64,000 nt of DNA from Fictibacillus nanhaiensis. GTDB lineage: Bacteria; Bacillota; Bacilli; Bacillales; Fictibacillaceae. The notes beneath the pieces are model-generated. The model saw nothing but the letters and a program-made list of their open reading frames with translations, did no database searches and was not told the origin of the DNA. Each line of letters starts with the position of its first letter. Positions within the stretch are counted from its first letter, which is position 1. A program made the translations under genes and the position numbers. Of this stretch, positions 1 to 64,000 are shown one piece after another. Location of the stretch: assembly GCA_016401345.1 (NCBI GenBank), contig JAEACG010000001.1, forward strand, positions 1,240,001-1,304,000, written 5' to 3'.

Positions 1-390
1 TCCAGCTGGGCCGTTCTCCGTATATTTAAATGTCTTACCTGCCATTACTACGTTATCGATATATGCTTTAAGCATTGGAGGATAGCTCAAGTTCCACATC
101 GGTGTGTTGAATACATACATGTCTGCAGAAAGGAATTGTTCTAAAATTTCTCCCATACGGTTTGTTTTTTCAACTTGTGATGGAGAAAGCTCTAAGCCAG
201 CAGCTAATTTACCCCAAGCATCTAGAACATCTGCATCAATAAACGGAATGTTCTCTTCATAAAGATTTACCGTTTCGATTTCAATGTTTTCATTTTGATT
301 AGTTAGTTCGTTTAAGAAGTGACGTCCTAATCGAAGTCCGAAAGATTGATCCATTGGTTTTGGATTTGAATTAATATAAAGTACTTTCAT
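1..390 (-). CDS. azoR: FMN-dependent NADH-azoreductase (AzoR family), 3' part missing
   Basis: The frame opens at the ATG at 388-390 and runs off the left edge, so only about 130 N-terminal residues are present. The start is backed by a GGAGAG Shine-Dalgarno sequence. The protein begins MKVLYINSNPKP and continues with a flavodoxin-like FMN site (SFGLRLGRHFLNEL) and the family motif NTPMWNLSYPPMLKAYID. AzoR proteins are cytoplasmic flavin enzymes that reduce azo dyes and quinones with NADH by two-electron transfer, and in Bacillus they are often induced by quinone or electrophile stress. It stands alone with its own promoter. Confidence in the family is high; which paralogue it is cannot be told from the fragment. 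Confidence 0.9.
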   Translation of the reverse strand, partial: MKVLYINSNPKPMDQSFGLRLGRHFLNELTNQNENIEIETVNLYEENIPFIDADVLDAWGKLAAGLELSPSQVEKTNRMGEILEQFLSADMYVFNTPMWNLSYPPMLKAYIDNVVMAGKTFKYTENGPAG

Positions 391-442
391 TTGTGATTCT
401 CTCCTTTTAATATCTGTTGTAATTAGTGATTAACTTCTCTTT

Positions 443-490
443 AGTAAGTTGATTCCTTTACATCATAATTCCATAACTTACTTTTGTCAA
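443..490 (-). promoter_or_regulatory. sigma-A promoter of azoR with a flanking inverted repeat
   Basis: On the minus strand TTGACA (485-490), a 17-bp spacer and TATGAT (462-467) make a near-consensus vegetative promoter about 75 bp before azoR. An 8-bp inverted repeat, AGTAAGTT (443-450) and AACTTACT (475-482), brackets the -10 region and could be an operator. The repressor is unknown. Confidence 0.75.
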
Positions 491-542
491 GCACTAAACT
501 TTTAATTATTATCATAATTTATTTTAGTGATTTTTTTCCAAT

Positions 543-575
543 AAAAAACGCTCTCTAGCTAATAGCCAGAAAGCG
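543..575 (-). terminator. Rho-independent terminator after the PfpI-like gene
   Basis: On the minus strand a 12-bp stem (CGCTTTCTGGCT with AGCTAGAGAGCG, including some G-U pairs) is followed by six T. It lies about 28 bp past the stop of the gene at 604-1161. Confidence 0.8.
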
Positions 576-603
576 ATAAGGGGGAGCGAAATTCAGTGTT
601 CCA

Positions 604-1161
604 TCAAAAGGAACTAGTGCCTTTATAAAAATTATATTCTTCAAGGCCGTCAAAACATTGCAAACGGTCCCCGATCGTTAAACCAAAATCAATATAAGCA
701 TGGCTTTTTGCTGTTAACAGATTTTTATCTTCTACAATCTGTTTGGATTGATAAGTACCATTCAACCAACTGTTAGCTTTAGCAAATTCATCTTCGTGCA
801 AAGAAACGGTATATGATCTGCCGTTTAATATGCCGGCTCGTCCTAGAATAACTGCGCCGTTCCCAATAGCTGCAATCTTAATATTCTCTCTGTTGAACAC
901 TTGCAACAGATGCAGAAGTCTCGGATTTCCTTGTGTAAATGCTTGTTTTCCTCCTGGAATGATTAGCATCTCATAATCAATAGGGCTAATATTCTTCATC
1001 TTTATCGTAGGTTGCATCAGTAAACCACATTCACTAGTAACAGTTCCTGGCAACAGCGAGAAAGGCAGCACTTCATATTTTTTACCTATGATAGATAAAG
1101 TCGTCATTACTTCAACTTCTCTAAATTGTGGATACAAATAGACAAGTACTTTCTTTTTCAA
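604..1161 (-). CDS. DJ-1/PfpI family protein lacking the nucleophile cysteine
   Basis: 185 residues with the DJ-1/PfpI (class I glutamine amidotransferase-like) fold: an N-terminal strand KVLVYLYPQF, then MLIIPGGKQAF, then the elbow region IAAIGNGAVILGRAGILNGR. In active members the elbow reads AAIC(A/H)GP and the Cys is the nucleophile. Here codon 4 of that motif is GGG (Gly) and the next is Asn, so the usual catalytic residue is absent. Start is TTG (1159-1161) with only a weak GGGTG Shine-Dalgarno sequence. A terminator follows. The family includes chaperones, glyoxalases and regulators; with the cysteine gone, a binding or regulatory role is more likely than catalysis, but this is inference. 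Confidence 0.8.
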   Translation of the reverse strand: MKKKVLVYLYPQFREVEVMTTLSIIGKKYEVLPFSLLPGTVTSECGLLMQPTIKMKNISPIDYEMLIIPGGKQAFTQGNPRLLHLLQVFNRENIKIAAIGNGAVILGRAGILNGRSYTVSLHEDEFAKANSWLNGTYQSKQIVEDKNLLTAKSHAYIDFGLTIGDRLQCFDGLEEYNFYKGTSSF

Positions 1162-1337
1162 AGGTATTCACCCATTCCTGTTACTTTTCTACCCGTCTTG
1201 CTGGGAAGAGGGTGTATAATTATTGTAACAGGATGCCGACTTGCTTTGTATTGGGAAAATTGAAGGAGAACATGTGCTTTCTTTTTAGTAAAATACATGC
1301 AGTTTTCCCAACTTATTAGATAGAATTGATAGGTTAT

Positions 1338-2579
1338 CTATATAACCTCATGTTCTAAAGTGTCTTTTTTCTGGTATGAATGTAGGAATTTACGATTTAG
1401 GAATGCTATCAAAAAGGAAAGAAAAAACAGAAAGCTCACGAGAATATATGTCTCACGAATCCCAAATTCTTCTGCAAACCAACCGAGTATTAAAGTCGCT
1501 ATTCCAAATGTCCCATAAACAAGTGTTCCATGAGATGCGTAAACTTTTGCAAGCTGTTTATCTCTATAAGATTCTTGGATCAGAGTGTTTTGAGAAACAT
1601 CACGTGCCATCTGCGGAAACCCAAAAACGAATGAAACGATTAAAGCAATCCAAGCTGATGAAGTCAAACCGAACCAGATGTTTAGTAACATCAAACAAAC
1701 TGTAGAAGTCATAATAACAAAACCTAGATGCGATTCCATCTTCTTAGAAAATCGATATACTACGAGACCCGCTACCATCATCCCTGCAAAAAAAGACGCA
1801 TTAATGTAACCCCACCATGCTTCTCCTTTTCCTATCGCCGTTTCAACATAAACATAAAGGATCGCGGCAATCCACACCCCATGACCGAAGTTTTCAAGCA
1901 CATCCATAACCGTTAAAGTGGTAAGCTTTTTAGATTGAAAAATCAGTTGCCAGCCTTCTTTCATCGTGTGCCACTTGGATTCTTGTGATAGAACGTTCTC
2001 TTTTTCGTTAACCTTTATTTGTGTTGTAAGTAAAGTCGCTGCTACAAATAAAAGGAATGTGACCCAGAGCATGTTTTGTTCACCCCATATCACTAAAAGC
2101 ACACTACCTAGTGGCCAGGATAAAAGCATAGAGGTCTGGTTGGCAATACTAATAAAACTGTTTGCTTTTACAAGTTCAGAACTTTTTACGAGATCAGGTA
2201 TCATTGATCTTCGTGCAGGATTTCCTATCCCTTCAAGTAGTGAAACAACCACGATTAAAACATATAAAAGAGTATAAGTTATACCAGTATGTATGCCATA
2301 TAAACTCAATAAACATAAACAGAATAATAACCCTGTCTTAAGTAGAAGCGTATTGATCAGCAAACTTATTCGTTTGTACGTTTCAATAAATAAAGGTGCA
2401 ATAAAACCTGATACTAGCAAGGACATCGTCTTAGCAAATGGAATTAAAGCCATATGCAGGACAGATCCCGTTTCATTATATACAAGTGTAATCAGACAAA
2501 TAATGTATAAAATGTCTCCTAAATTTCCGAGCACCTGTCCACTCCATAAAAAATGAAAATAGCGATTTGCTTTGATCAT
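1338..2579 (-). CDS. MFS transporter, probable efflux type
   Basis: 413 residues with about twelve hydrophobic segments and the general layout of major facilitator transporters of the MFS_3 (EntS-like) group. The cytoplasmic loop between helices 4 and 5 carries the exporter-like signature GNPARRSMIPDLVKSSELVKANSF. The start ATG at 2577-2579 has AAGGATG upstream. It is a single gene on this strand. The substrate cannot be read from sequence; relatives export drugs, siderophores or are uncharacterised. A short hairpin (AGGTTA/TAACCT, 1331-1348) overlaps the stop but has no T-run. Confidence 0.85.
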   Translation of the reverse strand: MIKANRYFHFLWSGQVLGNLGDILYIICLITLVYNETGSVLHMALIPFAKTMSLLVSGFIAPLFIETYKRISLLINTLLLKTGLLFCLCLLSLYGIHTGITYTLLYVLIVVVSLLEGIGNPARRSMIPDLVKSSELVKANSFISIANQTSMLLSWPLGSVLLVIWGEQNMLWVTFLLFVAATLLTTQIKVNEKENVLSQESKWHTMKEGWQLIFQSKKLTTLTVMDVLENFGHGVWIAAILYVYVETAIGKGEAWWGYINASFFAGMMVAGLVVYRFSKKMESHLGFVIMTSTVCLMLLNIWFGLTSSAWIALIVSFVFGFPQMARDVSQNTLIQESYRDKQLAKVYASHGTLVYGTFGIATLILGWFAEEFGIRETYILVSFLFFLSFLIAFLNRKFLHSYQKKDTLEHEVI

Positions 2580-2710
2580 AAATATGTATCATCCTTTTTA
2601 TGGTAATATAAGCCAAACAAAGTGTACCACACGACAGATGATTTCGTCTTTGGCGGTGTTTGAGTAGATGTTGTTGATTTATGGTTTTTGGGGTGGGTGA
2701 ATTTTCGGGA

Positions 2711-2770
2711 ATGGATCACATATTCCTTGGTATCGATCATAAATTCCCAGCATCGATCATAAATCCCTAA
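2711..2770. repeat. Degenerate tandem array, family ATCGATCATAAAT (three units)
   Basis: Three units with GATCA anchors at 2714, 2735 and 2755 (spacing 21 and 20 bp). Units 2 and 3 share ATCGATCATAAATYCC; unit 1 is diverged. The same unit appears at 49675-49710. It lies in the 313-bp spacer between the MFS start and the small gene at 2894. No coding frame or promoter is evident here. Confidence 0.75.
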
Positions 2771-2851
2771 ATAACAGAAATCTGTTATTGTCGTACACAA
2801 GAAATTCCCCACAAAACCCTCTCTTCACTTCTCTACCTATAAATAAACTTC

Positions 2852-2880
2852 AAAAAAAGCTGGCCCCTAAATAGGCCAGC
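2852..2880 (-). terminator. Rho-independent terminator
   Basis: GCTGGCC and GGCCAGC form a perfect 7-bp stem followed by seven T on the minus strand, 14 bp past the stop of the gene at 2894-3109. Confidence 0.9.
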
Positions 2881-2893
2881 GAACACAATACCC

Positions 2894-3109
2894 TTATTTA
2901 TGTCCTCTTCCTTTTGTCAGATGGCAGGGTACTCCTTTGCCTATAGCACCTGGCTGTGACATTCTTTCCATGTAAGCTAAACCTCTTACGCATTGCGTCT
3001 TACAGGCGATACATGTCTCACTTGTAACCATCTTTTGTGTGTGCTGGTATTTGTTAACCTGACTGTCATATTTATTTTTTATTGTCTTCTTTGCATTTTT
3101 TTTAGCCAT
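2894..3109 (-). CDS. Small basic protein with a CxxCxxxC cluster, function unknown
   Basis: 71 residues. I chose the ATG at 3107-3109 because GGGGGAGG lies 8 nt upstream; the longer reading frame (91 residues) has no such site. The N-terminus is Lys-rich (MAKKNAKKTIKNKYD). The middle has CIACKTQC and a further Cys lies in GVPCHLTKG, so metal binding is possible. A strong terminator follows. I do not recognise the family. The Shine-Dalgarno sequence and terminator make it a real gene. Confidence 0.75.
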   Translation of the reverse strand: MAKKNAKKTIKNKYDSQVNKYQHTQKMVTSETCIACKTQCVRGLAYMERMSQPGAIGKGVPCHLTKGRGHK

Positions 3110-3186
3110 ATATGTGCCCTCCCCCTGAATCCTAAACACAGTGTATGTAGGAAGAGTGGCTTTTGACATACGTTAAAATAAAAAAA

Positions 3187-3411
3187 CTACCCAATGTACA
3201 GGTAGTCTTCATCATGTTCAATTTGATATTGAATCCTTTGCCGTTCTGCGAGTGACATGATGTAGTCACTGTCTGACTTGTCATACGCTAATAAAAACTC
3301 GTGCAATGGCATGTTATATTTGTTCCAGACCACTTCCATCAGCCACTTTTGGCTGATCATAAAATACTCACCATTATAACGGTCTACTTTTATGGTATTG
3401 CCTACATACAT
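3187..3411 (-). CDS. Hypothetical 74-residue protein
   Basis: The ATG at 3409-3411 is preceded by AAGGGAG at 8-nt spacing and is preferred to the GTG three codons upstream. The protein starts MYVGNTIKVDRYNGEYFMISQKW and is rich in aromatic and acidic residues (HDEDYLYIG at the end), with no membrane segment or signal peptide. It lies just upstream of the Cys-containing gene on the same strand, 77 bp apart, and may share its transcript. I do not recognise a family. Confidence 0.6.
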   Translation of the reverse strand: MYVGNTIKVDRYNGEYFMISQKWLMEVVWNKYNMPLHEFLLAYDKSDSDYIMSLAERQRIQYQIEHDEDYLYIG

Positions 3412-3756
3412 CCATAACACTCCCTTTCAAAGAGGTTAAATATGCATTAGGTCTTACGGTTGTACCTCCATTATATTCATTTTGTCAGAAAAGTCAAAAA
3501 GTAATCGTCTGAATATATAATATACGGGTACATTTACTACTTGACGCAAATTGTGGCAAAGAAATTGTAACCCTACTTGGGAAGACTAGACATAACGATA
3601 AATTGATATAAAATTTATAGTAGAATACGTCTCATGACCTATGACAAATAAACCATAATATGGTAACCTCAATAAGGTGTCTTTCAAAACGTGTAAAACC
3701 TTTAAAAACGGGAATATGTTAGTTAGCTGATGATATAGATAAAGGAGTAGTTCGTA
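3412..3756. other. 345-bp spacer, no gene seen
   Basis: AT-rich divergent spacer between the small gene at 3411 and the PAP2 gene at 3757. It must hold both promoters, but I could not place either convincingly. TTGACG at 3541 has only a weak partner, and GTAAAACCTTT near 3690 resembles an ECF -35 box without a matching CGT -10 element. Confidence 0.5.
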
Positions 3757-4422
3757 TTGCGTATTATAAAAGAGAATATTTTAGCTTTATGTCTTCTCCT
3801 CTCTATCCCTTTACTGAATATTATTTATCAAGTATTAAATCATGGGGAACGCGGGGCGAGGCAACTTATTACAGCAGTGGATCACCAAATCCCATTTGCA
3901 GAGATTTTTATAGTACCTTATGTACTTTGGTATGCTTTTATTTTTCTAATGTTTGTTTACTTTTGTGTTTATGACAGAGCAATTTATTATCGGACCTTAT
4001 TAAGTTTTTGTGTGGGAATGCTGGTATGTTATGTTATTTATTTCTTTTTTCAAACCACTGTTCCCCGTCCGGAATTAGTTGAAGGTGGCATACTCACAAA
4101 GATGGTTCAGTATGTTTATGGCGCTGATCAACCATTCAACTGTTTTCCAAGCATTCATGTTTTGAGTAGTTATCTTATGATATTAGGAATTCGCCATAGT
4201 AAGATGTGGACGATAAGAAAAGATATCATTGTCTCAACCATCGCTTACAGTATCATCTTGTCGACACTTTTTGTTAAACAACATGTTGTACTAGATGTCG
4301 TTGCTGGTATTTTACTTAGCAGCCTGCTTTTTAAACTGTTTTATTATCTTGAGGCAGAAACAGTATTCAGCTTTTTTAAACGAATGTTTAAAACAAAACT
4401 TCAAAGCACAGAAAAAAGTTAA
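3757..4422 (+). CDS. PAP2 superfamily membrane phosphatase
   Basis: 221 residues and about six membrane segments. The three-part phosphatase signature is visible: TTVPRP (R104-P105), CFPSIHVLSS (PSIH, 131-134) and KQHVVLDVVAG (H176, D180). Such enzymes act at the outer membrane face on lipid phosphates such as undecaprenyl pyrophosphate, phosphatidate or phosphatidylglycerophosphate. Start is TTG with AAAGGAG 9 nt upstream. It is a single gene with its own terminator. The closest functional analogues are inositol phosphorylceramide synthase-like or BcrC-like proteins; the substrate is not known. Confidence 0.85.
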   Translation: MRIIKENILALCLLLSIPLLNIIYQVLNHGERGARQLITAVDHQIPFAEIFIVPYVLWYAFIFLMFVYFCVYDRAIYYRTLLSFCVGMLVCYVIYFFFQTTVPRPELVEGGILTKMVQYVYGADQPFNCFPSIHVLSSYLMILGIRHSKMWTIRKDIIVSTIAYSIILSTLFVKQHVVLDVVAGILLSSLLFKLFYYLEAETVFSFFKRMFKTKLQSTEKS

Positions 4423-4428
4423 GGTGAA

Positions 4429-4459
4429 GAACTGCTTTTATATAAGCGGTTCTTTTTTT
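4429..4459 (+). terminator. Rho-independent terminator after the PAP2 gene
   Basis: GAACTGCTT and AAGCGGTTC (9 bp, one G-U) with a short loop, followed by a run of seven T. Confidence 0.9.
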
Positions 4460-4560
4460 GTTCTTGCAGCTTAAGAAACACCATTTACAAAACAATTTTC
4501 ATGTACAGACATAACTAGGATTGAAGGCAAATATGAATAACATGGGAAGGAGTGATTACG

Positions 4561-4998
4561 ATGAGGGATGCACAAACGAATGCAGTTGACCAAGTTCGTG
4601 CAGACAACATGCACCAAATATGCAAGTCTCACATGTATTACCATGTCACGATCAAAACGCGTGACGGTCAAGAAGTCGAAGGCATTATTACTGATTTAGA
4701 TAAAAAAAATGTATATATGATGGTGCCGCAAAATATGATGCCTGCAGAAGAAACACAGCAACAAACCCCTCAAACAGAACAAACATCTCAGGCTAGTGAA
4801 CCAGGACAGCAGAGCCAACAGAGGCAGCAACAACAAACAAATCAGCAGAATCAGCGCCAATGGAATGGAAATCCGTATTACCGACGATATTATCGTCAGA
4901 TTTTCCCGCTTGCCACTCTTGCAGCTTTGTCTTTATACCCCTATTATCCGCCTTACCCGTATCCTTATTACCCGCCCTATCCTTATCCTTATTATTAA
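4561..4998 (+). CDS. Protein with a possible Sm-like core and a Tyr/Pro-rich C-terminal tail
   Basis: 145 residues from the ATG at 4561, which has GGAAGGAG 8 nt upstream; a GTG nine bases earlier is less well placed. Residues about 22-58 (HVTIKTRDGQEVEGIITDLD) look like the small beta-barrel of Sm/LSM-type proteins. Residues 60-110 are a low-complexity Gln/Asn-rich linker. The end is a short repeat of YPYYPPYPYP type, also a repeat at DNA level. Similar tails occur in Bacillus spore-coat-like proteins, so a surface or coat role is possible. The Sm assignment is by eye only. Terminator at 5005. Confidence 0.65.
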   Translation: MRDAQTNAVDQVRADNMHQICKSHMYYHVTIKTRDGQEVEGIITDLDKKNVYMMVPQNMMPAEETQQQTPQTEQTSQASEPGQQSQQRQQQQTNQQNQRQWNGNPYYRRYYRQIFPLATLAALSLYPYYPPYPYPYYPPYPYPYY

Positions 4999-5004
4999 AG
5001 CAGA

Positions 5005-5034
5005 CCGCCTGAAACTCACAGGCGGATTTTTTTT
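5005..5034 (+). terminator. Rho-independent terminator
   Basis: CCGCCTG and CAGGCGG form a perfect stem followed by A and eight T, just after the stop at 4998. Confidence 0.9.
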
Positions 5035-5097
5035 ATGATTTCAAATGGGTAAAAACGGGAAGTGTACAAGAGTCACATTAATTAAGGAGGTAATATA

Positions 5098-5724
5098 ATG
5101 GCTAATATTTTGGTTGTATATTATAGCTCTTATGGTCATATTCATGAGATGGCACTAGCAGCAGCAGAAGGTGTAAAGCAAGTTGAAGGCACGGATGTAA
5201 AAGTGGTAAAAGTTCCTGAATTTGAAGTTACGAAAAAATACATGTCTCAGCAAGATGCTTATGTAAAAGCACAAGAAGCACAGGCTGATATTCCTGAGGT
5301 TACACTTGACGATTTAAAATGGGCAGATGGTATTGTATGGGGAATTCCAACACGATACGGCATGATGCCAGCACAAATCAAACAATTACTCGATTCTGCA
5401 GGCGGGCTTTGGGCGAATGGTGATCTAGAGGGCAAAGCCACTGCCGTGATCACAAGTTCAAATACAATACATGGTGGACAAGAATCAACAGCTATTACTT
5501 CTTTTGTCCCACTCATGCATTTTGGAATGATATACGTTGGTCTTCCTTATGGAGAAAACCCTGAACAGATGACCTCAGAAGGCATCGGAGGTTCACCTTA
5601 TGCGGCTTCGACGGTTGCAGGCGCAGACGGCAGTCAACAACCTCAAGATGCAGAAAAAACAATGGCTTCACGATTAGGCAAACGCGTTGCAAAAGTAGCA
5701 AAAGCACTTAAAGGTAACCTTTAA
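5098..5724 (+). CDS. wrbA: WrbA-type NAD(P)H:quinone oxidoreductase
   Basis: 208 residues, full length for WrbA. A flavodoxin-like FMN-binding start (ILVVYYSSYGHIHEMA), the WrbA signature GIPTRYGMMPAQIKQLLD and FTSSNTIHGGQESTA-like loop are present. The enzyme is a soluble tetrameric flavoprotein that carries out two-electron reduction of quinones, avoiding semiquinone radicals. AAGGAGG precedes the ATG. It is monocistronic, with a two-way terminator facing copZ. Together with the azoreductase at the left edge it suggests quinone-stress functions nearby. Confidence 0.93.
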   Translation: MANILVVYYSSYGHIHEMALAAAEGVKQVEGTDVKVVKVPEFEVTKKYMSQQDAYVKAQEAQADIPEVTLDDLKWADGIVWGIPTRYGMMPAQIKQLLDSAGGLWANGDLEGKATAVITSSNTIHGGQESTAITSFVPLMHFGMIYVGLPYGENPEQMTSEGIGGSPYAASTVAGADGSQQPQDAEKTMASRLGKRVAKVAKALKGNL

Positions 5725-5738
5725 AAAAATGCTTATAT

Positions 5739-5770
5739 AAAAAAGCCCCTCCGATTGGAGAGGCTTTTTT
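5739..5770. terminator. Two-way terminator between wrbA and copZ
   Basis: AAAAAGCCCCTCC and GGAGAGGCTTTTT pair with one mismatch. Runs of A before and T after let it work for wrbA on the plus strand and for the cop operon on the minus strand. Confidence 0.85.
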
Positions 5771-5775
5771 CACAT

Positions 5776-5982
5776 TTACTTTACGTCAAATCCTTGATCT
5801 TCAATCGCTTCACGCATTTCGGCATCTGTCACTTTCGAGGAATCCACTTCTACATCCACTTTTCCAGTTTCTAAGTGAACCACTACGTTTTTCACTCCAT
5901 CTAGTTCATTTAGTGCATTCGTTACTGACGCTTTGCAATGGCCACATGTCATGCCTTCTACATTTAATGTTTTTGTTTCCAT
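5776..5982 (-). CDS. copZ: Copper chaperone CopZ
   Basis: 68 residues forming one heavy-metal-associated domain. The Cu(I) site GMTCGHC is present and the fold ends with IEDQGFDVK. CopZ binds Cu(I) in the cytosol and passes it to the CopA ATPase and the CsoR repressor. Two ATG codons are adjacent (5980-5985) after AGGAGG; the second has the better 8-nt spacing and is used here. It is the last gene of csoR-copA-copZ, 12 bp after copA. Confidence 0.95.
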   Translation of the reverse strand: METKTLNVEGMTCGHCKASVTNALNELDGVKNVVVHLETGKVDVEVDSSKVTDAEMREAIEDQGFDVK

Positions 5983-5994
5983 CATCTTTTCCTC

Positions 5995-8397
5995 CTAAAT
6001 ATTGTTTAAGTTAAATCGTTTTAAACGCAATGCGTTCGTAACCACAGATACAGAGCTAAAAGCCATAGCAGCCCCGGCAACCCATGGTTCGAGGAGACCG
6101 AATGCAGCGATCGGAATACCTGCTGTATTGTAAAACAATGCCCAAAATAAGTTCTGCCTAATATTTCGCATTGTCTTACGGCTTAACGCTATCGCTTTTG
6201 GAATATGATTCAGATCCCCACCAACAAGCGTAACATCAGCCGCTTCGATCGCGACATCTGTTCCTGTACCGATCGCCATTCCGATATTAGCAGTCGCGAG
6301 TGCTGGAGCATCATTGATCCCATCACCTACCATCGCAACTATTTTCCCTTTATCTTGAAGCTCTTTCACGATACGTGCTTTATCTTCGGGTAACACTTCA
6401 GCGAATACCTCTTTAATACCCACTTCTTGAGCGATCGCAAATGCCGTTCTCTCGTTATCACCTGTGATCATATACACATCAATACCCTGTTCTGTTAAAG
6501 ATTTAATCGCATCTTTTGAAGTTTCTTTCACTGTATCAGCAACAGCTATTATCAGGACGAGCTCTCCATCAACTGCTCCAAGCATAGCTGTTTTTCCTTC
6601 GTTCTCATATGTCTCAAGAAGTGCCTCGTGCTCTTTGTATTCTACATCTTTTTCTTTCATGAGCTTTCTTGTTCCGACGTGTATGGTTTTTCCACTCACG
6701 TTAGCTTCAATCCCATATCCCGGAATAGCATGAAAAGACTCGGTTTCAATGAGAGGAATATTCTGTTTGTCTCCGTACTCAACGATGGCTTCTGCTAAAG
6801 GGTGTTCAGACCTTTTCTCTGCTGAAATCACGTGAGATACAAAACCTTCTTTTAACTCTGTGAGATCTGTCACTTCTGGTTTTCCTTTTGTAACCGTTCC
6901 TGTTTTATCTAGTAGTACAGCATCAATTCTTTGTGCACCTTCTAGATACTCCCCGCCTTTGAACAAGATTCCCTGCTCTGCTCCTTTACCTGTACCAACC
7001 ATAATGGATGTTGGCGTTGCAAGACCAAGTGCACACGGGCAGGCAATCACTAGAATGGCAATGCTGACTTCAAGTGCTTGAGGCAGATTTCCTGGATCAA
7101 CAAGGAAATACCAAACCGTGAAGGCCATTATTGCAATACCCACAACGATTGGCACGAAAATTCCAGAGATATAATCAGCCATTCGTTGAATAGGTGCTTT
7201 TGATCCTTGAGCTTCTTCAACAATTTTTATAATTCCCGCTAGAGCTGTTTCTTTCCCTACCTTTTTAGCCTCCATACGGAGTGTGCCGTTCTTGTTGATT
7301 GTAGCTCCTATAACGGTTTCACCTTCTGTTTTTTCAACAGGTATCGCTTCACCAGTAATCATACTTTCATCGACGGAAGAATTTCCTGAGAGCACAGTAC
7401 CATCGACCGGTATTTTTTCACCTGGCTTAATAAGCAGCATATCTCCTACTACCACTTGATCTAAAGGAATCCTCTCTTCCTTTCCATCTCGAATGACAGT
7501 TGCTTCTTTTGCTTGCAGGTTCAAAAGTTTAGAAATTGCCTCAGTTGTTCTACCTTTTGCGAGAGTCTCGAAATATTTACCGACTAAGATTAACGTGATT
7601 AATACAGCGCTCGTTTCAAAATACAATTGTGGCATGTAGTCTGGGTTACCGAGCGTTTTAAAGGCTTGAACAACGCTGTAAAAAAAGGCTGCAGACGTTC
7701 CTAATGCAACAAGAACATCCATGTTCGCACTCTTATTACGAAGCGCTCGAAAAGCACCGATATAAAAAGGTCCTCCGATATAAAATTGGACGATAGAAGC
7801 GAGAATAAATTGAAACCAAGGGTTCATTAATAATGAAGGCATCAACAGACCAAAATCCCAAGGCATATGAGCAAACATCGTATATAGAAGTGGAAGCGAC
7901 AAGATGATAGAAAGAATTAACTTTCTTTTCTTCGACGTGATCTCTTCTTCCTTCTTTGTCTTTTTCGTTACGCGATCTTGTTGAGTAGTCGCATGGTACC
8001 CTAGCTTCTTTATCTTGTTTAAAACATCGTCTACAGAAACAATCGCAGGATTATATTCTATGGACCCAGTTTCACCCGTTAAGTTAACCGAAGCACTAGA
8101 GATTCCTTCCATTCGGTTTAAGCTTTTCTCAATGCGTGTAGAACATGCTGCACAAGTCATGCCTGAAATATCAAGATCTACCTTTTCTTTCGCAACACCG
8201 TATCCTAGCTTTTCAATTTTTTGTTCGATCTCATGAAGGCTTATCTTCTCATGGTCAAACGTTACAGAAGCTTTTTCCATGGCTAAGTTAACGTTAACAT
8301 CGACATGATCCATCTTGTTCAGCACTTTTTCGATTCGAGTTGAACAAGCTGAGCATGTCATGCCCGTGATTCCTAGATTTACTTTCTTTTGGCTCAT
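5995..8397 (-). CDS. copA: Copper-exporting P1B-type ATPase CopA
   Basis: 800 residues from the ATG at 8395-8397, which has AAGGTG upstream. Two N-terminal metal-binding domains carry GMTCSAC (12-18) and GMTCAAC (79-85). The membrane site is CPC (453-455), the phosphorylation site DKTGT (497-501) and the hinge [12 protein letters not shown]. This is the Cu(I) subgroup, which pumps cytosolic copper out using ATP. Length and domain order match Bacillus CopA. It lies between csoR and copZ in one operon, probably derepressed when CsoR binds copper. Confidence 0.96.
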
Positions 8398-8412
8398 GGT
8401 CTTCACCTTCTT

Positions 8413-8700
8413 TTATGATTTAGAGAATTGCTTAATGACTCTCATTAACTCTTCTATAGAGTCTTCTCCATCACCAGATTTTATCGCATCAGCCACACAA
8501 TGCTGAGTGTGACTTTCCATCAATTGAAATCCTACTCTTTTTAACCCAGCTGTCACCGCTGAAATCTGAACAAGAACATCTATGCAATAACGATCATCTT
8601 CTATCATCTTTTGAAGACCACGAACTTGTCCCTCAATCTTTTTTAAACGGTTGTTTAAATTTTGTTTATCACTCTCACACCGATGTGTTTTTTGTTCCAT
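8413..8700 (-). CDS. csoR: Copper-sensing repressor CsoR
   Basis: 95 residues, all-helical, with the Cu(I) triad Cys39 (RYCIDVL), His64 (ESHTQ) and Cys68 (HCVADA) in the Cys-His-Cys arrangement that separates CsoR from the formaldehyde and persulfide sensors of the family. Apo-CsoR binds DNA; Cu(I) binding releases it. It is the first gene of the operon, 15 bp upstream of copA, with a matching operator at 8743-8764, so autoregulation is expected. Confidence 0.95.
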   Translation of the reverse strand: MEQKTHRCESDKQNLNNRLKKIEGQVRGLQKMIEDDRYCIDVLVQISAVTAGLKRVGFQLMESHTQHCVADAIKSGDGEDSIEELMRVIKQFSKS

Positions 8701-8742
8701 ATGAGTTCATCCTTTCGTTTTGGATGTTTTCAGAGTTAGTAT

Positions 8743-8764
8743 ATACTATACCCCCCTATAGTAT
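8743..8764 (-). promoter_or_regulatory. CsoR operator upstream of csoR-copA-copZ
   Basis: A palindrome of ATACTATA and TATAGTAT flanks six C, giving the TA-rich arms and G/C core typical of CsoR boxes in Bacillus. It lies 43 bp before the csoR start, where it would cover the promoter. Confidence 0.85.
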
Positions 8765-8776
8765 CAAACATTCTGA

Positions 8777-9322
8777 TTAATTTCTTCTTTCTTTTACAAA
8801 AATGTAGATCCCTACTAGCGCTACAACTCCTAAAATGATCTTTCCTTCTGTATTCCATTCGGTTACGTTATACACTGAATATGCTTCAAGTACCAATGCT
8901 GGCATCTTACCGATAGAGCTCGCTACAACAAAAGTCAAAGCTGAAACAGCCCCAATCGCACTTGCGAATGTAACAAATCCTGAAGGTACAAACGGCAGCA
9001 ATCGAAGTGAAAGAATCAGGAGAAATGCTTCTTTCTCTCTTGCTTCTAACAACCTTACCACCCTGGGGTACCCTTTAAGCTTCTCTCTAGAAACTTGTTT
9101 AAATCCTTTCCTATAAAGAAGAAAGGCAACCATTGCGCCTAATGCTTCTCCGATAAATGAAATGAATGTCCCGTACCAAAACCCAAAGAATAAAATATTT
9201 GCGGCTGTTATAAAAACAGTAGGAACAACACCTAAAATTCCAATTAATACATTGAGTATGAGCGAAATGATAATCGCCCATTCGCTATCCTCTTGGAAAA
9301 ATTGAATAACGGTTTCTGACAT
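8777..9322 (-). CDS. TVP38/TMEM64 (VTT, DedA-like) membrane protein
   Basis: 181 residues with about five hydrophobic segments. The VTT-domain features are seen: an N-terminal PTVFITAANILFFGFWYGTFISFIGEALGAMVAFLLYR block and the LRLLPFVPSGFVTFASAIGAVS re-entrant loop. Related proteins are thought to act in lipid flipping or membrane homeostasis; several are undecaprenyl phosphate or phospholipid translocases. AGGAGG precedes the ATG. It is downstream of the cadA-type gene but separated by a terminator, and upstream of csoR on the same strand. A link to metals is not shown. Confidence 0.85.
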   Translation of the reverse strand: MSETVIQFFQEDSEWAIIISLILNVLIGILGVVPTVFITAANILFFGFWYGTFISFIGEALGAMVAFLLYRKGFKQVSREKLKGYPRVVRLLEAREKEAFLLILSLRLLPFVPSGFVTFASAIGAVSALTFVVASSIGKMPALVLEAYSVYNVTEWNTEGKIILGVVALVGIYIFVKERRN

Positions 9323-9373
9323 AACATGCGTTCCTCCTAAAAGATCCTAAGTTCATACCCCTTTATGGTACTA

Positions 9374-9401
9374 AAAAAGCCATGCTGCTGCATGACTTTT
9401 T
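9374..9401 (-). terminator. Terminator after the CadA-type ATPase gene
   Basis: AAAAAGCCATG and CATGACTTTTT pair with one mismatch around a CTGCTG loop. It lies between the ATPase stop (9409) and the next gene start (9322). Confidence 0.75.
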
Positions 9402-9408
9402 ACGTTCA

Positions 9409-11463
9409 TTATTTTCTATTGTGAAGCAGGATAGTAAGACTGATCAATGTTACAAGAATTGTAGCACCCATATCAGAAAGAATTGCAATCCAAAGTGTGA
9501 GCCATCCTGGAATCGTAAGCAGCAGAGCTAAAAGCTTCAACCCAAGTGATAATCCGATGTTCCACTTGATGATTGTATTTACTTTCCTTGAAACCTGTAC
9601 AGCATCTGGAAGTTTTCCTAAATGATCTTGCATGAGTACAATATCTGCCGTTTCGATCGCACTATCTGTTCCTTTTCCCATTGCTATACCTAGGTCAGCA
9701 GTAGCTAGTGCGGGAGCATCGTTGATTCCATCACCAATCATAGCTACTTTTCCATGCTTCTTTAGTGATCTAACCTTCTCTACTTTATCTTCCGGCAGCA
9801 GCCCACCGAAGAAAGAAGATACTCCCGTTTTCTTAGCAACTTTATCTGCAACAAGTGGGTGATCACCAGTCAGCATGACCGTTTCTTTTATTCCTTTTTC
9901 ATGAAGCAGAGAGATAATGTCAGGACTTTCTTTTCTAATTTCATCAGCAATAGCAAACACACCAAGAATTTCAGTGTCACTTGCAACAAGGACGATGGTA
10001 TTACCTTCTTCTTTAAATGAATCGATAACACTTTTTACGTCCTCACTCGCTAGCGTACTGCCAATTATTCTTTCGTTTCCTAGCCTATACGTTTTATGAT
10101 CAATTACTGCTGTAATTCCTTGACCACTAACTGTAGTCATTTCATCCGCTTCTACTTCTTCAGCACCAACTTCCCGACACTTTGCTACGACTGCTTTTGC
10201 AAGGGGATGAGAAGATGACTTTTCAATCGCATAAGCTACTTTATAAAAATCGGGGTGAAACGATTTCTCCGCCACAACGTGCGGTTCACCTAGTGTAAGC
10301 GTACCTGTTTTATCAAAAGCAATGACATTTATCTTACCAAGCTGTTCGAGATAAGCTCCACCTTTGATCAAGATTCCGTTTCTTGCATTAACTGTAATCC
10401 CAGAAAGTATCGCAATCGGCGAGGATAGAATGAGTGCACAAGGACAACCGACGATCAATACCGCAAGACCTTGGTAGAACCATTCACCCCACGGTTCATT
10501 TAATAAAAGTGGTGGTACTAACAAAACTAGAGCTGAAACAACCATGATGATTGGTGTGTAATAGTTTGCAAATCGATTAATAAAAAGCTCTGTTGGTGTT
10601 TTAGATTCTTGTGCTTCCTGAACAAGAGCAAGTATTTTAGAAAGCGCTGATTGATTATACGTCTTCGTTATTCTCACATGAAGTACACCTTCATTATTGA
10701 TGCTGCCACCAAATACGGTCTCTCCATCTTCTTTTTCCACTGGAAGTGATTCACCGGTGATCGCCGCTTCGTTCACAGAACTTTTTCCATAGACAACAAC
10801 GCCGTCTGATGGAATCTTTTGCCCTGTTTTTACAAGTACTACATCATCCACTTCTAGTTCTTCAATAGAGATGACTTCTGTCTTCCCGTCTCTTAATAAA
10901 AGTGCTTCTTTCGGTGCTACCTTTAAAAGGGATTCCATCGAGCGCCGTGCTTTTTCCATTCCGTAAGATTCAAGCAGTTCATTAATACCAAAAAGGATAG
11001 CCACAAGAGCAGCTTCTTTCCACTCTCCGATGGCAACTGCACCAACTAATGCTACTGTCATTAAAGTGTTAATATCAAATTTTAACTTCGTCAGATTTCG
11101 AAGACCTTTTAAAAACGTCGAATATCCAGAAGCTATCGTCGCAACAGCATAAAATACTATGGAGACATACGTAATGTTCAACATATGTTCTGTTATAAGG
11201 GCTGCAATAAAAGAAGCAACGGACACATACAACCCGATCATTAGCCAGTTTGGACCCTTAGGCTCTCCGTCTGATTCAAAACGTACATTCTCCGATGAAA
11301 GGATAGAGCGTACGCTGTCCATGTCCATGTTTTCATCTAATACAATTTTACTTGAGTTAAATTGAACTTTTGCTCGTTCTCCACCAGGAAGCTGTTGAAT
11401 CTGTTCTTCCAGCTTTAATGCACAATGGCCACAAGATAGTCCGGTGATCTTATGCTCTTTCAT
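9409..11463 (-). CDS. cadA: Heavy-metal P1B ATPase, CadA/ZntA type (Zn/Cd/Co export)
   Basis: 684 residues. One N-terminal HMA domain with GLSCGHC (8-14) is followed by membrane segments, the CPC motif (340-342), DKTGT (384-388) and [11 protein letters not shown]. The absence of the copper-type double HMA domain and the partner ArsR repressor point to Zn(II)/Cd(II)/Co(II) efflux. It follows the repressor gene by 18 bp and is probably co-transcribed from the operator promoter at about 11830. Confidence in the family is high; the exact metal is inferred. Confidence 0.93.
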   Translation of the reverse strand: MKEHKITGLSCGHCALKLEEQIQQLPGGERAKVQFNSSKIVLDENMDMDSVRSILSSENVRFESDGEPKGPNWLMIGLYVSVASFIAALITEHMLNITYVSIVFYAVATIASGYSTFLKGLRNLTKLKFDINTLMTVALVGAVAIGEWKEAALVAILFGINELLESYGMEKARRSMESLLKVAPKEALLLRDGKTEVISIEELEVDDVVLVKTGQKIPSDGVVVYGKSSVNEAAITGESLPVEKEDGETVFGGSINNEGVLHVRITKTYNQSALSKILALVQEAQESKTPTELFINRFANYYTPIIMVVSALVLLVPPLLLNEPWGEWFYQGLAVLIVGCPCALILSSPIAILSGITVNARNGILIKGGAYLEQLGKINVIAFDKTGTLTLGEPHVVAEKSFHPDFYKVAYAIEKSSSHPLAKAVVAKCREVGAEEVEADEMTTVSGQGITAVIDHKTYRLGNERIIGSTLASEDVKSVIDSFKEEGNTIVLVASDTEILGVFAIADEIRKESPDIISLLHEKGIKETVMLTGDHPLVADKVAKKTGVSSFFGGLLPEDKVEKVRSLKKHGKVAMIGDGINDAPALATADLGIAMGKGTDSAIETADIVLMQDHLGKLPDAVQVSRKVNTIIKWNIGLSLGLKLLALLLTIPGWLTLWIAILSDMGATILVTLISLTILLHNRK

Positions 11464-11481
11464 TAATGGTCCCTCCTTTCG

Positions 11482-11796
11482 TTAGTCGTGTCTCGCATGA
11501 TGTATGGATTGATGCAGAAGGGTCATCACATGTTCATCATCTACTGAGTAAAATAGTGTTGTTCCTGCACGTCTGAATTTTACGAGTCTTAAATTTTTTA
11601 AAAAGCGTAATTGATGAGATACGGTCGACTGCATAAGTGACAGTTCTTCTGCAATTTCAGAAACGTTGCATTCTTTCTCCCCTAAAAGGTGCAATATTCG
11701 AATTCGGGTTGGGTCCGAAAGTGCTTTAAATGTTTGAGATACGATAAATAGTGTTTCCTCATCAAGATGTTCATATTTGTTTTGTTGATCAGTCAT
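11482..11796 (-). CDS. ArsR/SmtB-family metal repressor, CzrA-like
   Basis: 104 residues with a winged helix (recognition region [18 protein letters not shown]). The alpha-5 metal site of SmtB/CzrA is complete: Asp87, His89, His100 and His103 with the exact DxH(10)HxxH spacing. The alpha-3N cysteine site of CadC is absent (only one Cys, C43, in KECNVSE). So Zn(II) or Co(II) sensing is expected, releasing DNA on metal binding. It heads the two-gene operon with the CadA-type ATPase and has an operator just upstream. Confidence 0.92.
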
Positions 11797-11829
11797 GAAA
11801 ACAGCCCCCTATATTTCGGCTTTGTTTAT

Positions 11830-11851
11830 TATATGAACATATGCTCATATA
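11830..11851 (-). promoter_or_regulatory. ArsR-family operator of the repressor-cadA operon
   Basis: TATATGAACAT and ATGCTCATATA form a near-perfect inverted repeat of the SmtB/CzrA operator type (ATATGAnCATATGnTCATAT). It lies 34 bp before the repressor gene. Confidence 0.85.
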
Positions 11852-11892
11852 TGTTACTTAGAGTGTACCGAAAATTTTGGAATTGTGCAAAA

Positions 11893-11923
11893 CAAAAAGA
11901 AGCTAAATATCTCAGCTTCTTTA
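11893..11923 (-). terminator. Terminator overlapping the stop of the DUF418 gene
   Basis: On the minus strand AAGAAGCT and AGCTTCTT form an 8-bp stem followed by TTTTGTTTTG. The stop codon (11921-11923) is part of the hairpin. Confidence 0.7.
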
Positions 11924-13132
11924 AACATTGCTTATTTCTTGTCTTTTTAATCGTTGTTTTCTTCCATATGTCAGTGAACGCCACACCCATTCAAGCGGAC
12001 CCATGTAATACCTCTCTATCCACCACTTTGAAAAAAGAACTTGGATAGCAAAAATAACGCAAGCGAATATAACACCAACAAATGGTCCAAATTCACCGTA
12101 CAGACCTAATCCATAACTATAGAAGATCGTTGTCGCAATAATGGATTGAGTTAAATAATTGGTAAAAGCCATTCGCCCTGTAAATTGAAAAAAGTTAAAC
12201 AAACGTTTATATCTTCCACTTCGATAAAGAAGAACGATGCTGGAGATGTAGAAGATACTCATCATCGCACCTCCAAACTCATACCCCCATGACATCGCAG
12301 TTTCATAACGCCAATCTTCCCCTTTTGAAGGAAAAAAAATCACAGCAAATATTTTACTTCCTGGACCTAGGATCAATGTTAGCAGCCAAATCTTCCATAA
12401 TTCTTTGTTCGTGAACGTTCTTTTCTTCGCTGCATAAGCACCGAATAAAAACATCGGCAAAAGTCCAGCTATAAAAAAGAGAAAGTACCGGTTCAAATCT
12501 CCCCATTCACGAATTCTTTCCTTCATGATCTCAAGGTATGTACCTTCGCTATATACTTCAATGGATTGAAAGATTTCTTGTTCATTGAACTCATTTTGAG
12601 CGCTTTGATACGATAGAGCTGCGCCACTAGTCCAATAATCATATGTTAAGGTAGTCATAAATAGGCTGTACAATGTTATTAATACGAAACCAGTTATGAT
12701 TAATACTTTCTTATTTAAGCGATAGAAGATCAACATGAACAAACCTACGATCGCGTACATGATCAAAATGTCACCGTACCAAAAAAACAAGACATGCAGA
12801 ATGCCAAAGAGAAGCAGGACAAACTGTCTTCTTAGAAAAACAGGAACAAACCTCATATTTTTGGCTTTCGCTCTTTCTGCCATCAATACGATCCCGAACC
12901 CGAATAAAAAGGAAAACATCGTTATAAAGTTTCCTTGAACAAAAAACTCTAGCAACACGTTTGTCCAAACATTATACGGCTCGTCAAAATACTCATAACT
13001 TAAAGCACGGATGGGTGAATCAGGTCCTGAAAAAGACTTCATATTTACGAGTAAGATGCCAAAAATGGCTATACCGCGCATGATATCTAATGATTGAATT
13101 CGTTCTTGATCTCCGACTGGTCTCCAATTCAT
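11921..13132 (-). CDS. DUF418 (YeiB-like) multi-pass membrane protein
   Basis: 403 residues from the ATG at 13130-13132 (GGGG upstream, weak). The N-terminus RIQSLDIMRGIAIFGILLVNM is the hallmark of the DUF418/DUF1624 group and is shared with membrane acetyltransferases. The C-terminal DUF418 block includes FTGRMAFTNYLTQSI and FSKWWIERYYMGPLEWVWRSLTYG. About ten membrane segments. Function is unknown; a transmembrane acyl transfer role is plausible from the N-terminal similarity. It is monocistronic. Confidence 0.85.
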   Translation of the reverse strand: MNWRPVGDQERIQSLDIMRGIAIFGILLVNMKSFSGPDSPIRALSYEYFDEPYNVWTNVLLEFFVQGNFITMFSFLFGFGIVLMAERAKAKNMRFVPVFLRRQFVLLLFGILHVLFFWYGDILIMYAIVGLFMLIFYRLNKKVLIITGFVLITLYSLFMTTLTYDYWTSGAALSYQSAQNEFNEQEIFQSIEVYSEGTYLEIMKERIREWGDLNRYFLFFIAGLLPMFLFGAYAAKKRTFTNKELWKIWLLTLILGPGSKIFAVIFFPSKGEDWRYETAMSWGYEFGGAMMSIFYISSIVLLYRSGRYKRLFNFFQFTGRMAFTNYLTQSIIATTIFYSYGLGLYGEFGPFVGVIFACVIFAIQVLFSKWWIERYYMGPLEWVWRSLTYGRKQRLKRQEISNV

Positions 13133-13264
13133 AAAGAACCCCACTTAAAATTTTTTTCCATGATTCCACTCCCTTTGGTTTATTTTACCGCAAATAGGCA
13201 AAAAAGTTAGAATATGAGTCATTATTTGCTATTCTATAAAGAACAGATCAAGGATTTGGGAAGG

Positions 13265-14080
13265 ATGAAAGCGGTTTTGAAAAAATATACCTTAACGGTC
13301 GTTTCAATTGTCTCTATTGCAGCTACAGTACTATGGCTGTTTGGTCTTGGTTGGACGTTACAAGATCAATTTTCTACTAACAAAAAAGTTTCACAGTTTA
13401 AAGAAAAAACCGATTCAACTTCAACAGAGAAGCAAGATGGCACCCTTACGATCTTTGCATTAGGGGATTCTCTTACTCGTGGAACCGGTGACGCTGACGG
13501 AAAAGGTTATACGGGCTATCTAACTGAGCGCTTAAAAGAAAAAACAGATCAAGATATTAATCTCCTTAACACTGCAATCAAGGGGGAAACATCTAGAGGT
13601 CTTCTAAAGCAGCTTCAACAAAGTGAGATTCAGCGTCAAGCCAAACAAGCAGATGTGATCGTCATGACGATTGGCGGAAATGACCTTTTTCAACAAGGAG
13701 CAGCACTTGAGAATTTAGACAATAATGCGATTAACGGTAAAAAACAGATCTATTTAAGTAATGTTAAGAAAATCTATACTCAGCTTAGAGAACTGAATCC
13801 TGACGCAGTCATCTATCATGTCGGATTGTACAACCCTTTTAGCAACATGCCTGATTCAAAAACGACTTCATCAATCGTTAGAGACTGGAACTTTCAGTCT
13901 GCTGAAACTGCAGCTGGCTTCAATAACATCGTATATGTACCTACCTTTGATCTCTTTCAGCTTCAAGTAGAAAACTATCTCTATACCGATCAATTTCATC
14001 CTAACACGGAAGGTTACAAGCTGATTGCTGAACGAGTAGCCTCACTGATCAAATTTGAACAGGAGGAGAACGAATCATGA
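13265..14080 (+). CDS. Membrane-anchored SGNH/GDSL hydrolase
   Basis: 271 residues from the ATG at 13265; AAGGA lies 10 nt upstream, while the longer frame from 13214 has no ribosome site. An N-terminal signal anchor (LTVVSIVSIAATVLWLFGLGW) places the domain outside. Catalytic blocks are ALGDSLTRGTGD (block I, Ser), GGND (block III) and DQFHPN (block V, Asp and His). It resembles YpmR-type lipases or acylhydrolases; substrate unknown. Its stop overlaps the start of the ABC ATPase (ATGA), so the three genes form one operon. Confidence 0.88.
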   Translation: MKAVLKKYTLTVVSIVSIAATVLWLFGLGWTLQDQFSTNKKVSQFKEKTDSTSTEKQDGTLTIFALGDSLTRGTGDADGKGYTGYLTERLKEKTDQDINLLNTAIKGETSRGLLKQLQQSEIQRQAKQADVIVMTIGGNDLFQQGAALENLDNNAINGKKQIYLSNVKKIYTQLRELNPDAVIYHVGLYNPFSNMPDSKTTSSIVRDWNFQSAETAAGFNNIVYVPTFDLFQLQVENYLYTDQFHPNTEGYKLIAERVASLIKFEQEENES

Positions 14081-14991
14081 GTCAAATACCTGCATTAGAA
14101 GTAGAGAATCTAACTAAGAAAATTAAAGGCAAGCAGATCATAAAAGGTGTATCATTCACGCTTGTTCCAGGAGAAGTCTTTGGTTTTCTTGGGCCGAACG
14201 GTGCTGGGAAAACGACTACGATTCGAATGATTGTCGGTTTGATCTCTCCCACTTCTGGAACGATTAAAATCGGCGGTAAGAATGTAAGAACTGAATTTAC
14301 TGAAGCGATGAGACATCTCGGCTGTATTGTTGAAAACCCTGAACTGTACCCGTATTTAACAGGCTGGGAAAATCTTGTACACTTTCAAAAAATGGATTCT
14401 TCCATTCCAAAGACGAGATTGAATGAAGTCATCGAACTGGTCGGATTACAAAATCGGATTCACGATCGTGTAAGCACCTATTCACTCGGTATGAGACAGC
14501 GTTTAGGTATCGCTCAAGCTCTTTTAGGCAAACCAAAAGTTCTTATTTTGGACGAGCCGACAAATGGTCTAGACCCTGCTGGTATTCGTGAGATGCGTGA
14601 ATTTATACGACAATTAGCAAGAGAAGAAAACTTAAGCGTTCTTGTATCTTCTCATCTGCTTAGTGAAATTCAGCTGATGTGCGATCGAGTCGCGATCATA
14701 TCAAAAGGAGCGGTATTACGAACAGATTCTGTTGATAACTTATTGGCTGAGCAAGAACGTGTGATCTGGCGCGCTGAACCTCTTTCACTCGCTAAAGAGA
14801 TTCTTTCTCTAGAAACAGAAGTAACGGAAGGCCCAGATGATACGTTGATCACGTTATATAATGAGCCACTGCTGCCAGATTGGAACGAGAAGCTCGTAAA
14901 TGCTGGTGTGAAGGTAAAAGAAATGAGAACTCAGCTTCCTTCTTTAGAAGATCTGTTCTTAGAAGTAACAGGAGGCGAAAGCATTGATTAA
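14077..14991 (+). CDS. ABC transporter ATP-binding protein
   Basis: 304 residues. Walker A GPNGAGKTT (39-47), signature SLGMRQ (136-141), Walker B VLILDE (155-160) and a switch His in SSHLLSE are present. The class is the ABC-2 exporter ATPase with a C-terminal extension. It overlaps the GDSL hydrolase by 4 bp and the permease by 8 bp. The operon probably exports or handles an acylated or cell-envelope compound, inferred only from the hydrolase neighbour. Confidence 0.92.
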   Translation: MSQIPALEVENLTKKIKGKQIIKGVSFTLVPGEVFGFLGPNGAGKTTTIRMIVGLISPTSGTIKIGGKNVRTEFTEAMRHLGCIVENPELYPYLTGWENLVHFQKMDSSIPKTRLNEVIELVGLQNRIHDRVSTYSLGMRQRLGIAQALLGKPKVLILDEPTNGLDPAGIREMREFIRQLAREENLSVLVSSHLLSEIQLMCDRVAIISKGAVLRTDSVDNLLAEQERVIWRAEPLSLAKEILSLETEVTEGPDDTLITLYNEPLLPDWNEKLVNAGVKVKEMRTQLPSLEDLFLEVTGGESID

Positions 14992-15964
14992 TCTTGTCCG
15001 GAATGAAATGTTAAAGCTTCTTAGAAAAAAACGTCTGTATGTCATCATCTTGATCATCGCGTTCCTTGTTCCTCTTTTTACATATGCTCAGTTTAAAGAG
15101 ATTCAAGATCAACGTGAGAAGATGGGGAATCAAGATTGGCGTACCACGCTGCAGCAAGAGATCACTGACACACAAAACCGATTAAGCTCGAGCCGTATTC
15201 AAGATGAATGGCGTAAGTTTCTAAAGATCAGACTTTCTCAGCAACAATATTATTTAGAGAACGATATCGATCCACGTGCTCCAGGTGCACCTACGTTTAT
15301 GCGTATATTCGTTGAGAACTCGATCGATCTACTTCTTCCGCTGCTCGTCATGGTCATCGTGGCAGACCTCGTATCCTCTGAGTCAAGTGGAGGAACGATA
15401 AAGCTCTTGCTCACTCGTCCTGTTAAACGATGGCGAATTCTGCTTAGCAAATATTTAGCGATGCTGCTCTCGATTTCATTTATCGTTTTATCTGTAGCTG
15501 TTCTATCGTATGGGATATCTGGCGTCGTTTTCGGATATGGCGGATGGAATATGCCTCTTTTAACAGGATTTACGGTCTCCGGAGATGAACTTTTAACTGA
15601 AAATGTCCACATCGTCCCACAATGGCAATACATTCTGATGGAGTTTGGCCTTGTATGGTATGTTTGTATGATTGTCGGAACACTCACCTTCATGCTGTCC
15701 GTATTGTTACGAAGTACTGCTGCCGTTATGGGAATCATGCTCGCATCACTCATTGCTGGAGCCATTCTAGCAAACATGGTATCTTCTTGGGAAAGCGCGA
15801 AATATTTCTTTATGGTAAACCTGAACCTTACGAACTATGTGAGTGGAATGGCAACTCCAATCGAGGGGATGTCGTTAGGTTTCTCGATGAGCGTATTAGC
15901 CGTCTGGGGAATCGCTGGGTTCATCATCGCTTTCGTTACTTTCTCTAAGCGAGATATCTATTAA
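14984..15964 (+). CDS. ABC-2 type permease
   Basis: 326 residues with about six membrane segments and a large extracellular loop after helix 1 (about residues 30-110, including a short coiled stretch). SSESSGGTIKLLLTRPVKRWRILLSKYLA is typical of ABC-2 permeases of the NatB/YxlG type. It pairs with the ATPase just upstream. The operon ends at the terminator at 15981. Confidence 0.88.
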   Translation: MINLVRNEMLKLLRKKRLYVIILIIAFLVPLFTYAQFKEIQDQREKMGNQDWRTTLQQEITDTQNRLSSSRIQDEWRKFLKIRLSQQQYYLENDIDPRAPGAPTFMRIFVENSIDLLLPLLVMVIVADLVSSESSGGTIKLLLTRPVKRWRILLSKYLAMLLSISFIVLSVAVLSYGISGVVFGYGGWNMPLLTGFTVSGDELLTENVHIVPQWQYILMEFGLVWYVCMIVGTLTFMLSVLLRSTAAVMGIMLASLIAGAILANMVSSWESAKYFFMVNLNLTNYVSGMATPIEGMSLGFSMSVLAVWGIAGFIIAFVTFSKRDIY

Positions 15965-15980
15965 AATACAAAAAGAGAAA

Positions 15981-16006
15981 GGAAACCGAAGTCGGTTTCC
16001 TTTTTT
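15981..16006 (+). terminator. Terminator of the GDSL-ABC operon
   Basis: GGAAACCGA and CGGTTTCC form the stem, followed by six T. Confidence 0.92.
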
Positions 16007-16034
16007 ATGTGACTCGTTTCTAGTTTTTTGAAGG

Positions 16035-16160
16035 TAATCTGTCCGTTCTCGTAGTTAATCTGTCGGATTGATTCCTTAATCTGTCCGATTCAGAGGATAA
16101 TCTGTCCAATCGAGAAGATAATTTAGCCATTCGACACAATCATCTGTCCAATTGCAACTT
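16035..16160. repeat. 21-bp tandem array, family TAATCTGTCCGAT (six units)
   Basis: Anchors TAATCTGTCC or variants begin at 16035, 16056, 16077, 16098, 16119 and 16140, exactly 21 bp apart. The first 13 bases are conserved and the last 8 vary. The array fills the spacer between two converging genes and stops 3 bp before the chemoreceptor stop codon. The same unit, inverted, recurs at 36456-36540. Confidence 0.9.
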
Positions 16161-16163
16161 GTA

Positions 16164-18170
16164 CTAAATTTTAAAGTGTTTGATCATTTCAGTCAAAGCT
16201 TGTGAAGCATCGTTCAATTCTTCGGCTGACTGAGAAACCGTAGATAGTGCCCGAACTTGCTCTTCAGAAGACGCACTCACTTCTTCACTTGCCGCTGCAG
16301 ATTGTTCGGCTACGGCTGCGATACTTTGAATAGAAGCTACTACTTCCTCTTTATAGTTGTTGATCATCTCTACTTCACTCGTAATTTGTTCGATGGACTT
16401 CACCATATCTGCCATCGTACCTGAGATTTCGTTAAAAGCAGACTCTGTATCTGTTACGGTCATGTTTTGATCGTGAGCGATTCTTTTCGTATACGCCATC
16501 TCATTTACAGCACGCTCTGACTCTTCTCCTATTCCGGAGATCGTCTTACGGACTTTATCTGCAGCAATAGCAGATTGTTCCGCTAATTTTCGTACCTCAT
16601 CGGCAACGACCGCAAAACCACGCCCGCTCTCACCCGCTCTAGCAGCTTCAATACTTGCATTTAATGCGAGTAGATTGGTCTGATTCGAGATTTCAGTAAT
16701 CGATTGAATCACTTGTTCGATCTCTTCTACTTTAACAGCAAGTCCCGAAATGACAGATTCGATGTTTTTCAAAACCTGGTTGCTTTCTCCCGTTTTTTCA
16801 CGTAAGACGTCCATTTGTGAGATTCCTTTTTTGTTTGCAGCCTCAGCTAATAAAGACAATCGAGTCATCTCTTCTGCTTGTTCGTTTACTTTTTCGATCT
16901 GTAGAGATAAGTCCATCGTTCGACGGTTTGTTTCATCGGCATCTTCGGCTTGTGTTGTAGCACCAGAAGCAATCTCTCTGACAGCTCTAGAAACCTCTTC
17001 ACTTGCTGCGATCGTTTCTTCTGACACGGCACTCAAGTTAGAAGTAGATTCATTAACAGTTACAACAGAATGACTGACCGACGTAATCAGTCCCCGCATG
17101 TTTTCGACCATAGCGTTAAAATGATGAGTGAGTGTTCCCACTTCGTCTTTGGATTTTGCTTCAACAGAGACGGTAAGATCGCCTTCTGCTACTTTTTGTA
17201 CTTGTGTCTGTAATCTAGTAATCGGATTTGAAATACTTTTCGCCAATATATAGGTTACGCCTAATGCAACGATGACTGCTACCGACGTAAAGATGAGTAT
17301 CATATTTAATAGCTCTTCAGCATCTTTTAGTAGTTCTTTCTGGTCATAGACAAATCCAAGCTTCCAGTTCGTGTCGGCTATCGTCGTATAATAGAGCTCT
17401 CGGTCTTTATTCTGATAGGTATAGGAAACATTTCCTTTATCACTTTTGTATATTTCTTTAATAAAAGTCTCTTTACTTAAATCTTTTCCTTGTTGTGTCG
17501 GATGAACGAGTGCCATACCTTTTGGATCAAGAAGCACTGGATATCCTTTGTAGCTGACTTTAGTTTTATTAATCATGCTCGTTAGTCCAGCAAGATTCAG
17601 ATCAAGACCAACTACACCAAGAACCTCATCTGTTGCAGGATCTAACACCGGTTTCGTAACCGTTACAACATATTCACCAGAACTTGCATCTTCATATGGT
17701 TCTGTCCATATCGTCTTTTCTGGTGATTGTTTGGCCGTTTGATACCATGGGCGTTCAGTAGGATCGAACCCTTCTGGAAGCTCAAGTTTTGGAGTCGTTT
17801 TGAACTGTTTGGTTTCTGCACCTACGTATAAGACCGCAACGTTTTTATTGAGATCCAAAAAGTGCTTGAAGTCCTGATCTACAACCGGCCACGCTTCATT
17901 TAGACCTTTGACTTCTTCCGTTTTTAATGTTTTTAAATAATTGATAAGTCTGCTATCCTGGCTGTATCGATCGATCGTATTTCCATAAGATTTCAGATAC
18001 AGCTCTGTTGAGGCTTTAACTTCGCTTGAAAGACTTGTTGCTTGTTCGTTGCTGTTACTTTCAAGTTGTTGTTTTGTTTGAAAATAAGAAAATAGCGATA
18101 CAGACAAAAGTGTAATGGCAACTAGAATACTTACAGAAAGCATGATCTTCGTTTGAATTCTTTTAAACAT
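16164..18170 (-). CDS. Methyl-accepting chemotaxis protein
   Basis: 668 residues from the ATG at 18168-18170 (GGGGG 8 nt upstream). Order: membrane segment near 10-30, a periplasm-side dCache-type sensor domain (about 40-280, with [21 protein letters not shown]), a second membrane segment, HAMP, and the long coiled-coil signalling domain with the conserved hairpin tip ([18 protein letters not shown]). It would bind a small ligand outside and signal to CheA/CheW. Preceded by a sigma-D-type promoter, as expected for the flagellar regulon. The ligand is unknown. Confidence 0.95.
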
Positions 18171-18210
18171 CTGCTTAACCCCCATTTATCATCTAAAACC
18201 CCTTACCTAC

Positions 18211-18238
18211 ATATCGTCATCTAGTTATAAATGATTTA
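18211..18238 (-). promoter_or_regulatory. Sigma-D promoter of the chemoreceptor gene
   Basis: On the minus strand TAAA (18235-18238), a 16-bp spacer and GACGATAT (18211-18218), 7 of 8 to the sigma-D -10 consensus GCCGATAT. It lies about 40 bp before the start codon. Confidence 0.85.
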
Positions 18239-18341
18239 AGAAATAGGTCTAAACAGGTACAAAAGAATCATTTTTAACTTAAAAACTTTAAAAAGAAGTA
18301 CTTTTCACCTAAATTCACACAGAGTTTTACAAATACAAGTA

Positions 18342-18368
18342 CAAAAAAAAACCGCACGAGGCGGTTTT
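18342..18368 (-). terminator. Terminator of the TerC-family gene
   Basis: AAAACCGC and GCGGTTTT form an 8-bp stem followed by a run of T on the minus strand. Confidence 0.9.
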
Positions 18369-18369
18369 C

Positions 18370-19071
18370 TTAAGCTTCTTTTCTAACGAGCGTCTTTTCA
18401 GATGCTCTGTCTTCAGCTATTTTTCTTTTCTTAAGTGTTCCTAATCCTAGAACAAGAAGAACAACAAGAACTTCAAAGCCATATTTGACAAATCCATTCT
18501 CGAAATAAGGAGCCATGAATTTTTCTCCTACGATCATCTTAGAAGCCGTCCATGCAAGAACACCTGCTCCAATTGTAATGATGAACGGGTATTTATCAAT
18601 GACCTTTAGGAACAATGTGCTTCCCCAAACAACAATCGGCACTGAAATCAGTAAACCGATTACCACCAGTAAGAAATCACCATGTGCAGCACCTGCAACG
18701 GCAAGAACGTTATCAAGACCCATTACCGCGTCTGCAATAATGATTGTTCTAATCGCTGCCCAAACATTGTTTTGTGCTTCAATATCATGATCTTTCTCTT
18801 CGATCATCAACTTATAAGCGATAACAACAAGAATTAGTCCACCTGCAAGCAGCAAGCCTGGAATCTTCAGGAGCCATACAACTGCAAGCGTTGCAGCTGC
18901 ACGGATTACAATTGCCCCTACTGTTCCCCAGATGATTACTTTCTTCTGATTTTCCTTCGGCAAGTTTCTAGCTGCCAAGCCGATTACAATTGCGTTATCA
19001 CCAGCTAATACTAAGTCGATAACTACGATCGCCAATAAGGCCGACCAAAAATCTGGTGTTAAAAAATCCAT
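18370..19071 (-). CDS. TerC-family integral membrane protein (YjbE/YceF/YkoY-like)
   Basis: 233 residues, about seven membrane segments, with the two conserved acidic motifs DLVLAGDNAIVIGLA and DAVMGLDNVLAVAGAA. In Bacillus, relatives supply Mn(II) to secreted enzymes and protect against manganese excess. The upstream 70 bp are too short for, and do not show, the yybP-ykoY Mn riboswitch that often precedes such genes. Monocistronic with a strong terminator. Confidence 0.9.
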   Translation of the reverse strand: MDFLTPDFWSALLAIVVIDLVLAGDNAIVIGLAARNLPKENQKKVIIWGTVGAIVIRAAATLAVVWLLKIPGLLLAGGLILVVIAYKLMIEEKDHDIEAQNNVWAAIRTIIIADAVMGLDNVLAVAGAAHGDFLLVVIGLLISVPIVVWGSTLFLKVIDKYPFIITIGAGVLAWTASKMIVGEKFMAPYFENGFVKYGFEVLVVLLVLGLGTLKKRKIAEDRASEKTLVRKEA

Positions 19072-19224
19072 TCAAAAAATCCTCTCTGTTAAACATCTGT
19101 TTAATCATATCGCAGAATAATAATTTCAATAAAGAAAAATTAAAAAATGAGTAATTACGCACACTTTATGCCCTGCCAGGCTTATCCACTTCTACATATA
19201 ATAATAGCAAAGGGGGTGTTTATT

Positions 19225-19410
19225 ATGCGTTCATGTTCATGCAGATGTAAGCCTAGATGCCAATCCTGTGTAAACTTTTGTGGCGTTCCATTATTTTGTC
19301 GAGACATTCATCCTTGCTGTTTTCCTTTCATTCAGCCTCAACCTACACCAGTAACCTCTCCTTTAATTGTTGTTTGTAGTTGCCATCGTTGCTCACAAAG
19401 ACTCAGGTAG
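19225..19410 (+). CDS. Cysteine-rich 61-residue peptide
   Basis: The start is the ATG at 19225, after AAAGGGGGTG; the longer frame adds 26 unlikely residues. Twelve of 61 residues are Cys (positions 4, 6, 8, 12, 15, 19, 25, 31, 32, 51, 53, 56), with a Pro-rich stretch (FIQPQPTPVTSP) between two Cys clusters. Such composition suits metal binding or a disulfide-linked spore-coat component. I do not recognise a family. A terminator follows at 19463. Confidence 0.65.
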   Translation: MRSCSCRCKPRCQSCVNFCGVPLFCRDIHPCCFPFIQPQPTPVTSPLIVVCSCHRCSQRLR

Positions 19411-19462
19411 TATGTTTTAACAGCAATTAGACTGTAACTTCACATCACTGATACGATTGAGT

Positions 19463-19497
19463 GAACGTTTTGTTTCAAAAAAGCGTTCTTTTTTTTT
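19463..19497 (+). terminator. Terminator
   Basis: GAACG with TTTT pairs with AAAA and CGTTC (one bulged G), then nine T. Confidence 0.75.
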
Positions 19498-19552
19498 ATT
19501 AAGGGAATAATGCAGGATAGATTAATAAGATCCATTTATTGGGGGTGTCCTC

Positions 19553-20365
19553 GTGCATTGGTTTATGAAGCAGTGGTTTCATCGTTTCTTTCAAGATAAA
19601 GTATTCGATCTTTCTGCACAGCTTGCTTATTACTTCCTAGTTTCTCTTTTTCCTTTTGTTTTTCTCATTTTTACTATACTCAGCTTCCTGCCTATATCTT
19701 CTTCTTATGTACTATCACTTTTTCAGTCTATTGCACCAGAAGAAGCATATGCTTTACTAGAGTATAATCTAGTCGCTGTATTGGACGAGCATAGAGGAGA
19801 TGTATTATCTGTTTCATTAATTATTATGATATGGTTAGCAACAATCGGAACGCACGCAATCATCCGTGTCTTCAACCAAGCCTACCAAGTTGAGGAGAGC
19901 CGACCTTTTATTAAAGAACTCATTTTAGGCATGTTCCTTACATTCGGCCTTGTGATCGCAGTTATTACTGCCCTTTTACTACCGGTCTTTGGTCGAAACA
20001 TTGGGATTTACATATTTGAACGTACAGGATTTTCTCATCCCGTCTGGCACATTTGGGAAACAGCACGCTACCTGATAGGTTTCTCTGTGCTCCTCTCCAT
20101 TTTCTCAGCTCTCTATCGTTTTGCGCCAAATGTAAGATTAACGTTCAGAAACGTGTGGCCTGGAGCTATTTTTTCAACAGCAGGCTGGCATCTATTTTCT
20201 TACTTATTTTCTTCCTATGTACTTATTTTTGACTACGGTCAGATATATGGAAATTTAGGCGCATTATTAACTTTAATGGTGTGGTTCTATCTCTCTGCCA
20301 TGATCTTAATCACGGGTGGACAGTTGAATGCGATACTTGCATTAAAAAGGGAATTGAGAAAATAA
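19553..20365 (+). CDS. YihY/BrkB-family membrane protein
   Basis: 270 residues, start GTG after GGGGGTG. Six or so membrane segments and the YihY hallmark AYYFLVSLFPFVFLIFTIL near the N-terminus, NQAYQVEESRPF in the middle and YGNLGALLTLMVWFYLSAMILITGGQLNA at the end. These proteins were once called RNase BN but that activity belongs to another gene. Function unknown, perhaps transport. The nearest Bacillus relative is YfkH. Confidence 0.9.
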   Translation: MHWFMKQWFHRFFQDKVFDLSAQLAYYFLVSLFPFVFLIFTILSFLPISSSYVLSLFQSIAPEEAYALLEYNLVAVLDEHRGDVLSVSLIIMIWLATIGTHAIIRVFNQAYQVEESRPFIKELILGMFLTFGLVIAVITALLLPVFGRNIGIYIFERTGFSHPVWHIWETARYLIGFSVLLSIFSALYRFAPNVRLTFRNVWPGAIFSTAGWHLFSYLFSSYVLIFDYGQIYGNLGALLTLMVWFYLSAMILITGGQLNAILALKRELRK

Positions 20366-20463
20366 GAAGATTTTTGAAAACTTCAGTTTCTGTGATTGAC
20401 ATTTTCACATTATCGTAACATCATTGTGTATATATGAAGAATTAACATCTTTTTTTCCGGTCA

Positions 20464-20502
20464 TAATGGATAGTAACGAAAAATTTGCTGACCGGCTAAA
20501 AT
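20464..20502 (+). other. Possible leader hairpin upstream of the YtvI-like gene
   Basis: Near 20457-20503 CCGGTC and GACCGG are placed 27 nt apart in the spacer before the YtvI-like start and could form an RNA hairpin. There is no T-run after it. TTGACA at 20396 is a possible -35 box without a good -10. Evidence is slight. Confidence 0.3.
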
Positions 20503-20523
20503 TACGGAGATCGGGGCTGGAAA

Positions 20524-21558
20524 ATGACTGTAAAAAACTTAATCTTATTACTCATTTTGCTTGCCGGAATCGTCATCTTTGTCTTTTACAGTATACCTCT
20601 CCTTCTCGCATTGCTAACTGCTATAATGCTAGAACCAGTAGTGAAATTGTTTATTAGACTATTTAAAGGCAGACGATTATTGGCCGTCACTGCTACTTTT
20701 ATCTTGTATCTTGCGGGACTTGGTATTTTCTCTTACTGGCTTACGACAACGCTCGTTATTCAGGTTATCGAGTTTATCACTGTTCTACCATCTTATTCCG
20801 TTCATCTGTTCGAAGTGGCAGAGAATACATTTTATGAAATGGAAAACTTTTATGCTAGCTTACCTCCTGAAGTGGTAAGAACACTTGAAGAGGGATTAGT
20901 AGGTTTAAAGGATTATGGCGTTGAAACAGCAAAGAACTTAACATCTGGTATCTTAGGGCTGATCACAGCCATACCTGGATTGTTGATCTACTTTATTATC
21001 TATGTAGTAGCCGTTTTCTTGTTTTCATTGGATCTTCCGCGTTTGTATGCTGAGTTTCTTAACCTGTTTACAACGGCAGCCCGTGAAAAAGTTGAACTGG
21101 TCTTTAGTCAATTATCTAGAGCAACGGTAGGATTTTTTCGTGCTCAGATCATCTTAAGTTTTGTTACATATGCATTGGCATTGATCGGACTTATGATTTT
21201 AGATGTCGAGTATGCTGTGATTCTCGCTCTTTTGATCGTTATTGTTGATATCCTTCCAATCCTCGGAACAGGTTCATTCCTTGTCCCATGGGCCGCTTAT
21301 TCATTCTTTATCAACAATAATGACCATCTTGCATTCGGACTTCTGATCATGTTCGGAGTAATTACGATTGTTCGAAGAATCATCGAACCAAAAATACTCG
21401 GTTCAAGTCTTGGTATATCTGCACTAGCAGCTCTTGTTTCCTTATATATCGGATTCCAGCTTCTAGGCTTTATTGGATTGATTGTCGGTCCCGCTATCGT
21501 CATCATTTATGAAGCATTAAGAAGTGCAGGGTTTATCAAAATAAAGATCGATTTCTAA
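20524..21558 (+). CDS. AI-2E-family transporter, YtvI-like sporulation membrane protein
   Basis: 344 residues with about eight membrane segments, a large loop at 95-150 and the C-terminal block VDILPILGTGSFLVPWAAYSFF ... RRIIEPKILGSSLGISALAALVSLYIGFQLLGFIGLIVGPAI that defines the AI-2E/PerM family. The family includes TqsA-type exporters and the Na+/H+ antiporters of alkaliphiles; the YtvI subgroup is found in spore formers. Start ATG after GGGGCTGG. Terminator at 21561. The subgroup is my best guess. Confidence 0.85.
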   Translation: MTVKNLILLLILLAGIVIFVFYSIPLLLALLTAIMLEPVVKLFIRLFKGRRLLAVTATFILYLAGLGIFSYWLTTTLVIQVIEFITVLPSYSVHLFEVAENTFYEMENFYASLPPEVVRTLEEGLVGLKDYGVETAKNLTSGILGLITAIPGLLIYFIIYVVAVFLFSLDLPRLYAEFLNLFTTAAREKVELVFSQLSRATVGFFRAQIILSFVTYALALIGLMILDVEYAVILALLIVIVDILPILGTGSFLVPWAAYSFFINNNDHLAFGLLIMFGVITIVRRIIEPKILGSSLGISALAALVSLYIGFQLLGFIGLIVGPAIVIIYEALRSAGFIKIKIDF

Positions 21559-21560
21559 CG

Positions 21561-21597
21561 AAAAACGTGTTTCCTGTAATAGGAAACACGTTTTTTT
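21561..21597 (+). terminator. Terminator of the YtvI-like gene
   Basis: A 12-bp perfect stem, ACGTGTTTCC with GGAAACACGT at its core, followed by seven T. Confidence 0.95.
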
Positions 21598-21709
21598 GTA
21601 TTTATAGGTTAGAAACACCTGCAATGTTGGGAATTATAAAGAATAAGTAAAAAAAATGAGAAATTCATACGAATACTTTATAAGGTGAATAATTATTGGA
21701 GGAATATCG

Positions 21710-22744
21710 ATGAGTACTGCTACGAAAGAACGCGATTATTATTTTGACAACGCAAAGTTTATTCTAATTTTCCTTGTCGTGTTCGGGCACTTTATTTCCC
21801 CGATAAAAAGTCAAAACGAGTGGCTTTACACGATCTACAACTTTATATATACCTTTCATATGCCTGCGTTTATTTTGATAGCGGGATTCTTTACAAAAGG
21901 TGTTTGGCGTGACGGTTATCTTCCAAAAATCTTTAAAAAGGTTTTGATTCCTTATTTGGTATTTCAACTAATCTACAGCTTTTTCTATTATGATTTGTAT
22001 GGTAAAAGTGAAGTTAAGCTAGACTTCTTTTCTCCACATTGGACGCTTTGGTTCTTATTAAGTCTAGTTTTCTGGAACATACTTTTAAAAGTCTTTGTGA
22101 AAATGAAGTATCCGCTCGTACTTGCCATAGGTATAGGAGTTGCAGTAGGCTACATTCATGATATTGGTACATTTTTAAGTCTCCTTCGAACATTTGTCTT
22201 CTTCCCTGTTTTCTTGCTTGGACATCTGCTTGAAAAGAGAGACTTCAAAAAGATTTTACGTCCGAGAGCCAAAATCGTCTCAGCTGCTTTCTTAGTCGTA
22301 CTATTTGTTACGTATCATTTTATTTTTCCTAACGGAACAAAAGAATGGCTTCTCTCGTCATCTTCTTACTCGGAAATCCTTGGATACAACGATTGGTATG
22401 GGGGTATTGTCAGACTCGCTATGTACGGTGTCATGTTTGCGGCGACCTTCAGCTTTTTAGCACTTCTGCCCCGCAGAAGAATGTTCTTCACTGAATTCGG
22501 TGAACGCACATTATATATCTATCTGTTGCATGGATTTGTGTTGAAATACTTGTTTACAACAGATTTATTTGCATCTATTGAGGAAAACGGCGCATACTTC
22601 ATGCTTCTGTTCTTAGCTGTTATCGTAACTCTATTTCTAGCTAGCAAACCCGTTATCGCACTAACACAGCCGTTTATAGAGCTACGTTGGTCTAAGCTTA
22701 AAAAAATGTTAAAACCAAAGCCCTCTCAGCCTAGAGAGAGCTAG
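21710..22744 (+). CDS. Acyltransferase-3 family membrane protein
   Basis: 344 residues, about ten membrane segments. N-terminal RDYYFDNAKFILIFLVVFGHF and YTFHMPAFILIAGFF are the acyltransferase-3 signatures (the His in FGH is the usual active-site residue); the C-terminus has GERTLYIYLLHGFVLKY. Such enzymes O-acetylate sugars, polymers or lipids at the membrane. GGAGG precedes the ATG. No glycan cluster is nearby, so the acceptor is unknown. Monocistronic. Confidence 0.88.
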   Translation: MSTATKERDYYFDNAKFILIFLVVFGHFISPIKSQNEWLYTIYNFIYTFHMPAFILIAGFFTKGVWRDGYLPKIFKKVLIPYLVFQLIYSFFYYDLYGKSEVKLDFFSPHWTLWFLLSLVFWNILLKVFVKMKYPLVLAIGIGVAVGYIHDIGTFLSLLRTFVFFPVFLLGHLLEKRDFKKILRPRAKIVSAAFLVVLFVTYHFIFPNGTKEWLLSSSSYSEILGYNDWYGGIVRLAMYGVMFAATFSFLALLPRRRMFFTEFGERTLYIYLLHGFVLKYLFTTDLFASIEENGAYFMLLFLAVIVTLFLASKPVIALTQPFIELRWSKLKKMLKPKPSQPRES

Positions 22745-22759
22745 TTTTCATAGAGAAAG

Positions 22760-22793
22760 CACCGCTAAGCCGAAATGGCTAGCGGTGTTTTTT
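22760..22793. terminator. Terminator between converging genes
   Basis: CACCGCTAAGCC and GGCTAGCGGTG pair (one bulged A) with a GAAAT loop, followed by six T on the plus strand. On the minus strand it could also stop the hut operon, though the T-run there is weaker. Confidence 0.88.
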
Positions 22794-22842
22794 CGTTTCG
22801 AAAAGAATATAATAAATAGAAAGAGTGCTATTAAAATAAATT

Positions 22843-23095
22843 CTAAGACCCTTGCTTATAGTAATGTTGTTTTGCCTCTGCTAACACACGTAACGGAAGT
22901 TTGTCAGCGAGTTTAAACGCTTCTTTTTCGTCTAACTCCAAGGTCGTTACAAGCTTTTCTATCTTTTCTTCAGAAGGAATCATCCTTCCCTTTTCAATAT
23001 CAGCCATGTATTGAGGAGTAATACTTAATCTTCGAGCAAGCTCTGATTTACTCAATCCTTTTTGGTTTCTGGACATTTCTATAAACCTTCCAAAT

Positions 23096-23103
<8 letters not shown>
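22843..23103 (-). CDS. XRE-family helix-turn-helix protein, last gene of the hut operon
   Basis: 86 residues. A single N-terminal HTH (GLSKSELARRLSITPQYMADIEKGRMIPSEEKIEKLV) of the lambda Cro/C1 type and a short C-terminal tail (LADKLPLRVLAEAKQHYYKQGS). Its ATG overlaps the hutG stop by 8 bp (ATGAGTGA), so the two are translationally coupled. The classical Bacillus hut operon does not, to my knowledge, end in such a gene. It may regulate hut, or sense another signal; no target is visible. Confidence 0.85.
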
Positions 23104-25319
<2,216 letters not shown>

Positions 25320-25332
25320 TCACACTCCTTTT

Positions 25333-26994
25333 TTATTTCTCGATCATTGGCAGATCTACGCCTTTTTCTTTTGCCGTCTCAATCGCAAGGTCATAACCTG
25401 CATCAGCATGTCTAACGATTCCCATTCCAGGATCACTTGTTAATACACGCTCTAAACGACGAGCTGCTTCTTCTGTTCCATCTGCTACAACGACCATTCC
25501 GGCATGAAGAGAATACCCCATCCCAACACCGCCACCATGGTGAACAGAGACCCAGCTCGCTCCGTTTACTGCATTGATCATCGCGTTTAAAATCGGCCAG
25601 TCCGAAACGGCATCACTGCCATCCTTCATTCCTTCTGTTTCACGATTAGGCGAAGCAACTGAACCGCAATCCAAGTGATCACGCCCGATTACGATTGGTG
25701 CTGACAATTCTCCGCTAGCTACCATTTCGTTGATGATTTTTCCAAACTTCGCACGTTCACCATATCCTAACCAACAGATACGGGAAGGAAGGCCTTGAAA
25801 CTGTACTTTTTCCTGAGCCATCTTGATCCATTTGCAGAGGTGCTCGTTATCACTAAACTCTCGTAAAATTACTTCATCCGTTTTTCTGATATCTTCAGGA
25901 TCGCCCGATAACGCAACCCATCTAAATGGTCCTTTCCCTTCACAGAACAATGGGCGTATAAAAGCTGGTACGAATCCTGGGAAATCGAATGCGTCTTTTA
26001 CTCCTTCGTCAAGTGCTACTTGTCTGATGTTATTCCCATAATCGAATACGACAGAACCTTTCTTCTGCATCTCAAGCATAGCCTGAACGTGAACCGCCAT
26101 AGATTGCTTTGATTTTTCGATATATTGTTCCTGATGACGTTTACGAAGTTCTTCTCCTTCTTCCATAGAAAAACCTACTGGTAAGTAACCATGCAACGGG
26201 TCATGTGCAGAAGTCTGATCCGTAACAAGATCAGGAATCTCTCCCATCTCGATCATCTTTGGTAAAAGTTCAGCAGCGTTCCCTAGAAGACCAATCGATA
26301 AGGGCTCACCTTTGGCCGCATATTCTTTCGCCATGCTTAATGCTTCATCTAAACTCTTTGTCATTTTATCTAGGTATCTCGTATCCAAACGGCGTTGAAT
26401 CCTTGTTTCGTCTACATCGATAGCGATCACAACGCCATCGTTCATTGTTACTGCTAGAGGTTGTGCGCCTCCCATACCTCCGAGACCTGCTGTTAGCGTG
26501 ATCGTTCCTTTTAGTGATCCGTTAAAATGTTTGCGAGCAGCTTCGGCAAATGTTTCATACGTCCCTTGCAGGATGCCTTGTGTGCCAATATAGATCCAGC
26601 TTCCTGCAGTCATTTGGCCGTACATCATCAGACCTCTTTTTTCAAGATCACGGAATGTCTCCCAATTTGCCCATGCAGGAACAAGGTTGGAGTTCGCGAG
26701 TAAAACACGCGGAGCATCAGTATGCGATTTAAATACGGCGACCGGCTTTCCAGATTGTACGAGAAGGGTTTCGTCATTCTCTAAACGTTCTAATGTTTCT
26801 ATGATCTTATGATAAGAGTCCCAGTTTCGAGCAGCTTTACCAATTCCTCCATAAACGACAAGCTCATCAGGATTTTCCGCTACTTCACCATCTAAATTGT
26901 TCATAAGCATTCGAATTGCCGCTTCTTGCACCCATCCTTTTGCAGATAGTTTCGTACCTCTTGCAGCTGATATAGAATGTTTTACGTTTGACAT
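25333..26994 (-). CDS. hutU: Urocanate hydratase
   Basis: 553 residues, full length. NAD+-dependent enzyme converting urocanate to imidazolonepropionate. Motifs include [13 protein letters not shown] (NAD site), the YGERAKFG region with the conserved Cys in [11 protein letters not shown], and [31 protein letters not shown] precedes the ATG. 16 bp after hutH. Confidence 0.97.
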
Positions 26995-27010
26995 GTCAAA
27001 ATACCTCCTT

Positions 27011-28537
27011 TTAATGTGCTAACTTTTGAATTTTAGATCCGATTAAGATGTCATTCCACGATGTATCAAGGATCCATGAAGCAACAGCTTCCATATCCTT
27101 GTGGAACATACGGTCACACTGTATCGTCGGACAAACGATTCTTCCTTGTTCATATACTTTCTTTGTTTTAGGTGCGAGCTTTTCAGGTCCTCGGAAATCT
27201 GCAGCCTGCATCGCACAGATTAATTCAACGGCCAGCACTCGTCTTGCATTTGCAATGATCTGAGCCGCATGTCTAGAGGCAATCGTACCCATACTCACAT
27301 GATCTTCTTGATTAGCTGATGAAGGAATCGAATCGACACTTGCAGGGTGCGCCAATGTTTTATTTTCTGAAACGAGCGATGCAGCAGCATATTGCATGAT
27401 CATCGCACCTGACTCAAGCCCTGGATTCGGACTTAAGAAACCAGGTAAGTCACTCAACTGAGGATTGACCATCCGTTCGATCCGTCGCTCTGAAATGTTC
27501 GCCCATTCTGCTGCGGCGAGCTTCAGAAAGTCCATTGCAAAAGCGATAGGCTGACCATGAAAATTCCCACCTGATATGATTTTGTTTCCGTCATCAAAGA
27601 TCAGTGGGTTATCCGTTGCAGCATTCATCTCGATTTCAAGCTTTTCTTTTACATAACCAAGAACCTGCCACGAGGCCCCATGTACTTGAGGGATGCATCT
27701 TAACGAATATGCATCTTGCACCCTGATCTCACCTTGTTTCGTTGTCAGCTGACTGCCTTCTAAATATTCTCTTAAACGCTTTGCAACATCTACCTGCTCT
27801 TGATAACCTCGAGCAAGATGAACATCTTCATCAAACGCATCTGTTATGCCTCGTAAACTTTCTGTGGTAAGCGCAGCAATCGCATCTGCCATGAGTCCGA
27901 TGCGTTCCGCTTCTATATAGGCAGCAATACCTTGTGCTGTCATGGCTTGCGTTCCATTGATCAAGGCAAGCCCTTCTTTCGCTGTTAAGACGACAGGTTC
28001 AATTCCCGCTCTCTTTAAAGCATCCTGACCAGAAATACGTTCTCCCTTGTAGTACGCTTCTCCCTCACCTACTAACACAAGGGCTAAGTGAGAAAGCGGT
28101 GCAAGATCTCCACTCGCTCCAAGCGATCCTTGTTGCGGAACAACAGGATGAACATTCTTCTCGACTAATTCTAGTAACCTTTCGATTACGATTGGCCTGA
28201 TACCCGAAAAGCCTTTTAGAAGAGCATTTGCTCTTAAAATAAGCATAAGACGACTGATCGTCTCAGGAAACGGTTCTCCGATTCCACACGCATGGCTGCG
28301 GATCAGATTGATCTGCAATGTCTCCACATCATCTCTAGAAATAAAAACATCGCTAAACTTTCCGAAGCCAGTCGTGATTCCGTACACCACTTTACCTTCA
28401 GCCACAATCGCTTCAACCGCTTTCCGGCTGTCAGCCACTTTCTTCATACTGACCGGGCAAGCTTCAATGGGTTCATTCTCATGCAGAATCCGCTTGATCT
28501 CTTCCATCGAAAGCGTATTACCTGTTAATGTAATCAT
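27011..28537 (-). CDS. hutH: Histidine ammonia-lyase
   Basis: 508 residues from the ATG at 28535-28537 (GAGGG 6 nt upstream), the usual family length; the longer frame adds 16 unlikely residues. The Ala-Ser-Gly triad that forms the MIO cofactor is at 141-143 in [18 protein letters not shown]. It deaminates L-histidine to urocanate. It is the first enzyme gene, 486 bp downstream of hutP across the regulated leader. Confidence 0.97.
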
Positions 28538-28653
28538 CTTCATCCCTCTTTTACTAAGGTTCTTTTCTTTATTATTCTTCTTCATTAAAAGTGCAAAGTG
28601 CGTGTTTTTTTTACAACTGCGAAAATTGTGCCTTAGAAAACTTCATTGAGCAG

Positions 28654-28905
28654 TTGATTGGAGTGTAAGATGCGAGACTCCTGTGGGACAGGTGGGCAGT
28701 CCGAAAAGTGGAAGTGGCTCGTTCAGCCCCGACAAGCAAAAGTAAATGGGCTATGAAGGCGCACTATGCCTTCTTGACCGTTTAACTTTTGACCTCGAGG
28801 GGCTAGCCACTACAACTAGGCAGGTGAGACACTTAAGAGTAAAACGTCCGAATGTGGCTCACCGCCTGCCCCACGGAAAGCGAGTATCTGGAACGGAAGT
28901 CAACC
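28654..28905 (+). repeat. Dispersed structured repeat, copy 1 (expanded), in the hut leader
   Basis: 252 bp beginning TTGATTGGAGTGTAAG and ending CTGGAACGGAAGTCAACC. Both ends match the element at 42634-42764 (opposite orientation), including GCGAGACTCCTG, GGTGAGAC and CGGAAAGCGAG. The middle holds an extra block of roughly 130 bp with nested inverted repeats: AAGTGGCT/AGCCACT, AGCCCC/GGGGCT, CAAAAGT/ACTTTTG and GAAGGC/GCCTTC. The ends themselves can pair imperfectly (TTGA/TCAA, AGAT/ATCT, GCGAG/CTCGC-like). It lies between the HutP-controlled terminator and hutH and would be transcribed in the hut mRNA. Similar sequences are common between genes in Bacillaceae, with no function known to me. 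Confidence 0.85.
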
Positions 28906-28954
28906 ACTTTCAAAAGCAACAAGTACTGCTTTAATAAAGACTTACATCACATAC

Positions 28955-28995
28955 AAAAAGAGCGCACCCGAAAGAAAACTCTTTCGAATACGCCC
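28955..28995 (-). terminator. Regulated terminator in the hutP-hutH spacer
   Basis: On the minus strand a hairpin of about 16 bp with several G-U pairs (inner CGAAAGA/TCTTTCG) is followed by TTTTTG. It directly follows the triple NAG motif bound by HutP, as in B. subtilis, where HutP with histidine and Mg2+ prevents termination. Confidence 0.85.
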
Positions 28996-28996
28996 C

Positions 28997-29013
28997 CTCA
29001 TCACTAGTTACTA
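28997..29013 (-). promoter_or_regulatory. HutP-binding RNA motif (UAG-N4-UAG-N4-GAG)
   Basis: The transcript reads UAG-UAAC-UAG-UGAU-GAG just after the hutP stop and abutting the terminator stem. Three NAG triplets with 4-nt spacers is the known HutP recognition pattern. An additional UAG follows the hutP stop a few bases further upstream. Confidence 0.88.
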
Positions 29014-29023
29014 TGGGCACTAT

Positions 29024-29458
29024 TTAAATATGATTGATTCCTAGACCGATCGCTTCATGCTCTAATCCTTTTACAGGAGCTCCGATCGTTCCGTAGAGAG
29101 CGACTGCTATCCAGTCACCTTCTTCTTTTTTCTCATATGGATTACCGCGAACAACGATGAAACGCAAACCTACAGTTCTAAGAACGGTTCCAAGCTGAAC
29201 CTGTCCTCTTGTCACCCCATGAAAAGCTTCCATGATGGCATGATATAAAGAATGTGTTTCACGATAAATCCCAGTTTGAATGATATTTTCACTTTTGGCC
29301 GCTGTTTCAATGGCAGCTACTACCTTTTGTGAATCCATTGAACCGGCTTTGCCTACGCAATACTTCCAGCCCAATTTCTCGATCTCAGGCAGATAACTTT
29401 CATCTAATACCCCTAACATGGCCATCTTTCCGATCAAACGTTCATTTGATAATGCCAT
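29024..29458 (-). CDS. hutP: HutP, histidine-dependent antiterminator
   Basis: 144 residues from the ATG at 29456-29458. Strongly like B. subtilis HutP over its whole length: [46 protein letters not shown] (metal/histidine-binding His residues) and [24 protein letters not shown]. HutP forms a hexamer that, with L-histidine and Mg2+, binds NAG repeats in the leader and disrupts the terminator before hutH. First gene of the operon, with its own promoter and cre site. Confidence 0.96.
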
Positions 29459-29499
29459 TGCATGAATCACTCTTTCTCTAACGGCTAATAACTACTTAT

Positions 29500-29528
29500 A
29501 GTGTATGCGTTTACAATTTGTCCGTCAA
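29500..29528 (-). promoter_or_regulatory. hut promoter with overlapping CcpA cre site
   Basis: TTGACG (29523-29528), 17-bp spacer, TACACT (29500-29505) on the minus strand. Inside it, TGTAAACGCATACA (29502-29515) matches the cre consensus TGWAANCGNTNWCA at 13 of 14 positions. So carbon catabolite repression by CcpA is expected, as in B. subtilis hut. Confidence 0.85.
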
Positions 29529-29639
29529 TTCCCTTTCAACAACTTATCACAGCAGTATAGTAAAGAAAATGACACGTATAATCTATCAAACTAGCGGTAA
29601 GAATGATAGTAAGAAATATAACGGAATGAGGGTTGTTAC

Positions 29640-30098
29640 ATGTTAAACGTACAAAAAGAAATTGCACTTGCTTCAATGTCACGCACTCCACAGTTCGAGG
29701 AAGATGTGAATGACTTTTTTATCGCTTATGACAAAGGACATAACCCGTTACTGCTCTTACCTACTACAAAAGGTTTTCTCCCTGAAGGACAGGTGTACGC
29801 GATCGCATTTATTAAAAAAGAAAATAATTCATATCAATTTACTCTTTCAGATAAAATTATGCCTTTTTCGATGAATGAGGCAACGCTCATTCATGATCAG
29901 CTCGGTTTCTTCTTCGGTCCTGATAATAATATGCTTTCTTCCTTTTTTAAAGGTGATACGTATGGCGCATATGTAGTCTGGACAAAGCATATGGTCACGC
30001 AATTGATCAACGAAACTCTTCAAAATTGGCATAATACATCAGATGATTCACAGCGCGAAAAACACAAGACGCGATTAACTATGCTTCTTCAAGCCTAG
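29640..30098 (+). CDS. Hypothetical 152-residue protein
   Basis: The ATG follows GAGGGT. A soluble protein of mixed alpha/beta character (ALASMSRTPQFEEDVNDFFIAYDKGHNPLLLLPTT...). No membrane segment or signal peptide, no known motif. It is divergent from hutP and ends at a two-way terminator. I do not recognise the family. Codon use and length support a real gene. Confidence 0.7.
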   Translation: MLNVQKEIALASMSRTPQFEEDVNDFFIAYDKGHNPLLLLPTTKGFLPEGQVYAIAFIKKENNSYQFTLSDKIMPFSMNEATLIHDQLGFFFGPDNNMLSSFFKGDTYGAYVVWTKHMVTQLINETLQNWHNTSDDSQREKHKTRLTMLLQA

Positions 30099-30110
30099 GT
30101 AAAAATAATA

Positions 30111-30177
30111 AAACTGACTGCTAACTTCCCTCTTTCCTATGAGCAACAGATTGAGGAAGCCTAACAGTCAGTTTTTT
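30111..30177. terminator. Two-way terminator
   Basis: Long hairpin whose outer stem is AAACTGACTG with CAGTCAGTTT, and whose inner part pairs TTCC with GGAA. T-runs on both strands serve the hypothetical gene (plus) and the GerAB-like gene (minus). Confidence 0.88.
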
Positions 30178-30190
30178 AAATTGTGGTGCA

Positions 30191-31303
30191 TCATGTAGTA
30201 GATGATGTCTGTTCTCTATTATTTTTCTTAATATGTTTTTTAATAAAAGTCATGATAAATAAAAGTGGAATATAACTGATGGCTAAATAAAAACCGATCT
30301 TGTTCGTATAGTTATTTAGCATGTTGATCTTCAAACGAGTGTCTAAGTAATAACAAGCAGCCAACGTGATCGCTAATAAAATGATCAGTGTGATATGCTG
30401 GCGGATGTTCAACATCAACTTGGCCACACGGCTCGAACACCAGATCGCCAGTGCAATATTTGGCAAAATCACTAAACACCACATCGAAACGAAAACAAAA
30501 TCAAATCGTTCCACGAATGAAACTTGAACGATTTTCACCATAGAAAGGGTTGCCCATATATTTCTAGACAACTGTTCTTCGCTAAAGAACGCAAATGAAA
30601 ACAAAGTGACTAGCAAATACATCATAAATGTAAAAAGATTAGCATGATGCGCAAATTTTTGAGACCGCTTTGCATTTTTAATAAACGGATAAAAAACAAG
30701 AAGTGTTTCAAAACCAAGATAACTCAGCATCATATTTTTCGTTGCAGATAAATAGTCTTTTACATTCTCATCAAAGACCGGCAGGAGATTAGAAAAATGA
30801 GTAAATTCCAATGGGTATACGAGTAACACGATCAAACCTAATGGAATGACAACTCCTAAAAAACAGATGCCCGCCACCGTTCGAAAACCAGACGAAACCA
30901 CATAGTACGTTAATATCAGGAAAACAGCAGCGATCTTCCATGTACTTATAGTGGGAAACATCCATACTTGTATGACTTCAATATACGTTCGTAAAACTGT
31001 AATCGACCAGAGCAGAAAATATAGAAGTAAAAATAGATTAAATAAGTTTCCAATTAAACCACCAAACAACGATTTATGAGTTGATACGATATCCCCATCG
31101 CCGTTATCGAGCACATAATAAATCATCCATATAAGAGCATGTACAAAAATGGCAGCTATGATGACTGATATCCAGGAATCATAGCCAGCGTATTTAGCGA
31201 TGATACGCTGATAGCCTAGCACCCCTACCCCTACTTGTTCAGAATGGACAAGAAAAAACACAAGAAAGGGAGAAACGAGAAAAGCTTCTTTAATTTTTTG
31301 CAT
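30191..31303 (-). CDS. GerAB-type endospore germination permease (orphan B subunit)
   Basis: 370 residues and about ten membrane segments, the standard size and layout of GerAB/GerBB/GerKB proteins of the amino acid-polyamine superfamily (spore germination family). Features: SPFLVFFLVHSEQVGVGVLGYQRIIAKYAG at the N-terminus and KNMMLSYLGFETLLVFYPFIK in the middle. B subunits hold the nutrient-binding site in the spore inner membrane receptor. No gerAA or gerAC gene is adjacent, which is unusual for a receptor operon. Confidence 0.88.
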   Translation of the reverse strand: MQKIKEAFLVSPFLVFFLVHSEQVGVGVLGYQRIIAKYAGYDSWISVIIAAIFVHALIWMIYYVLDNGDGDIVSTHKSLFGGLIGNLFNLFLLLYFLLWSITVLRTYIEVIQVWMFPTISTWKIAAVFLILTYYVVSSGFRTVAGICFLGVVIPLGLIVLLVYPLEFTHFSNLLPVFDENVKDYLSATKNMMLSYLGFETLLVFYPFIKNAKRSQKFAHHANLFTFMMYLLVTLFSFAFFSEEQLSRNIWATLSMVKIVQVSFVERFDFVFVSMWCLVILPNIALAIWCSSRVAKLMLNIRQHITLIILLAITLAACYYLDTRLKINMLNNYTNKIGFYLAISYIPLLFIMTFIKKHIKKNNREQTSSTT

Positions 31304-31387
31304 GACGATTCTCTTCCTCTCTTAGAAACAGCATTGAAATCTCGTTTTAGCATTCCCAAGAGTAAAGAGATTAACCCATAAATAACC

Positions 31388-31436
31388 AAAAAAGCTGACG
31401 CAAAATGTGGGAATACACCCTTTTTGCATCAGCTTT
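31388..31436 (-). terminator. Terminator of ktrAB
   Basis: AAAGCTGATGCAAAA and TTTTGCGTCAGCTTT pair with one mismatch, followed by a T-run on the minus strand. It lies directly past the ktrB stop. Confidence 0.93.
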
Positions 31437-31443
31437 CATTACT

Positions 31444-32796
31444 TTATCCAGTGAACACTTCACCGTCTGGATACCTAATATTATCTTTTGTTTGTTTAGC
31501 AAGACTGAACGCCAGTGTTAGCGGTCCTAATTTACCGAAAACCATTACCACACAGATCACAATTTTTCCGATGACTGTGAGATCTGGGGTCAGTCCCATA
31601 CTCAATCCAACTGTTCCAAATGCAGAAACGACTTCGAACACGATCACCATGAATGATACATCTTTCTGGACATATGTGATAATAAATAATGCGGCAAAGA
31701 TAAACAAAATAGAAATAGTTGTAATAGCAAGAGCTCTGTAAACAACAGCATTTCGAATGGTCCGCTTCATAACAACCGTATTTTCTTTCCCTTTTAAGAA
31801 AGCTGCAACCGTAAAAATAATAACTACAAACGTGGTCAGCTTTATCCCTCCACCAGTAGAGGTACTTCCTGCCCCAACAAACATTAAAAGAATCATCAAC
31901 AGAGACGTATCAGGATTTATGGCTGTCATATCAATCGAGTTAAAACCTGCTGTTCTCGGTGTTACACCTTGGAAATAAGAAGCCCAGAATTGCTCAGCAC
32001 CTGAAAGCATTCCAATGGTCTTAGGATTATTAAACTCAAATAAGTAGAAGAACAAGATTGCCACAATGTTAATAATCAAAGTAGACAACAACATCACTCT
32101 TGTATGAAGAGAAAGTTTTTTCCAGCTTCGGCTCACCCATATATCAACCAATACGGTAAACCCAATTCCCCCTGTTATAAACAGAAACGATATGACGATG
32201 TTCACCATCGGATCTCCTACATAGCCCGTTAGACCGTCAGACCACAACGAGAACCCAGCATTGTTGTATGCCGATATAACATGAAAGATGCTATAGTAAA
32301 TTCCTTTACTAACACCAAAGTCTGGAACAAGCCTTAGTGATAGAAAAAAGATGGCGATAATCTGGATGCTGATTGAAAATACAAACAGATTTCGAACTAA
32401 CCGGATTACCCCGCCTATAGAAGGCTGGTTGAGTGCTTCTTGCATCAGAACACGTTGTTTGATGGATATTTTCCTCCCCATCATAATAACGACTAATGAA
32501 GCAAATGACATGACCCCGAGTCCTCCGACTTGGATTAAGAACAAGATGACGATCTCACCAAAGAGTGTGAATGTTGAGCCAGGATCAACAGTAGCTAAGC
32601 CTGTTACTGTTGCTGCTGAAGTTGCAATAAAAAAAGCATCAACCCACGATAACGTTTTTTCATGGGCAATAGGAAGCTTTAACAAACACGTCCCAACGAA
32701 AATAAGAAATAAAAATAGTAACGCTAAAAACTGAGGAGGGTTCAATCTAATTGGGTTGTGCAAAAAACGTTTATGCTTTCTAACATGTAGTGCCAA
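31444..32796 (-). CDS. ktrB: Ktr potassium transporter membrane subunit
   Basis: 450 residues, TTG start after GAGGAAGTG. Four M1-P-M2 repeats: filter glycines in TVTGLATV, YNNAGFS, TPRTAGFNS and FGTVGLS. The gating loop GAGSTSTGGGIKLTT in M2C is present. KtrB dimers conduct K+ (Na+-dependent) and are gated by the cytosolic KtrA ring. Its TTG start lies 4 nt past the ktrA stop codon start, so the two are tightly coupled. Confidence 0.95.
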   Translation of the reverse strand: MALHVRKHKRFLHNPIRLNPPQFLALLFLFLIFVGTCLLKLPIAHEKTLSWVDAFFIATSAATVTGLATVDPGSTFTLFGEIVILFLIQVGGLGVMSFASLVVIMMGRKISIKQRVLMQEALNQPSIGGVIRLVRNLFVFSISIQIIAIFFLSLRLVPDFGVSKGIYYSIFHVISAYNNAGFSLWSDGLTGYVGDPMVNIVISFLFITGGIGFTVLVDIWVSRSWKKLSLHTRVMLLSTLIINIVAILFFYLFEFNNPKTIGMLSGAEQFWASYFQGVTPRTAGFNSIDMTAINPDTSLLMILLMFVGAGSTSTGGGIKLTTFVVIIFTVAAFLKGKENTVVMKRTIRNAVVYRALAITTISILFIFAALFIITYVQKDVSFMVIVFEVVSAFGTVGLSMGLTPDLTVIGKIVICVVMVFGKLGPLTLAFSLAKQTKDNIRYPDGEVFTG

Positions 32797-32799
32797 TGC

Positions 32800-33456
32800 T
32801 TACACTTCCTCATCCTCAAAACGATTTAGATCTTCGTTACGACCGATCACGACAAGAATATCCCCATATTGAAGAGATACATCAGCAATCGGTGAAACGA
32901 GTATCTCATCTCCGCGTTTGATTGCGACGATATTACATCCATAGCGTGCACGAACATCTAGATCTGTTAGCGTCCGATTCACTAGCTTATCCGTTACACC
33001 TATCTCAACAATACTGTGTTCATGCGATAGCTCAATAAAATCAATAATCTTTTCAGAAGATATGAGTTGAGCAACGCGAAGCGCCATATCACGCTCTGGG
33101 TGGATAATACGGTCTGCTCCTAGCTTTTCCAACACTTTATGATGATAGTCATTCTGTGCTTTTACCCATACTTTTTGAACGCCTGCTTCTTTTAAAAGTA
33201 AAGTAGTTAAGATACTTGCTTGGATGTCTTCACCGATCGAAACAATTACCTGTGTAAAATTTCGGATTCCTAAAGACTTCATTACGTTTTCATCCGTAGA
33301 GTTAGCTTGAACAGCTTGAGTAGCTATTGTTGCAAACTCATTTACTCTTTCCATATCTTTATCTATAGCTAGAACATCATAGCCCATCGTCGCAAATTCT
33401 CGACAGATGCTGCCTCCAAAACGTCCTAAACCAATTACTGCAAACTGTTTTTTCAT
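32800..33456 (-). CDS. ktrA: Ktr potassium transporter regulatory subunit
   Basis: 218 residues. N-terminal RCK Rossmann domain with VIGLGRFGGSIC and C-terminal RCK-C domain (about 135-218), where KtrA-type proteins bind c-di-AMP. ATP/ADP in the N-domain controls channel opening. The operon has a c-di-AMP riboswitch upstream, so the nucleotide would act at both RNA and protein level. Confidence 0.95.
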   Translation of the reverse strand: MKKQFAVIGLGRFGGSICREFATMGYDVLAIDKDMERVNEFATIATQAVQANSTDENVMKSLGIRNFTQVIVSIGEDIQASILTTLLLKEAGVQKVWVKAQNDYHHKVLEKLGADRIIHPERDMALRVAQLISSEKIIDFIELSHEHSIVEIGVTDKLVNRTLTDLDVRARYGCNIVAIKRGDEILVSPIADVSLQYGDILVVIGRNEDLNRFEDEEV

Positions 33457-33540
33457 TATGGTCTCCCCTTAAAATCCATGAAGTTTTTGCTTCGTTGTTC
33501 TCTAGCCTTGCTGGTCAAGAGGTATATAAATTTAAGTAAA

Positions 33541-33577
33541 AAAACGCAAAAAAAGACCACACAAAGAAGCGGGTCCG
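33541..33577 (-). terminator. Expression-platform terminator of the ktrAB riboswitch
   Basis: GACC and GGTC with a partly paired loop precede seven T (then a second run) between the riboswitch and ktrA. The stem is short as drawn by eye; extension into the aptamer 3' side is possible. Confidence 0.6.
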
Positions 33578-33593
33578 GTTTTCCACCAAATTG

Positions 33594-33746
33594 ACCTCTC
33601 CAGTGACATGACGCTTACGGGGTTAGCTGTCGGATTAGGGATTGGAGTATCCCTTTTTGCAAATAGAGCAAAATTCACCCCAAAAGATTGGTTCCCCCGT
33701 TTTACAGTAGTTTTCACCATAAAAATAACTGTAAATTCAGCGATCT
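33594..33746 (-). ncRNA. ydaO/yuaA (c-di-AMP) riboswitch upstream of ktrAB
   Basis: The minus strand shows the conserved blocks in order: ATCGCTGAAT, a small hairpin (TTTACAG/CTGTAAA), ACGGGGGAACCAAT, TTGGGGTGAAT, AAAAGGGATA, CCGACAGCTAACC, CCGTAAGCGT and GGAGAGG. This is the ydaO-yuaA class, which binds two c-di-AMP molecules and turns genes off. In B. subtilis the same class controls ktrAB. The reading frame across it (33532-33720) is not a gene. Confidence 0.95.
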
Positions 33747-33830
33747 AAAGCCTGCTAAATTTTGAATTACATATACTGTAATCCTCTATCTTTTAAAAGT
33801 CAATCCATTTTTTTAGTGTTAACAAATACT

Positions 33831-34613
33831 TTACATTTTACCTGAAAATTGAAGGATCAATACTACTATTCCAATCAACCAAACATAGACAGCAAATCCT
33901 TTTAACGTACCGGTTTGAAGGAGTTTGATCATCCACTTTACCGCCACATATCCAAATAGAGCCGATGCTAAAGTACCGACCAATAGGGCTGAATAAGAGA
34001 TAGGTGGATGTCCACCAGTAAATAAATCTTTTGACTGCAATACTACTCCTCCTGCGATAGATGGTATGGATAATAAAAAAGAAAAATAGGCCGCTGCTTT
34101 TTTATCGATCTTGCAAAAGAGCGCTGCTGCAATCGTTAGTCCCGATCGTGAAATAGCAGGAAGAATAGCCGCACCTTGAAACGTACCGATTATAAGTGCA
34201 TCCCGTATTGTGATATCTTCAATCCCTTTATATCCATTTCGCTTATAAGAATCCGCCCACCAAAGCAATAAACCTGTAATCAAGAACTCCCAGCCAACCG
34301 TGACCCCGGTTTTTGAGATCTCTTCAAAAAAATCTTTAAATGCTAGTCCTATAACAGCGGTTGGAATCGTTCCAGCGATAAGCAGAACTCCCGTTTTGCT
34401 GAGTGGTCTTTTTATAACTTCTAAGATTTCTCTCCAATAAACCGTCATCACAGCAATAAGTGTTCCTATATGAAGCATGCTATCAAGAAACAACCCGGCT
34501 TCTTCTAGCTGAAACACTTGCCTGCCTAGAAGGAGGTGTCCTGTAGAACTGACAGGCAAAAATTCTGTTATCCCTTGTACAATGCCTAATATTAAGGCCT
34601 CGAGCCAATCCAT
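33831..34613 (-). CDS. uppP: Undecaprenyl-diphosphatase (BacA type)
   Basis: 260 residues, eight or so membrane segments. The two signatures are GIVQGITEFLPVSSTGH (10-26, with Glu17 and His26) and PAISRSG (152-158, with the catalytic Arg). It dephosphorylates undecaprenyl pyrophosphate to recycle the lipid carrier for wall synthesis and confers bacitracin tolerance. The Shine-Dalgarno sequence (GAGGGGG) is inside the 3' arm of a terminator-like hairpin (see 34614-34664). Confidence 0.95.
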   Translation of the reverse strand: MDWLEALILGIVQGITEFLPVSSTGHLLLGRQVFQLEEAGLFLDSMLHIGTLIAVMTVYWREILEVIKRPLSKTGVLLIAGTIPTAVIGLAFKDFFEEISKTGVTVGWEFLITGLLLWWADSYKRNGYKGIEDITIRDALIIGTFQGAAILPAISRSGLTIAAALFCKIDKKAAAYFSFLLSIPSIAGGVVLQSKDLFTGGHPPISYSALLVGTLASALFGYVAVKWMIKLLQTGTLKGFAVYVWLIGIVVLILQFSGKM

Positions 34614-34664
34614 AAAAAAACCCCCTCAACTTTCATGGTCTCGTACAACCTATTCCTGAGGAGG
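34614..34664 (-). terminator. Terminator/attenuator-like hairpin overlapping the uppP ribosome site
   Basis: On the minus strand CCTCCTCA (34657-34664) pairs with TGAGGGGG (34621-34628), 8 bp with one U-G, then seven T (34614-34620) and immediately the uppP ATG. The 3' arm contains the uppP Shine-Dalgarno sequence. It may simply end cls transcription, or may attenuate uppP. Confidence 0.75.
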
Positions 34665-34720
34665 ATTTTCTATTCTAGTTTTTTGATAACAATTTAGTGT
34701 TACTTAACGAGCATTTGTGA

Positions 34721-36223
34721 TTAAAGCACACCTGAGAAGAGACGAGCAAACGATTCCTTTGTTCGTTCCCACAAACCTCTTTTGTAAAACTCTACGGGTT
34801 TCACTTTTATAGATTCCACCATGTCTTCTTCATATTGCTCTACAAGATCTGAGACAGATGATGTATTTAGCAAGAATACGTTCACTTCGAAGTTAAGGTG
34901 AAAACTTCTCATATCCATATTAGCTGTACCGATCGAAGCAGTATCACCATCAATAATGATTACTTTTTGATGCAGAAATCCTTTTTTGTAGGAATAGATC
35001 TCTATTCCAGAACGCAGAAGCTCTGGAAAATAAGAGCGCGTTGCATATTGCGTCAAGAATCCATCATTAATCTCAGGAACCAACAATCGGACCTGGACAC
35101 CTTTTTTTGCTGCCACTCTTAAAGCCGTTCGAATCGCTTCATTAGGAACAAAATATGGTGTTGCGATCCAGATTGATTTCTCTGCACATGAGATCAAAGA
35201 ATAGAATAGATCACTCATGATTCCAAGCTGAGTATCAGGACCACTTGCCACCACATGAACAGTACCATCCCCTTCAGCGGGGTATGCTCTTGTAAGATGA
35301 TTATCTTCTAAGAGATCTTCTCCACAAACATATTCCCAATCCATTAAAAATATGGCATGAAGAACTTGAACAGCTTCTCCTTCCATAACCATATGTGTAT
35401 CACGCCAAAAACCAATCTCCGGATCTTCTCCTAAATACTCAACGCCTACATTCAAGCCTCCTACAAACCCAACCTTCCCATCAATAATAATAATTTTACG
35501 ATGATTTCTGAAATTAAGCTTTTGATTGAAAAAGCCATATCGAACAGGTAAGAAGGCTTCAACGAGAATTCCTGCTTTTTTCATTCTGTCGATATCATAT
35601 TGCTGAAGAGACAGACTTCCTATCCCATCAAACAAAAATCTAACTTTCACGCCTTCATTCGCTTTTTTTATTAAAAGGTCAATAATGTCTTTGCCAAGGC
35701 GATCTGAACGGAAGATATAATACTGAATATGTATATACTCCTTGGCTTCTTCCAGCCTTGCAAAAATTTCAGGAAACGTCTCTTGACCATTCTTTAAAAT
35801 TTTCGAACTCGTTTTTCTGTTCAAACGCGTAAGTGTGATGTGATGAGCGTGCGTTGCAAAGCACTGCTGATGTCTTTTTAAATCACTAAAGTCCGGCTTT
35901 TCTTCTTGTTTAGATACTCTGATCCACTCGTCTCTGTCTTTTTTTCGTTTCGATTTAAAAAGATGGCCTTTTAAATAAAGCTGTCCAGAATACAGGTAGA
36001 ACATATATCCGATAAACGGAAACAGAATTAATACATAAATCCAAAGAAGCGTATGTTGAGCTGTTCTGTTCTCGAGCATTAACGAATAAATCGTATACAG
36101 AATAACTGCGATGTACAGGAGCCCAAATACTGTTTTGATGATCACATATCCTTCTGCAAAGAAAACGATGTATAAACAGACAAGTAACAATAGTGTGAGG
36201 AAAAATTCCCATATTCGTTTCAT
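34721..36223 (-). CDS. cls: Cardiolipin synthase
   Basis: 500 residues. Two N-terminal membrane segments (PLDc_N), then two phospholipase D motifs: NHRKIIIIDG (His241, Lys243, Asp248) and HQKVIIIDG (His418, Lys420, Asp425). It condenses two phosphatidylglycerol molecules to cardiolipin plus glycerol at the membrane. Full length for ClsA. Upstream of uppP on the same strand, separated by the hairpin at 34614-34664. Confidence 0.95.
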   Translation of the reverse strand: MKRIWEFFLTLLLLVCLYIVFFAEGYVIIKTVFGLLYIAVILYTIYSLMLENRTAQHTLLWIYVLILFPFIGYMFYLYSGQLYLKGHLFKSKRKKDRDEWIRVSKQEEKPDFSDLKRHQQCFATHAHHITLTRLNRKTSSKILKNGQETFPEIFARLEEAKEYIHIQYYIFRSDRLGKDIIDLLIKKANEGVKVRFLFDGIGSLSLQQYDIDRMKKAGILVEAFLPVRYGFFNQKLNFRNHRKIIIIDGKVGFVGGLNVGVEYLGEDPEIGFWRDTHMVMEGEAVQVLHAIFLMDWEYVCGEDLLEDNHLTRAYPAEGDGTVHVVASGPDTQLGIMSDLFYSLISCAEKSIWIATPYFVPNEAIRTALRVAAKKGVQVRLLVPEINDGFLTQYATRSYFPELLRSGIEIYSYKKGFLHQKVIIIDGDTASIGTANMDMRSFHLNFEVNVFLLNTSSVSDLVEQYEEDMVESIKVKPVEFYKRGLWERTKESFARLFSGVL

Positions 36224-36455
36224 GCACGTGCTCCTTTTTTACCAATCTTCTCTTTCTCTCTTTATTCCCTTCCCCATGTAATTAAAACAAAGGGCTCTTC
36301 TCTTTTTATACCATTTTTTCTTAGGGTTTGCAGAAATTACGACTGTTATGAAATTAGGTATTGTTTCAATCATTCGAAACGGTTTTTTTGTGTACGCATT
36401 GGGTTGATAGACAGACGCTTCGGAAATTTGCGTGGCCGATCGGTGGTGAATTTTG
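36224..36455. other. Spacer upstream of cls, no gene seen
   Basis: The 569-bp spacer between spoIIP and cls starts here. It should hold the cls promoter on the minus strand, which I could not place. The rest of the spacer is taken up by two repeat arrays and the spoIIP terminator. A reading frame at 36404-36658 is built from the repeats and lacks a ribosome site. Confidence 0.5.
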
Positions 36456-36540
36456 AATCGGACAGATTATTGGCTGGATCGGACAGATTATGTGACCAAT
36501 CCGACAGATTAATCTTCAAATCGGACGGATTCACTAGTCA
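36456..36540. repeat. 21-bp tandem array, family TAATCTGTCCGAT (inverted, four units)
   Basis: GACAGATTA anchors at 36461, 36482, 36503 and (variant GACGGATT) 36524, exactly 21 bp apart. Read on the minus strand the unit is TAATCTGTCCGAT, as in the array at 16035-16160; 15 bases, TAATCTGTCCGATTC, are identical between the two sites. Confidence 0.9.
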
Positions 36541-36600
36541 ATTTGAAAAAATACCGTCATTAACAAAACGGCGCCCATGCATAGACTCCTCTATAGCACT

Positions 36601-36726
36601 TACTGTCGACTTTGACGAAAATACTGTCCACTTTTTAAGTTTTACTGTCCACTTCTGATGATTTACTGTCCACTTTTGTAAGTTTACTGTCCACTCTGCT
36701 ATTTTTACTGTCCACTTTAATTTTCC
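36601..36726. repeat. 21-bp tandem array, family TTTACTGTCCACTT (six units)
   Basis: TACTGTC anchors at 36601, 36622, 36643, 36664, 36685 and 36706, exactly 21 bp apart. ACTGTCCACTT is nearly invariant (first unit ACTGTCGACTT); the remaining bases vary. It lies 60 bp from the previous array, which has a different unit. It ends about 20 bp before the spoIIP terminator. Confidence 0.92.
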
Positions 36727-36744
36727 TCAAAAATAGAAACACAT

Positions 36745-36779
36745 AAAAAAGCTCCAGAGGTTATCACCACCTCTAGAGC
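36745..36779 (-). terminator. Terminator of spoIIP
   Basis: GCTCTAGAGGT and ACCTCTGGAGC pair (one mismatch) and are followed by six T on the minus strand. Confidence 0.93.
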
Positions 36780-36792
36780 CAGTCAACATTCT

Positions 36793-37944
36793 TTATTCAG
36801 CTTTCGCTCCATTTTCTTTCCAGTAGTACTCTGCCACCGCATCTGCCACCGCTTCTGCACTTCTATACAGCTCGTCCATGTTGTTATCCACTCCGCCAAA
36901 TTCAATAAGCAAAGCATGGTCAGAAAGGTCTTGATTATAAACACCATTTCCCTGAGTCTTGTTTTTTCCAATAACTCCACGACTTAAACCAGGGTATTTT
37001 TTATCTAAGATCGCGTTGATCTCTTGTGCTGCTTTTTGGTTCTTCTCAAAATTAGGATTCGCTTTACCGATAACGAATAAAGTACGCGCATAGGACTTAC
37101 CATTAATTTGTGTTGTTGTAGACTTTCCTCTCATAGAATCTCGATGCAGATCAAAGATTAAATCAATATCATTGTTGCTCGCCATCGCACTTTCAACTAG
37201 TGTACGTGACATCGGATAACTCTTTCGATAGTCTGTGTTATTTTTCCTCAAAAGCTCCGTCATATTTGTCATATCGACGGATGTACCGATTCCTCTCGCC
37301 TCTAATTCTTCCCCTAGCTTTTTCCCTACCATCGTGATGTTTACTTTAGAATGAATAGCATGATCAGGATTTGTTACTCCTTTTAGGTGAGGTAAGAACG
37401 ATTCCCAACTGTGCGAGTGATAGATATAAGCGATTTTCTTTCCACTCGTTGTTTGACCTGGTGGGTTCTCTGAATCAGATGGATCTGGATCTTCTAACCG
37501 CTCGATATCTTGAACTTCCGCTTCCTCACCACTTAATAGAAGTTCCATCGGTGGTGGTGACTCATACGCTAAGTTTGTATAATCCGTTCCTTCCCCAGCA
37601 ACAATGATTGTTGAATCATAGAGCGCAAAGCCAGGAAGTTCGTTTCCTAACAAACTTCGGATATCACCAGGTTTGATGCTTGTTGTTAATTCGAACAATA
37701 CACTAGATAACGCAGGCGGTTCACTTTCTTTTGGAAGCTCTTGCGTGAAATATCGGTTTTCCCAACCTATGAAATAGACAAGTGCTTCTCCAGAAAATTC
37801 CGTTAACCACTTATGCATGGTTGATGAACTCAATCGATATTTGTGTTCAAAGGATGTGATGAAGCTAGTGGCAACGACGATAAATAGCATGGCTCCAGCA
37901 AGTAATAATGGTAAACGCTTCATATTCAATTGCGGGGTGAACAT
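36793..37944 (-). CDS. spoIIP: Stage II sporulation protein P
   Basis: 383 residues from the ATG at 37942-37944 (GTGGAGGG upstream). N-terminal membrane anchor (LPLLLAGAMLFIVVATSFITSF), a variable acidic linker, then the amidase/endopeptidase domain with the zinc-site motif HSHSWES (176-182) and LIEFGGVDNN near the end. SpoIIP strips stem peptides and cleaves wall glycopeptide during engulfment, with SpoIID and SpoIIM. In many Bacilli gpr precedes spoIIP; it is not adjacent here. Sigma-E control is expected, but I did not find a clear promoter. Confidence 0.95.
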   Translation of the reverse strand: MFTPQLNMKRLPLLLAGAMLFIVVATSFITSFEHKYRLSSSTMHKWLTEFSGEALVYFIGWENRYFTQELPKESEPPALSSVLFELTTSIKPGDIRSLLGNELPGFALYDSTIIVAGEGTDYTNLAYESPPPMELLLSGEEAEVQDIERLEDPDPSDSENPPGQTTSGKKIAYIYHSHSWESFLPHLKGVTNPDHAIHSKVNITMVGKKLGEELEARGIGTSVDMTNMTELLRKNNTDYRKSYPMSRTLVESAMASNNDIDLIFDLHRDSMRGKSTTTQINGKSYARTLFVIGKANPNFEKNQKAAQEINAILDKKYPGLSRGVIGKNKTQGNGVYNQDLSDHALLIEFGGVDNNMDELYRSAEAVADAVAEYYWKENGAKAE

Positions 37945-38118
37945 GTATAGCCCTCCACTTCTGTTAACGTTTCTATCACATCCTATGCAGCTAATCATTT
38001 AAATAGAATCCAATCTATGAAAAAATAATAGAGACTTATCTTCGTTTGCTTACTAATGCTCTTTTTCTGAAGGTTTGTTTAGGAGTGACTCTTTAGGAAG
38101 GAATCGAGGTCTGTCCAT

Positions 38119-38147
38119 AAAAAAAAACCAGTTCTTCAACTGGTTTG
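38119..38147 (-). terminator. Terminator overlapping the MarR gene 3' end
   Basis: AAACCAGTT and AACTGGTTT form a 9-bp stem followed by T-rich sequence on the minus strand; the stop codon at 38136 lies within the hairpin. Confidence 0.88.
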
Positions 38148-38603
38148 TGTTGTAAGGACGATCTCATCTTGGTTTGAATGATTTCCGCTAGCAAGCTTTT
38201 CATAAATATCAATAAAAATACCTAATTCCTCTGGAGATAAGTGATTCAGATAGCTACTTATGGAATCAACTCTCTCATTTTCAGCCTCTCTTAAAATTTC
38301 GTGTCCATCGTCAGTAATCTCTAAATAAACAATACGACGGTCAAGATCACTACGGTAACGACTTACAAATCCGCGCTTGTACAAACGATCCGCACCAACA
38401 GTTATCGCACTCGGTTTTACACCCATATAGTCAGCCAATTTTGAAACGGTCCATTTATTTCTGATACACAACGTCTTCAAAAGTACAAACTGTGTTTTCG
38501 TTAACTCCTTTTCTATAGCAATCTCCGGGTGTAAACGCTTTGACACAATGTAGTGCACTTTCTCCAATCTCTCCACATAGGACTTCAAATCCTTATTCCC
38601 CAT
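38136..38603 (-). CDS. MarR-family transcriptional regulator
   Basis: 155 residues, winged helix of MarR type: VSKLADYMGVKPSAITVGADRLYKRGFVSRYRSDLDRRIVYLEITDDG is the recognition helix and wing. It is divergent from a winged-helix/MFS operon and separated by about 170 bp, so it may control itself, that operon, or both. A short palindrome AGTATTATACT (38637-38647) overlaps its likely -10 region. Effector unknown. Confidence 0.9.
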   Translation of the reverse strand: MGNKDLKSYVERLEKVHYIVSKRLHPEIAIEKELTKTQFVLLKTLCIRNKWTVSKLADYMGVKPSAITVGADRLYKRGFVSRYRSDLDRRIVYLEITDDGHEILREAENERVDSISSYLNHLSPEELGIFIDIYEKLASGNHSNQDEIVLTTQTS

Positions 38604-38708
38604 ACTATGAACCTCCAGCCTCTAAGTTGTAATGCGAGTATTATACTAACATTATACAAGAATTTTCATAACATTTGAACTATTATTTACAAATAATGTG
38701 TAAAAGAG

Positions 38709-38760
38709 TTGACGACCAGCATATAAATAGGATATATTACGTTCAAATATATTTGAACGT
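38709..38760 (+). promoter_or_regulatory. Promoter and 22-bp perfect palindromic operator of the winged-helix/MFS operon
   Basis: TTGACG (38709-38714), an 18-bp spacer and TATATT (38733-38738) form the promoter. The perfect palindrome ACGTTCAAATA/TATTTGAACGT (38739-38760) starts right after the -10 box, so a bound repressor would block initiation. The gene it precedes encodes a winged-helix protein, so autoregulation is likely. Confidence 0.85.
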
Positions 38761-38776
38761 TTCAGGAGTGTTGAAC

Positions 38777-39373
38777 ATGCAGGAAATTTATCATATTCGC
38801 GAAGTTGAGCAGTTAAAGGTTATCTCTGACCCCTTTCGCATTAAAATCCTTTGGGAGATATTAGAGGAAGCAAAGACTGGAAAGATTTTATCAGATCTAC
38901 TAGAGGTCCCTGCACCAAAGATTCATTATCATCTAAAAGAACTTGAACGCGTTGGTTTAATAAACGTTGAAAGAACAGAAGAAAAGAATGGCATTATACA
39001 AAAGTTCTACAGACCAGTCGCTCATTCATTTTCAATTGCCGAAATATTGCCCGATCAACGGCATGCAGTGAAAGATGAACTCTCTGATGCACTGAAGGAG
39101 AATATATTAGTTTCTTTAGAGAAAACAAAGTCTATGGTGCGCAAATTAGATCCTGAAGTACTAGCTTATACAGATTCTCCTCTTAAATTTGGTTATAGAC
39201 ATGTAAAACTTTCTTCTGATCAAGTAAAACTGCTACATGACAAAGCAAAAGAAATATCAGACTTAATTTCAGAATTTAAAAAGAACGAGAGTGACGATGG
39301 TGAGATTTATCATTACTTTATGCTCTCCTTTCCTTTGAAAGAGACACCTTATCCGGAAGAGGAGCTCCAGTAA
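38777..39373 (+). CDS. ArsR-like winged-helix transcriptional regulator
   Basis: 198 residues from the ATG at 38777 (AGGAG 8 nt upstream); the 34 extra residues of the longer frame run through the operator and are rejected. The N-terminal winged helix (LKVISDPFRIKILWEILEEAKTGKILSDLLEVPAPKIHYHLKELERVGLINVERTEEKNGI) resembles HTH_20/ArsR types. The C-terminal half is helical and may bind a ligand. Stop and the MFS start are 2 bp apart, so both are in one operon. Probably a repressor of the exporter. Confidence 0.88.
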   Translation: MQEIYHIREVEQLKVISDPFRIKILWEILEEAKTGKILSDLLEVPAPKIHYHLKELERVGLINVERTEEKNGIIQKFYRPVAHSFSIAEILPDQRHAVKDELSDALKENILVSLEKTKSMVRKLDPEVLAYTDSPLKFGYRHVKLSSDQVKLLHDKAKEISDLISEFKKNESDDGEIYHYFMLSFPLKETPYPEEELQ

Positions 39374-39374
39374 G

Positions 39375-40622
39375 ATGGCCGAAACAGTAGCTGTACACCA
39401 TAAAAGTGAAACAGAGTCCCTATTCAAAAAGCGTTCCTTTTTATTCATATGGGCGATAACAATCTGTTCTTCTTTTTCAATCGCCATTTTTCAATTCTCA
39501 CAGAGCTGGTACGTCGTAAAGACTCTAGACAAAGAAGCTTCACTCGGCATTGTATTTATTGCAGCCAACGTTCCTCGTATTTTATTTATGGCTATCGGCG
39601 GCGTTCTAGCAGATCGAGTCAGTCGAACGAAAATTTTATTCGTCGCTAACTTTTTAAGAACTCTTTTGTTAGTTGGCTTGTTAATCATGCTAGCAACAGG
39701 ACATCTCTCTCTCCTATCGTTTATCATTTTCGGTTTGTTTTTTGGAGCACTCGATGCTTTCGTCTGGCCAGCAAACGGATCACTTCTACCTAATGTTGTC
39801 GATCAATCTCAATTAACACGTGCAAATTCAGTTATTCAGACCACCCAACAAAGCTCACTAATCCTTGGTCCGATGATTGGAGGGCTTCTTGTTGCAAGCA
39901 GTGGAGGATACATGCTCTCGTTCGGTGTACCTGCTGTGATGCTGCTACTGGCTGCCATTCTTGCTTCTTTGCTAAATGTCCCTGCAACCATTAGTTCAAA
40001 CACAGCAAAACCTGGTATGTGGCAATCTATAAAAGAAGGGATTGATGTAGTTAGACAATCCGCTTTTTTAAAGGCGCTCTTTCTTAGTACGATATTTCTA
40101 AATGTTTTCGTCATCGGGCCTTTGATGATGGGTTTGCCGATCTTCGTAAAAAACGTGCTCGACGGAAACGCACTTGAATTTAGCTTTATTGAAGGAGCTA
40201 TGGCTCTAGGCATGCTGATTAGCTCCGTTATCATAGGTATCCTAAACGTTAAAAAAAGACGCGGTCTGATGGTGACGGTCTCTTTATTTGCCATGAATAT
40301 TTTCTTTTTCTTATTTAGTCAAAGTTCCAGCCTATATGCTTGTATGTTTACTATTTTCTTCATTGGAATTACGTTCCCAGCGACCAATATACCACTCATA
40401 TCAGCGGTACAGTCTTCTGTTGATAAAAACCTGCTAGGAAGGTTGATGGGTCTGCTTACCATGGCAAGCATGGGGCTCGCTCCGTTATCACTTGCAGCGA
40501 CATCCCTGCTCATCTCTTATGGCTTTTCTATTGAAAACATTATGTCAGGAGGTGCACTCTCTTTAATTGTTGTAAACCTTTTAATCATGTGGAAACTTCC
40601 TGCTTTACGAAAAATGGAATAG
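39375..40622 (+). CDS. MFS exporter
   Basis: 415 residues, twelve predicted membrane segments, with the MFS_3 exporter signature GGVLADRVSRTKILFVANFLRT and WPANGSLLPNVVDQSQLTRANSVIQTTQQSSLILGPMIGG. Such proteins export drugs or lipophilic compounds by proton antiport. It is transcribed with the regulator upstream. Substrate not known. Confidence 0.9.
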   Translation: MAETVAVHHKSETESLFKKRSFLFIWAITICSSFSIAIFQFSQSWYVVKTLDKEASLGIVFIAANVPRILFMAIGGVLADRVSRTKILFVANFLRTLLLVGLLIMLATGHLSLLSFIIFGLFFGALDAFVWPANGSLLPNVVDQSQLTRANSVIQTTQQSSLILGPMIGGLLVASSGGYMLSFGVPAVMLLLAAILASLLNVPATISSNTAKPGMWQSIKEGIDVVRQSAFLKALFLSTIFLNVFVIGPLMMGLPIFVKNVLDGNALEFSFIEGAMALGMLISSVIIGILNVKKRRGLMVTVSLFAMNIFFFLFSQSSSLYACMFTIFFIGITFPATNIPLISAVQSSVDKNLLGRLMGLLTMASMGLAPLSLAATSLLISYGFSIENIMSGGALSLIVVNLLIMWKLPALRKME

Positions 40623-40631
40623 GCGGTGTAG

Positions 40632-41624
40632 ATGATGAAAGTATTACTTATTGGCGGCACTCGTTTTTTAGGAAAACATGTTGCAGATTCTTTTAACAAC
40701 AATCATCATGAAGTAACTTTATTTCATAGAGGAAAAACAGCAAAAGAAGGTGTAACTGAAAACGTTCATGAGATTATCGGTGACAGAGATCTCGATCTGT
40801 CCTTACTTGAAAAGGGATCATGGGACATTATCGTTGATACTTGTGGATATTTTCCTAAACAAGTTCGCAGATCAGCTGAAGCACTCAATAAAGAAGGAAC
40901 TTTCTACATTTTTGTTTCGTCCGTATCTGTTTATGAAGATCAGTCCGTTCGAAACATTACGGAAGACTCAAAAACTGCAGAACTAATTGATCCTAATATC
41001 ACTGAGGTCGGTGAACATTATGGTGCCCTTAAAGCAGCTTGTGAGCAAGAGTTGTTAGATGTATTCGGTGATAACGCTTTGATCGTTCGTCCTGGCTTAA
41101 TTGTTGGGCCATATGATTACACGGACCGTTTCACTTATTGGCCAGCTAGAGGTGTTCGAGGGGGCGAAATTTTAATTCCTGAGATGAAAGATCCAACCGT
41201 TCGATTCATTGATGTTCGCGATTTAGCGAATTGGATTGTAAGAATGGCTGAAAATAAGGAAAATGGAATTTATCAAGCTGTCGGAGGCGTGTATGATTTC
41301 AATGAAGTTGTTCATAAATGTCTTATTAGTCAAGAACACTCAACAATAGTACCTGTTCCCGAAACTTTCTTATTAAAGGAGCACGTCGGCGAATGGGTCG
41401 AGTTGCCACTCTGGATCTCAAGTGAAGATTATCGTGGGTTGGATTATGCGGATGATTCGAAAGCAATAAACAAAGGCTTGCTTTTTAGACCAATAGAAGA
41501 AACGATAAAAGATACTGCTGATTGGTCTCTCGGCCGAAACTTAAAACCAGACGATTGGAAAGCTGGCCTACATCCTGATAAAGAAAAGACGCTTCTGAAA
41601 AAATGGAATGAAAAAGTGAATTGA
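40632..41624 (+). CDS. NAD-dependent epimerase/dehydratase (extended SDR)
   Basis: 330 residues. NAD site LLIGGTRFLGKHV (8-14) and the catalytic pair Tyr130 and Lys134 (YGALK). The Ser/Thr in VSSVSVYED completes the triad. Atypical extended SDR, perhaps acting on a nucleotide sugar or acting as a reductase; the substrate is unclear. Two adjacent ATG codons follow AGGCGG. It begins 9 bp after the MFS stop and is likely co-transcribed. Confidence 0.88.
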   Translation: MMKVLLIGGTRFLGKHVADSFNNNHHEVTLFHRGKTAKEGVTENVHEIIGDRDLDLSLLEKGSWDIIVDTCGYFPKQVRRSAEALNKEGTFYIFVSSVSVYEDQSVRNITEDSKTAELIDPNITEVGEHYGALKAACEQELLDVFGDNALIVRPGLIVGPYDYTDRFTYWPARGVRGGEILIPEMKDPTVRFIDVRDLANWIVRMAENKENGIYQAVGGVYDFNEVVHKCLISQEHSTIVPVPETFLLKEHVGEWVELPLWISSEDYRGLDYADDSKAINKGLLFRPIEETIKDTADWSLGRNLKPDDWKAGLHPDKEKTLLKKWNEKVN

Positions 41625-41821
41625 TATTTTTGAACTTAACAAGCCATATTTTTTCCAATAAATCTAAAAATACATGAATGCCCATGGCACTTGTCCATAC
41701 CATTTGTCTCCTTAGGACATATAGTATGATTGTGAGATACAAAATCTCTCCTGTTGGCAAGAGGCCGGCAGAGCAATTCCCTACCCCCCATTTCTTCATC
41801 ATGCGTTCGGTTTTCTTTACC

Positions 41822-41854
41822 ATAATCCTTTCTCAAGGATTATGGCTTTTTTTT
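41822..41854 (+). terminator. Terminator after the SDR gene
   Basis: ATAATCCTT and AAGGATTAT (9 bp, TCTC loop) followed by GGC and eight T. The 200 bp before it, between 41624 and 41822, hold no gene I can support. Confidence 0.88.
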
Positions 41855-41864
41855 GTTCATTGAT

Positions 41865-41895
41865 AAAAGGGAGCTCCCTGCATTAACTCCCTTTT
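41865..41895 (-). terminator. Terminator-like hairpin after the coiled-coil gene
   Basis: AAAAGGGAG and CTCCCTTTT form a 9-bp stem 15 bp past the stop at 41911, with only a short T-run. Confidence 0.65.
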
Positions 41896-41910
41896 GAAAG
41901 GGCAAACCCT

Positions 41911-42540
41911 TTACCTTGGAAAACGCTTAGGATCATCATTAAAATGGATATATTTTTTCAAGTGGTCAGGCAGTTCACCTTTTTGAAAAACGTGTTGAAT
42001 ATCAGAAAGCGGAATCTCCAAACGTGCCAATGACGGATACAATGGAAGAATTTCTTTTGGTTCATAGGTTTGCTGATAACTTGTGATAGCTTCATGTGTT
42101 TCTTTTTCAACGCTTTGTCGATACGCATGAATCTCTTGAATCTGTTTGACCATCATTAAGTACTCTGCTTTTAAACGTTCAAGCTGATGTATTTTCTTTT
42201 CCATGCTATTTTTCGCTGTGTCTAACTCTCTGTCGCGTGAAGAGTAAACAGTTTTTAAATACTCAGATAATCGGTCATCACGGTTTTCTTTTAATTCATC
42301 TAGCTGTTCCATAGCGTTACGTTCTTTTTCCATTGCGAAAAGGTACTTATTCTTTACTTCTGTAAGATCATCCATCGTGATTTTTGAGTTTCTTACTCCA
42401 TAAGCATTTAGTAACTCTTCATATTCATTTGAAGACCATTCTTTTTGTTTATGTAGTTGCTGCCACTTTTCTTGAGCGCGAGCAATATCAATATCGTATT
42501 CTTTCTTCATTTGCTTAAAATGATTTAATTCAGGATACAT
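41911..42540 (-). CDS. Coiled-coil protein of unknown function
   Basis: 209 residues from the ATG at 42538-42540 (AAGGGAG upstream). The longer frame begins inside the dispersed repeat and is not used. Residues about 5-150 are almost wholly charged helix with heptad character (EELLNAYGVRNSKITMDDLTEVKNKYLFAMEKERNAMEQLDELKENRD... MEKKIHQLERLKAEYLMMVKQIQEIHAYRQ). The C-terminus turns non-helical (EILPLYPSLARLEIPLSDI). No membrane segment. I do not recognise the family; it could be structural or a scaffold. Confidence 0.75.
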   Translation of the reverse strand: MYPELNHFKQMKKEYDIDIARAQEKWQQLHKQKEWSSNEYEELLNAYGVRNSKITMDDLTEVKNKYLFAMEKERNAMEQLDELKENRDDRLSEYLKTVYSSRDRELDTAKNSMEKKIHQLERLKAEYLMMVKQIQEIHAYRQSVEKETHEAITSYQQTYEPKEILPLYPSLARLEIPLSDIQHVFQKGELPDHLKKYIHFNDDPKRFPR

Positions 42541-42633
42541 AACAATCTCCCTTCGAGTTTCAACATTAATAGTATTCGGGAGGGATTTTGGTTTAACGTC
42601 TCGAATGATTAAACAACTGTTTAAATCTGAAAG

Positions 42634-42764
42634 TGGTGATTTCCGTTCCAGGTAGCTCGCTTTCCGGGGGGCGTGCGGTGAGCCCCTCGCCACTACGCGC
42701 CATTGAGGGTCTCACCTGTCCCACTCGTCCCCCAGGAGTCTCGCCACCTTACACTCCAATCAAA
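42634..42764 (-). repeat. Dispersed structured repeat, copy 2 (short form)
   Basis: 131 bp matching the ends of the element at 28654-28905 in inverted orientation: on the minus strand TTGATTGGAGTGTAAGG, GCGAGACTCCTG, GGTGAGACC, GCTCACCGCACGCCCC, GGAAAGCGAG and CTGGAACGGAAATCACC. It lacks the internal nested hairpin of copy 1. It sits between the coiled-coil gene and the divergent histidine phosphatase gene. Inner inverted repeats GGTGAG/CTCACC give a stem. Confidence 0.88.
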
Positions 42765-42840
42765 TATCAATGAAGACAATCATTAATAGAACAAAATCAA
42801 CACTCTTTTAGTAATCCCTATTAGAAAGAAGGATGAATAC

Positions 42841-43374
42841 ATGAAGATTACGGCAATTAGACATTGTAAAGCGGAAGGTCAAGAAAGTAATGCTCCATTA
42901 ACTGCTGAAGGAGAACAGCAAGCTAAAGAACTTGCTGTCTTTTTAGAGGGTCAGGATTTTGATTGTGTGATTTCGAGTCCATTCAAAAGAGCCATCGACA
43001 CCATTAAACCTTATGCAGAGTTAAATAATCGAACGATAAAGGTAGATGAACGATTAGCTGAACGGATTCTTTCTATAGAAGATGATCCAAATTGGAGAGA
43101 TAATCTAGAACGTACATATAAGGAAGAACATTTAAAGTTTCCTGGTGGGGAGTCCACATTTGAAGCAAAGCAAAGAATCACTTCCTTCATAAATGATTTG
43201 CAAGCAAAATCCTATAAGTCTGTTCTAATCGTTACGCATGGAAACCTGCTTAGCCTAATGATTAATTTGTATGATTCATCATTCGGCTTTAAGGAATGGG
43301 AGCTTCTGTCCAATCCGGATGTGTTTCTAATCGACGTTTTATCAAAAGATGTATCCAAGCTGTGGGTGTCTTAA
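42841..43374 (+). CDS. Histidine phosphatase family protein with RHC in place of RHG
   Basis: 177 residues of the phosphoglycerate mutase-like family. The catalytic motif is IRHCKAEG (His8); usual members have RHG. The second His is in VTHGN. Other parts (SSPFKRAIDTIKPYA, the proton donor region ERILSIEDD, GGESTFEAKQRI) are typical of small phosphatases. Substrate unknown. AAGAAGGATG lies upstream. Confidence 0.9.
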   Translation: MKITAIRHCKAEGQESNAPLTAEGEQQAKELAVFLEGQDFDCVISSPFKRAIDTIKPYAELNNRTIKVDERLAERILSIEDDPNWRDNLERTYKEEHLKFPGGESTFEAKQRITSFINDLQAKSYKSVLIVTHGNLLSLMINLYDSSFGFKEWELLSNPDVFLIDVLSKDVSKLWVS

Positions 43375-43462
43375 ACTGGTACATAATTCCAGACCCCCAA
43401 CCCTCCTTCTGAAACCCCGAAACCTGTACACGTAAGATAAATTATTAGGAGGGAAACATCTT

Positions 43463-44080
43463 ATGAAAAAATTAGTAGTAGCATCAGTATTAGGCGCTTC
43501 CCTATTCGGCGCAAATGCAGGAATCTCAGAAGCAGCATCTTCATGCCCGTTCGCTTCTTTAAATAATAATCAAACTCAACAAGCTCAGGCAGCTCCAGCT
43601 CCACAACAGCAACAACAAGCTGCTCCAGCACCAGCTCCACAACAAGAGCAAGCAAAAGCTCCAGCTGAAGCAGCACCAAAAGCTGAAGCAGGTGCTGAAC
43701 TTACTGCACAAGAGAAACAAATGTTAGATCTTGTGAACCAAGAGCGTGAAAAACAAGGATTACCAGCACTAAAAGCTGATCCTGAGTTAACAAAAGTTGC
43801 TCGCGTTAAAGCAAAAGACATGATCGACAACACCTATTTCGACCACAATTCACCAACTTACGGTTCTCCATTCGATATGATGAAGAAGTTTGGTGTTGAA
43901 TATAATACAGCTGGTGAAAACCTTGCAGGTAACTCATCTGTAGAAGGTGCTCACACTAGCCTAATGAACTCTCAAGGTCACCGTGAGAACATTCTTAAGT
44001 CTGAATACACTAGCGTTGGTATCGGTGTTGTAGACGGTGGACAATATGGTAAAATGTTCGTTCAAATGTTTAAAGGATAA
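43463..44080 (+). CDS. Secreted CAP (SCP/PR-1) domain protein, YkwD-like
   Basis: 205 residues. Signal peptide (MKKLVVASVLGASLFGANAGISEAA), a low-complexity Gln/Ala/Pro linker (about 35-80), then a CAP domain: MLDLVNQEREKQGLPALKADPEL, ARVKAKDMIDNTYFDHNSP, GENLAG and SQGHRENIL with the His/Glu residues of the family. CAP proteins are extracellular and common in spore formers (YkwD, SafA-associated types); the activity is not settled. GGAGGG precedes the ATG. Own terminator. Confidence 0.93.
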   Translation: MKKLVVASVLGASLFGANAGISEAASSCPFASLNNNQTQQAQAAPAPQQQQQAAPAPAPQQEQAKAPAEAAPKAEAGAELTAQEKQMLDLVNQEREKQGLPALKADPELTKVARVKAKDMIDNTYFDHNSPTYGSPFDMMKKFGVEYNTAGENLAGNSSVEGAHTSLMNSQGHRENILKSEYTSVGIGVVDGGQYGKMFVQMFKG

Positions 44081-44088
44081 TAAGTATT

Positions 44089-44121
44089 AAAAAGCTTTCC
44101 CGTTGAGGGAAAGCTTTTTTT
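44089..44121. terminator. Two-way terminator
   Basis: AAAAAGCTTTCCC and GGGAAAGCTTTTT form a perfect stem around GTTGA, between the converging CAP gene and sensor kinase gene. Confidence 0.95.
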
Positions 44122-44136
44122 GTCGTTTAATAACTT

Positions 44137-45552
44137 TTATTTAATAGGAATGGTAATGGTGAACATTGTTCCTTTATCCTTTTTACTTTTTACATCTAAT
44201 CTCCCGTTATGATGCTTGATGATATTTGTACTTACCATCAATCCTAATCCGGTCCCTTCGTCTTTTGTTGTGAAAAAGGGTTTACCGATCTTCTTCATGA
44301 CCGTCTCATCCATACCGCATCCGTAGTCACGTATCTGAACCTGAAGAAAATCTTTTTCTCTTGATAACTTCATGTTAATTTCTACACAATCTCCAACAGC
44401 AGAAGCTTCAATCGCGTTTTTTAAAAAGTTGATAAACACTTGTTTAAGCTGCAGAGGGTCACAGAAGATCAGTGGTATATGATCCTCTAGATCTTTTTTA
44501 ATCTCAATATTTTTCATGATAGCTTGTGTGTTCAACAGATCAACTGTGTCGTTAATGATATCCGTAACACAAGACATCATAAAATTTTGCGAATTGCTTT
44601 TTGAAAGTACCAAAAACTCCTTTATGATATGCTCAATTCGATCCACTTCTGTAAGAATAATCGTGAGATATTGATCAAATTCATCTGTTTGATTCTGAAT
44701 CAATTGAACAAAGCCTTTCAATGAAGTTAAAGGATTACGTATTTCATGTGCTACACCTGCTGCTAGCTCTCCTACTACATTTAAAGCTTCCGCTTTTAAT
44801 AATTTTTGTTCGGTAAGCTTTTGATCCGTCACATCTTTCAAGACCGTAACATGTAGTTTATCTACTATATCTTTTTCACATGAATATTCGATTTCTTTCA
44901 CTAAACCATCTGGAGTTTTGTAGCGAAACTCTCCCTTAATCTTTTTTCCGTACAAAACTTCTTTCCATTTCTTTCGAATTAATTCTTTTCCGTTTCCCAC
45001 AAAAAATTGATCTGCACTATGACCGATGAGTTCTTCTTTTGAAAGCTGTAAAAGTTCGCATGCACGGTCGTTTACTTCGGCAATTTCCATATTGGAACGG
45101 CACAGCACGATTGCTTCCATTGCATGGTTAAACAATTGTTTAAACTTTTTCAAGTTTTGATCATTTTCTAATTCACTGTTGGAAGTAATATATGATGTTC
45201 CCACAACCTCCAATATGTCTTGATTCTTCCCTGTTACAGGATAAATGGTTGTGCGGATACTTCTAACGCCTAAGTTAATATTTGCGGTTTGGGTCAAACC
45301 TGAAAAGGCTTTTTCTAATGGGTCAGTCCATTCTGCGATCAACTCTTTAGCATATAGGTCATTAAGGCTTGTTCCTGGAGAGGGTTTTATGGACACACCC
45401 AGTTCATCAAGCATGGATCCTGCAGAATATGTAAATTTATATTCACCTTCAGCATCTCTTCGTAATCCGAAAAGATGGATAGGGCAATGGTTAAGAGAAT
45501 GGTGAAAATCGGCAATACGTTTAATTTCAACTTCTTCATATTGCTTGTTCAT
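44137..45552 (-). CDS. Sporulation-type PAS histidine kinase (KinE/KinA-like), orphan
   Basis: 471 residues, no membrane segment. An N-terminal region with weak PAS character (about 15-125), a second PAS domain (about 135-250), HisKA with phospho-acceptor His269 in VAHEIRNPLTSLKGF, then the HATPase with N box NFLKNAIEAS, G1 DYGCGMDE and G2 GTGLGL. No response-regulator gene is adjacent, as for kinases that feed the Spo0F phosphorelay. AAGGGG precedes the ATG. A role in sporulation initiation is likely but inferred. Confidence 0.9.
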   Translation of the reverse strand: MNKQYEEVEIKRIADFHHSLNHCPIHLFGLRRDAEGEYKFTYSAGSMLDELGVSIKPSPGTSLNDLYAKELIAEWTDPLEKAFSGLTQTANINLGVRSIRTTIYPVTGKNQDILEVVGTSYITSNSELENDQNLKKFKQLFNHAMEAIVLCRSNMEIAEVNDRACELLQLSKEELIGHSADQFFVGNGKELIRKKWKEVLYGKKIKGEFRYKTPDGLVKEIEYSCEKDIVDKLHVTVLKDVTDQKLTEQKLLKAEALNVVGELAAGVAHEIRNPLTSLKGFVQLIQNQTDEFDQYLTIILTEVDRIEHIIKEFLVLSKSNSQNFMMSCVTDIINDTVDLLNTQAIMKNIEIKKDLEDHIPLIFCDPLQLKQVFINFLKNAIEASAVGDCVEINMKLSREKDFLQVQIRDYGCGMDETVMKKIGKPFFTTKDEGTGLGLMVSTNIIKHHNGRLDVKSKKDKGTMFTITIPIK

Positions 45553-45773
45553 TAAGTAGTCCCCTTTTTATTTACAGAGTATCAAAATCTGTTGCTTGGG
45601 CTATTGTGAGTTTTAACCACTTCATTATATTCCACATTTTCACTAAGCTTTTTAATTCGACAAATTTTATCGATTCCCCTATTGGACAACTTTCCCATTT
45701 TTCTAATTCCATGTTACAGGTCTTTAGCATTATTTTTTAAAATAAAATGTTTTAGTGTTAAATATAATGCAAG
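45553..45773. other. Spacer, no gene seen
   Basis: AT-rich sequence between the kinase start and the ResA-like terminator. It must hold the kinase promoter on the minus strand. I saw no clear sigma-A or sigma-H boxes. Confidence 0.4.
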
Positions 45774-45808
45774 CAAAAAAGCCTTTGGAAAATTATCCAA
45801 AGGCTTTA
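45774..45808 (-). terminator. Terminator of the ResA-like gene
   Basis: AAAGCCTTTGG and CCAAAGGCTTT (11-bp stem) followed by T-rich sequence on the minus strand. Confidence 0.93.
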
Positions 45809-45817
45809 AACCAATAT

Positions 45818-46369
45818 TTACCTATTCATCTTGTTAATTTCGTTCTTCATAAATTCATAATCCATTGGACCTATATGAGAAGAACTGACCATTCCTTCTT
45901 CATCAATAAAATAACTTGTCGGGATCGAAACAGCCCTATACTGCTTCCCAATTGTGTTCTTTTCATCAAGAGGAATCGGAAAAGATAGCTTATATTCCTG
46001 AACAAATTTGCTAACTTTCTCTGTATTTGGTTCAGAGTATTCAAGGTTAACCGCTAATATTTCCACATCCTGATTTTTATAATCTTTATAAAATCTCTCC
46101 ATCTCGGGCATTTCCTCCCTGCATGGAGGACACCAGGTAGCCCAAAAGTTAACGATGATCTTTTTACCGCGATAATCCTTTAAATCAACTTGCTTCCCAT
46201 CTAGCGTTTTTAATGAAAAGTTTGGCGCCGTACTTCCACGTTTTAATCCTGTATTTTCTTCTTTCTTAACCTCTGTTGGCTTTTCTTCCTTCTTATCCAT
46301 TGCCGTATAAAATGCAAGGCCAATTAAGCCAGCAAATAGGAGAAATATAACGATCGATTTTATTCTCAA
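45818..46369 (-). CDS. Membrane-anchored thiol-disulfide oxidoreductase, ResA/StoA-like
   Basis: 183 residues from the TTG at 46367-46369 (AAGAGGA upstream). One N-terminal anchor (SIVIFLLFAGLIGLAFYTAM), then a thioredoxin-like domain outside the membrane with the redox motif WCPPC in NFWATWCPPCREEMPEME. The cis-Pro loop is VSIPTSYFID. ResA relatives reduce apocytochrome c cysteines; StoA and others work in the spore envelope. No cytochrome genes are nearby, so the partner is open. Confidence 0.92.
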   Translation of the reverse strand: MRIKSIVIFLLFAGLIGLAFYTAMDKKEEKPTEVKKEENTGLKRGSTAPNFSLKTLDGKQVDLKDYRGKKIIVNFWATWCPPCREEMPEMERFYKDYKNQDVEILAVNLEYSEPNTEKVSKFVQEYKLSFPIPLDEKNTIGKQYRAVSIPTSYFIDEEGMVSSSHIGPMDYEFMKNEINKMNR

Positions 46370-46494
46370 AGTAATTCCTCTTTTCAAGTTGGTTCACCCT
46401 ATTCATTATAGAGGATTTTGTGCTGTAACTGCAAAGTCCCCATTACTCGTCTCATGGCAAATAAGTTAAAGATGAACCCTTTTTCCTAAAAATG

Positions 46495-46530
46495 AGAAAA
46501 GACAACAACTTATGTTTAAGCTGTTGTCTG
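46495..46530 (-). terminator. Terminator of the sigma/anti-sigma operon
   Basis: AGACAACAGCTT and AAGTTGTTGTCT pair and are followed by TTTCTC on the minus strand. Confidence 0.85.
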
Positions 46531-46538
46531 TCGGGTAC

Positions 46539-47294
46539 TTATAAATTAGAGGCCATAACAATCGTACCTAGTGGCTTCTTACTGTTTGGGGTTGGTTCGT
46601 GCGAGATAGCGACAGCATCCCAGTTGTGTTCACCTTCAAATTTAACAGGGAACACTACTGCACCATTTCCATTCTCGTCTGGCGTAAATGTGCCAGCTCG
46701 ATAAGGTTTGTCTCCTTCAATCAGCCAAACCTGATAGGTCTCTGTTCCTTTAACTTGAGTTAAGTTACTCGATTGAACGACAAGGTTCATCTTACCGTTT
46801 TCCTTTACCATTGATGCTACACCTGTCGATTTTGTTTCTTCAGAAGCTAGTTGAACCGTTTTGAATGTTTTATTAACCTGTTCTTGAATCACTTGTTCAT
46901 TCTTGTTATTTTCATTATACAGATACGCGTTCGTGCCAAGTGATAACATAAGTCCAGCAGCAAGTAACCCTTGTACCCAAGGTTTTGGTTTCCGCTGAGA
47001 AATAGGTGAAATCTTTGTTGCTATTTCATCTGTTTTAACACCAGGTTGCGTTTCTTGTTGTGTAAGGCTAGAGTCATCAGCCGTTACATTTGTTAAAATA
47101 CGTTCTTTCATACCAATCGGAGGTTGTGCCTCTTCTGATAAATATGGAAGATCTGCTGTAAGGTCTTGCCATTCTGTCCATTCTTCCTGGCATTCGTCGC
47201 ATTGCTTTAAGTGTTTTTCAAAGGCATCTTTTTCTTTACCTTCTAACAACCCGTTATAATAATGGAGCAAATTATCGCAAGTTTTCGGTTCCAT
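46539..47294 (-). CDS. Anti-sigma factor with a ZAS zinc finger and RskA-like domain
   Basis: 251 residues from the ATG at 47292-47294 (GGGGGG upstream). The N-terminal anti-sigma domain has the zinc motif HxxxCxxC (His28, Cys32, Cys35) with Cys6. One membrane segment (about 107-124) is followed by an extracytoplasmic RskA-type domain (VKGTETYQVWLIEGDKPYRAGTF). It should hold the ECF sigma factor inactive until an envelope signal. It overlaps the sigma gene by 23 bp. Confidence 0.92.
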   Translation of the reverse strand: MEPKTCDNLLHYYNGLLEGKEKDAFEKHLKQCDECQEEWTEWQDLTADLPYLSEEAQPPIGMKERILTNVTADDSSLTQQETQPGVKTDEIATKISPISQRKPKPWVQGLLAAGLMLSLGTNAYLYNENNKNEQVIQEQVNKTFKTVQLASEETKSTGVASMVKENGKMNLVVQSSNLTQVKGTETYQVWLIEGDKPYRAGTFTPDENGNGAVVFPVKFEGEHNWDAVAISHEPTPNSKKPLGTIVMASNL

Positions 47295-47844
47295 ATTTAT
47301 CCCCCCTCTCACCATAGATCTTTTTTAAATGTTTCAGTGCTAAACGTATCCTTCCCTTAACCGTTCCTAAAGGAATGTTCTTTTGCTCTGCAATATCTGA
47401 TTGTGAGTAGCCTTTGAAATAGAACATTTCTACAATGTCTTGCTGCTCTTCTGTTAAAGTAGAAACAGCTTTCTTCAGACCCTCTCTTTCTTCATTCCAT
47501 GTTACGGTTTCTTCTACACTTTCTGTTCGTTCGTAATCTATGTCTTTTTCAAGAATCTCAACTTCATTTTTTTGTTGCTTTCGTATTAAATCAATACAGG
47601 CATTTCGTGTAACGGTTAAAAGCCATGAAGAAAATTTCCCTTTATCCTCTGAATAGAGTCCCTTTTTTCGCCACAGTTTCATAAAAACGTCTTGAACTGC
47701 CTCTTCAGCCAACTCTTTTTGCCTCAACATTTTAAATGAAAAAGAAAACAATAGCTTCTCATATCGATCATACAGCATTTCAAGGGCTTCTTTATTTTCT
47801 TCTTGAACTTTTTGATAAAGTTCGTAATCAGAAGTTCTACCCAT
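47272..47844 (-). CDS. ECF-type RNA polymerase sigma factor
   Basis: 190 residues. Region 2 (ALEMLYDRYEKLLFSFSFKMLRQKELAEEAVQDVFMKLWRK) and region 4 (LTEEQQDIVEMFYFKGYSQSDIAEQKNIPLGTVKGRIRLALKHLKKI) are both complete; region 3 is absent, as in ECF factors. Paired with a RskA-type anti-sigma, resembling SigK/RskA systems of other bacteria. AAAGGAGA precedes the ATG. Autoregulation is likely, but no clear promoter of ECF type was seen. Confidence 0.93.
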   Translation of the reverse strand: MGRTSDYELYQKVQEENKEALEMLYDRYEKLLFSFSFKMLRQKELAEEAVQDVFMKLWRKKGLYSEDKGKFSSWLLTVTRNACIDLIRKQQKNEVEILEKDIDYERTESVEETVTWNEEREGLKKAVSTLTEEQQDIVEMFYFKGYSQSDIAEQKNIPLGTVKGRIRLALKHLKKIYGERGDKYGTENLR

Positions 47845-47980
47845 CTTTTGTCTCCTTTACTGCTCACAGAATAAATCTATCATAACAAAATGAGGCAGTA
47901 TTTGTCTTTTTTTACGATGGATGTATAAAGATAACGTTAAATAAAGCAATTTGGATCACATATTTTCCAACTTTTATCAT

Positions 47981-48006
47981 TAAGTTTCCTTCTATCTTTC
48001 CGATAT
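47981..48006 (+). promoter_or_regulatory. Sigma-D promoter of motAB
   Basis: TAAG (47981-47984), 14-bp spacer, TCCGATAT (47999-48006), 7 of 8 to GCCGATAT and 3 of 4 to TAAA. It lies about 64 bp before motA. Confidence 0.85.
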
Positions 48007-48069
48007 AAAAGAAAATATAGCTCAGGAAAAATAGATACAGAATTTAAAGATAAAGTGAGGAACATCATT

Positions 48070-48855
48070 ATGGATCGCACAACATTAATCGGAGTCATTC
48101 TAGGCATACTTGCGGTAGGTGTCGGGATGTTTTTAAAAGGCGCAAGTCCTACAGCATTATTGAATCCAGCAGCATTGCTTATTATATTTGCCGGAACTGC
48201 AGCAGCTATCCTCATTGCATTTCCATTGAACGAGATCAAAAAAATCCCTGCTCTTTTCAAGATTTTATTCAAAGAACAAAAGCTCATTGATATGAAGGAT
48301 CTAGTAACGATTTTCATTGAATGGGCAACGGTCGCTCGTAAAGAAGGTCTGCTTGCATTAGAACCGAAAGCAGAAGAAGTGGATGACCCTTTCCTTCAAC
48401 AAGGAATTAAGATGATCGTGGACGGACAGCCTCCTGAATTTATTAAAGATGTCTTAATGAAAGACTTAGAAACAATGGAAGAACGTCACGCAAGCAACGC
48501 TACCATCTTTACTCAAGCGGGTACATATGCACCAACTCTCGGTGTCTTAGGTGCAGTAGTAGGTTTAGTCGCGGCACTAGGAAACATGGCCGACATTACA
48601 GCTTTAGGAAAAGCCATTTCAGCAGCCTTTATCGCTACTTTATTCGGTATTTTTTCTGGCTATGTGTTGTGGCATCCTTTCGCTAATAAGTTAAAACGAA
48701 AGTCAAAGAAAGAAATCATGATTAAAGAGATTATGATTGAAGGGCTGTTATCTATTCAAGACGGGACATCCCCAAAAATTTTAGAAGAAAAGCTGTTAAC
48801 TTATATTCCAACTAGCGAACGCGATCAATACAAAGCAGGTGGTTCAGTTGGCTAA
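48070..48855 (+). CDS. motA: Flagellar motor stator protein MotA
   Basis: 261 residues from the ATG at 48070 (GAGG 9 nt upstream). Four membrane segments; the cytoplasmic loop has the Arg and Glu pair that contacts FliG (WATVARKEGLLALEPKAEEVDDPFLQQGIKMIVDG). TYAPTLGVLGAVVGLVAAL is helix 3. MotA5B2 conducts protons (or Na+) to turn the flagellum. Co-transcribed with motB from a sigma-D promoter. Confidence 0.96.
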   Translation: MDRTTLIGVILGILAVGVGMFLKGASPTALLNPAALLIIFAGTAAAILIAFPLNEIKKIPALFKILFKEQKLIDMKDLVTIFIEWATVARKEGLLALEPKAEEVDDPFLQQGIKMIVDGQPPEFIKDVLMKDLETMEERHASNATIFTQAGTYAPTLGVLGAVVGLVAALGNMADITALGKAISAAFIATLFGIFSGYVLWHPFANKLKRKSKKEIMIKEIMIEGLLSIQDGTSPKILEEKLLTYIPTSERDQYKAGGSVG

Positions 48856-49621
48856 AAAGAAAAAGCATCATGACGAACATGTGGATGAATCTTGGCTCAT
48901 TCCTTATGCAGACATGCTCACGCTTTTACTTGCTTTGTTCATCGTATTGTTTGCCATGAGTGAGATCGATGCGCAAAAGTTTAAACAGATGGCAAGTGCT
49001 TTTCGAAATGAGTTCACAGGCGGCACAGGCGTAATGGAAGAACAAGTACCGATCCCTTCTCCTGACTCCACACCAATTCCTGATGCGCAAAAAGAAGTCA
49101 TTTCCAAAGAAGAGAAAGAACGACTTGAAGAAGCGAAGAAAGAACTGGAACAATTAGAAGAGATGGAAAAAAAGATCAATGCTTATATTCAAACAAACAA
49201 GTTAGATTCTAGTCTTCAAACTAAGCTGACAGAAAACGGCTTATTGATCACCATCTTAGATAATGCTTTATTCGATTCTGGTAGTGCAACTGTAAAACCT
49301 GGTTCTAGAGAAATCGGCAAAAAATTATCTGATCTACTCGTTACCACGCCACCACGAAATATTGTTATCGCGGGCCATACAGATAACGTACCGATCAGCA
49401 CGGCAAACTTTCAATCAAACTGGGAACTCAGCGCGTTAAGAGGGATTAACTTTATGCGCGTTCTGCTTGAGAATCCTTCATTGAAACCGAACCAGGTCAG
49501 CGCAAGCGGTTATGGAGAATATCGTCCAAAGTCAGAGAATAAAACTCCAGAGGGACGAGCAAAAAACCGTCGTGTTGAAGTACTTGTACTGCCAAATGTT
49601 AGTTTGAAATCTGTACAGTGA
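48848..49621 (+). CDS. motB: Flagellar motor stator protein MotB
   Basis: 257 residues from the TTG at 48848, which overlaps the motA stop by 8 bp and has AGGTGG upstream; this gives the usual start MAKKKKHHDEHVDESW. One membrane helix with the ion-carrying Asp in PYADMLTLLLALFIVLFA, then a linker coiled coil, then an OmpA-like peptidoglycan-binding domain (IVIAGHTDNVPI ... NWELSALRG ... NRRVEVLVLPN). Together with MotA it forms the stator. Confidence 0.96.
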   Translation: MAKKKKHHDEHVDESWLIPYADMLTLLLALFIVLFAMSEIDAQKFKQMASAFRNEFTGGTGVMEEQVPIPSPDSTPIPDAQKEVISKEEKERLEEAKKELEQLEEMEKKINAYIQTNKLDSSLQTKLTENGLLITILDNALFDSGSATVKPGSREIGKKLSDLLVTTPPRNIVIAGHTDNVPISTANFQSNWELSALRGINFMRVLLENPSLKPNQVSASGYGEYRPKSENKTPEGRAKNRRVEVLVLPNVSLKSVQ

Positions 49622-49674
49622 TTTGGCGGCTTAATGCGGTGGCGGTGTTAAAAGATATGTGGAGAGGCTATGGG

Positions 49675-49710
49675 AATCGAGCATAAATCCTGAGAACCGA
49701 GTATAATCAC
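49675..49710. repeat. Short array, family ATCGAGCATAAAT (two units)
   Basis: ATCGAGCATAAATCC and the diverged ACCGAGTATAATC have CGA anchors 20 bp apart (49678 and 49698). The unit matches the array at 2711-2770 (ATCGATCATAAATYCC). It lies between the converging motB and protease genes. Confidence 0.65.
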
Positions 49711-49742
49711 TAATCTTACGTAGACTTTCTTCATAAATTCAC

Positions 49743-49799
49743 AAAAAAACTGGCTCCACGAAGTGGCATTAACCACTATCAAAGAAGCCAGTTTTTATT
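49743..49799. terminator. Two-way terminator between motB and the M48 protease
   Basis: AAAACTGGCT and AGCCAGTTTT form the outer stem; an inner CCAC/GTGG pairing adds structure. A-run and T-run on either side. Confidence 0.88.
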
Positions 49800-49800
49800 T

Positions 49801-51066
49801 TTATTCCATCTTTTTACTCGTTTTATAGCTATCTAAGAAATGAATACGCTCGAGCATGGTCGGATGACCATATAAAAACCATTTTACGATTTTTGGTGGG
49901 TTTACTTCACTTAAAGAAACGGTTGCAAGTTCTTGAAATGCCCCTACTGCTGCTTTCGGGTTGTTTGTCATCTGAATCGCATACAGATCAGCGTCACGTT
50001 CTGCTTTTCTCGAGACCGCATTTTCCAGTGGAGATACGGCAAAGCTCAATAATGAAAAGATCAATAGCAATGCAGGAAGTGCCGCTAAATCTCCTACTCC
50101 CTTTATTCCCCATGTCTTGCCGTACTTCTCTATCCATTTTCGATAGATCATATTTCCGAGCCATAATCCTAAGAACGAGAGAACCACCGATGAAATCAAG
50201 TTCCAATACAGATGGTTCATCACATAATGTCCGATCTCATGGGCCATTACGAACAGAACTTGGTTATCACTCAATTTATTAAGTGTTGTATCCCATAGGA
50301 CGATCCGTAGATTTGATCCGATTCCGTTAACATACGCATTTAATGCATTTGTTTTTTCAGACATGTTCACTTCATAAACATTTTCTGCCGGAATGTCCGC
50401 TCTTTCCGCAATATCTAGAATTTTACCCTTTAACACTTCATCTTGCAGCGGATAGAACTTGTTATACAAAGGATCGATTACAACGGGCTGGATGAAATAA
50501 AGAAACAAAGTAAACGGAACGGAAAGCAGCCAAGCGTATAGCCACCATCTTTTTTCATATTTTTTGATCAGCCAATACATAACAGCAACCATCACAGTTG
50601 TTAATAACCAGTTGATCCAGAAATCCACTAACCCATCTCTCATCCAGCTGTGAAAAGATTGAACGGATATATTAAAGCTTTTGGAAACGGTAAAACTGTA
50701 GTAGCGTAGTGGGAATGTTAACACCCAGCTAGCAAATGAAAGCAAAAGCACGTAGATTCCAGTGTGAACAATAGAGAACCTTGTTAAACCGCTAGATGCT
50801 TTTCGGAACCATCTTGATAATCCGAATCCTAGAACAAACAAATAGATCAACCACTCGAGCGGCACAGATATGAAGTAGATAAAATCCTTTATTCTTGAAA
50901 AATCAGTGCTAAGTTCCAGTTCACGGTCTGTCATAAAGACTGCTGGATCCGCAGCAGAGCCCTTCAGATGCACAGGCAAGTTTGCGTCTGCTCCTTGAAA
51001 CAAATAGAACCACATCAAACCCGCGTATATAGCAAAGCCGATCACAAAAAGTAACGATTTTTTCAA
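49801..51066 (-). CDS. M48 (Ste24-like) membrane zinc metallopeptidase, YhfN-like
   Basis: 421 residues with several membrane segments. The zinc site HEIGH is at 276-280 and the third ligand Glu lies in SRKAERDADLYAIQM. The N-terminal CAAX-protease-1 domain is present. Bacterial relatives act on membrane or exported proteins; the substrate is unknown. GGGGGCGC precedes the ATG. Monocistronic. Confidence 0.92.
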   Translation of the reverse strand: MKKSLLFVIGFAIYAGLMWFYLFQGADANLPVHLKGSAADPAVFMTDRELELSTDFSRIKDFIYFISVPLEWLIYLFVLGFGLSRWFRKASSGLTRFSIVHTGIYVLLLSFASWVLTFPLRYYSFTVSKSFNISVQSFHSWMRDGLVDFWINWLLTTVMVAVMYWLIKKYEKRWWLYAWLLSVPFTLFLYFIQPVVIDPLYNKFYPLQDEVLKGKILDIAERADIPAENVYEVNMSEKTNALNAYVNGIGSNLRIVLWDTTLNKLSDNQVLFVMAHEIGHYVMNHLYWNLISSVVLSFLGLWLGNMIYRKWIEKYGKTWGIKGVGDLAALPALLLIFSLLSFAVSPLENAVSRKAERDADLYAIQMTNNPKAAVGAFQELATVSLSEVNPPKIVKWFLYGHPTMLERIHFLDSYKTSKKME

Positions 51067-51154
51067 AGCATGCGCCCCCCTTTATTACCTACTATAAAGT
51101 GTAGGGCGATTTGTCCAAATTAGAACAAGCTTTCATAAAATACTTTGTAAAAAC

Positions 51155-51982
51155 TTAAAGAGCATTTGCAAGGGTCGGGACGATATGAAGGTTTTCATGA
51201 TCTACTTCTATAGAATTCGGCTGAATGTAAACCGCTTTTAATCCCATAAGAAGTGCAGGTGCGATTTCATTTATAAAATTATCACCGATCGATACCGCTT
51301 CATGAGGCTTTATACCGTATTCATTCAATATCGTCTGGAGCTTTTCTTTCGTCTTCAACGGTTTTTCACTCTCGGTATAGAGAGCATGGAACATTCCATC
51401 TAGCTCCAACTCACTTAACAAGCGTTTTACATCTTCTCTTTCACTGTTCGTTAAAAGGACTACCTTTTTCTTTTCCTTGAAAAGTTTCAAAGCCTGTTTA
51501 AGACCAGGTGTTTTCGATAGCTGGAACTGATCAGTTACCATGTACTCTTTTGTCGCGTTATAGCATTCCCACGTATCTGCTTGCTTCACACCGAAATGCA
51601 TAGCTGTAGCATATGGCAGCCACCATCCATCACCGATCGCGATCAATCGTTCAAAGTCATATACAAGTTCGCCGGAGAATTCTTTTTTCACTCTATCCTC
51701 TGGCCACTCTGTTCCATCAAAGGATGTTACTTTTGTTACTTGCAGTGTCATTGGATCGACGGTAACACTTGCATCATTTTTAATATCATACACTTTACCG
51801 ATTGCAACAGGGTGTGTCCCGTTCTTCATACTTTCATATGTATCCCAAAAGTCTTTCTTTTTCTCATCAGATACCCTTTTTTGTAACAATCTACAGTAAT
51901 AATCGAAATGGTCTGTATCTTCATATAGCGTTCCGTCCAGATCAAAAATAAGCAACTTCGCATCATCAATAATCGATTTCAC
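51155..51982 (-). CDS. HAD-superfamily hydrolase
   Basis: 275 residues, start GTG (51980-51982) after GGAGGGAT. HAD motifs: I IFDLDGTLYE (nucleophile Asp), II LLTNSE, III Lys in KPLKTK, IV SIGDNFINEI. A large cap insert (about 55-155) is unlike the common small-phosphatase type. Probably a phosphatase; substrate unknown. It ends without a clear terminator and is followed on the same strand by the protease gene 88 bp on. Confidence 0.88.
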   Translation of the reverse strand: MKSIIDDAKLLIFDLDGTLYEDTDHFDYYCRLLQKRVSDEKKKDFWDTYESMKNGTHPVAIGKVYDIKNDASVTVDPMTLQVTKVTSFDGTEWPEDRVKKEFSGELVYDFERLIAIGDGWWLPYATAMHFGVKQADTWECYNATKEYMVTDQFQLSKTPGLKQALKLFKEKKKVVLLTNSEREDVKRLLSELELDGMFHALYTESEKPLKTKEKLQTILNEYGIKPHEAVSIGDNFINEIAPALLMGLKAVYIQPNSIEVDHENLHIVPTLANAL

Positions 51983-52042
51983 GTCTCATCCCTCCTTCTT
52001 TCATTGTAGTAATCCTAATCAAAAAAAGTAAAGAAAAGTACG

Positions 52043-52099
52043 TTGACATAAATTTACTAATCTTGTATGTTATAAGTGTACTATACACAGTAATACACA
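52043..52099 (+). promoter_or_regulatory. Promoter and YtrA-type operator of the GntR-ABC operon
   Basis: TTGACA (52043-52048), 17-bp spacer, TATGTT (52066-52071). Just downstream AGTGTA (52075-52080), 13 bp and TACACA (52094-52099) match the YtrA operator I recall from B. subtilis (AGTGTA-N13-TACACT) in all but one base. Confidence 0.85.
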
Positions 52100-52125
52100 C
52101 ATATAGTATATAAAGGTGGGATAAC

Positions 52126-52530
52126 ATGATATTGAATTTAGATCCCCGAAGCAATACACCGATATGGGAACAAGTTGTTCATCAGATCAAAGAACTGATC
52201 TTGCGAGAAATTTTGTTGCCAGAAGAAAAATTGCCTTCGGTACGCGAACTATCAGGAACATTACTGATCAATCCAAATACAGTGAGTAAAGCTTATCAAG
52301 AGTTAGAACGCCAAGGCATCATTGAGACATTGCGAGGAAAAGGCACGTTTGTTTCCGCTTCTATCATTCCTAAAGCAGATGATCAGAAGACAACAGAACT
52401 CAAACAACAGCTGAAGCAGCTAATTATTGACGCTTCCTATCTTGGTATCGATCACCAAACATTATCAAAGTGGTTGAAAAACTTTTCAGAAGAGCTTGGG
52501 GGTAAAAACAGTCATGCTGAAAGTGAATAA
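52126..52530 (+). CDS. GntR-family repressor, YtrA subfamily
   Basis: 134 residues. N-terminal winged helix IWEQVVHQIKELILREILLPEEKLPSVRELSGTLLINPNTVSKAYQELERQGIIETLRGKGTFV; a short helical C-terminus as in the YtrA group, which lacks the large effector domain. In Bacillus, YtrA represses ABC operons induced by wall-active antibiotics. The next gene overlaps it by 17 bp and the matching operator lies upstream, so it likely represses its own operon. Confidence 0.92.
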   Translation: MILNLDPRSNTPIWEQVVHQIKELILREILLPEEKLPSVRELSGTLLINPNTVSKAYQELERQGIIETLRGKGTFVSASIIPKADDQKTTELKQQLKQLIIDASYLGIDHQTLSKWLKNFSEELGGKNSHAESE

Positions 52531-53398
52531 TATTAGTAAAACGATAGAGGATTCTCAAGTGTTAGACCATGTGAACATCACACTGGAACCAGGTACGATT
52601 GCAGGTTTAGTCGGAAGAAATGGTGTTGGAAAGTCTACGCTACTTCGCGTAATCGCAGGCATATTAGATCCGGATGAAGGTGAAGTGTTCTTTAATAACA
52701 CAGATATTCATCAAAATCCTGAGATTAAACAAAAGATTACTTATGTTCCAGATTCGACTGAGATTTTAAAGAGTTATAGCGTTAAAGAAATCGTAAAGCT
52801 ATATGATGCAATTTATGAAGATTTTGATGTTGTATACTTCTACTCTCTTCTAGACCGCTTTAAACTTCCTAAAAATAAAAAAATCAGAACATATTCCAAA
52901 GGCATGAAGGCGCTGTTCTTAATGATCCTTTCTTTTTCAACGAAATCGGATCTTATCATTTTAGATGAACCAACAAACGGACTTGACCCTATCGTAAAAA
53001 GAAATATCTTGCAATTTATTATTGAAGAAGTGAGTGAGCGACAGCTATGCGTTCTTATCTCTACTCATCATTTAGAGGAAGTAGAGAAGATGGCAGATGT
53101 TCTTATCATGATTAAAGAAGGACGAATTGAATCCACAACCTCTATCGAGGATGCAAAATCATCGTTCCGTAAAGTTCAAGTGGTTTACAAACACTCTCTG
53201 CCTGAAAAGATCGAGCAATTGAACAACGTGAACATCTTAAATCAAACAGGACGTGTCTATACATTGATGATCAAAGGAAACATTGAAGCGACACTCCAAA
53301 AGATGAACGGAGAAAATCCGCTATTGTTAGAAGAACTACCTATGACTCTCGAAGATATTTTCATTTCAACACTTGGAGGTGAATCACATGTTTCATAA
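52514..53398 (+). CDS. ABC transporter ATP-binding protein, YtrB-like
   Basis: 294 residues from the ATG at 52514. Walker A GRNGVGKST (34-42), signature YSKGM (127-131, a non-canonical form often seen in this group), Walker B LIILDE (147-152). It pairs with the following permease. The N-terminal start is set by GGGGG 11 nt upstream, inside the repressor gene. Confidence 0.92.
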   Translation: MLKVNNISKTIEDSQVLDHVNITLEPGTIAGLVGRNGVGKSTLLRVIAGILDPDEGEVFFNNTDIHQNPEIKQKITYVPDSTEILKSYSVKEIVKLYDAIYEDFDVVYFYSLLDRFKLPKNKKIRTYSKGMKALFLMILSFSTKSDLIILDEPTNGLDPIVKRNILQFIIEEVSERQLCVLISTHHLEEVEKMADVLIMIKEGRIESTTSIEDAKSSFRKVQVVYKHSLPEKIEQLNNVNILNQTGRVYTLMIKGNIEATLQKMNGENPLLLEELPMTLEDIFISTLGGESHVS

Positions 53399-54437
53399 AG
53401 CATTGTGGATGAGGAACCAAAAACTAGGAAGCCCTGCCGTATGGGGGATCTATATTTCATTGTTCTTGTTTTTACCGTATTCTTTCTTTGGAAAAGCCCA
53501 AACCATGTTAACTCAAAAAAATGATCCTTATGCGGATGCACCTGAAAACTATTACATGAACTTTCATTTTACTGGTGCAGATATCGTAGTTTTCTTATTT
53601 TTGATCGTAGGATTAGCTGCTCTTCTAGTCGGCAGTGAAAGAACGACTCATGCGACTGACCTAACGTTCTCACTCCCTTTTAAACGTAAAGATATCTTTC
53701 TATCAAAATGGATTTTTGGAGTAGGTCATATCATAACAGGTCTGTTAATCAACTTGCTATTATGTATGCTAATTGTAAAGTTTACGATTCTTTCAGAAGT
53801 AACAGATGCTGCATTTCTTTTGAAATTCATGATGGTGGTTATTCCGTTCTCGATCGCTATTTTCTCTTTTAGTCTTTTTATTGGAACGATTGCAGGAAAT
53901 TTAATTTCTCAACTAGTATTAAGTGGGATCTTTTTATTCTTTCCACTCGGTTTTATATCTCTTATAGTTTCATTTTTAGAATATCACGGGATTTCTATCA
54001 ATCATAATGCACCATCTACTGTATTATTTAACGATTTGATCAACAGTTTCACACTGCCAATTCCTATTATAGAATTTCGTTATTATATAGATCTCTCAGA
54101 TAATTCTTTTACTGATTTCTCACATATACCATATGTCATGTTACTGATTCCACTGGCTTATACGATTCTATCCGTAGCTTTTGGAACGTGGCTATTTAGC
54201 AGAACTAAGAACGAGAACAACGGTAGATTACTTGTATTCGAAAAAGGAAGAGGATTCTTTACCTTTGGCGTTGTATTGTGCTTTGCTCTAACGTTCGGAA
54301 TGTTAGGTGGCGGTATATTTGGCGACTATGATTCTAGATCGCTTATAGGCTATTACCTATCTGCAACAATAGGTGGCGTGTTAGCATTCTTCATGTTAAA
54401 AAAATTGATACATTTCCGTATGCAGTTTGGCAAATAA
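53388..54437 (+). CDS. ABC transporter permease of the YtrA-controlled operon
   Basis: 349 residues from the ATG at 53388 (GGAGGTG upstream). Seven or so membrane segments and the ERTTHATDLTFSLPFKRKDIFLSKWIFG motif of ABC-2 permeases. A conserved GGGIFGDYDSRSLIGYY loop near the end. Likely exports or senses a wall-targeting compound, by analogy with ytr and yhc operons. The operon ends at the terminator at 54442. Confidence 0.88.
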   Translation: MFHKALWMRNQKLGSPAVWGIYISLFLFLPYSFFGKAQTMLTQKNDPYADAPENYYMNFHFTGADIVVFLFLIVGLAALLVGSERTTHATDLTFSLPFKRKDIFLSKWIFGVGHIITGLLINLLLCMLIVKFTILSEVTDAAFLLKFMMVVIPFSIAIFSFSLFIGTIAGNLISQLVLSGIFLFFPLGFISLIVSFLEYHGISINHNAPSTVLFNDLINSFTLPIPIIEFRYYIDLSDNSFTDFSHIPYVMLLIPLAYTILSVAFGTWLFSRTKNENNGRLLVFEKGRGFFTFGVVLCFALTFGMLGGGIFGDYDSRSLIGYYLSATIGGVLAFFMLKKLIHFRMQFGK

Positions 54438-54441
54438 TGAG

Positions 54442-54470
54442 AAGAGCGGACAACATGTTCGCTCTTTTTT
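54442..54470 (+). terminator. Terminator of the GntR-ABC operon
   Basis: AAGAGCG with CGCTCTT and inner ACA/TGT pairs (one mismatch), followed by six T. Confidence 0.88.
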
Positions 54471-54528
54471 GTTTGCCTTATTTTTGTTTGGGCATCCTGA
54501 TAACAGCACTTGTAAATGAGGGATGACG

Positions 54529-55221
54529 ATGGATGGAATCTTAATCACGATCTATAGAACAGTTCTAGGCTTTGCCTTTTTGTTGATGCTCATGAGGTTA
54601 CTCGGAAAAAAACAACTTGGTGAACTGACTTTTTTCAACTATGCAACAGGCATCGCAATGGGAAATATCATCGGAGACATGGTCGTTCATAAAGAGATTA
54701 CGGTTTGGGAGAGTTTGGCGTCTCTGAGCTTCTGGGCGTTGGCCGTATTCGGCATAGAATTTCTCAATCGCCATTCTCCCCTGCTTACAAAACTCACGAA
54801 GAGTCAGCCTACGATCGTTATAAAAAAGGGACAGATCATGCAAAAAGAGCTGAAACGAATGCAGATGTCGATGGATGATTTATTGATGCTGCTCAGGATC
54901 AGTGCGGTCTTTGATATTACGGAAGTAGAGTATGCGGTTATGGAGCCTAACGGACAACTCAGTGTGTTAAAAAAGCCACTTAAAGACTCTGTGACAAAAG
55001 AAGATTTGAACCTCCCACCGGAAGCACCTCAATACTTACCAACCATGTTGATCTCAAACGGTGAGAAAATAGATCAGCCCTTTAAGGAATATAGCTTGTC
55101 AGATGATTGGTTAGATCAGCAATTAAAGAGTGCGGGTTATCAAGATGTTAAAGAGGTCTTCTTTGCACAGCTGCAAGATGATGGTGAAGTATTTTTTGTA
55201 AAAAAAGAAAAAAGCAGCTGA
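54529..55221 (+). CDS. DUF421 (YetF-family) membrane protein
   Basis: 230 residues from the ATG at 54529 (GAGGG upstream); an ATG two codons earlier is possible. Three N-terminal membrane helices (YRTVLGFAFLLMLMRLLGKKQLGELTFFNYATGIAMGNIIGDMV), then a cytosolic DUF421 domain with SQPTIVIKKGQIM, MDDLLMLLR and VEYAVMEPNGQLSVL. YetF-type proteins are linked to spore membrane and germination properties. Two-way terminator follows. Confidence 0.9.
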   Translation: MDGILITIYRTVLGFAFLLMLMRLLGKKQLGELTFFNYATGIAMGNIIGDMVVHKEITVWESLASLSFWALAVFGIEFLNRHSPLLTKLTKSQPTIVIKKGQIMQKELKRMQMSMDDLLMLLRISAVFDITEVEYAVMEPNGQLSVLKKPLKDSVTKEDLNLPPEAPQYLPTMLISNGEKIDQPFKEYSLSDDWLDQQLKSAGYQDVKEVFFAQLQDDGEVFFVKKEKSS

Positions 55222-55243
55222 GATCAATGTCAGCTGCTTTTCT
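55211..55243. terminator. Two-way terminator
   Basis: AAAGCAGCTGA and TCAGCTGCTTT (11-bp stem) between the converging DUF421 and glpQ genes. It overlaps the DUF421 stop. Confidence 0.9.
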
Positions 55244-55246
55244 TCA

Positions 55247-56107
55247 TTATTTCCCTTTTTTCACTTCATGAAGCAGATCTGGGAAGTTGGTGAAAATACC
55301 TGTTACACCCCAATCGATCAGTTTTTGCATCTCTTCTTTTTCATTTACAGTATACGGATGAATCTCGAGACCGTTCTGAACCACTTTTTGTACATACTCG
55401 CGGTCGATCATATCGCTGTTTGGCCCGATTCCCATCGCATATTGTTTGATGGATTGAACTTCTTCATCCGTTAACTCAGCAGGACTTGTATACTCTAAAA
55501 GTTGAACAAGTTTCACGGACGGATCGAGCTTGTTCATTTTCAAAAGACTTTCAGAGCTGAATGATTGAACCAACAGCTTATCTTTATTAATTCCATACTC
55601 ATTTACTTCATCAAGAAGCTTTTGTTCCATACCCGGATAAACTTCAGGTGATTTTGTTTCAATATAATAGTTCTCATTCTTTCCAAACGTTTCAAATACT
55701 TCTTTTAATGTTGGTACTTGAAGGCCTTCGTATTTTGCTTTTGCTTGTTCTGGATATTTTTCATTGAACCAGCTACCTGCATCAAGCTGTTTAATCTCTT
55801 CTAGAGTATAATCTTTTACTTGACCTGTACCGTTCGTTGTACGATCCAGCGTCTCGTCATGCATAGCAATTAACTCACCATCTTTTGTCATCTGAAGATC
55901 AACTTCAATGTAGTCTCCATGCATTCTTTCACCCATCTTATAAGAAGTGATCGTGTGTTCTGGTGCATAACCAGAAGCTCCTCGATGCGCAACATTTAAG
56001 ATATCTTTATGTTTTTCTTTTGCATCAACCATTGAACTATCAGCCCCTATCAATGTAAGACTTAGTGCTAAAGCTCCTATACCCGTTTTTATTAATTTCT
56101 TCATCAT
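55247..56107 (-). CDS. glpQ: Secreted glycerophosphodiester phosphodiesterase
   Basis: 286 residues. Signal peptide (MMKKLIKTGIGALALSLTLIGADSSMVDA), then a GDPD TIM barrel with NVAHRGASGYAPEHT (catalytic His, substrate Arg), YIEVDLQMTKDGELIAMHD (Glu, Asp and second His) and FTNFPDLL. It cleaves glycerophosphodiesters from phospholipids or teichoic acid to glycerol-3-phosphate. In B. subtilis glpQ also degrades teichoic acid under phosphate limitation. No clear Pho box was seen. Confidence 0.93.
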   Translation of the reverse strand: MMKKLIKTGIGALALSLTLIGADSSMVDAKEKHKDILNVAHRGASGYAPEHTITSYKMGERMHGDYIEVDLQMTKDGELIAMHDETLDRTTNGTGQVKDYTLEEIKQLDAGSWFNEKYPEQAKAKYEGLQVPTLKEVFETFGKNENYYIETKSPEVYPGMEQKLLDEVNEYGINKDKLLVQSFSSESLLKMNKLDPSVKLVQLLEYTSPAELTDEEVQSIKQYAMGIGPNSDMIDREYVQKVVQNGLEIHPYTVNEKEEMQKLIDWGVTGIFTNFPDLLHEVKKGK

Positions 56108-56211
56108 GTTGCACTCTCCCTTTGTTGTAAATGAACTACATTGTCACTGTAACAAGGGAATGTGAACCTGCTTTTGCATTTCTGTAAATCACGTATGAAG
56201 TTTTTGTATAC

Positions 56212-56248
56212 AAAAAAAGCTTGTCCGAAATGTTCGAACCAGCTTTTG
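56212..56248 (-). terminator. Terminator of the Cof-type HAD gene
   Basis: AAAGCTGGTTCGAA and TTCGGACAAGCTTT pair at 13 of 14 positions, then seven T on the minus strand. Confidence 0.92.
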
Positions 56249-56257
56249 TAAGTGCTA

Positions 56258-57118
56258 TTATTTTTGTTCTAAAAATTTCTTGATCGCAAACGAGACACCA
56301 CTCTCGTCGTTTTCTTTCGTAACAAATGATGCCATCTCTTTTACCTCATCAACAGCATTTCCCATAGCTACAGGAAAACCTGCCACTTCTAACATGGAAA
56401 CATCGTTATAGTTATCACCGATTGCCATCGTATCTTTTAAAGAGATTCCTTTAAGTTCAGCATACCGTTGAACCGCCACACCTTTTTGTGCTTCACTGTT
56501 TGTGATCTCTAAGTTGTTATCAGCAGAAGCACTGACTGCGAGAGAATCAACACCTTTTAGATGCTGAAAAGCTCGTTGAAGTTTTGCTGTATCACTAGAG
56601 AAGGCAAGGAATTTATAAACTTCAATTCCATTCTCACTCAAAAGTTTATCAAAATCTCCTACAACACTTACTAAACCTAGGCGAAAACGACGAAGAGCTG
56701 CTTTTTGAACGTCGTCATCTGTAGCTTCTGGGTTTGAAGTTAAAACGATGTCTTTCATTACTTCGTATGCTTTTTCACGATTGTCTGTAAACGTACCTTT
56801 GCTCGTGTAAAGTTCATAATAAATATCTTCTTCGTCCAGGATTTTTTTTATATCCTCGTACTGCTCAAACGTTAACGGAATCGAAGAGAGTATCTCCCAT
56901 CCTTCTGATCGTATCTCTGCCCCATTTACACAAATAAGCGGCAGATGAAGGTCAGCATCTTCTAGTGTGTGTTTGGCTTCATCATAAGAGCGACCTGTAG
57001 CGATCACAACATGATGGCCATCGTTTACAGCTTTCTTAATGGTTTCACTGTTCTCTTTTGTGACTTTTAACTGTCTATTAACTAGAGTTCCATCCATATC
57101 AATTGCGATTAATTTCAT
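56258..57118 (-). CDS. Cof-type HAD-IIB phosphatase
   Basis: 286 residues from the ATG at 57116-57118 (AAAGGATG upstream). HAD motif I IAIDMDGTLV, II ATGRSYDEA, Lys in NSEAQKGVAV, IV AIGDNYNDVSML. A type IIB alpha/beta cap lies between (about 85-205). These enzymes dephosphorylate sugar phosphates or FMN-like substrates; the substrate is not known. Monocistronic. Confidence 0.92.
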   Translation of the reverse strand: MKLIAIDMDGTLVNRQLKVTKENSETIKKAVNDGHHVVIATGRSYDEAKHTLEDADLHLPLICVNGAEIRSEGWEILSSIPLTFEQYEDIKKILDEEDIYYELYTSKGTFTDNREKAYEVMKDIVLTSNPEATDDDVQKAALRRFRLGLVSVVGDFDKLLSENGIEVYKFLAFSSDTAKLQRAFQHLKGVDSLAVSASADNNLEITNSEAQKGVAVQRYAELKGISLKDTMAIGDNYNDVSMLEVAGFPVAMGNAVDEVKEMASFVTKENDESGVSFAIKKFLEQK

Positions 57119-57205
57119 CTGAATCATCCTTTATTGCTTAGTCCATTAGTAAGTGTACCCATAATTGAAAGCTTGTTAATCATTATTTGAAGCTTATCAG
57201 GTAAC

Positions 57206-57230
57206 AAAAAAAAGAGCTATAGATAGCTCT
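57206..57230 (-). terminator. Terminator of the 43-residue gene
   Basis: AGAGCTA and TAGCTCT form a 7-bp stem with a TCTA loop, followed by eight T on the minus strand, 17 bp after the stop. Confidence 0.9.
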
Positions 57231-57246
57231 CCGATTTTACAAATTA

Positions 57247-57378
57247 TTAATCTTTATAGATAAAAGATTGTACAACGTCCGTTACAGCATGGAAAATCTC
57301 GACGGCTTGAAAAGAGAGTACAGATAAAGCTGAAACGGAAAATAAACCAATTAGTACAAAACGAACTAAATGAGGCAT
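57247..57378 (-). CDS. 43-residue single-span membrane peptide
   Basis: ATG at 57376-57378, stop TAA at 57247-57249. The Shine-Dalgarno sequence AAAAGGAGGAG is near perfect at 7-8 nt spacing and a terminator follows. The peptide starts MPHLVRFVLIGLFSVSALSVLS (one membrane helix, about 6-22), then an amphipathic tail FQAVEIFHAVTDVVQSFIYKD. Unknown family. It stands between the HAD phosphatase and azlD genes on the same strand. Possibly a sporulation or envelope-stress small protein, or a subunit regulator; that is conjecture. Confidence 0.8.
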   Translation of the reverse strand: MPHLVRFVLIGLFSVSALSVLSFQAVEIFHAVTDVVQSFIYKD

Positions 57379-57474
57379 CTTGTATCTCCTCCTTTTAATT
57401 GTGATTATACGCCCACCTTTTCAACAAATCAATTCATAAGGTGTAATATTTACAAAGTAAATTATGACAATATC

Positions 57475-57780
57475 CTACAAAAACGTATAACCATACAAAA
57501 CGAAGATAGAAGATAGCACGACCACGATCACATTTAAGTTCAACCAAGCGGCGATGAAAGCTGCAGCAGCGCCTATTCCTCCATATAGGTAATTTTCTGG
57601 ATTGATGGTGAATACACCCGGAAAAATGAGAGCACCTAGTATAGCAAAAGGAACGTTCTTTAATATCCCTTGTATCCTTGGATGGAGATGGTTCGTATGA
57701 AAGAGGACGAGCGGCAACATCCTAGGAATATAGGTTACGATTCCCATTCCGACAATTACCCATATTAATTGTTCACTCAT
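57475..57780 (-). CDS. azlD: AzlD-family branched-chain amino acid exporter subunit
   Basis: 101 residues, three to four membrane segments, ATG at 57778-57780. YIPRMLPLVLFHTNHLHPRIQGILKNVPFAILGALIFPGVF is characteristic of AzlD. It works with AzlC to export branched-chain amino acids or analogues. Its start overlaps the azlC stop by 8 bp (ATGAGTGA). The stop lies about 100 bp from the small gene. Confidence 0.93.
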   Translation of the reverse strand: MSEQLIWVIVGMGIVTYIPRMLPLVLFHTNHLHPRIQGILKNVPFAILGALIFPGVFTINPENYLYGGIGAAAAFIAAWLNLNVIVVVLSSIFVLYGYTFL

Positions 57781-58498
57781 CCCTCTCATCCCCCTTCATA
57801 AAAAACTCGATTGAAACGGCAGCGATTAAAGTAGATAGAATGATTCCCCATCCACCATTTAAAGTGGGAACGAACGAGAAGATTGAATTTAATACGGCTG
57901 CACTTGCGGCAAGAGCAATTACCTTCTTGCTCTTTTTGGCAGCAGGTACGAGTAGTGCGATAAACATCGCATAAAGCGCGATCCCCATACTATCTTGCAG
58001 TGATTGTGGAAGTCCAGCTCCCATCAGATAACCTACCCCTGAAAAGATTACCCAACAGCTGTATGCAACGATTCCCAATCCAAGCAAATAGCTTCCCGTG
58101 ATTTTTTTTTCAGGTGAGGTCGCAGCTACAGAAAAAGTCTCATCCGTAATGAAAAAAGCATAGATCGCACGCAGCCATTTAGGGTCATCCTCAGCACGCT
58201 CCTTTAAAGAAGCACTCATAAGAAGGTGCCTGATGTTCATAATGAAAGTGGTCAGGATTAGTTCTGCAGCACCACTCATCGCCACAATCATCGATAAGGC
58301 GATGTATTGCGAAGCACCAGCAAACACGATAACGCTCATGCCTATCGTTTCAAAAAGACTTAACTCTGCTGCTTTAGCGAGCAGACCAAATGTAAATGCA
58401 ACTGGCATATAGCCAATAGCGATCGGCAAACCAGCTTGAACACCTTTCTTCCAGTATGCAGGTGTTCCTTCTCTATGTACGGCAGGGCTTGGCATCAT
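57773..58498 (-). CDS. azlC: AzlC-family branched-chain amino acid exporter subunit
   Basis: 241 residues, about six membrane segments. The family block is AGLPIAIGYMPVAFTFGLLAKAAELSLFETIGMSVIVFAGASQYIAL and NIRHLLMSASL with FFITDETFSV. Paired with azlD for export. A GAGATGATG stretch at the start; two adjacent ATG codons (MM). No azlB regulator is seen nearby. Confidence 0.93.
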   Translation of the reverse strand: MMPSPAVHREGTPAYWKKGVQAGLPIAIGYMPVAFTFGLLAKAAELSLFETIGMSVIVFAGASQYIALSMIVAMSGAAELILTTFIMNIRHLLMSASLKERAEDDPKWLRAIYAFFITDETFSVAATSPEKKITGSYLLGLGIVAYSCWVIFSGVGYLMGAGLPQSLQDSMGIALYAMFIALLVPAAKKSKKVIALAASAAVLNSIFSFVPTLNGGWGIILSTLIAAVSIEFFMKGDERDE

Positions 58499-58543
58499 CT
58501 CTTTTTCATCTCCGTTTTATAAGATGTGGAAGCTACTAAATTG

Positions 58544-58574
58544 TAAGGGGTCTGTCCCCGGGACAGACCCCTTA
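58544..58574. repeat. 31-bp near-perfect palindrome between azlC and the MurG paralogue
   Basis: TAAGGGGTCTGTCCC, one C, then GGGACAGACCCCTTA: two 15-bp perfect arms. It forms a very stable hairpin on either strand, but no T-run follows on the minus strand (the strand of both genes) or the plus strand. I recall the GGGGTCTGTCCC core as a repeated element in Bacillus-type genomes. Confidence 0.85.
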
Positions 58575-58577
58575 TCA

Positions 58578-59642
58578 TTATTTCTGTCCTGTGATCGTGC
58601 GTAGAATAAGGTCTACACTATCAGAAGCTTTAAACGTGTCCATGTTTTTCTTCATTTGCTCTTGATCAGCTTTCAGATCTTTTAAAGAGGTGATCAACGT
58701 TACTTTCGTAAGTTCTTCTTCATAAAGAACGTGGCAATAACCTTGTTTTTCAAAGGATTGCGCATTAAGGATCTGATCACCTCTGCTCGCCGCTCTTGAA
58801 AGAGGGATAAGCAGCATCGGTATCTTAAGCGTCAGCCACTCAAAGATACTGTTCGATCCAGCACGAGAAATCACAAAGTCTGTTGCTGCAACCACATCTG
58901 GAAGTTCACTTTGAATATACTCGAACTGTCTGTACCCTTCTGTATTTACTAAACTTTCGTCTAAATTGCCTTTTCCGCAGATGTGGACGATCTGATAAGA
59001 GCGTAACAATTCAGGCAGTGCTTCACGTAGAGCTTCATTGATCTTACGTGCACCTAAGCTTCCGCCCATGATTGTGAGTACAGGGAGATGGCTTCGGAAT
59101 CCTAAGAAAGACAATCCTTTTTCTCTAGTACCTTGAAGCAATTCATCGCGAATGGGTGAACCGGTCACAATCGCTTGACCTGCTGCAAAATGTTTCTTTG
59201 CTTCATCAAACGTTACAAAAATCTTAGAAGCAAACTTAGATGAGATTTTGTTAGCCAGACCTGGCGTAATATCTGATTCATGGATATAAACTGGAATCTT
59301 TCGCATCCATGCTGCGATAACCACAGGTACAGCCACGAAGCCTCCTTTTGAGAAAACAGCATCTGGCTTTAATTTTCCGAGCTTAAAATAAGCCTGTGCA
59401 ACACCAGCTGCCACTTTAAAAGGATCTTTTATATTTTTTAAGTCAAAATAACGACGTAATTTCCCGCTAGATATCCCATGATAGGGCACGTTCGTTCCAT
59501 CTTGGATCAAGCTTTTTTCGATACCATCAACAGAACCGATGTAATTCAAGTCCCATCCCATCTTCTCCAATTTAGGTATTAAGGCAAGATGCGGTGTTAC
59601 ATGTCCAGCTGAACCACCGCCAGTTAAAACTAACTTCTTCAA
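58578..59642 (-). CDS. MurG-like UDP-GlcNAc glycosyltransferase outside the dcw cluster
   Basis: 354 residues, GT-B fold. N-terminal [19 protein letters not shown] is the MurG signature, [13 protein letters not shown] and the C-terminal [33 protein letters not shown] and [17 protein letters not shown] follow. MurG adds GlcNAc to lipid I. Here it lies between azlC and lpd genes, with none of murD, ftsW or divIB nearby, so it is probably the second MurG paralogue known from the B. cereus group rather than the essential copy. Own transcript. Confidence 0.92.
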
Positions 59643-60042
59643 ACAGCATTCCTCACTTCTTTTATATCCGCCGTGCTTTTCTATTGCGGATGTTATCTTA
59701 TCGCCATTTTAATATATGTAGCCCCAAAAAGAAAATGGCATGTGAGTGATAATTGTTTGTTTATTCTGATTGAATTTCATGTTTCGTTGGGGTATGGATG
59801 AAAGTTTTAGTAATTTTAGTTCAGGGGTGACCTAAATAAACGTCATTTAGCTCATCGCAAGCAGTTTCTACTAATACCAATGGGGGTATAAGCCTATCTA
59901 ATTCTAGAAATTCATGAATTAAACCTAGAAATTCCGGACTTATTCCAGCGAGTTTTAGCAATAATCCGGCGAGTTTTGATCATTTATCGGCGAGATGGCA
60001 TAATTCGACAAACTCAAGACTCCATATACCCCCAACCTCAAC
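59643..60042. other. 400-bp spacer holding the murG-like promoter and a repeat array
   Basis: No gene. The start of the MurG-like gene lies at one end and the lpd terminator at the other. The middle is taken up by the 21-bp array described separately. Between 59643 and 59890 I see no clear promoter or RNA. Confidence 0.45.
59895..60020. repeat. 21-bp tandem array, family CTAGAAATT and CGGCGAGTTTT
   Basis: CTAGAAATT anchors at 59904 and 59925, then CGAG anchors at 59949, 59970 and 59991; spacing is 21 bp within each set. The two subfamilies share flanking AT-rich text and probably derive from one unit. It sits just upstream of the lpd terminator. Confidence 0.8.
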
Positions 60043-60071
60043 AAAAAAAACGGCCGACAAGACCGTTTTTT
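60043..60071 (-). terminator. Terminator of the 2-oxoacid dehydrogenase operon
   Basis: ACGGTC and GGCCGT (one U-G) with flanking A/T pairs, followed by eight T on the minus strand. Confidence 0.85.
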
Positions 60072-60082
60072 CAAATCATCAC

Positions 60083-61516
60083 TCAAACAGAACTTTTCTC
60101 TTTCTTACGTGCTGGGGGTACATGAATCGCTTTTCCACTCACGCTCTCGATCGCTTCAAGCCATGCTTCGTTCAAAGCTGGGTGCGCGTAGACGGGGTAG
60201 GACAGATCTTCTTCGCGTGCAACCATCTCAAGTGCAAATGTCCCCGCTTGGATCATTTCAACAGCACCTGCTCCCATCATGTGAATGCCAAGCACGACAT
60301 CACTCTTCGCATCCATCACCATTTTGGACAAACCTTCTTTTTGGCCAAGAATAGATGCAAAGCCATTGCCGCTCATAGAGAACTGACCCGTCTTCACTTC
60401 ATAGCCTTCAGCTCGGGCTTGCTCTTCAGTCAGACCTACTGAAGCAATCGGAGGATTCGTATGAACTACATGCGGAACAAGACTTAAATTGAACGCTGAT
60501 TGCATTCCTACCATATGTTCAGCTGCCGTCTTGCCTTGCTTGATTGCTTTTGATGCTAACTTCATCCCAATCGTACAGTCACCAGCCGCGTAAATGTTAG
60601 AAACAGAACTTTGGCTATGTTCGTTTACGATAATAAAACCATTCTCGTCACGTTCGATTGAAATCGCTTCTAGTCCTAGACTATCCACATTCGGCGAATA
60701 GCCAGCGGCATACAATACATGAGAAGTCTCAACAGAAACTTTTTCATCACCGTCTTTTATCAACGTTACGGTTACTGAATCAGACATCTCTTCTGCGCTT
60801 TCCCATAGATGATTCTTAAATACTTTTATCTTGTTTTTCTTTAAGACTCGTTGCAGTTCTTTTTCGATGCTCGCGTCTAGACCAAATCCATCACTTGGAA
60901 TAGCTATCGTAACATCACTTCCAAGCTGCTTGTAGGCCATAGCAGCTTCAAGCGCGAAGTAATCATCACCATAGATGAATAGACTTCCAGGAAGCTCTCT
61001 TAACTCCCACAACGTGTGTGGTGTCACCAATCTATTAGATAACGTGGCCTGTTCTGGCAACAATGGTAAACTTCCTGTAGCGATAAGCGCGTGCTCAAAT
61101 TCGTACATCTCAAAATGATGGCCTGAATCAATGCCTATTCTCTCACTGGACATGAAAGATGCTGTACCCGTTAAATGCTCAATTTTATTCGCTTTTATAA
61201 GGGCTTCTACTCCCTTTTGAAGTCCAGTTACGACCGAAGAATAGTAGTTTGAGAATGTATCATATTCAAAGCTTGCTTCTGAAACTGAAATTCCCATGTT
61301 TTTAAACTGAGAAAGGCTAGAAAAGTTAGAAGCAGACTGTGTAAGGCTCTTTGAAGGAATACATCCTTTATGAAGGCAAACGCCGCCTAACTTTTCTTTT
61401 TCGATTAGCGTAACTTCCATTCCAAGCTGTGCCGCACGAATTGCAGCATGGTATCCACCAGGTCCGCCTCCGATAATAACGAGTTGTCGTTTTGTTGCAA
61501 AATCACCTACAACCAT
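60083..61516 (-). CDS. lpdA: Dihydrolipoyl dehydrogenase (E3) with a changed NAD motif
   Basis: 477 residues. FAD site LVIIGGGPGGYHAA, redox disulfide GGVCLHKGC (Cys47, Cys52) and the C-terminal His-Glu dyad in YAHPALNEAWLEA are present. The second Rossmann motif, normally GGGxIGxE, reads FIYGDDYFALE (183-190), so the second and third Gly of GxGxxG are lost. E3 reoxidises the lipoyl groups of E2 and makes NADH. The gene follows E2 directly (0 bp). GGAG precedes the ATG. Activity may be altered; this is inference. Confidence 0.9.
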   Translation of the reverse strand: MVVGDFATKRQLVIIGGGPGGYHAAIRAAQLGMEVTLIEKEKLGGVCLHKGCIPSKSLTQSASNFSSLSQFKNMGISVSEASFEYDTFSNYYSSVVTGLQKGVEALIKANKIEHLTGTASFMSSERIGIDSGHHFEMYEFEHALIATGSLPLLPEQATLSNRLVTPHTLWELRELPGSLFIYGDDYFALEAAMAYKQLGSDVTIAIPSDGFGLDASIEKELQRVLKKNKIKVFKNHLWESAEEMSDSVTVTLIKDGDEKVSVETSHVLYAAGYSPNVDSLGLEAISIERDENGFIIVNEHSQSSVSNIYAAGDCTIGMKLASKAIKQGKTAAEHMVGMQSAFNLSLVPHVVHTNPPIASVGLTEEQARAEGYEVKTGQFSMSGNGFASILGQKEGLSKMVMDAKSDVVLGIHMMGAGAVEMIQAGTFALEMVAREEDLSYPVYAHPALNEAWLEAIESVSGKAIHVPPARKKEKSSV

Positions 61517-62794
61517 CTATATCAGCTCCAGTGTCATGAAGTAAGGATTCTCGATGAGTTCTTTTACTCGGTTCGTGAACATGACAGCTGTTGCACCGTC
61601 TGCAACTCGGTGGTCAAACGACATAGATACGTTCATCATAGAACGGATCACGATCTCATCTCCGATCACAACAGGCGTTTTCTTTGTTTTATGAAAAGCC
61701 ATAAGTGCCACTTCTGGGTGGTTGATGATCGGTGTCGCAGCGATCGATCCAAGCGGTCCAACATTAGAAATTGTAAATGTGCCGCCAATCATATCTGAAC
61801 CCTTCAACTTGTTTGTCTTAGCACGCGTGATCTTGTCTTTCATGTCAACCGCGATATCCCTTACATTTCTCTGTTCCACATGAGAGATAACCGGTACGAT
61901 CAACCCTTCATCAGAATCTGAAGCAATTCCGATGTTCACGTTCTTCTCAAGTCGAATAACTTCTTTTTCTTCATCCAGTTTTGCGTTAAAAATCGGGAAA
62001 TCTTTTAATGCGATCTGAATCGCTTTTACGAAAAACGCTGCAACAGAAACGTTCATGCCACGCTTGTTATCTGGATCCATCGCTTTAAGCTGTTTCTTCA
62101 GATTCATAACAGCTGTTACATCGATCTCTTCAAAATGCGTAACGTGCGGAATCGTCGCAAGAGATTGAACCATTTTCTTCGCGATCTGCTTTCTGCGCCC
62201 TTTAAAAGGAATCTCTTCCGGTTCACTTGTTGAATACACGTGAGTCGAAGTAGTCTCTTTTTCTTCTACAGAATTAACTGGTGTTTCCTCTGCTTCTGCT
62301 GCTGTAGTAGGCTGATCCATATAGTTATAAACGTCTTGGTCAGTCACTCGTCCCCCAGGTCCAGTGCCATTGACCTGTTCGATATCCACACCGTTCTCTC
62401 GAGCAATTTTTCTCGTATAAGGAGCAGCTAGAACACGTTTGTTCAGTGTTGCAATACCGCCAGCAAAGGTAGTGTGGCTAGGTGCTTTAACGATTTTTTC
62501 AACGACCGGTTGATCATTAGATTCTGGAACTTCTTCTGCATTTTGAGAAGACGGCGCGGAGGCAGCATCAATCGTTAAGATGACAGATCCGACAGTCACT
62601 ACATCTCCTTCTTTTACCTTGATGTCTTTAATCGTTCCGGCTGCTGGGGATGGTAGTTCTGCGGTTACTTTATCCGTTTGAACCTCTACTAAAGGCTGAT
62701 CAACTTTAACGGAGTCTCCTGCTTTTACGAAAAAGTGTATAACTTCTCCTTCATGCATTCCTTCTCCGATATCATGCAATTTTACTTCTACCAC
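61517..62794 (-). CDS. Dihydrolipoamide acyltransferase (E2)
   Basis: 425 residues. Lipoyl domain with the modified Lys in EVQTDKVTAELPSP (residue about 43), a linker, a peripheral subunit-binding domain (VLAAPYTRKIARENGVDIEQVNGTGPGGRVTDQDV), and the catalytic domain ending in SMSFDHRVADGATA (His and Asp). It transfers acyl groups from E1 to CoA. Order E1alpha-E1beta-E2-E3 fits pyruvate or branched-chain complexes; I cannot decide which from this window. Confidence 0.93.
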   Translation of the reverse strand: MVEVKLHDIGEGMHEGEVIHFFVKAGDSVKVDQPLVEVQTDKVTAELPSPAAGTIKDIKVKEGDVVTVGSVILTIDAASAPSSQNAEEVPESNDQPVVEKIVKAPSHTTFAGGIATLNKRVLAAPYTRKIARENGVDIEQVNGTGPGGRVTDQDVYNYMDQPTTAAEAEETPVNSVEEKETTSTHVYSTSEPEEIPFKGRRKQIAKKMVQSLATIPHVTHFEEIDVTAVMNLKKQLKAMDPDNKRGMNVSVAAFFVKAIQIALKDFPIFNAKLDEEKEVIRLEKNVNIGIASDSDEGLIVPVISHVEQRNVRDIAVDMKDKITRAKTNKLKGSDMIGGTFTISNVGPLGSIAATPIINHPEVALMAFHKTKKTPVVIGDEIVIRSMMNVSMSFDHRVADGATAVMFTNRVKELIENPYFMTLELI

Positions 62795-62807
62795 TCACAC
62801 TCACCTC

Positions 62808-63803
62808 CTAAAATTGCGTTACTTTATTAATAGCTTGAACAACACGATCTGCGCTTGGCAAGTAGTGATCTTCTAGAGCAAACATTGGAACCGGAGTATC
62901 AAAACCTGTTACGCGTTCGATCGGAGCTTTCATATAAAGGAAAGATGTATCATTGATCAACGACATGATCGTTTCTCCAAGACCCCCTGTTCCAGGTGCT
63001 TCGTGAACAATGACGGCACGACCCGTTTTTTGTACACTTTCAGCGATCATTTCTTTATCTAACGGATAGAGTGAACGAAGATCGATCACGTCACACTTGA
63101 TTCCTTTTTCTTCAGCAGATTTTGCAGCTTTCATTACAACTTCGATCATCGCGCCATAAGCAAAGATCGTTACATCGCTTCCCTCTTGTAACCGAGCAGC
63201 TTTCCCGAGTGGAACATTGTACTTTCCTTCAGGAACATCCATCTTCGTACTTCTGTAACAGCGCATCGGCTCTAGGAAGAGAACAGGATCAGGATCTTCA
63301 ATCGCTGAAACAAGCATCCCTTTTGCGTCATACGGATTAGATGGAACAACAACCTTCATTCCTGGCATCCCCGTAAATAAAGCTTCAACAGAATCAGAAT
63401 GGATTTCAGGTGCACGTACACCTGCTCCAAAAGGTGCCCGAATGACCATTGGCACTGTAAAATGTCCAAGTGTTCTCGCACGGATTCGAGACGCATGAGT
63501 CATGATCTGATTGAACGCAGGATAGATGAAACCAAGAAACTGCATCTCAGCGATTGGTTTGAAGCCGTTCATCGCAAGCCCGATCGATGTACCGATAATG
63601 CCAGATTCAGCAAGCGGTGTATCAATGACTCGATTCTCTCCAAATTCAGCAACTAGACCATCTGTTGCACGGAACACTCCGCCGTTCTGTCCAACATCTT
63701 CACCAAGCACGATTACGTTCTCGTGTTCTTTCATCATCACTCTCATACCGTCTGTTACAGCTTGAACCATCGTTAATTTTTTCGTATCTACTAGCGTTGT
63801 CAT
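62808..63803 (-). CDS. 2-oxoacid dehydrogenase E1 component, beta subunit
   Basis: 331 residues. Thiamine diphosphate-dependent transketolase-like beta subunit: VLGEDVGQNGGVFRATDGL, DTPLAESGIIGTSIGLAMNGFKPIAEMQFLGFIYPAFNQI and IHSDSVEALFTGMPGMKVVVPSNPYDAKG. It pairs with E1alpha to decarboxylate a 2-oxoacid. The start overlaps the E1alpha stop by one base (TAATG). The sequence is closer to PdhB-like than to clear BkdB, by memory. Confidence 0.92.
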   Translation of the reverse strand: MTTLVDTKKLTMVQAVTDGMRVMMKEHENVIVLGEDVGQNGGVFRATDGLVAEFGENRVIDTPLAESGIIGTSIGLAMNGFKPIAEMQFLGFIYPAFNQIMTHASRIRARTLGHFTVPMVIRAPFGAGVRAPEIHSDSVEALFTGMPGMKVVVPSNPYDAKGMLVSAIEDPDPVLFLEPMRCYRSTKMDVPEGKYNVPLGKAARLQEGSDVTIFAYGAMIEVVMKAAKSAEEKGIKCDVIDLRSLYPLDKEMIAESVQKTGRAVIVHEAPGTGGLGETIMSLINDTSFLYMKAPIERVTGFDTPVPMFALEDHYLPSADRVVQAINKVTQF

Positions 63804-64000
63804 TAGCGATCACCTCTTGAATGAGCGTATGCTTCTTTTTGGCTTTCGATCGGCCAAGGATTCTCTGCAAACACATGATCAAACACATCTTTATAATGCG
63901 GTGCTTGTGCTTCTTCCATCTCTTTTACTGCTGCTTCAATCTCCAGCGTTAGTGATTCTTGGAGGTCAGCCGCCCACTTCTCATCCCACATGTTTTCGTT
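63803..64000 (-). CDS. 2-oxoacid dehydrogenase E1 component, alpha subunit (C-terminal part)
   Basis: The frame enters from the right edge with NENMWDEKWAADLQESLTLEIEAAVKEMEEAQAP and ends AYAHSRGDR, stop TAA at 63803-63805. This is the C-terminal helical tail typical of E1alpha, ending in the DHVFAENPWPIESQKE block. The thiamine-binding core lies outside the window. First visible gene of the four-gene operon. Confidence 0.88.
   Translation of the reverse strand, partial: NENMWDEKWAADLQESLTLEIEAAVKEMEEAQAPHYKDVFDHVFAENPWPIESQKEAYAHSRGDR

Follow-up and report, generated by a model that had tools for sequence, protein, structure and literature searches.

BOX elements, REP/BIME and MITEs are dispersed intergenic repeats of bacteria, and the arrays described here likewise occur as many modular intergenic copies with a variable number of units. 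The present arrays differ from all of these in being direct rather than palindromic, in keeping a pitch of 20-21 bp across unrelated motifs, and in the exchange of one motif family for another at the same slot. Transposon ends of the Mu/Tn7/Tn5053 type carry terminal arrays of binding sites, which are also tandem sites of about 20 bp and, like the composite element reported below, inverted at two ends, whereas most of the arrays here are single. The sites crtS and datA bind replication initiators on the chromosome; if the arrays were decoys for initiators, as considered below, they too would be initiator sites away from the origin, but crtS and datA are single loci with one motif and here there are many arrays with many motifs. 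The iterons of Rep_3 plasmids (PF01051/PF21205) are, like the arrays, tandem direct units of 20-22 bp with a conserved head, a variable tail and a lineage-specific motif; iterons adjoin the rep gene, whereas none was found among ten genes tested that flank the arrays, and the arrays occupy many loci per genome, behind terminators. The arrays do not show the full set of features that define any known kind that was tested; the occurrence of several related copies per genome, a feature of MITEs and other dispersed repeats, is found here too. A literature search, with most subscription journals and preprints outside its coverage, found no description of such arrays.

Arrays in the window

The window, that is, the whole 64-kb stretch of DNA that was analysed, contains at 16035-16160 (plus strand) an array of six units of the form TAATCTGTCCRATTnnnnnnn, referred to as family A. 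The units start at 16035, 16056, 16077, 16098, 16119 and 16140, so that every step measures precisely 21 bp; the last two units, 5 (TAATTTAGCC) and 6 (TCATCTGTCC), are degenerate. The array occupies the space between two convergent genes, one for an ABC permease and one for a chemotaxis receptor. A terminator-like hairpin (15978-16003) lies 3' of the permease gene before the array, and the array end at 16160 is 3 bases short of the reverse-strand receptor gene, which ends at 16164. The self-similarity observed in this 199-bp spacer was reached by none of 2000 two-base-block shuffles at any lag from 12 to 39. Both the six exactly spaced anchors and the position between converging genes, 3 bp from a gene end, were thus as given in the preliminary description, and the confirmed observation proved larger than was first described.

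An inverted array reported about 20 kb away (36456-36540) was found at 36449-36532 on the minus strand, with four A units in 21-bp steps. It forms the left half of a composite element, in which it is followed by a 66-bp spacer (36533-36598) and by a previously overlooked array at 36599-36724 (plus strand), whose six units (TTTACTGTCCACTTTnnnnnn) also repeat every 21 bp and have a different head, TTTACTGTCCACTTT (family B). The B array adjoins the terminator-like hairpin (36750-36780, minus strand) of spoIIP (gene 36793-37998), and the composite as a whole is a long imperfect inverted repeat. Parts of the spacer were found again in composites elsewhere and in named Fictibacillus genomes. Since composites at different loci have spacer pieces and unit order in common, whole elements must have been copied. 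A weaker array of another family, with the motif ATAATCCGGCGAGTTTT, also overlooked at first, lies between genes at 59932-60015 (plus strand) in 21-bp steps, with a hairpin and a T-run just downstream as judged by eye. A motif-blind scan, which scored self-similarity at lags 12 to 39, returned four intergenic arrays in the window, each with a lag of 21, besides two repeats in coding DNA with lags of 24 and 36. The sole Rfam match of the window at the gathering score was a c-di-AMP riboswitch (RF00379) at 33596-33752 on the minus strand.

Period and motif families in the genome

In the genome of the window, which belongs to the genus Fictibacillus, the pattern TAATCTGTCCGAT with at most one mismatch was found at 44 places against 4 for a reversed control pattern, and CTGTCC-N13..19-CTGTCC at 50 places against 1 for its reversed control; the spacing was exactly 21 bp in 48 of these 50 pairs (counted by eye). 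The motif-blind scan was also applied to a 400-kb sample of this genome, made up of 20 manually chosen, widely separated stretches, where intergenic matches numbered 7 at lag 21, 2 at lag 20 and 5 distributed among five further lags. A sample of the same size from G005, a Fictibacillus species with few CTGTCC arrays, gave 8 at lag 21, 5 at lag 20 and 1 at lag 19, two of the intergenic matches coming from the one of its 20 stretches that was selected to contain the spoIIP orthologue. Block-shuffled controls of the two samples gave 1 and 3 matches at any lag. An intergenic excess at 21 bp over shuffled sequence was therefore present in the window and in both samples. Coding matches of the scan were mostly at multiples of three. 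Extrapolation from 9 and 13 matches per 400 kb suggests that the number of arrays per genome may be on the order of a hundred.

Beside A and B, the heads found were AATCCACGAGTTT (C), GCTCAAA (D), GACTTATAAA (F), ATAATTCGGCGAG (G), GGCGCTCATAAAT (I), ACCGAACAAAAA (J) and CTCTATGCACCGAA (L). Across the window and the two 400-kb samples, a period of 20-21 bp was common to many unrelated heads. Of the view that a single motif repeats every 21 bp, the period was thus retained and the single motif given up.

Several known kinds of repeat do not fit the arrays. A CRISPR array would have longer, near-identical repeats with unique spacers, whereas these units are 21 bp with degenerate heads. A REP/BIME element has a palindromic unit; by eye, the A head forms no more than a short, imperfect dyad and the B head none. 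A protein-coding repeat would have a period that is a multiple of three in a kept frame, and several families have period 20. A CsrA-like hairpin was considered for the A head but abandoned, since the B head lacks a corresponding stem.

The preliminary description had also offered decayed peptide-coding sequences or RNA elements as possible origins. The equality of 21 bp with seven codons, the open frames that span some arrays and the long imperfect inverted repeat of the composite agree with such an origin. However, because several families have period 20, there is no fixed seven-codon frame, and the A unit contains TAA; folding was weak, with z-scores from -1.4 to -2.0, no Rfam match fell at the arrays, and the arrays lie behind terminators. 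Both origins are therefore less well supported than protein binding, and we regard them as highly improbable.

Sequence constraint on heads

Twenty A and B arrays of the genome of the window were compared with those of three other species. An orthologous stretch was available among those fetched for 46 of the 60 possible pairs; one mostly array-less pair was set aside and family-swapped slots were kept in, which left 45 pairs. Heads had diverged by 6.7% (173/2599) and tails by 22.0% (349/1583), compared with 14.0% (927/6598) in the 80-bp flanks and 11.0% (4820/43882) in the remaining, mostly coding DNA. The divergence of heads was thus roughly one third of that of tails. Aligned arrays contained 30 indels that measured 4 nt or longer, of which 22 were multiples of 21. 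Not every indel is independent, some being common to several species, and a number of the remaining eight fall at family-swapped slots. Since the relatives' stretches had been chosen at CTGTCC pairs, a choice that favours conserved arrays, the test was repeated at two slots located by the flanking protein only. At the permease slot (8 genomes), divergence was 6.3% (17/270) in the core, 9.2% (29/314) in the rest of the head and 29.1% (104/358) in the tail; in the B array at spoIIP (6 genomes), the corresponding values were 2.1% (4/192), 2.7% (6/224) and 16.9% (43/254).

The comparison of array length and sequence between species therefore revealed slow heads, fast tails and gain or loss of whole units. 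Purifying constraint on the heads together with whole-unit spacing would be the pattern expected of binding sites. Neutral satellites, generated by slippage or unequal crossing over, would explain why unit number differs between species and why recent 42-bp duplications are present. They do not account for heads that agree where tails differ, for heads being the slowest part of the alignment, or for the rarity of other intergenic periods, and we consider them very unlikely. The earlier suggestion that selection or a copying mechanism acts on the spacing, rather than simple slippage, is in line with these results.

Exchange of motifs at fixed slots

In 18 Fictibacillus genomes, the regions that follow spoIIP and the permease gene were compared. 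At the spoIIP slot an array followed the terminator in 16 of the 18, with four motif families: B plus A in 6 genomes, B alone in 1, GTGGATT (which is the C family on the opposite strand) in 8 and a 20-bp repeat of ATTTATGCTCGTTCGGAG in 1, with no array in the remaining 2. The permease slot held an array of one of two families in 12 genomes, plus one remnant: A in 9, an A remnant in 1, an A-like array in 1 more distant species, GCTCAAA in 2, and no array or another repeat in 5. A third slot, which carries a B array in the genome of the window, has an A array in G015 between preserved flanks. The presence of an array is thus kept at these slots while the motif changes, as judged by sequence comparison at a few slots rather than by a survey. 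Since relatives often keep an array in place with a different word, the arrays probably share one job. Preferential landing of repeats at favoured sites or beside terminators could mimic such slot conservation. In some species a longer dispersed repeat, with the GC-rich core GGGCAGGCGGTGAGCC or its complement, was seen in or near the same slots (L493, L364, L365, L339).

Genomic position and proposed role

Twenty-four arrays in gaps, including the window's four, were classified by the orientation of the flanking genes, after 7 of the 31 matches at lag 20-21 had been excluded as lying in coding DNA or outside gaps. Convergent gaps held 8, tandem gaps 14 and divergent gaps 2, where gap length would predict 3.6, 13.8 and 6.6, respectively. 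Terminator-like hairpins were enriched near the arrays: one lay within 110 bp of 15 of the 22 sampled arrays, compared with 14 of 33 random segments of convergent gaps, 29 of 127 of tandem gaps and 2 of 65 of divergent gaps. The A and B loci of the genome of the window had a nearby hairpin in 8 of 17 cases, which is about the convergent-gap rate and no more. The B arrays showed a polarity in 11 of 12 cases by eye, and in 5 of 6 unambiguous cases among nine B arrays detected by script; this bias is suggestive only.

Position behind terminators would also be expected of mobile, MITE-like repeats that land there, whose units would be recombinase or transposase sites and whose arrays would be copied whole. 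The spacer pieces and unit order common to composites at different loci, and the replacement of one family by another at one slot, would fit such mobility as well. However, fixed copies should decay evenly and the heads are slow, an inverted partner is absent for many arrays, and the ten array-flanking genes tested included no transposase and no Rep_3 gene. The Mu/Tn7-type transposase family PF09299 was detected in 9 of 36 genomes and was absent from the genome of the window and from most array-rich genomes tested. On balance, mobile repeats appear unlikely, although they are a serious rival to the reading preferred here. The more specific candidate of Mu/Tn7-type transposon ends was rejected, PF09299 being unrelated to array richness; the array-rich genomes G013, G015, G313 and G295 do carry it. 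Inverted arrays at two ends were seen in composites only.

Phased protein-binding sites, as already proposed in the preliminary description, are the best reading of the constrained heads and of spacing kept in whole units, and we tentatively favour a form of it in which the arrays would act as boundaries or roadblocks behind terminators. Each 20-21-bp unit would serve as a single binding site of a sequence-specific protein. A step of 21 bp corresponds to two helical turns, which would place the bound proteins on the same side of the helix and would allow cooperative binding. Given that the arrays sit at gene 3' ends by terminators and that their motifs are exchanged, what is kept may be a protein-covered stretch rather than one protein, and several proteins would then be involved. 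The most likely role of an array would be to keep transcription from leaking out of one transcription unit into the next. Points against this reading are that no binding protein was found, that a few arrays lie between divergent genes, that the A and B loci have hairpins nearby no more often than convergent gaps do, and that arrays are sparse in other families of the order. In a broader and more doubtful form of this proposal, Bacillales chromosomes may carry on the order of a hundred small, interchangeable arrays per genome as boundaries at fixed slots behind terminators, with each family served by its own protein and with slot and pitch kept in evolution while the motif is swapped; some of these proteins may be related to plasmid initiators, in which case the arrays would exclude plasmids as well.

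If the arrays are bound, they would constitute a protein-covered boundary layer at gene ends in some bacteria, of which no description was found in the literature searched. It is unusual for motifs to be exchanged while pitch and place stay constant, in that spacing and position would be selected while the sequence is negotiable. The question of insulation between neighbouring bacterial genes thereby becomes testable.

The same phasing would suit cooperative filaments of chromosome-structuring proteins, and the arrays might accordingly be nucleoid-organising or segregation sites placed in harmless gaps. Their spread around the chromosome, for example at 17 array loci in the single-contig genome G015, is compatible with this. 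Many motif families and a richness that is sporadic within genera are unlike a housekeeping protein, and we judge such a function to be distinctly unlikely.

Likeness to plasmid iterons

Among 72,556 plasmids, the sequences most similar to the B array were 22-bp repeats of Enterococcus (98 records) and Tetragenococcus (4 records), whose iterons have a head nearly identical to that of B. The closest plasmid unit had 17 letters in common with the array; BLAST significance is inflated when two tandem arrays are compared. In all three records opened of these 102, the repeats adjoin Rep_3 initiator genes. Degenerate 20-22-bp arrays with many motifs were found upstream in 17 of 19 Rep_3 plasmid regions of Bacillales, which had been chosen from match lists, and the chromosomal arrays are thus iteron-like in build. 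The period of the matching plasmid iterons is 22 as opposed to 21.

The likeness to iterons is a lead for the mechanism and no classification. It gives rise to a second testable idea, in which the arrays are chromosomal decoys that titrate or handcuff an incoming Rep_3 initiator and so exclude plasmids, the families following the plasmids met by each lineage. Such decoys would agree with the B matches beside Rep_3 genes and with the many-motif arrays of the Bacillales plasmid regions. They would also agree with two contigs of a viral collection (L191, L193), in which A-like AATCTGTCCACC repeats of 21-22 bp lie near Rep_3 genes; these are probably iterons of plasmid-like replicons. However, the six other families compared with plasmids (A, C, D, F, I and L) gave no iteron match or weak ones only, the best two of 54 plasmid matches of family F being without rep annotation. 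The iterons of the 19 plasmid regions had, by eye, no head in common with the chromosomal families. Rep_3 was found in 6 of 36 genomes, array-rich and array-poor alike and without relation to richness, and no PF01051 gene was detected in the genome of the window. Decoys would predict neither adjacency to terminators nor exchange at slots. We think them an improbable explanation, though a serious rival, and binding sites that would act as boundaries remain the reading that we prefer.

A phage collection queried with B returned 26 records, the best E-value being 0.4 among the 20 listed, and no array. Viral contigs with GTGGATT-type (one) and CGGCGAGT (two) patterns were, by eye, GC-rich or simple repeats unlike the arrays. 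On the Geobacillus plasmid L486, CRISPR-like repeats (GTTTCAATTCCTCATAGGTAAGATAAAAAC) were seen near a rep gene, around position 3582.

Distribution in other lineages

In 340 kb drawn from 17 genomes of other families within the order, the motif-blind scan gave 4 intergenic matches at lag 20-21 against 5 at other lags, and a lag scan of 100 kb of E. coli K-12 gave no intergenic array. The density of arrays therefore differs by lineage, and their role is not universal. Searches with TGTCC patterns, which covered 60 relatives as well as 397 genomes from the order, indicated many lineages with arrays, the counts including coding repeats and other periods. Richness varies strongly within a genus: in the 397-genome search, G176 had 218 TGTCC triples and nine congeners had between 0 and 4. 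A pattern scan of genome contigs matched at least 107 stretches, 80 of them individually listed. Among the part of the matches outside Bacillales that was inspected by eye, most were isolated pairs, repeats within coding DNA or GGGGACAGATTT-AAATCTGTCCCC palindromes, and these were not counted as arrays. At the loci from other phyla (393 kb), intergenic matches numbered 5 at lag 21 and 7 at all other lags combined; these loci had been pre-selected for a 21-bp pattern, so that the lag-21 count is no evidence of spread. The GGGGACAGATTT-AAATCTGTCCCC palindromes occur in several other phyla (L060, L067, L096, L154 and others) and are apparently unrelated to the arrays.

In G313 and G043, arrays were seen at many loci in which the types of unit follow a recurring order, with TGTCCGAAGTTTT repeats first, TGTCCGAACCAAATTTT next and further types after that. 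A single very long TGTCC array with dozens of units lies at G057:C15:87032-87849, and in Metabacillus mangrovi (L071, 3741-4595, minus strand) 32 TGTCC cores follow one another mostly in 21-bp steps and in some cases in 18-bp steps.
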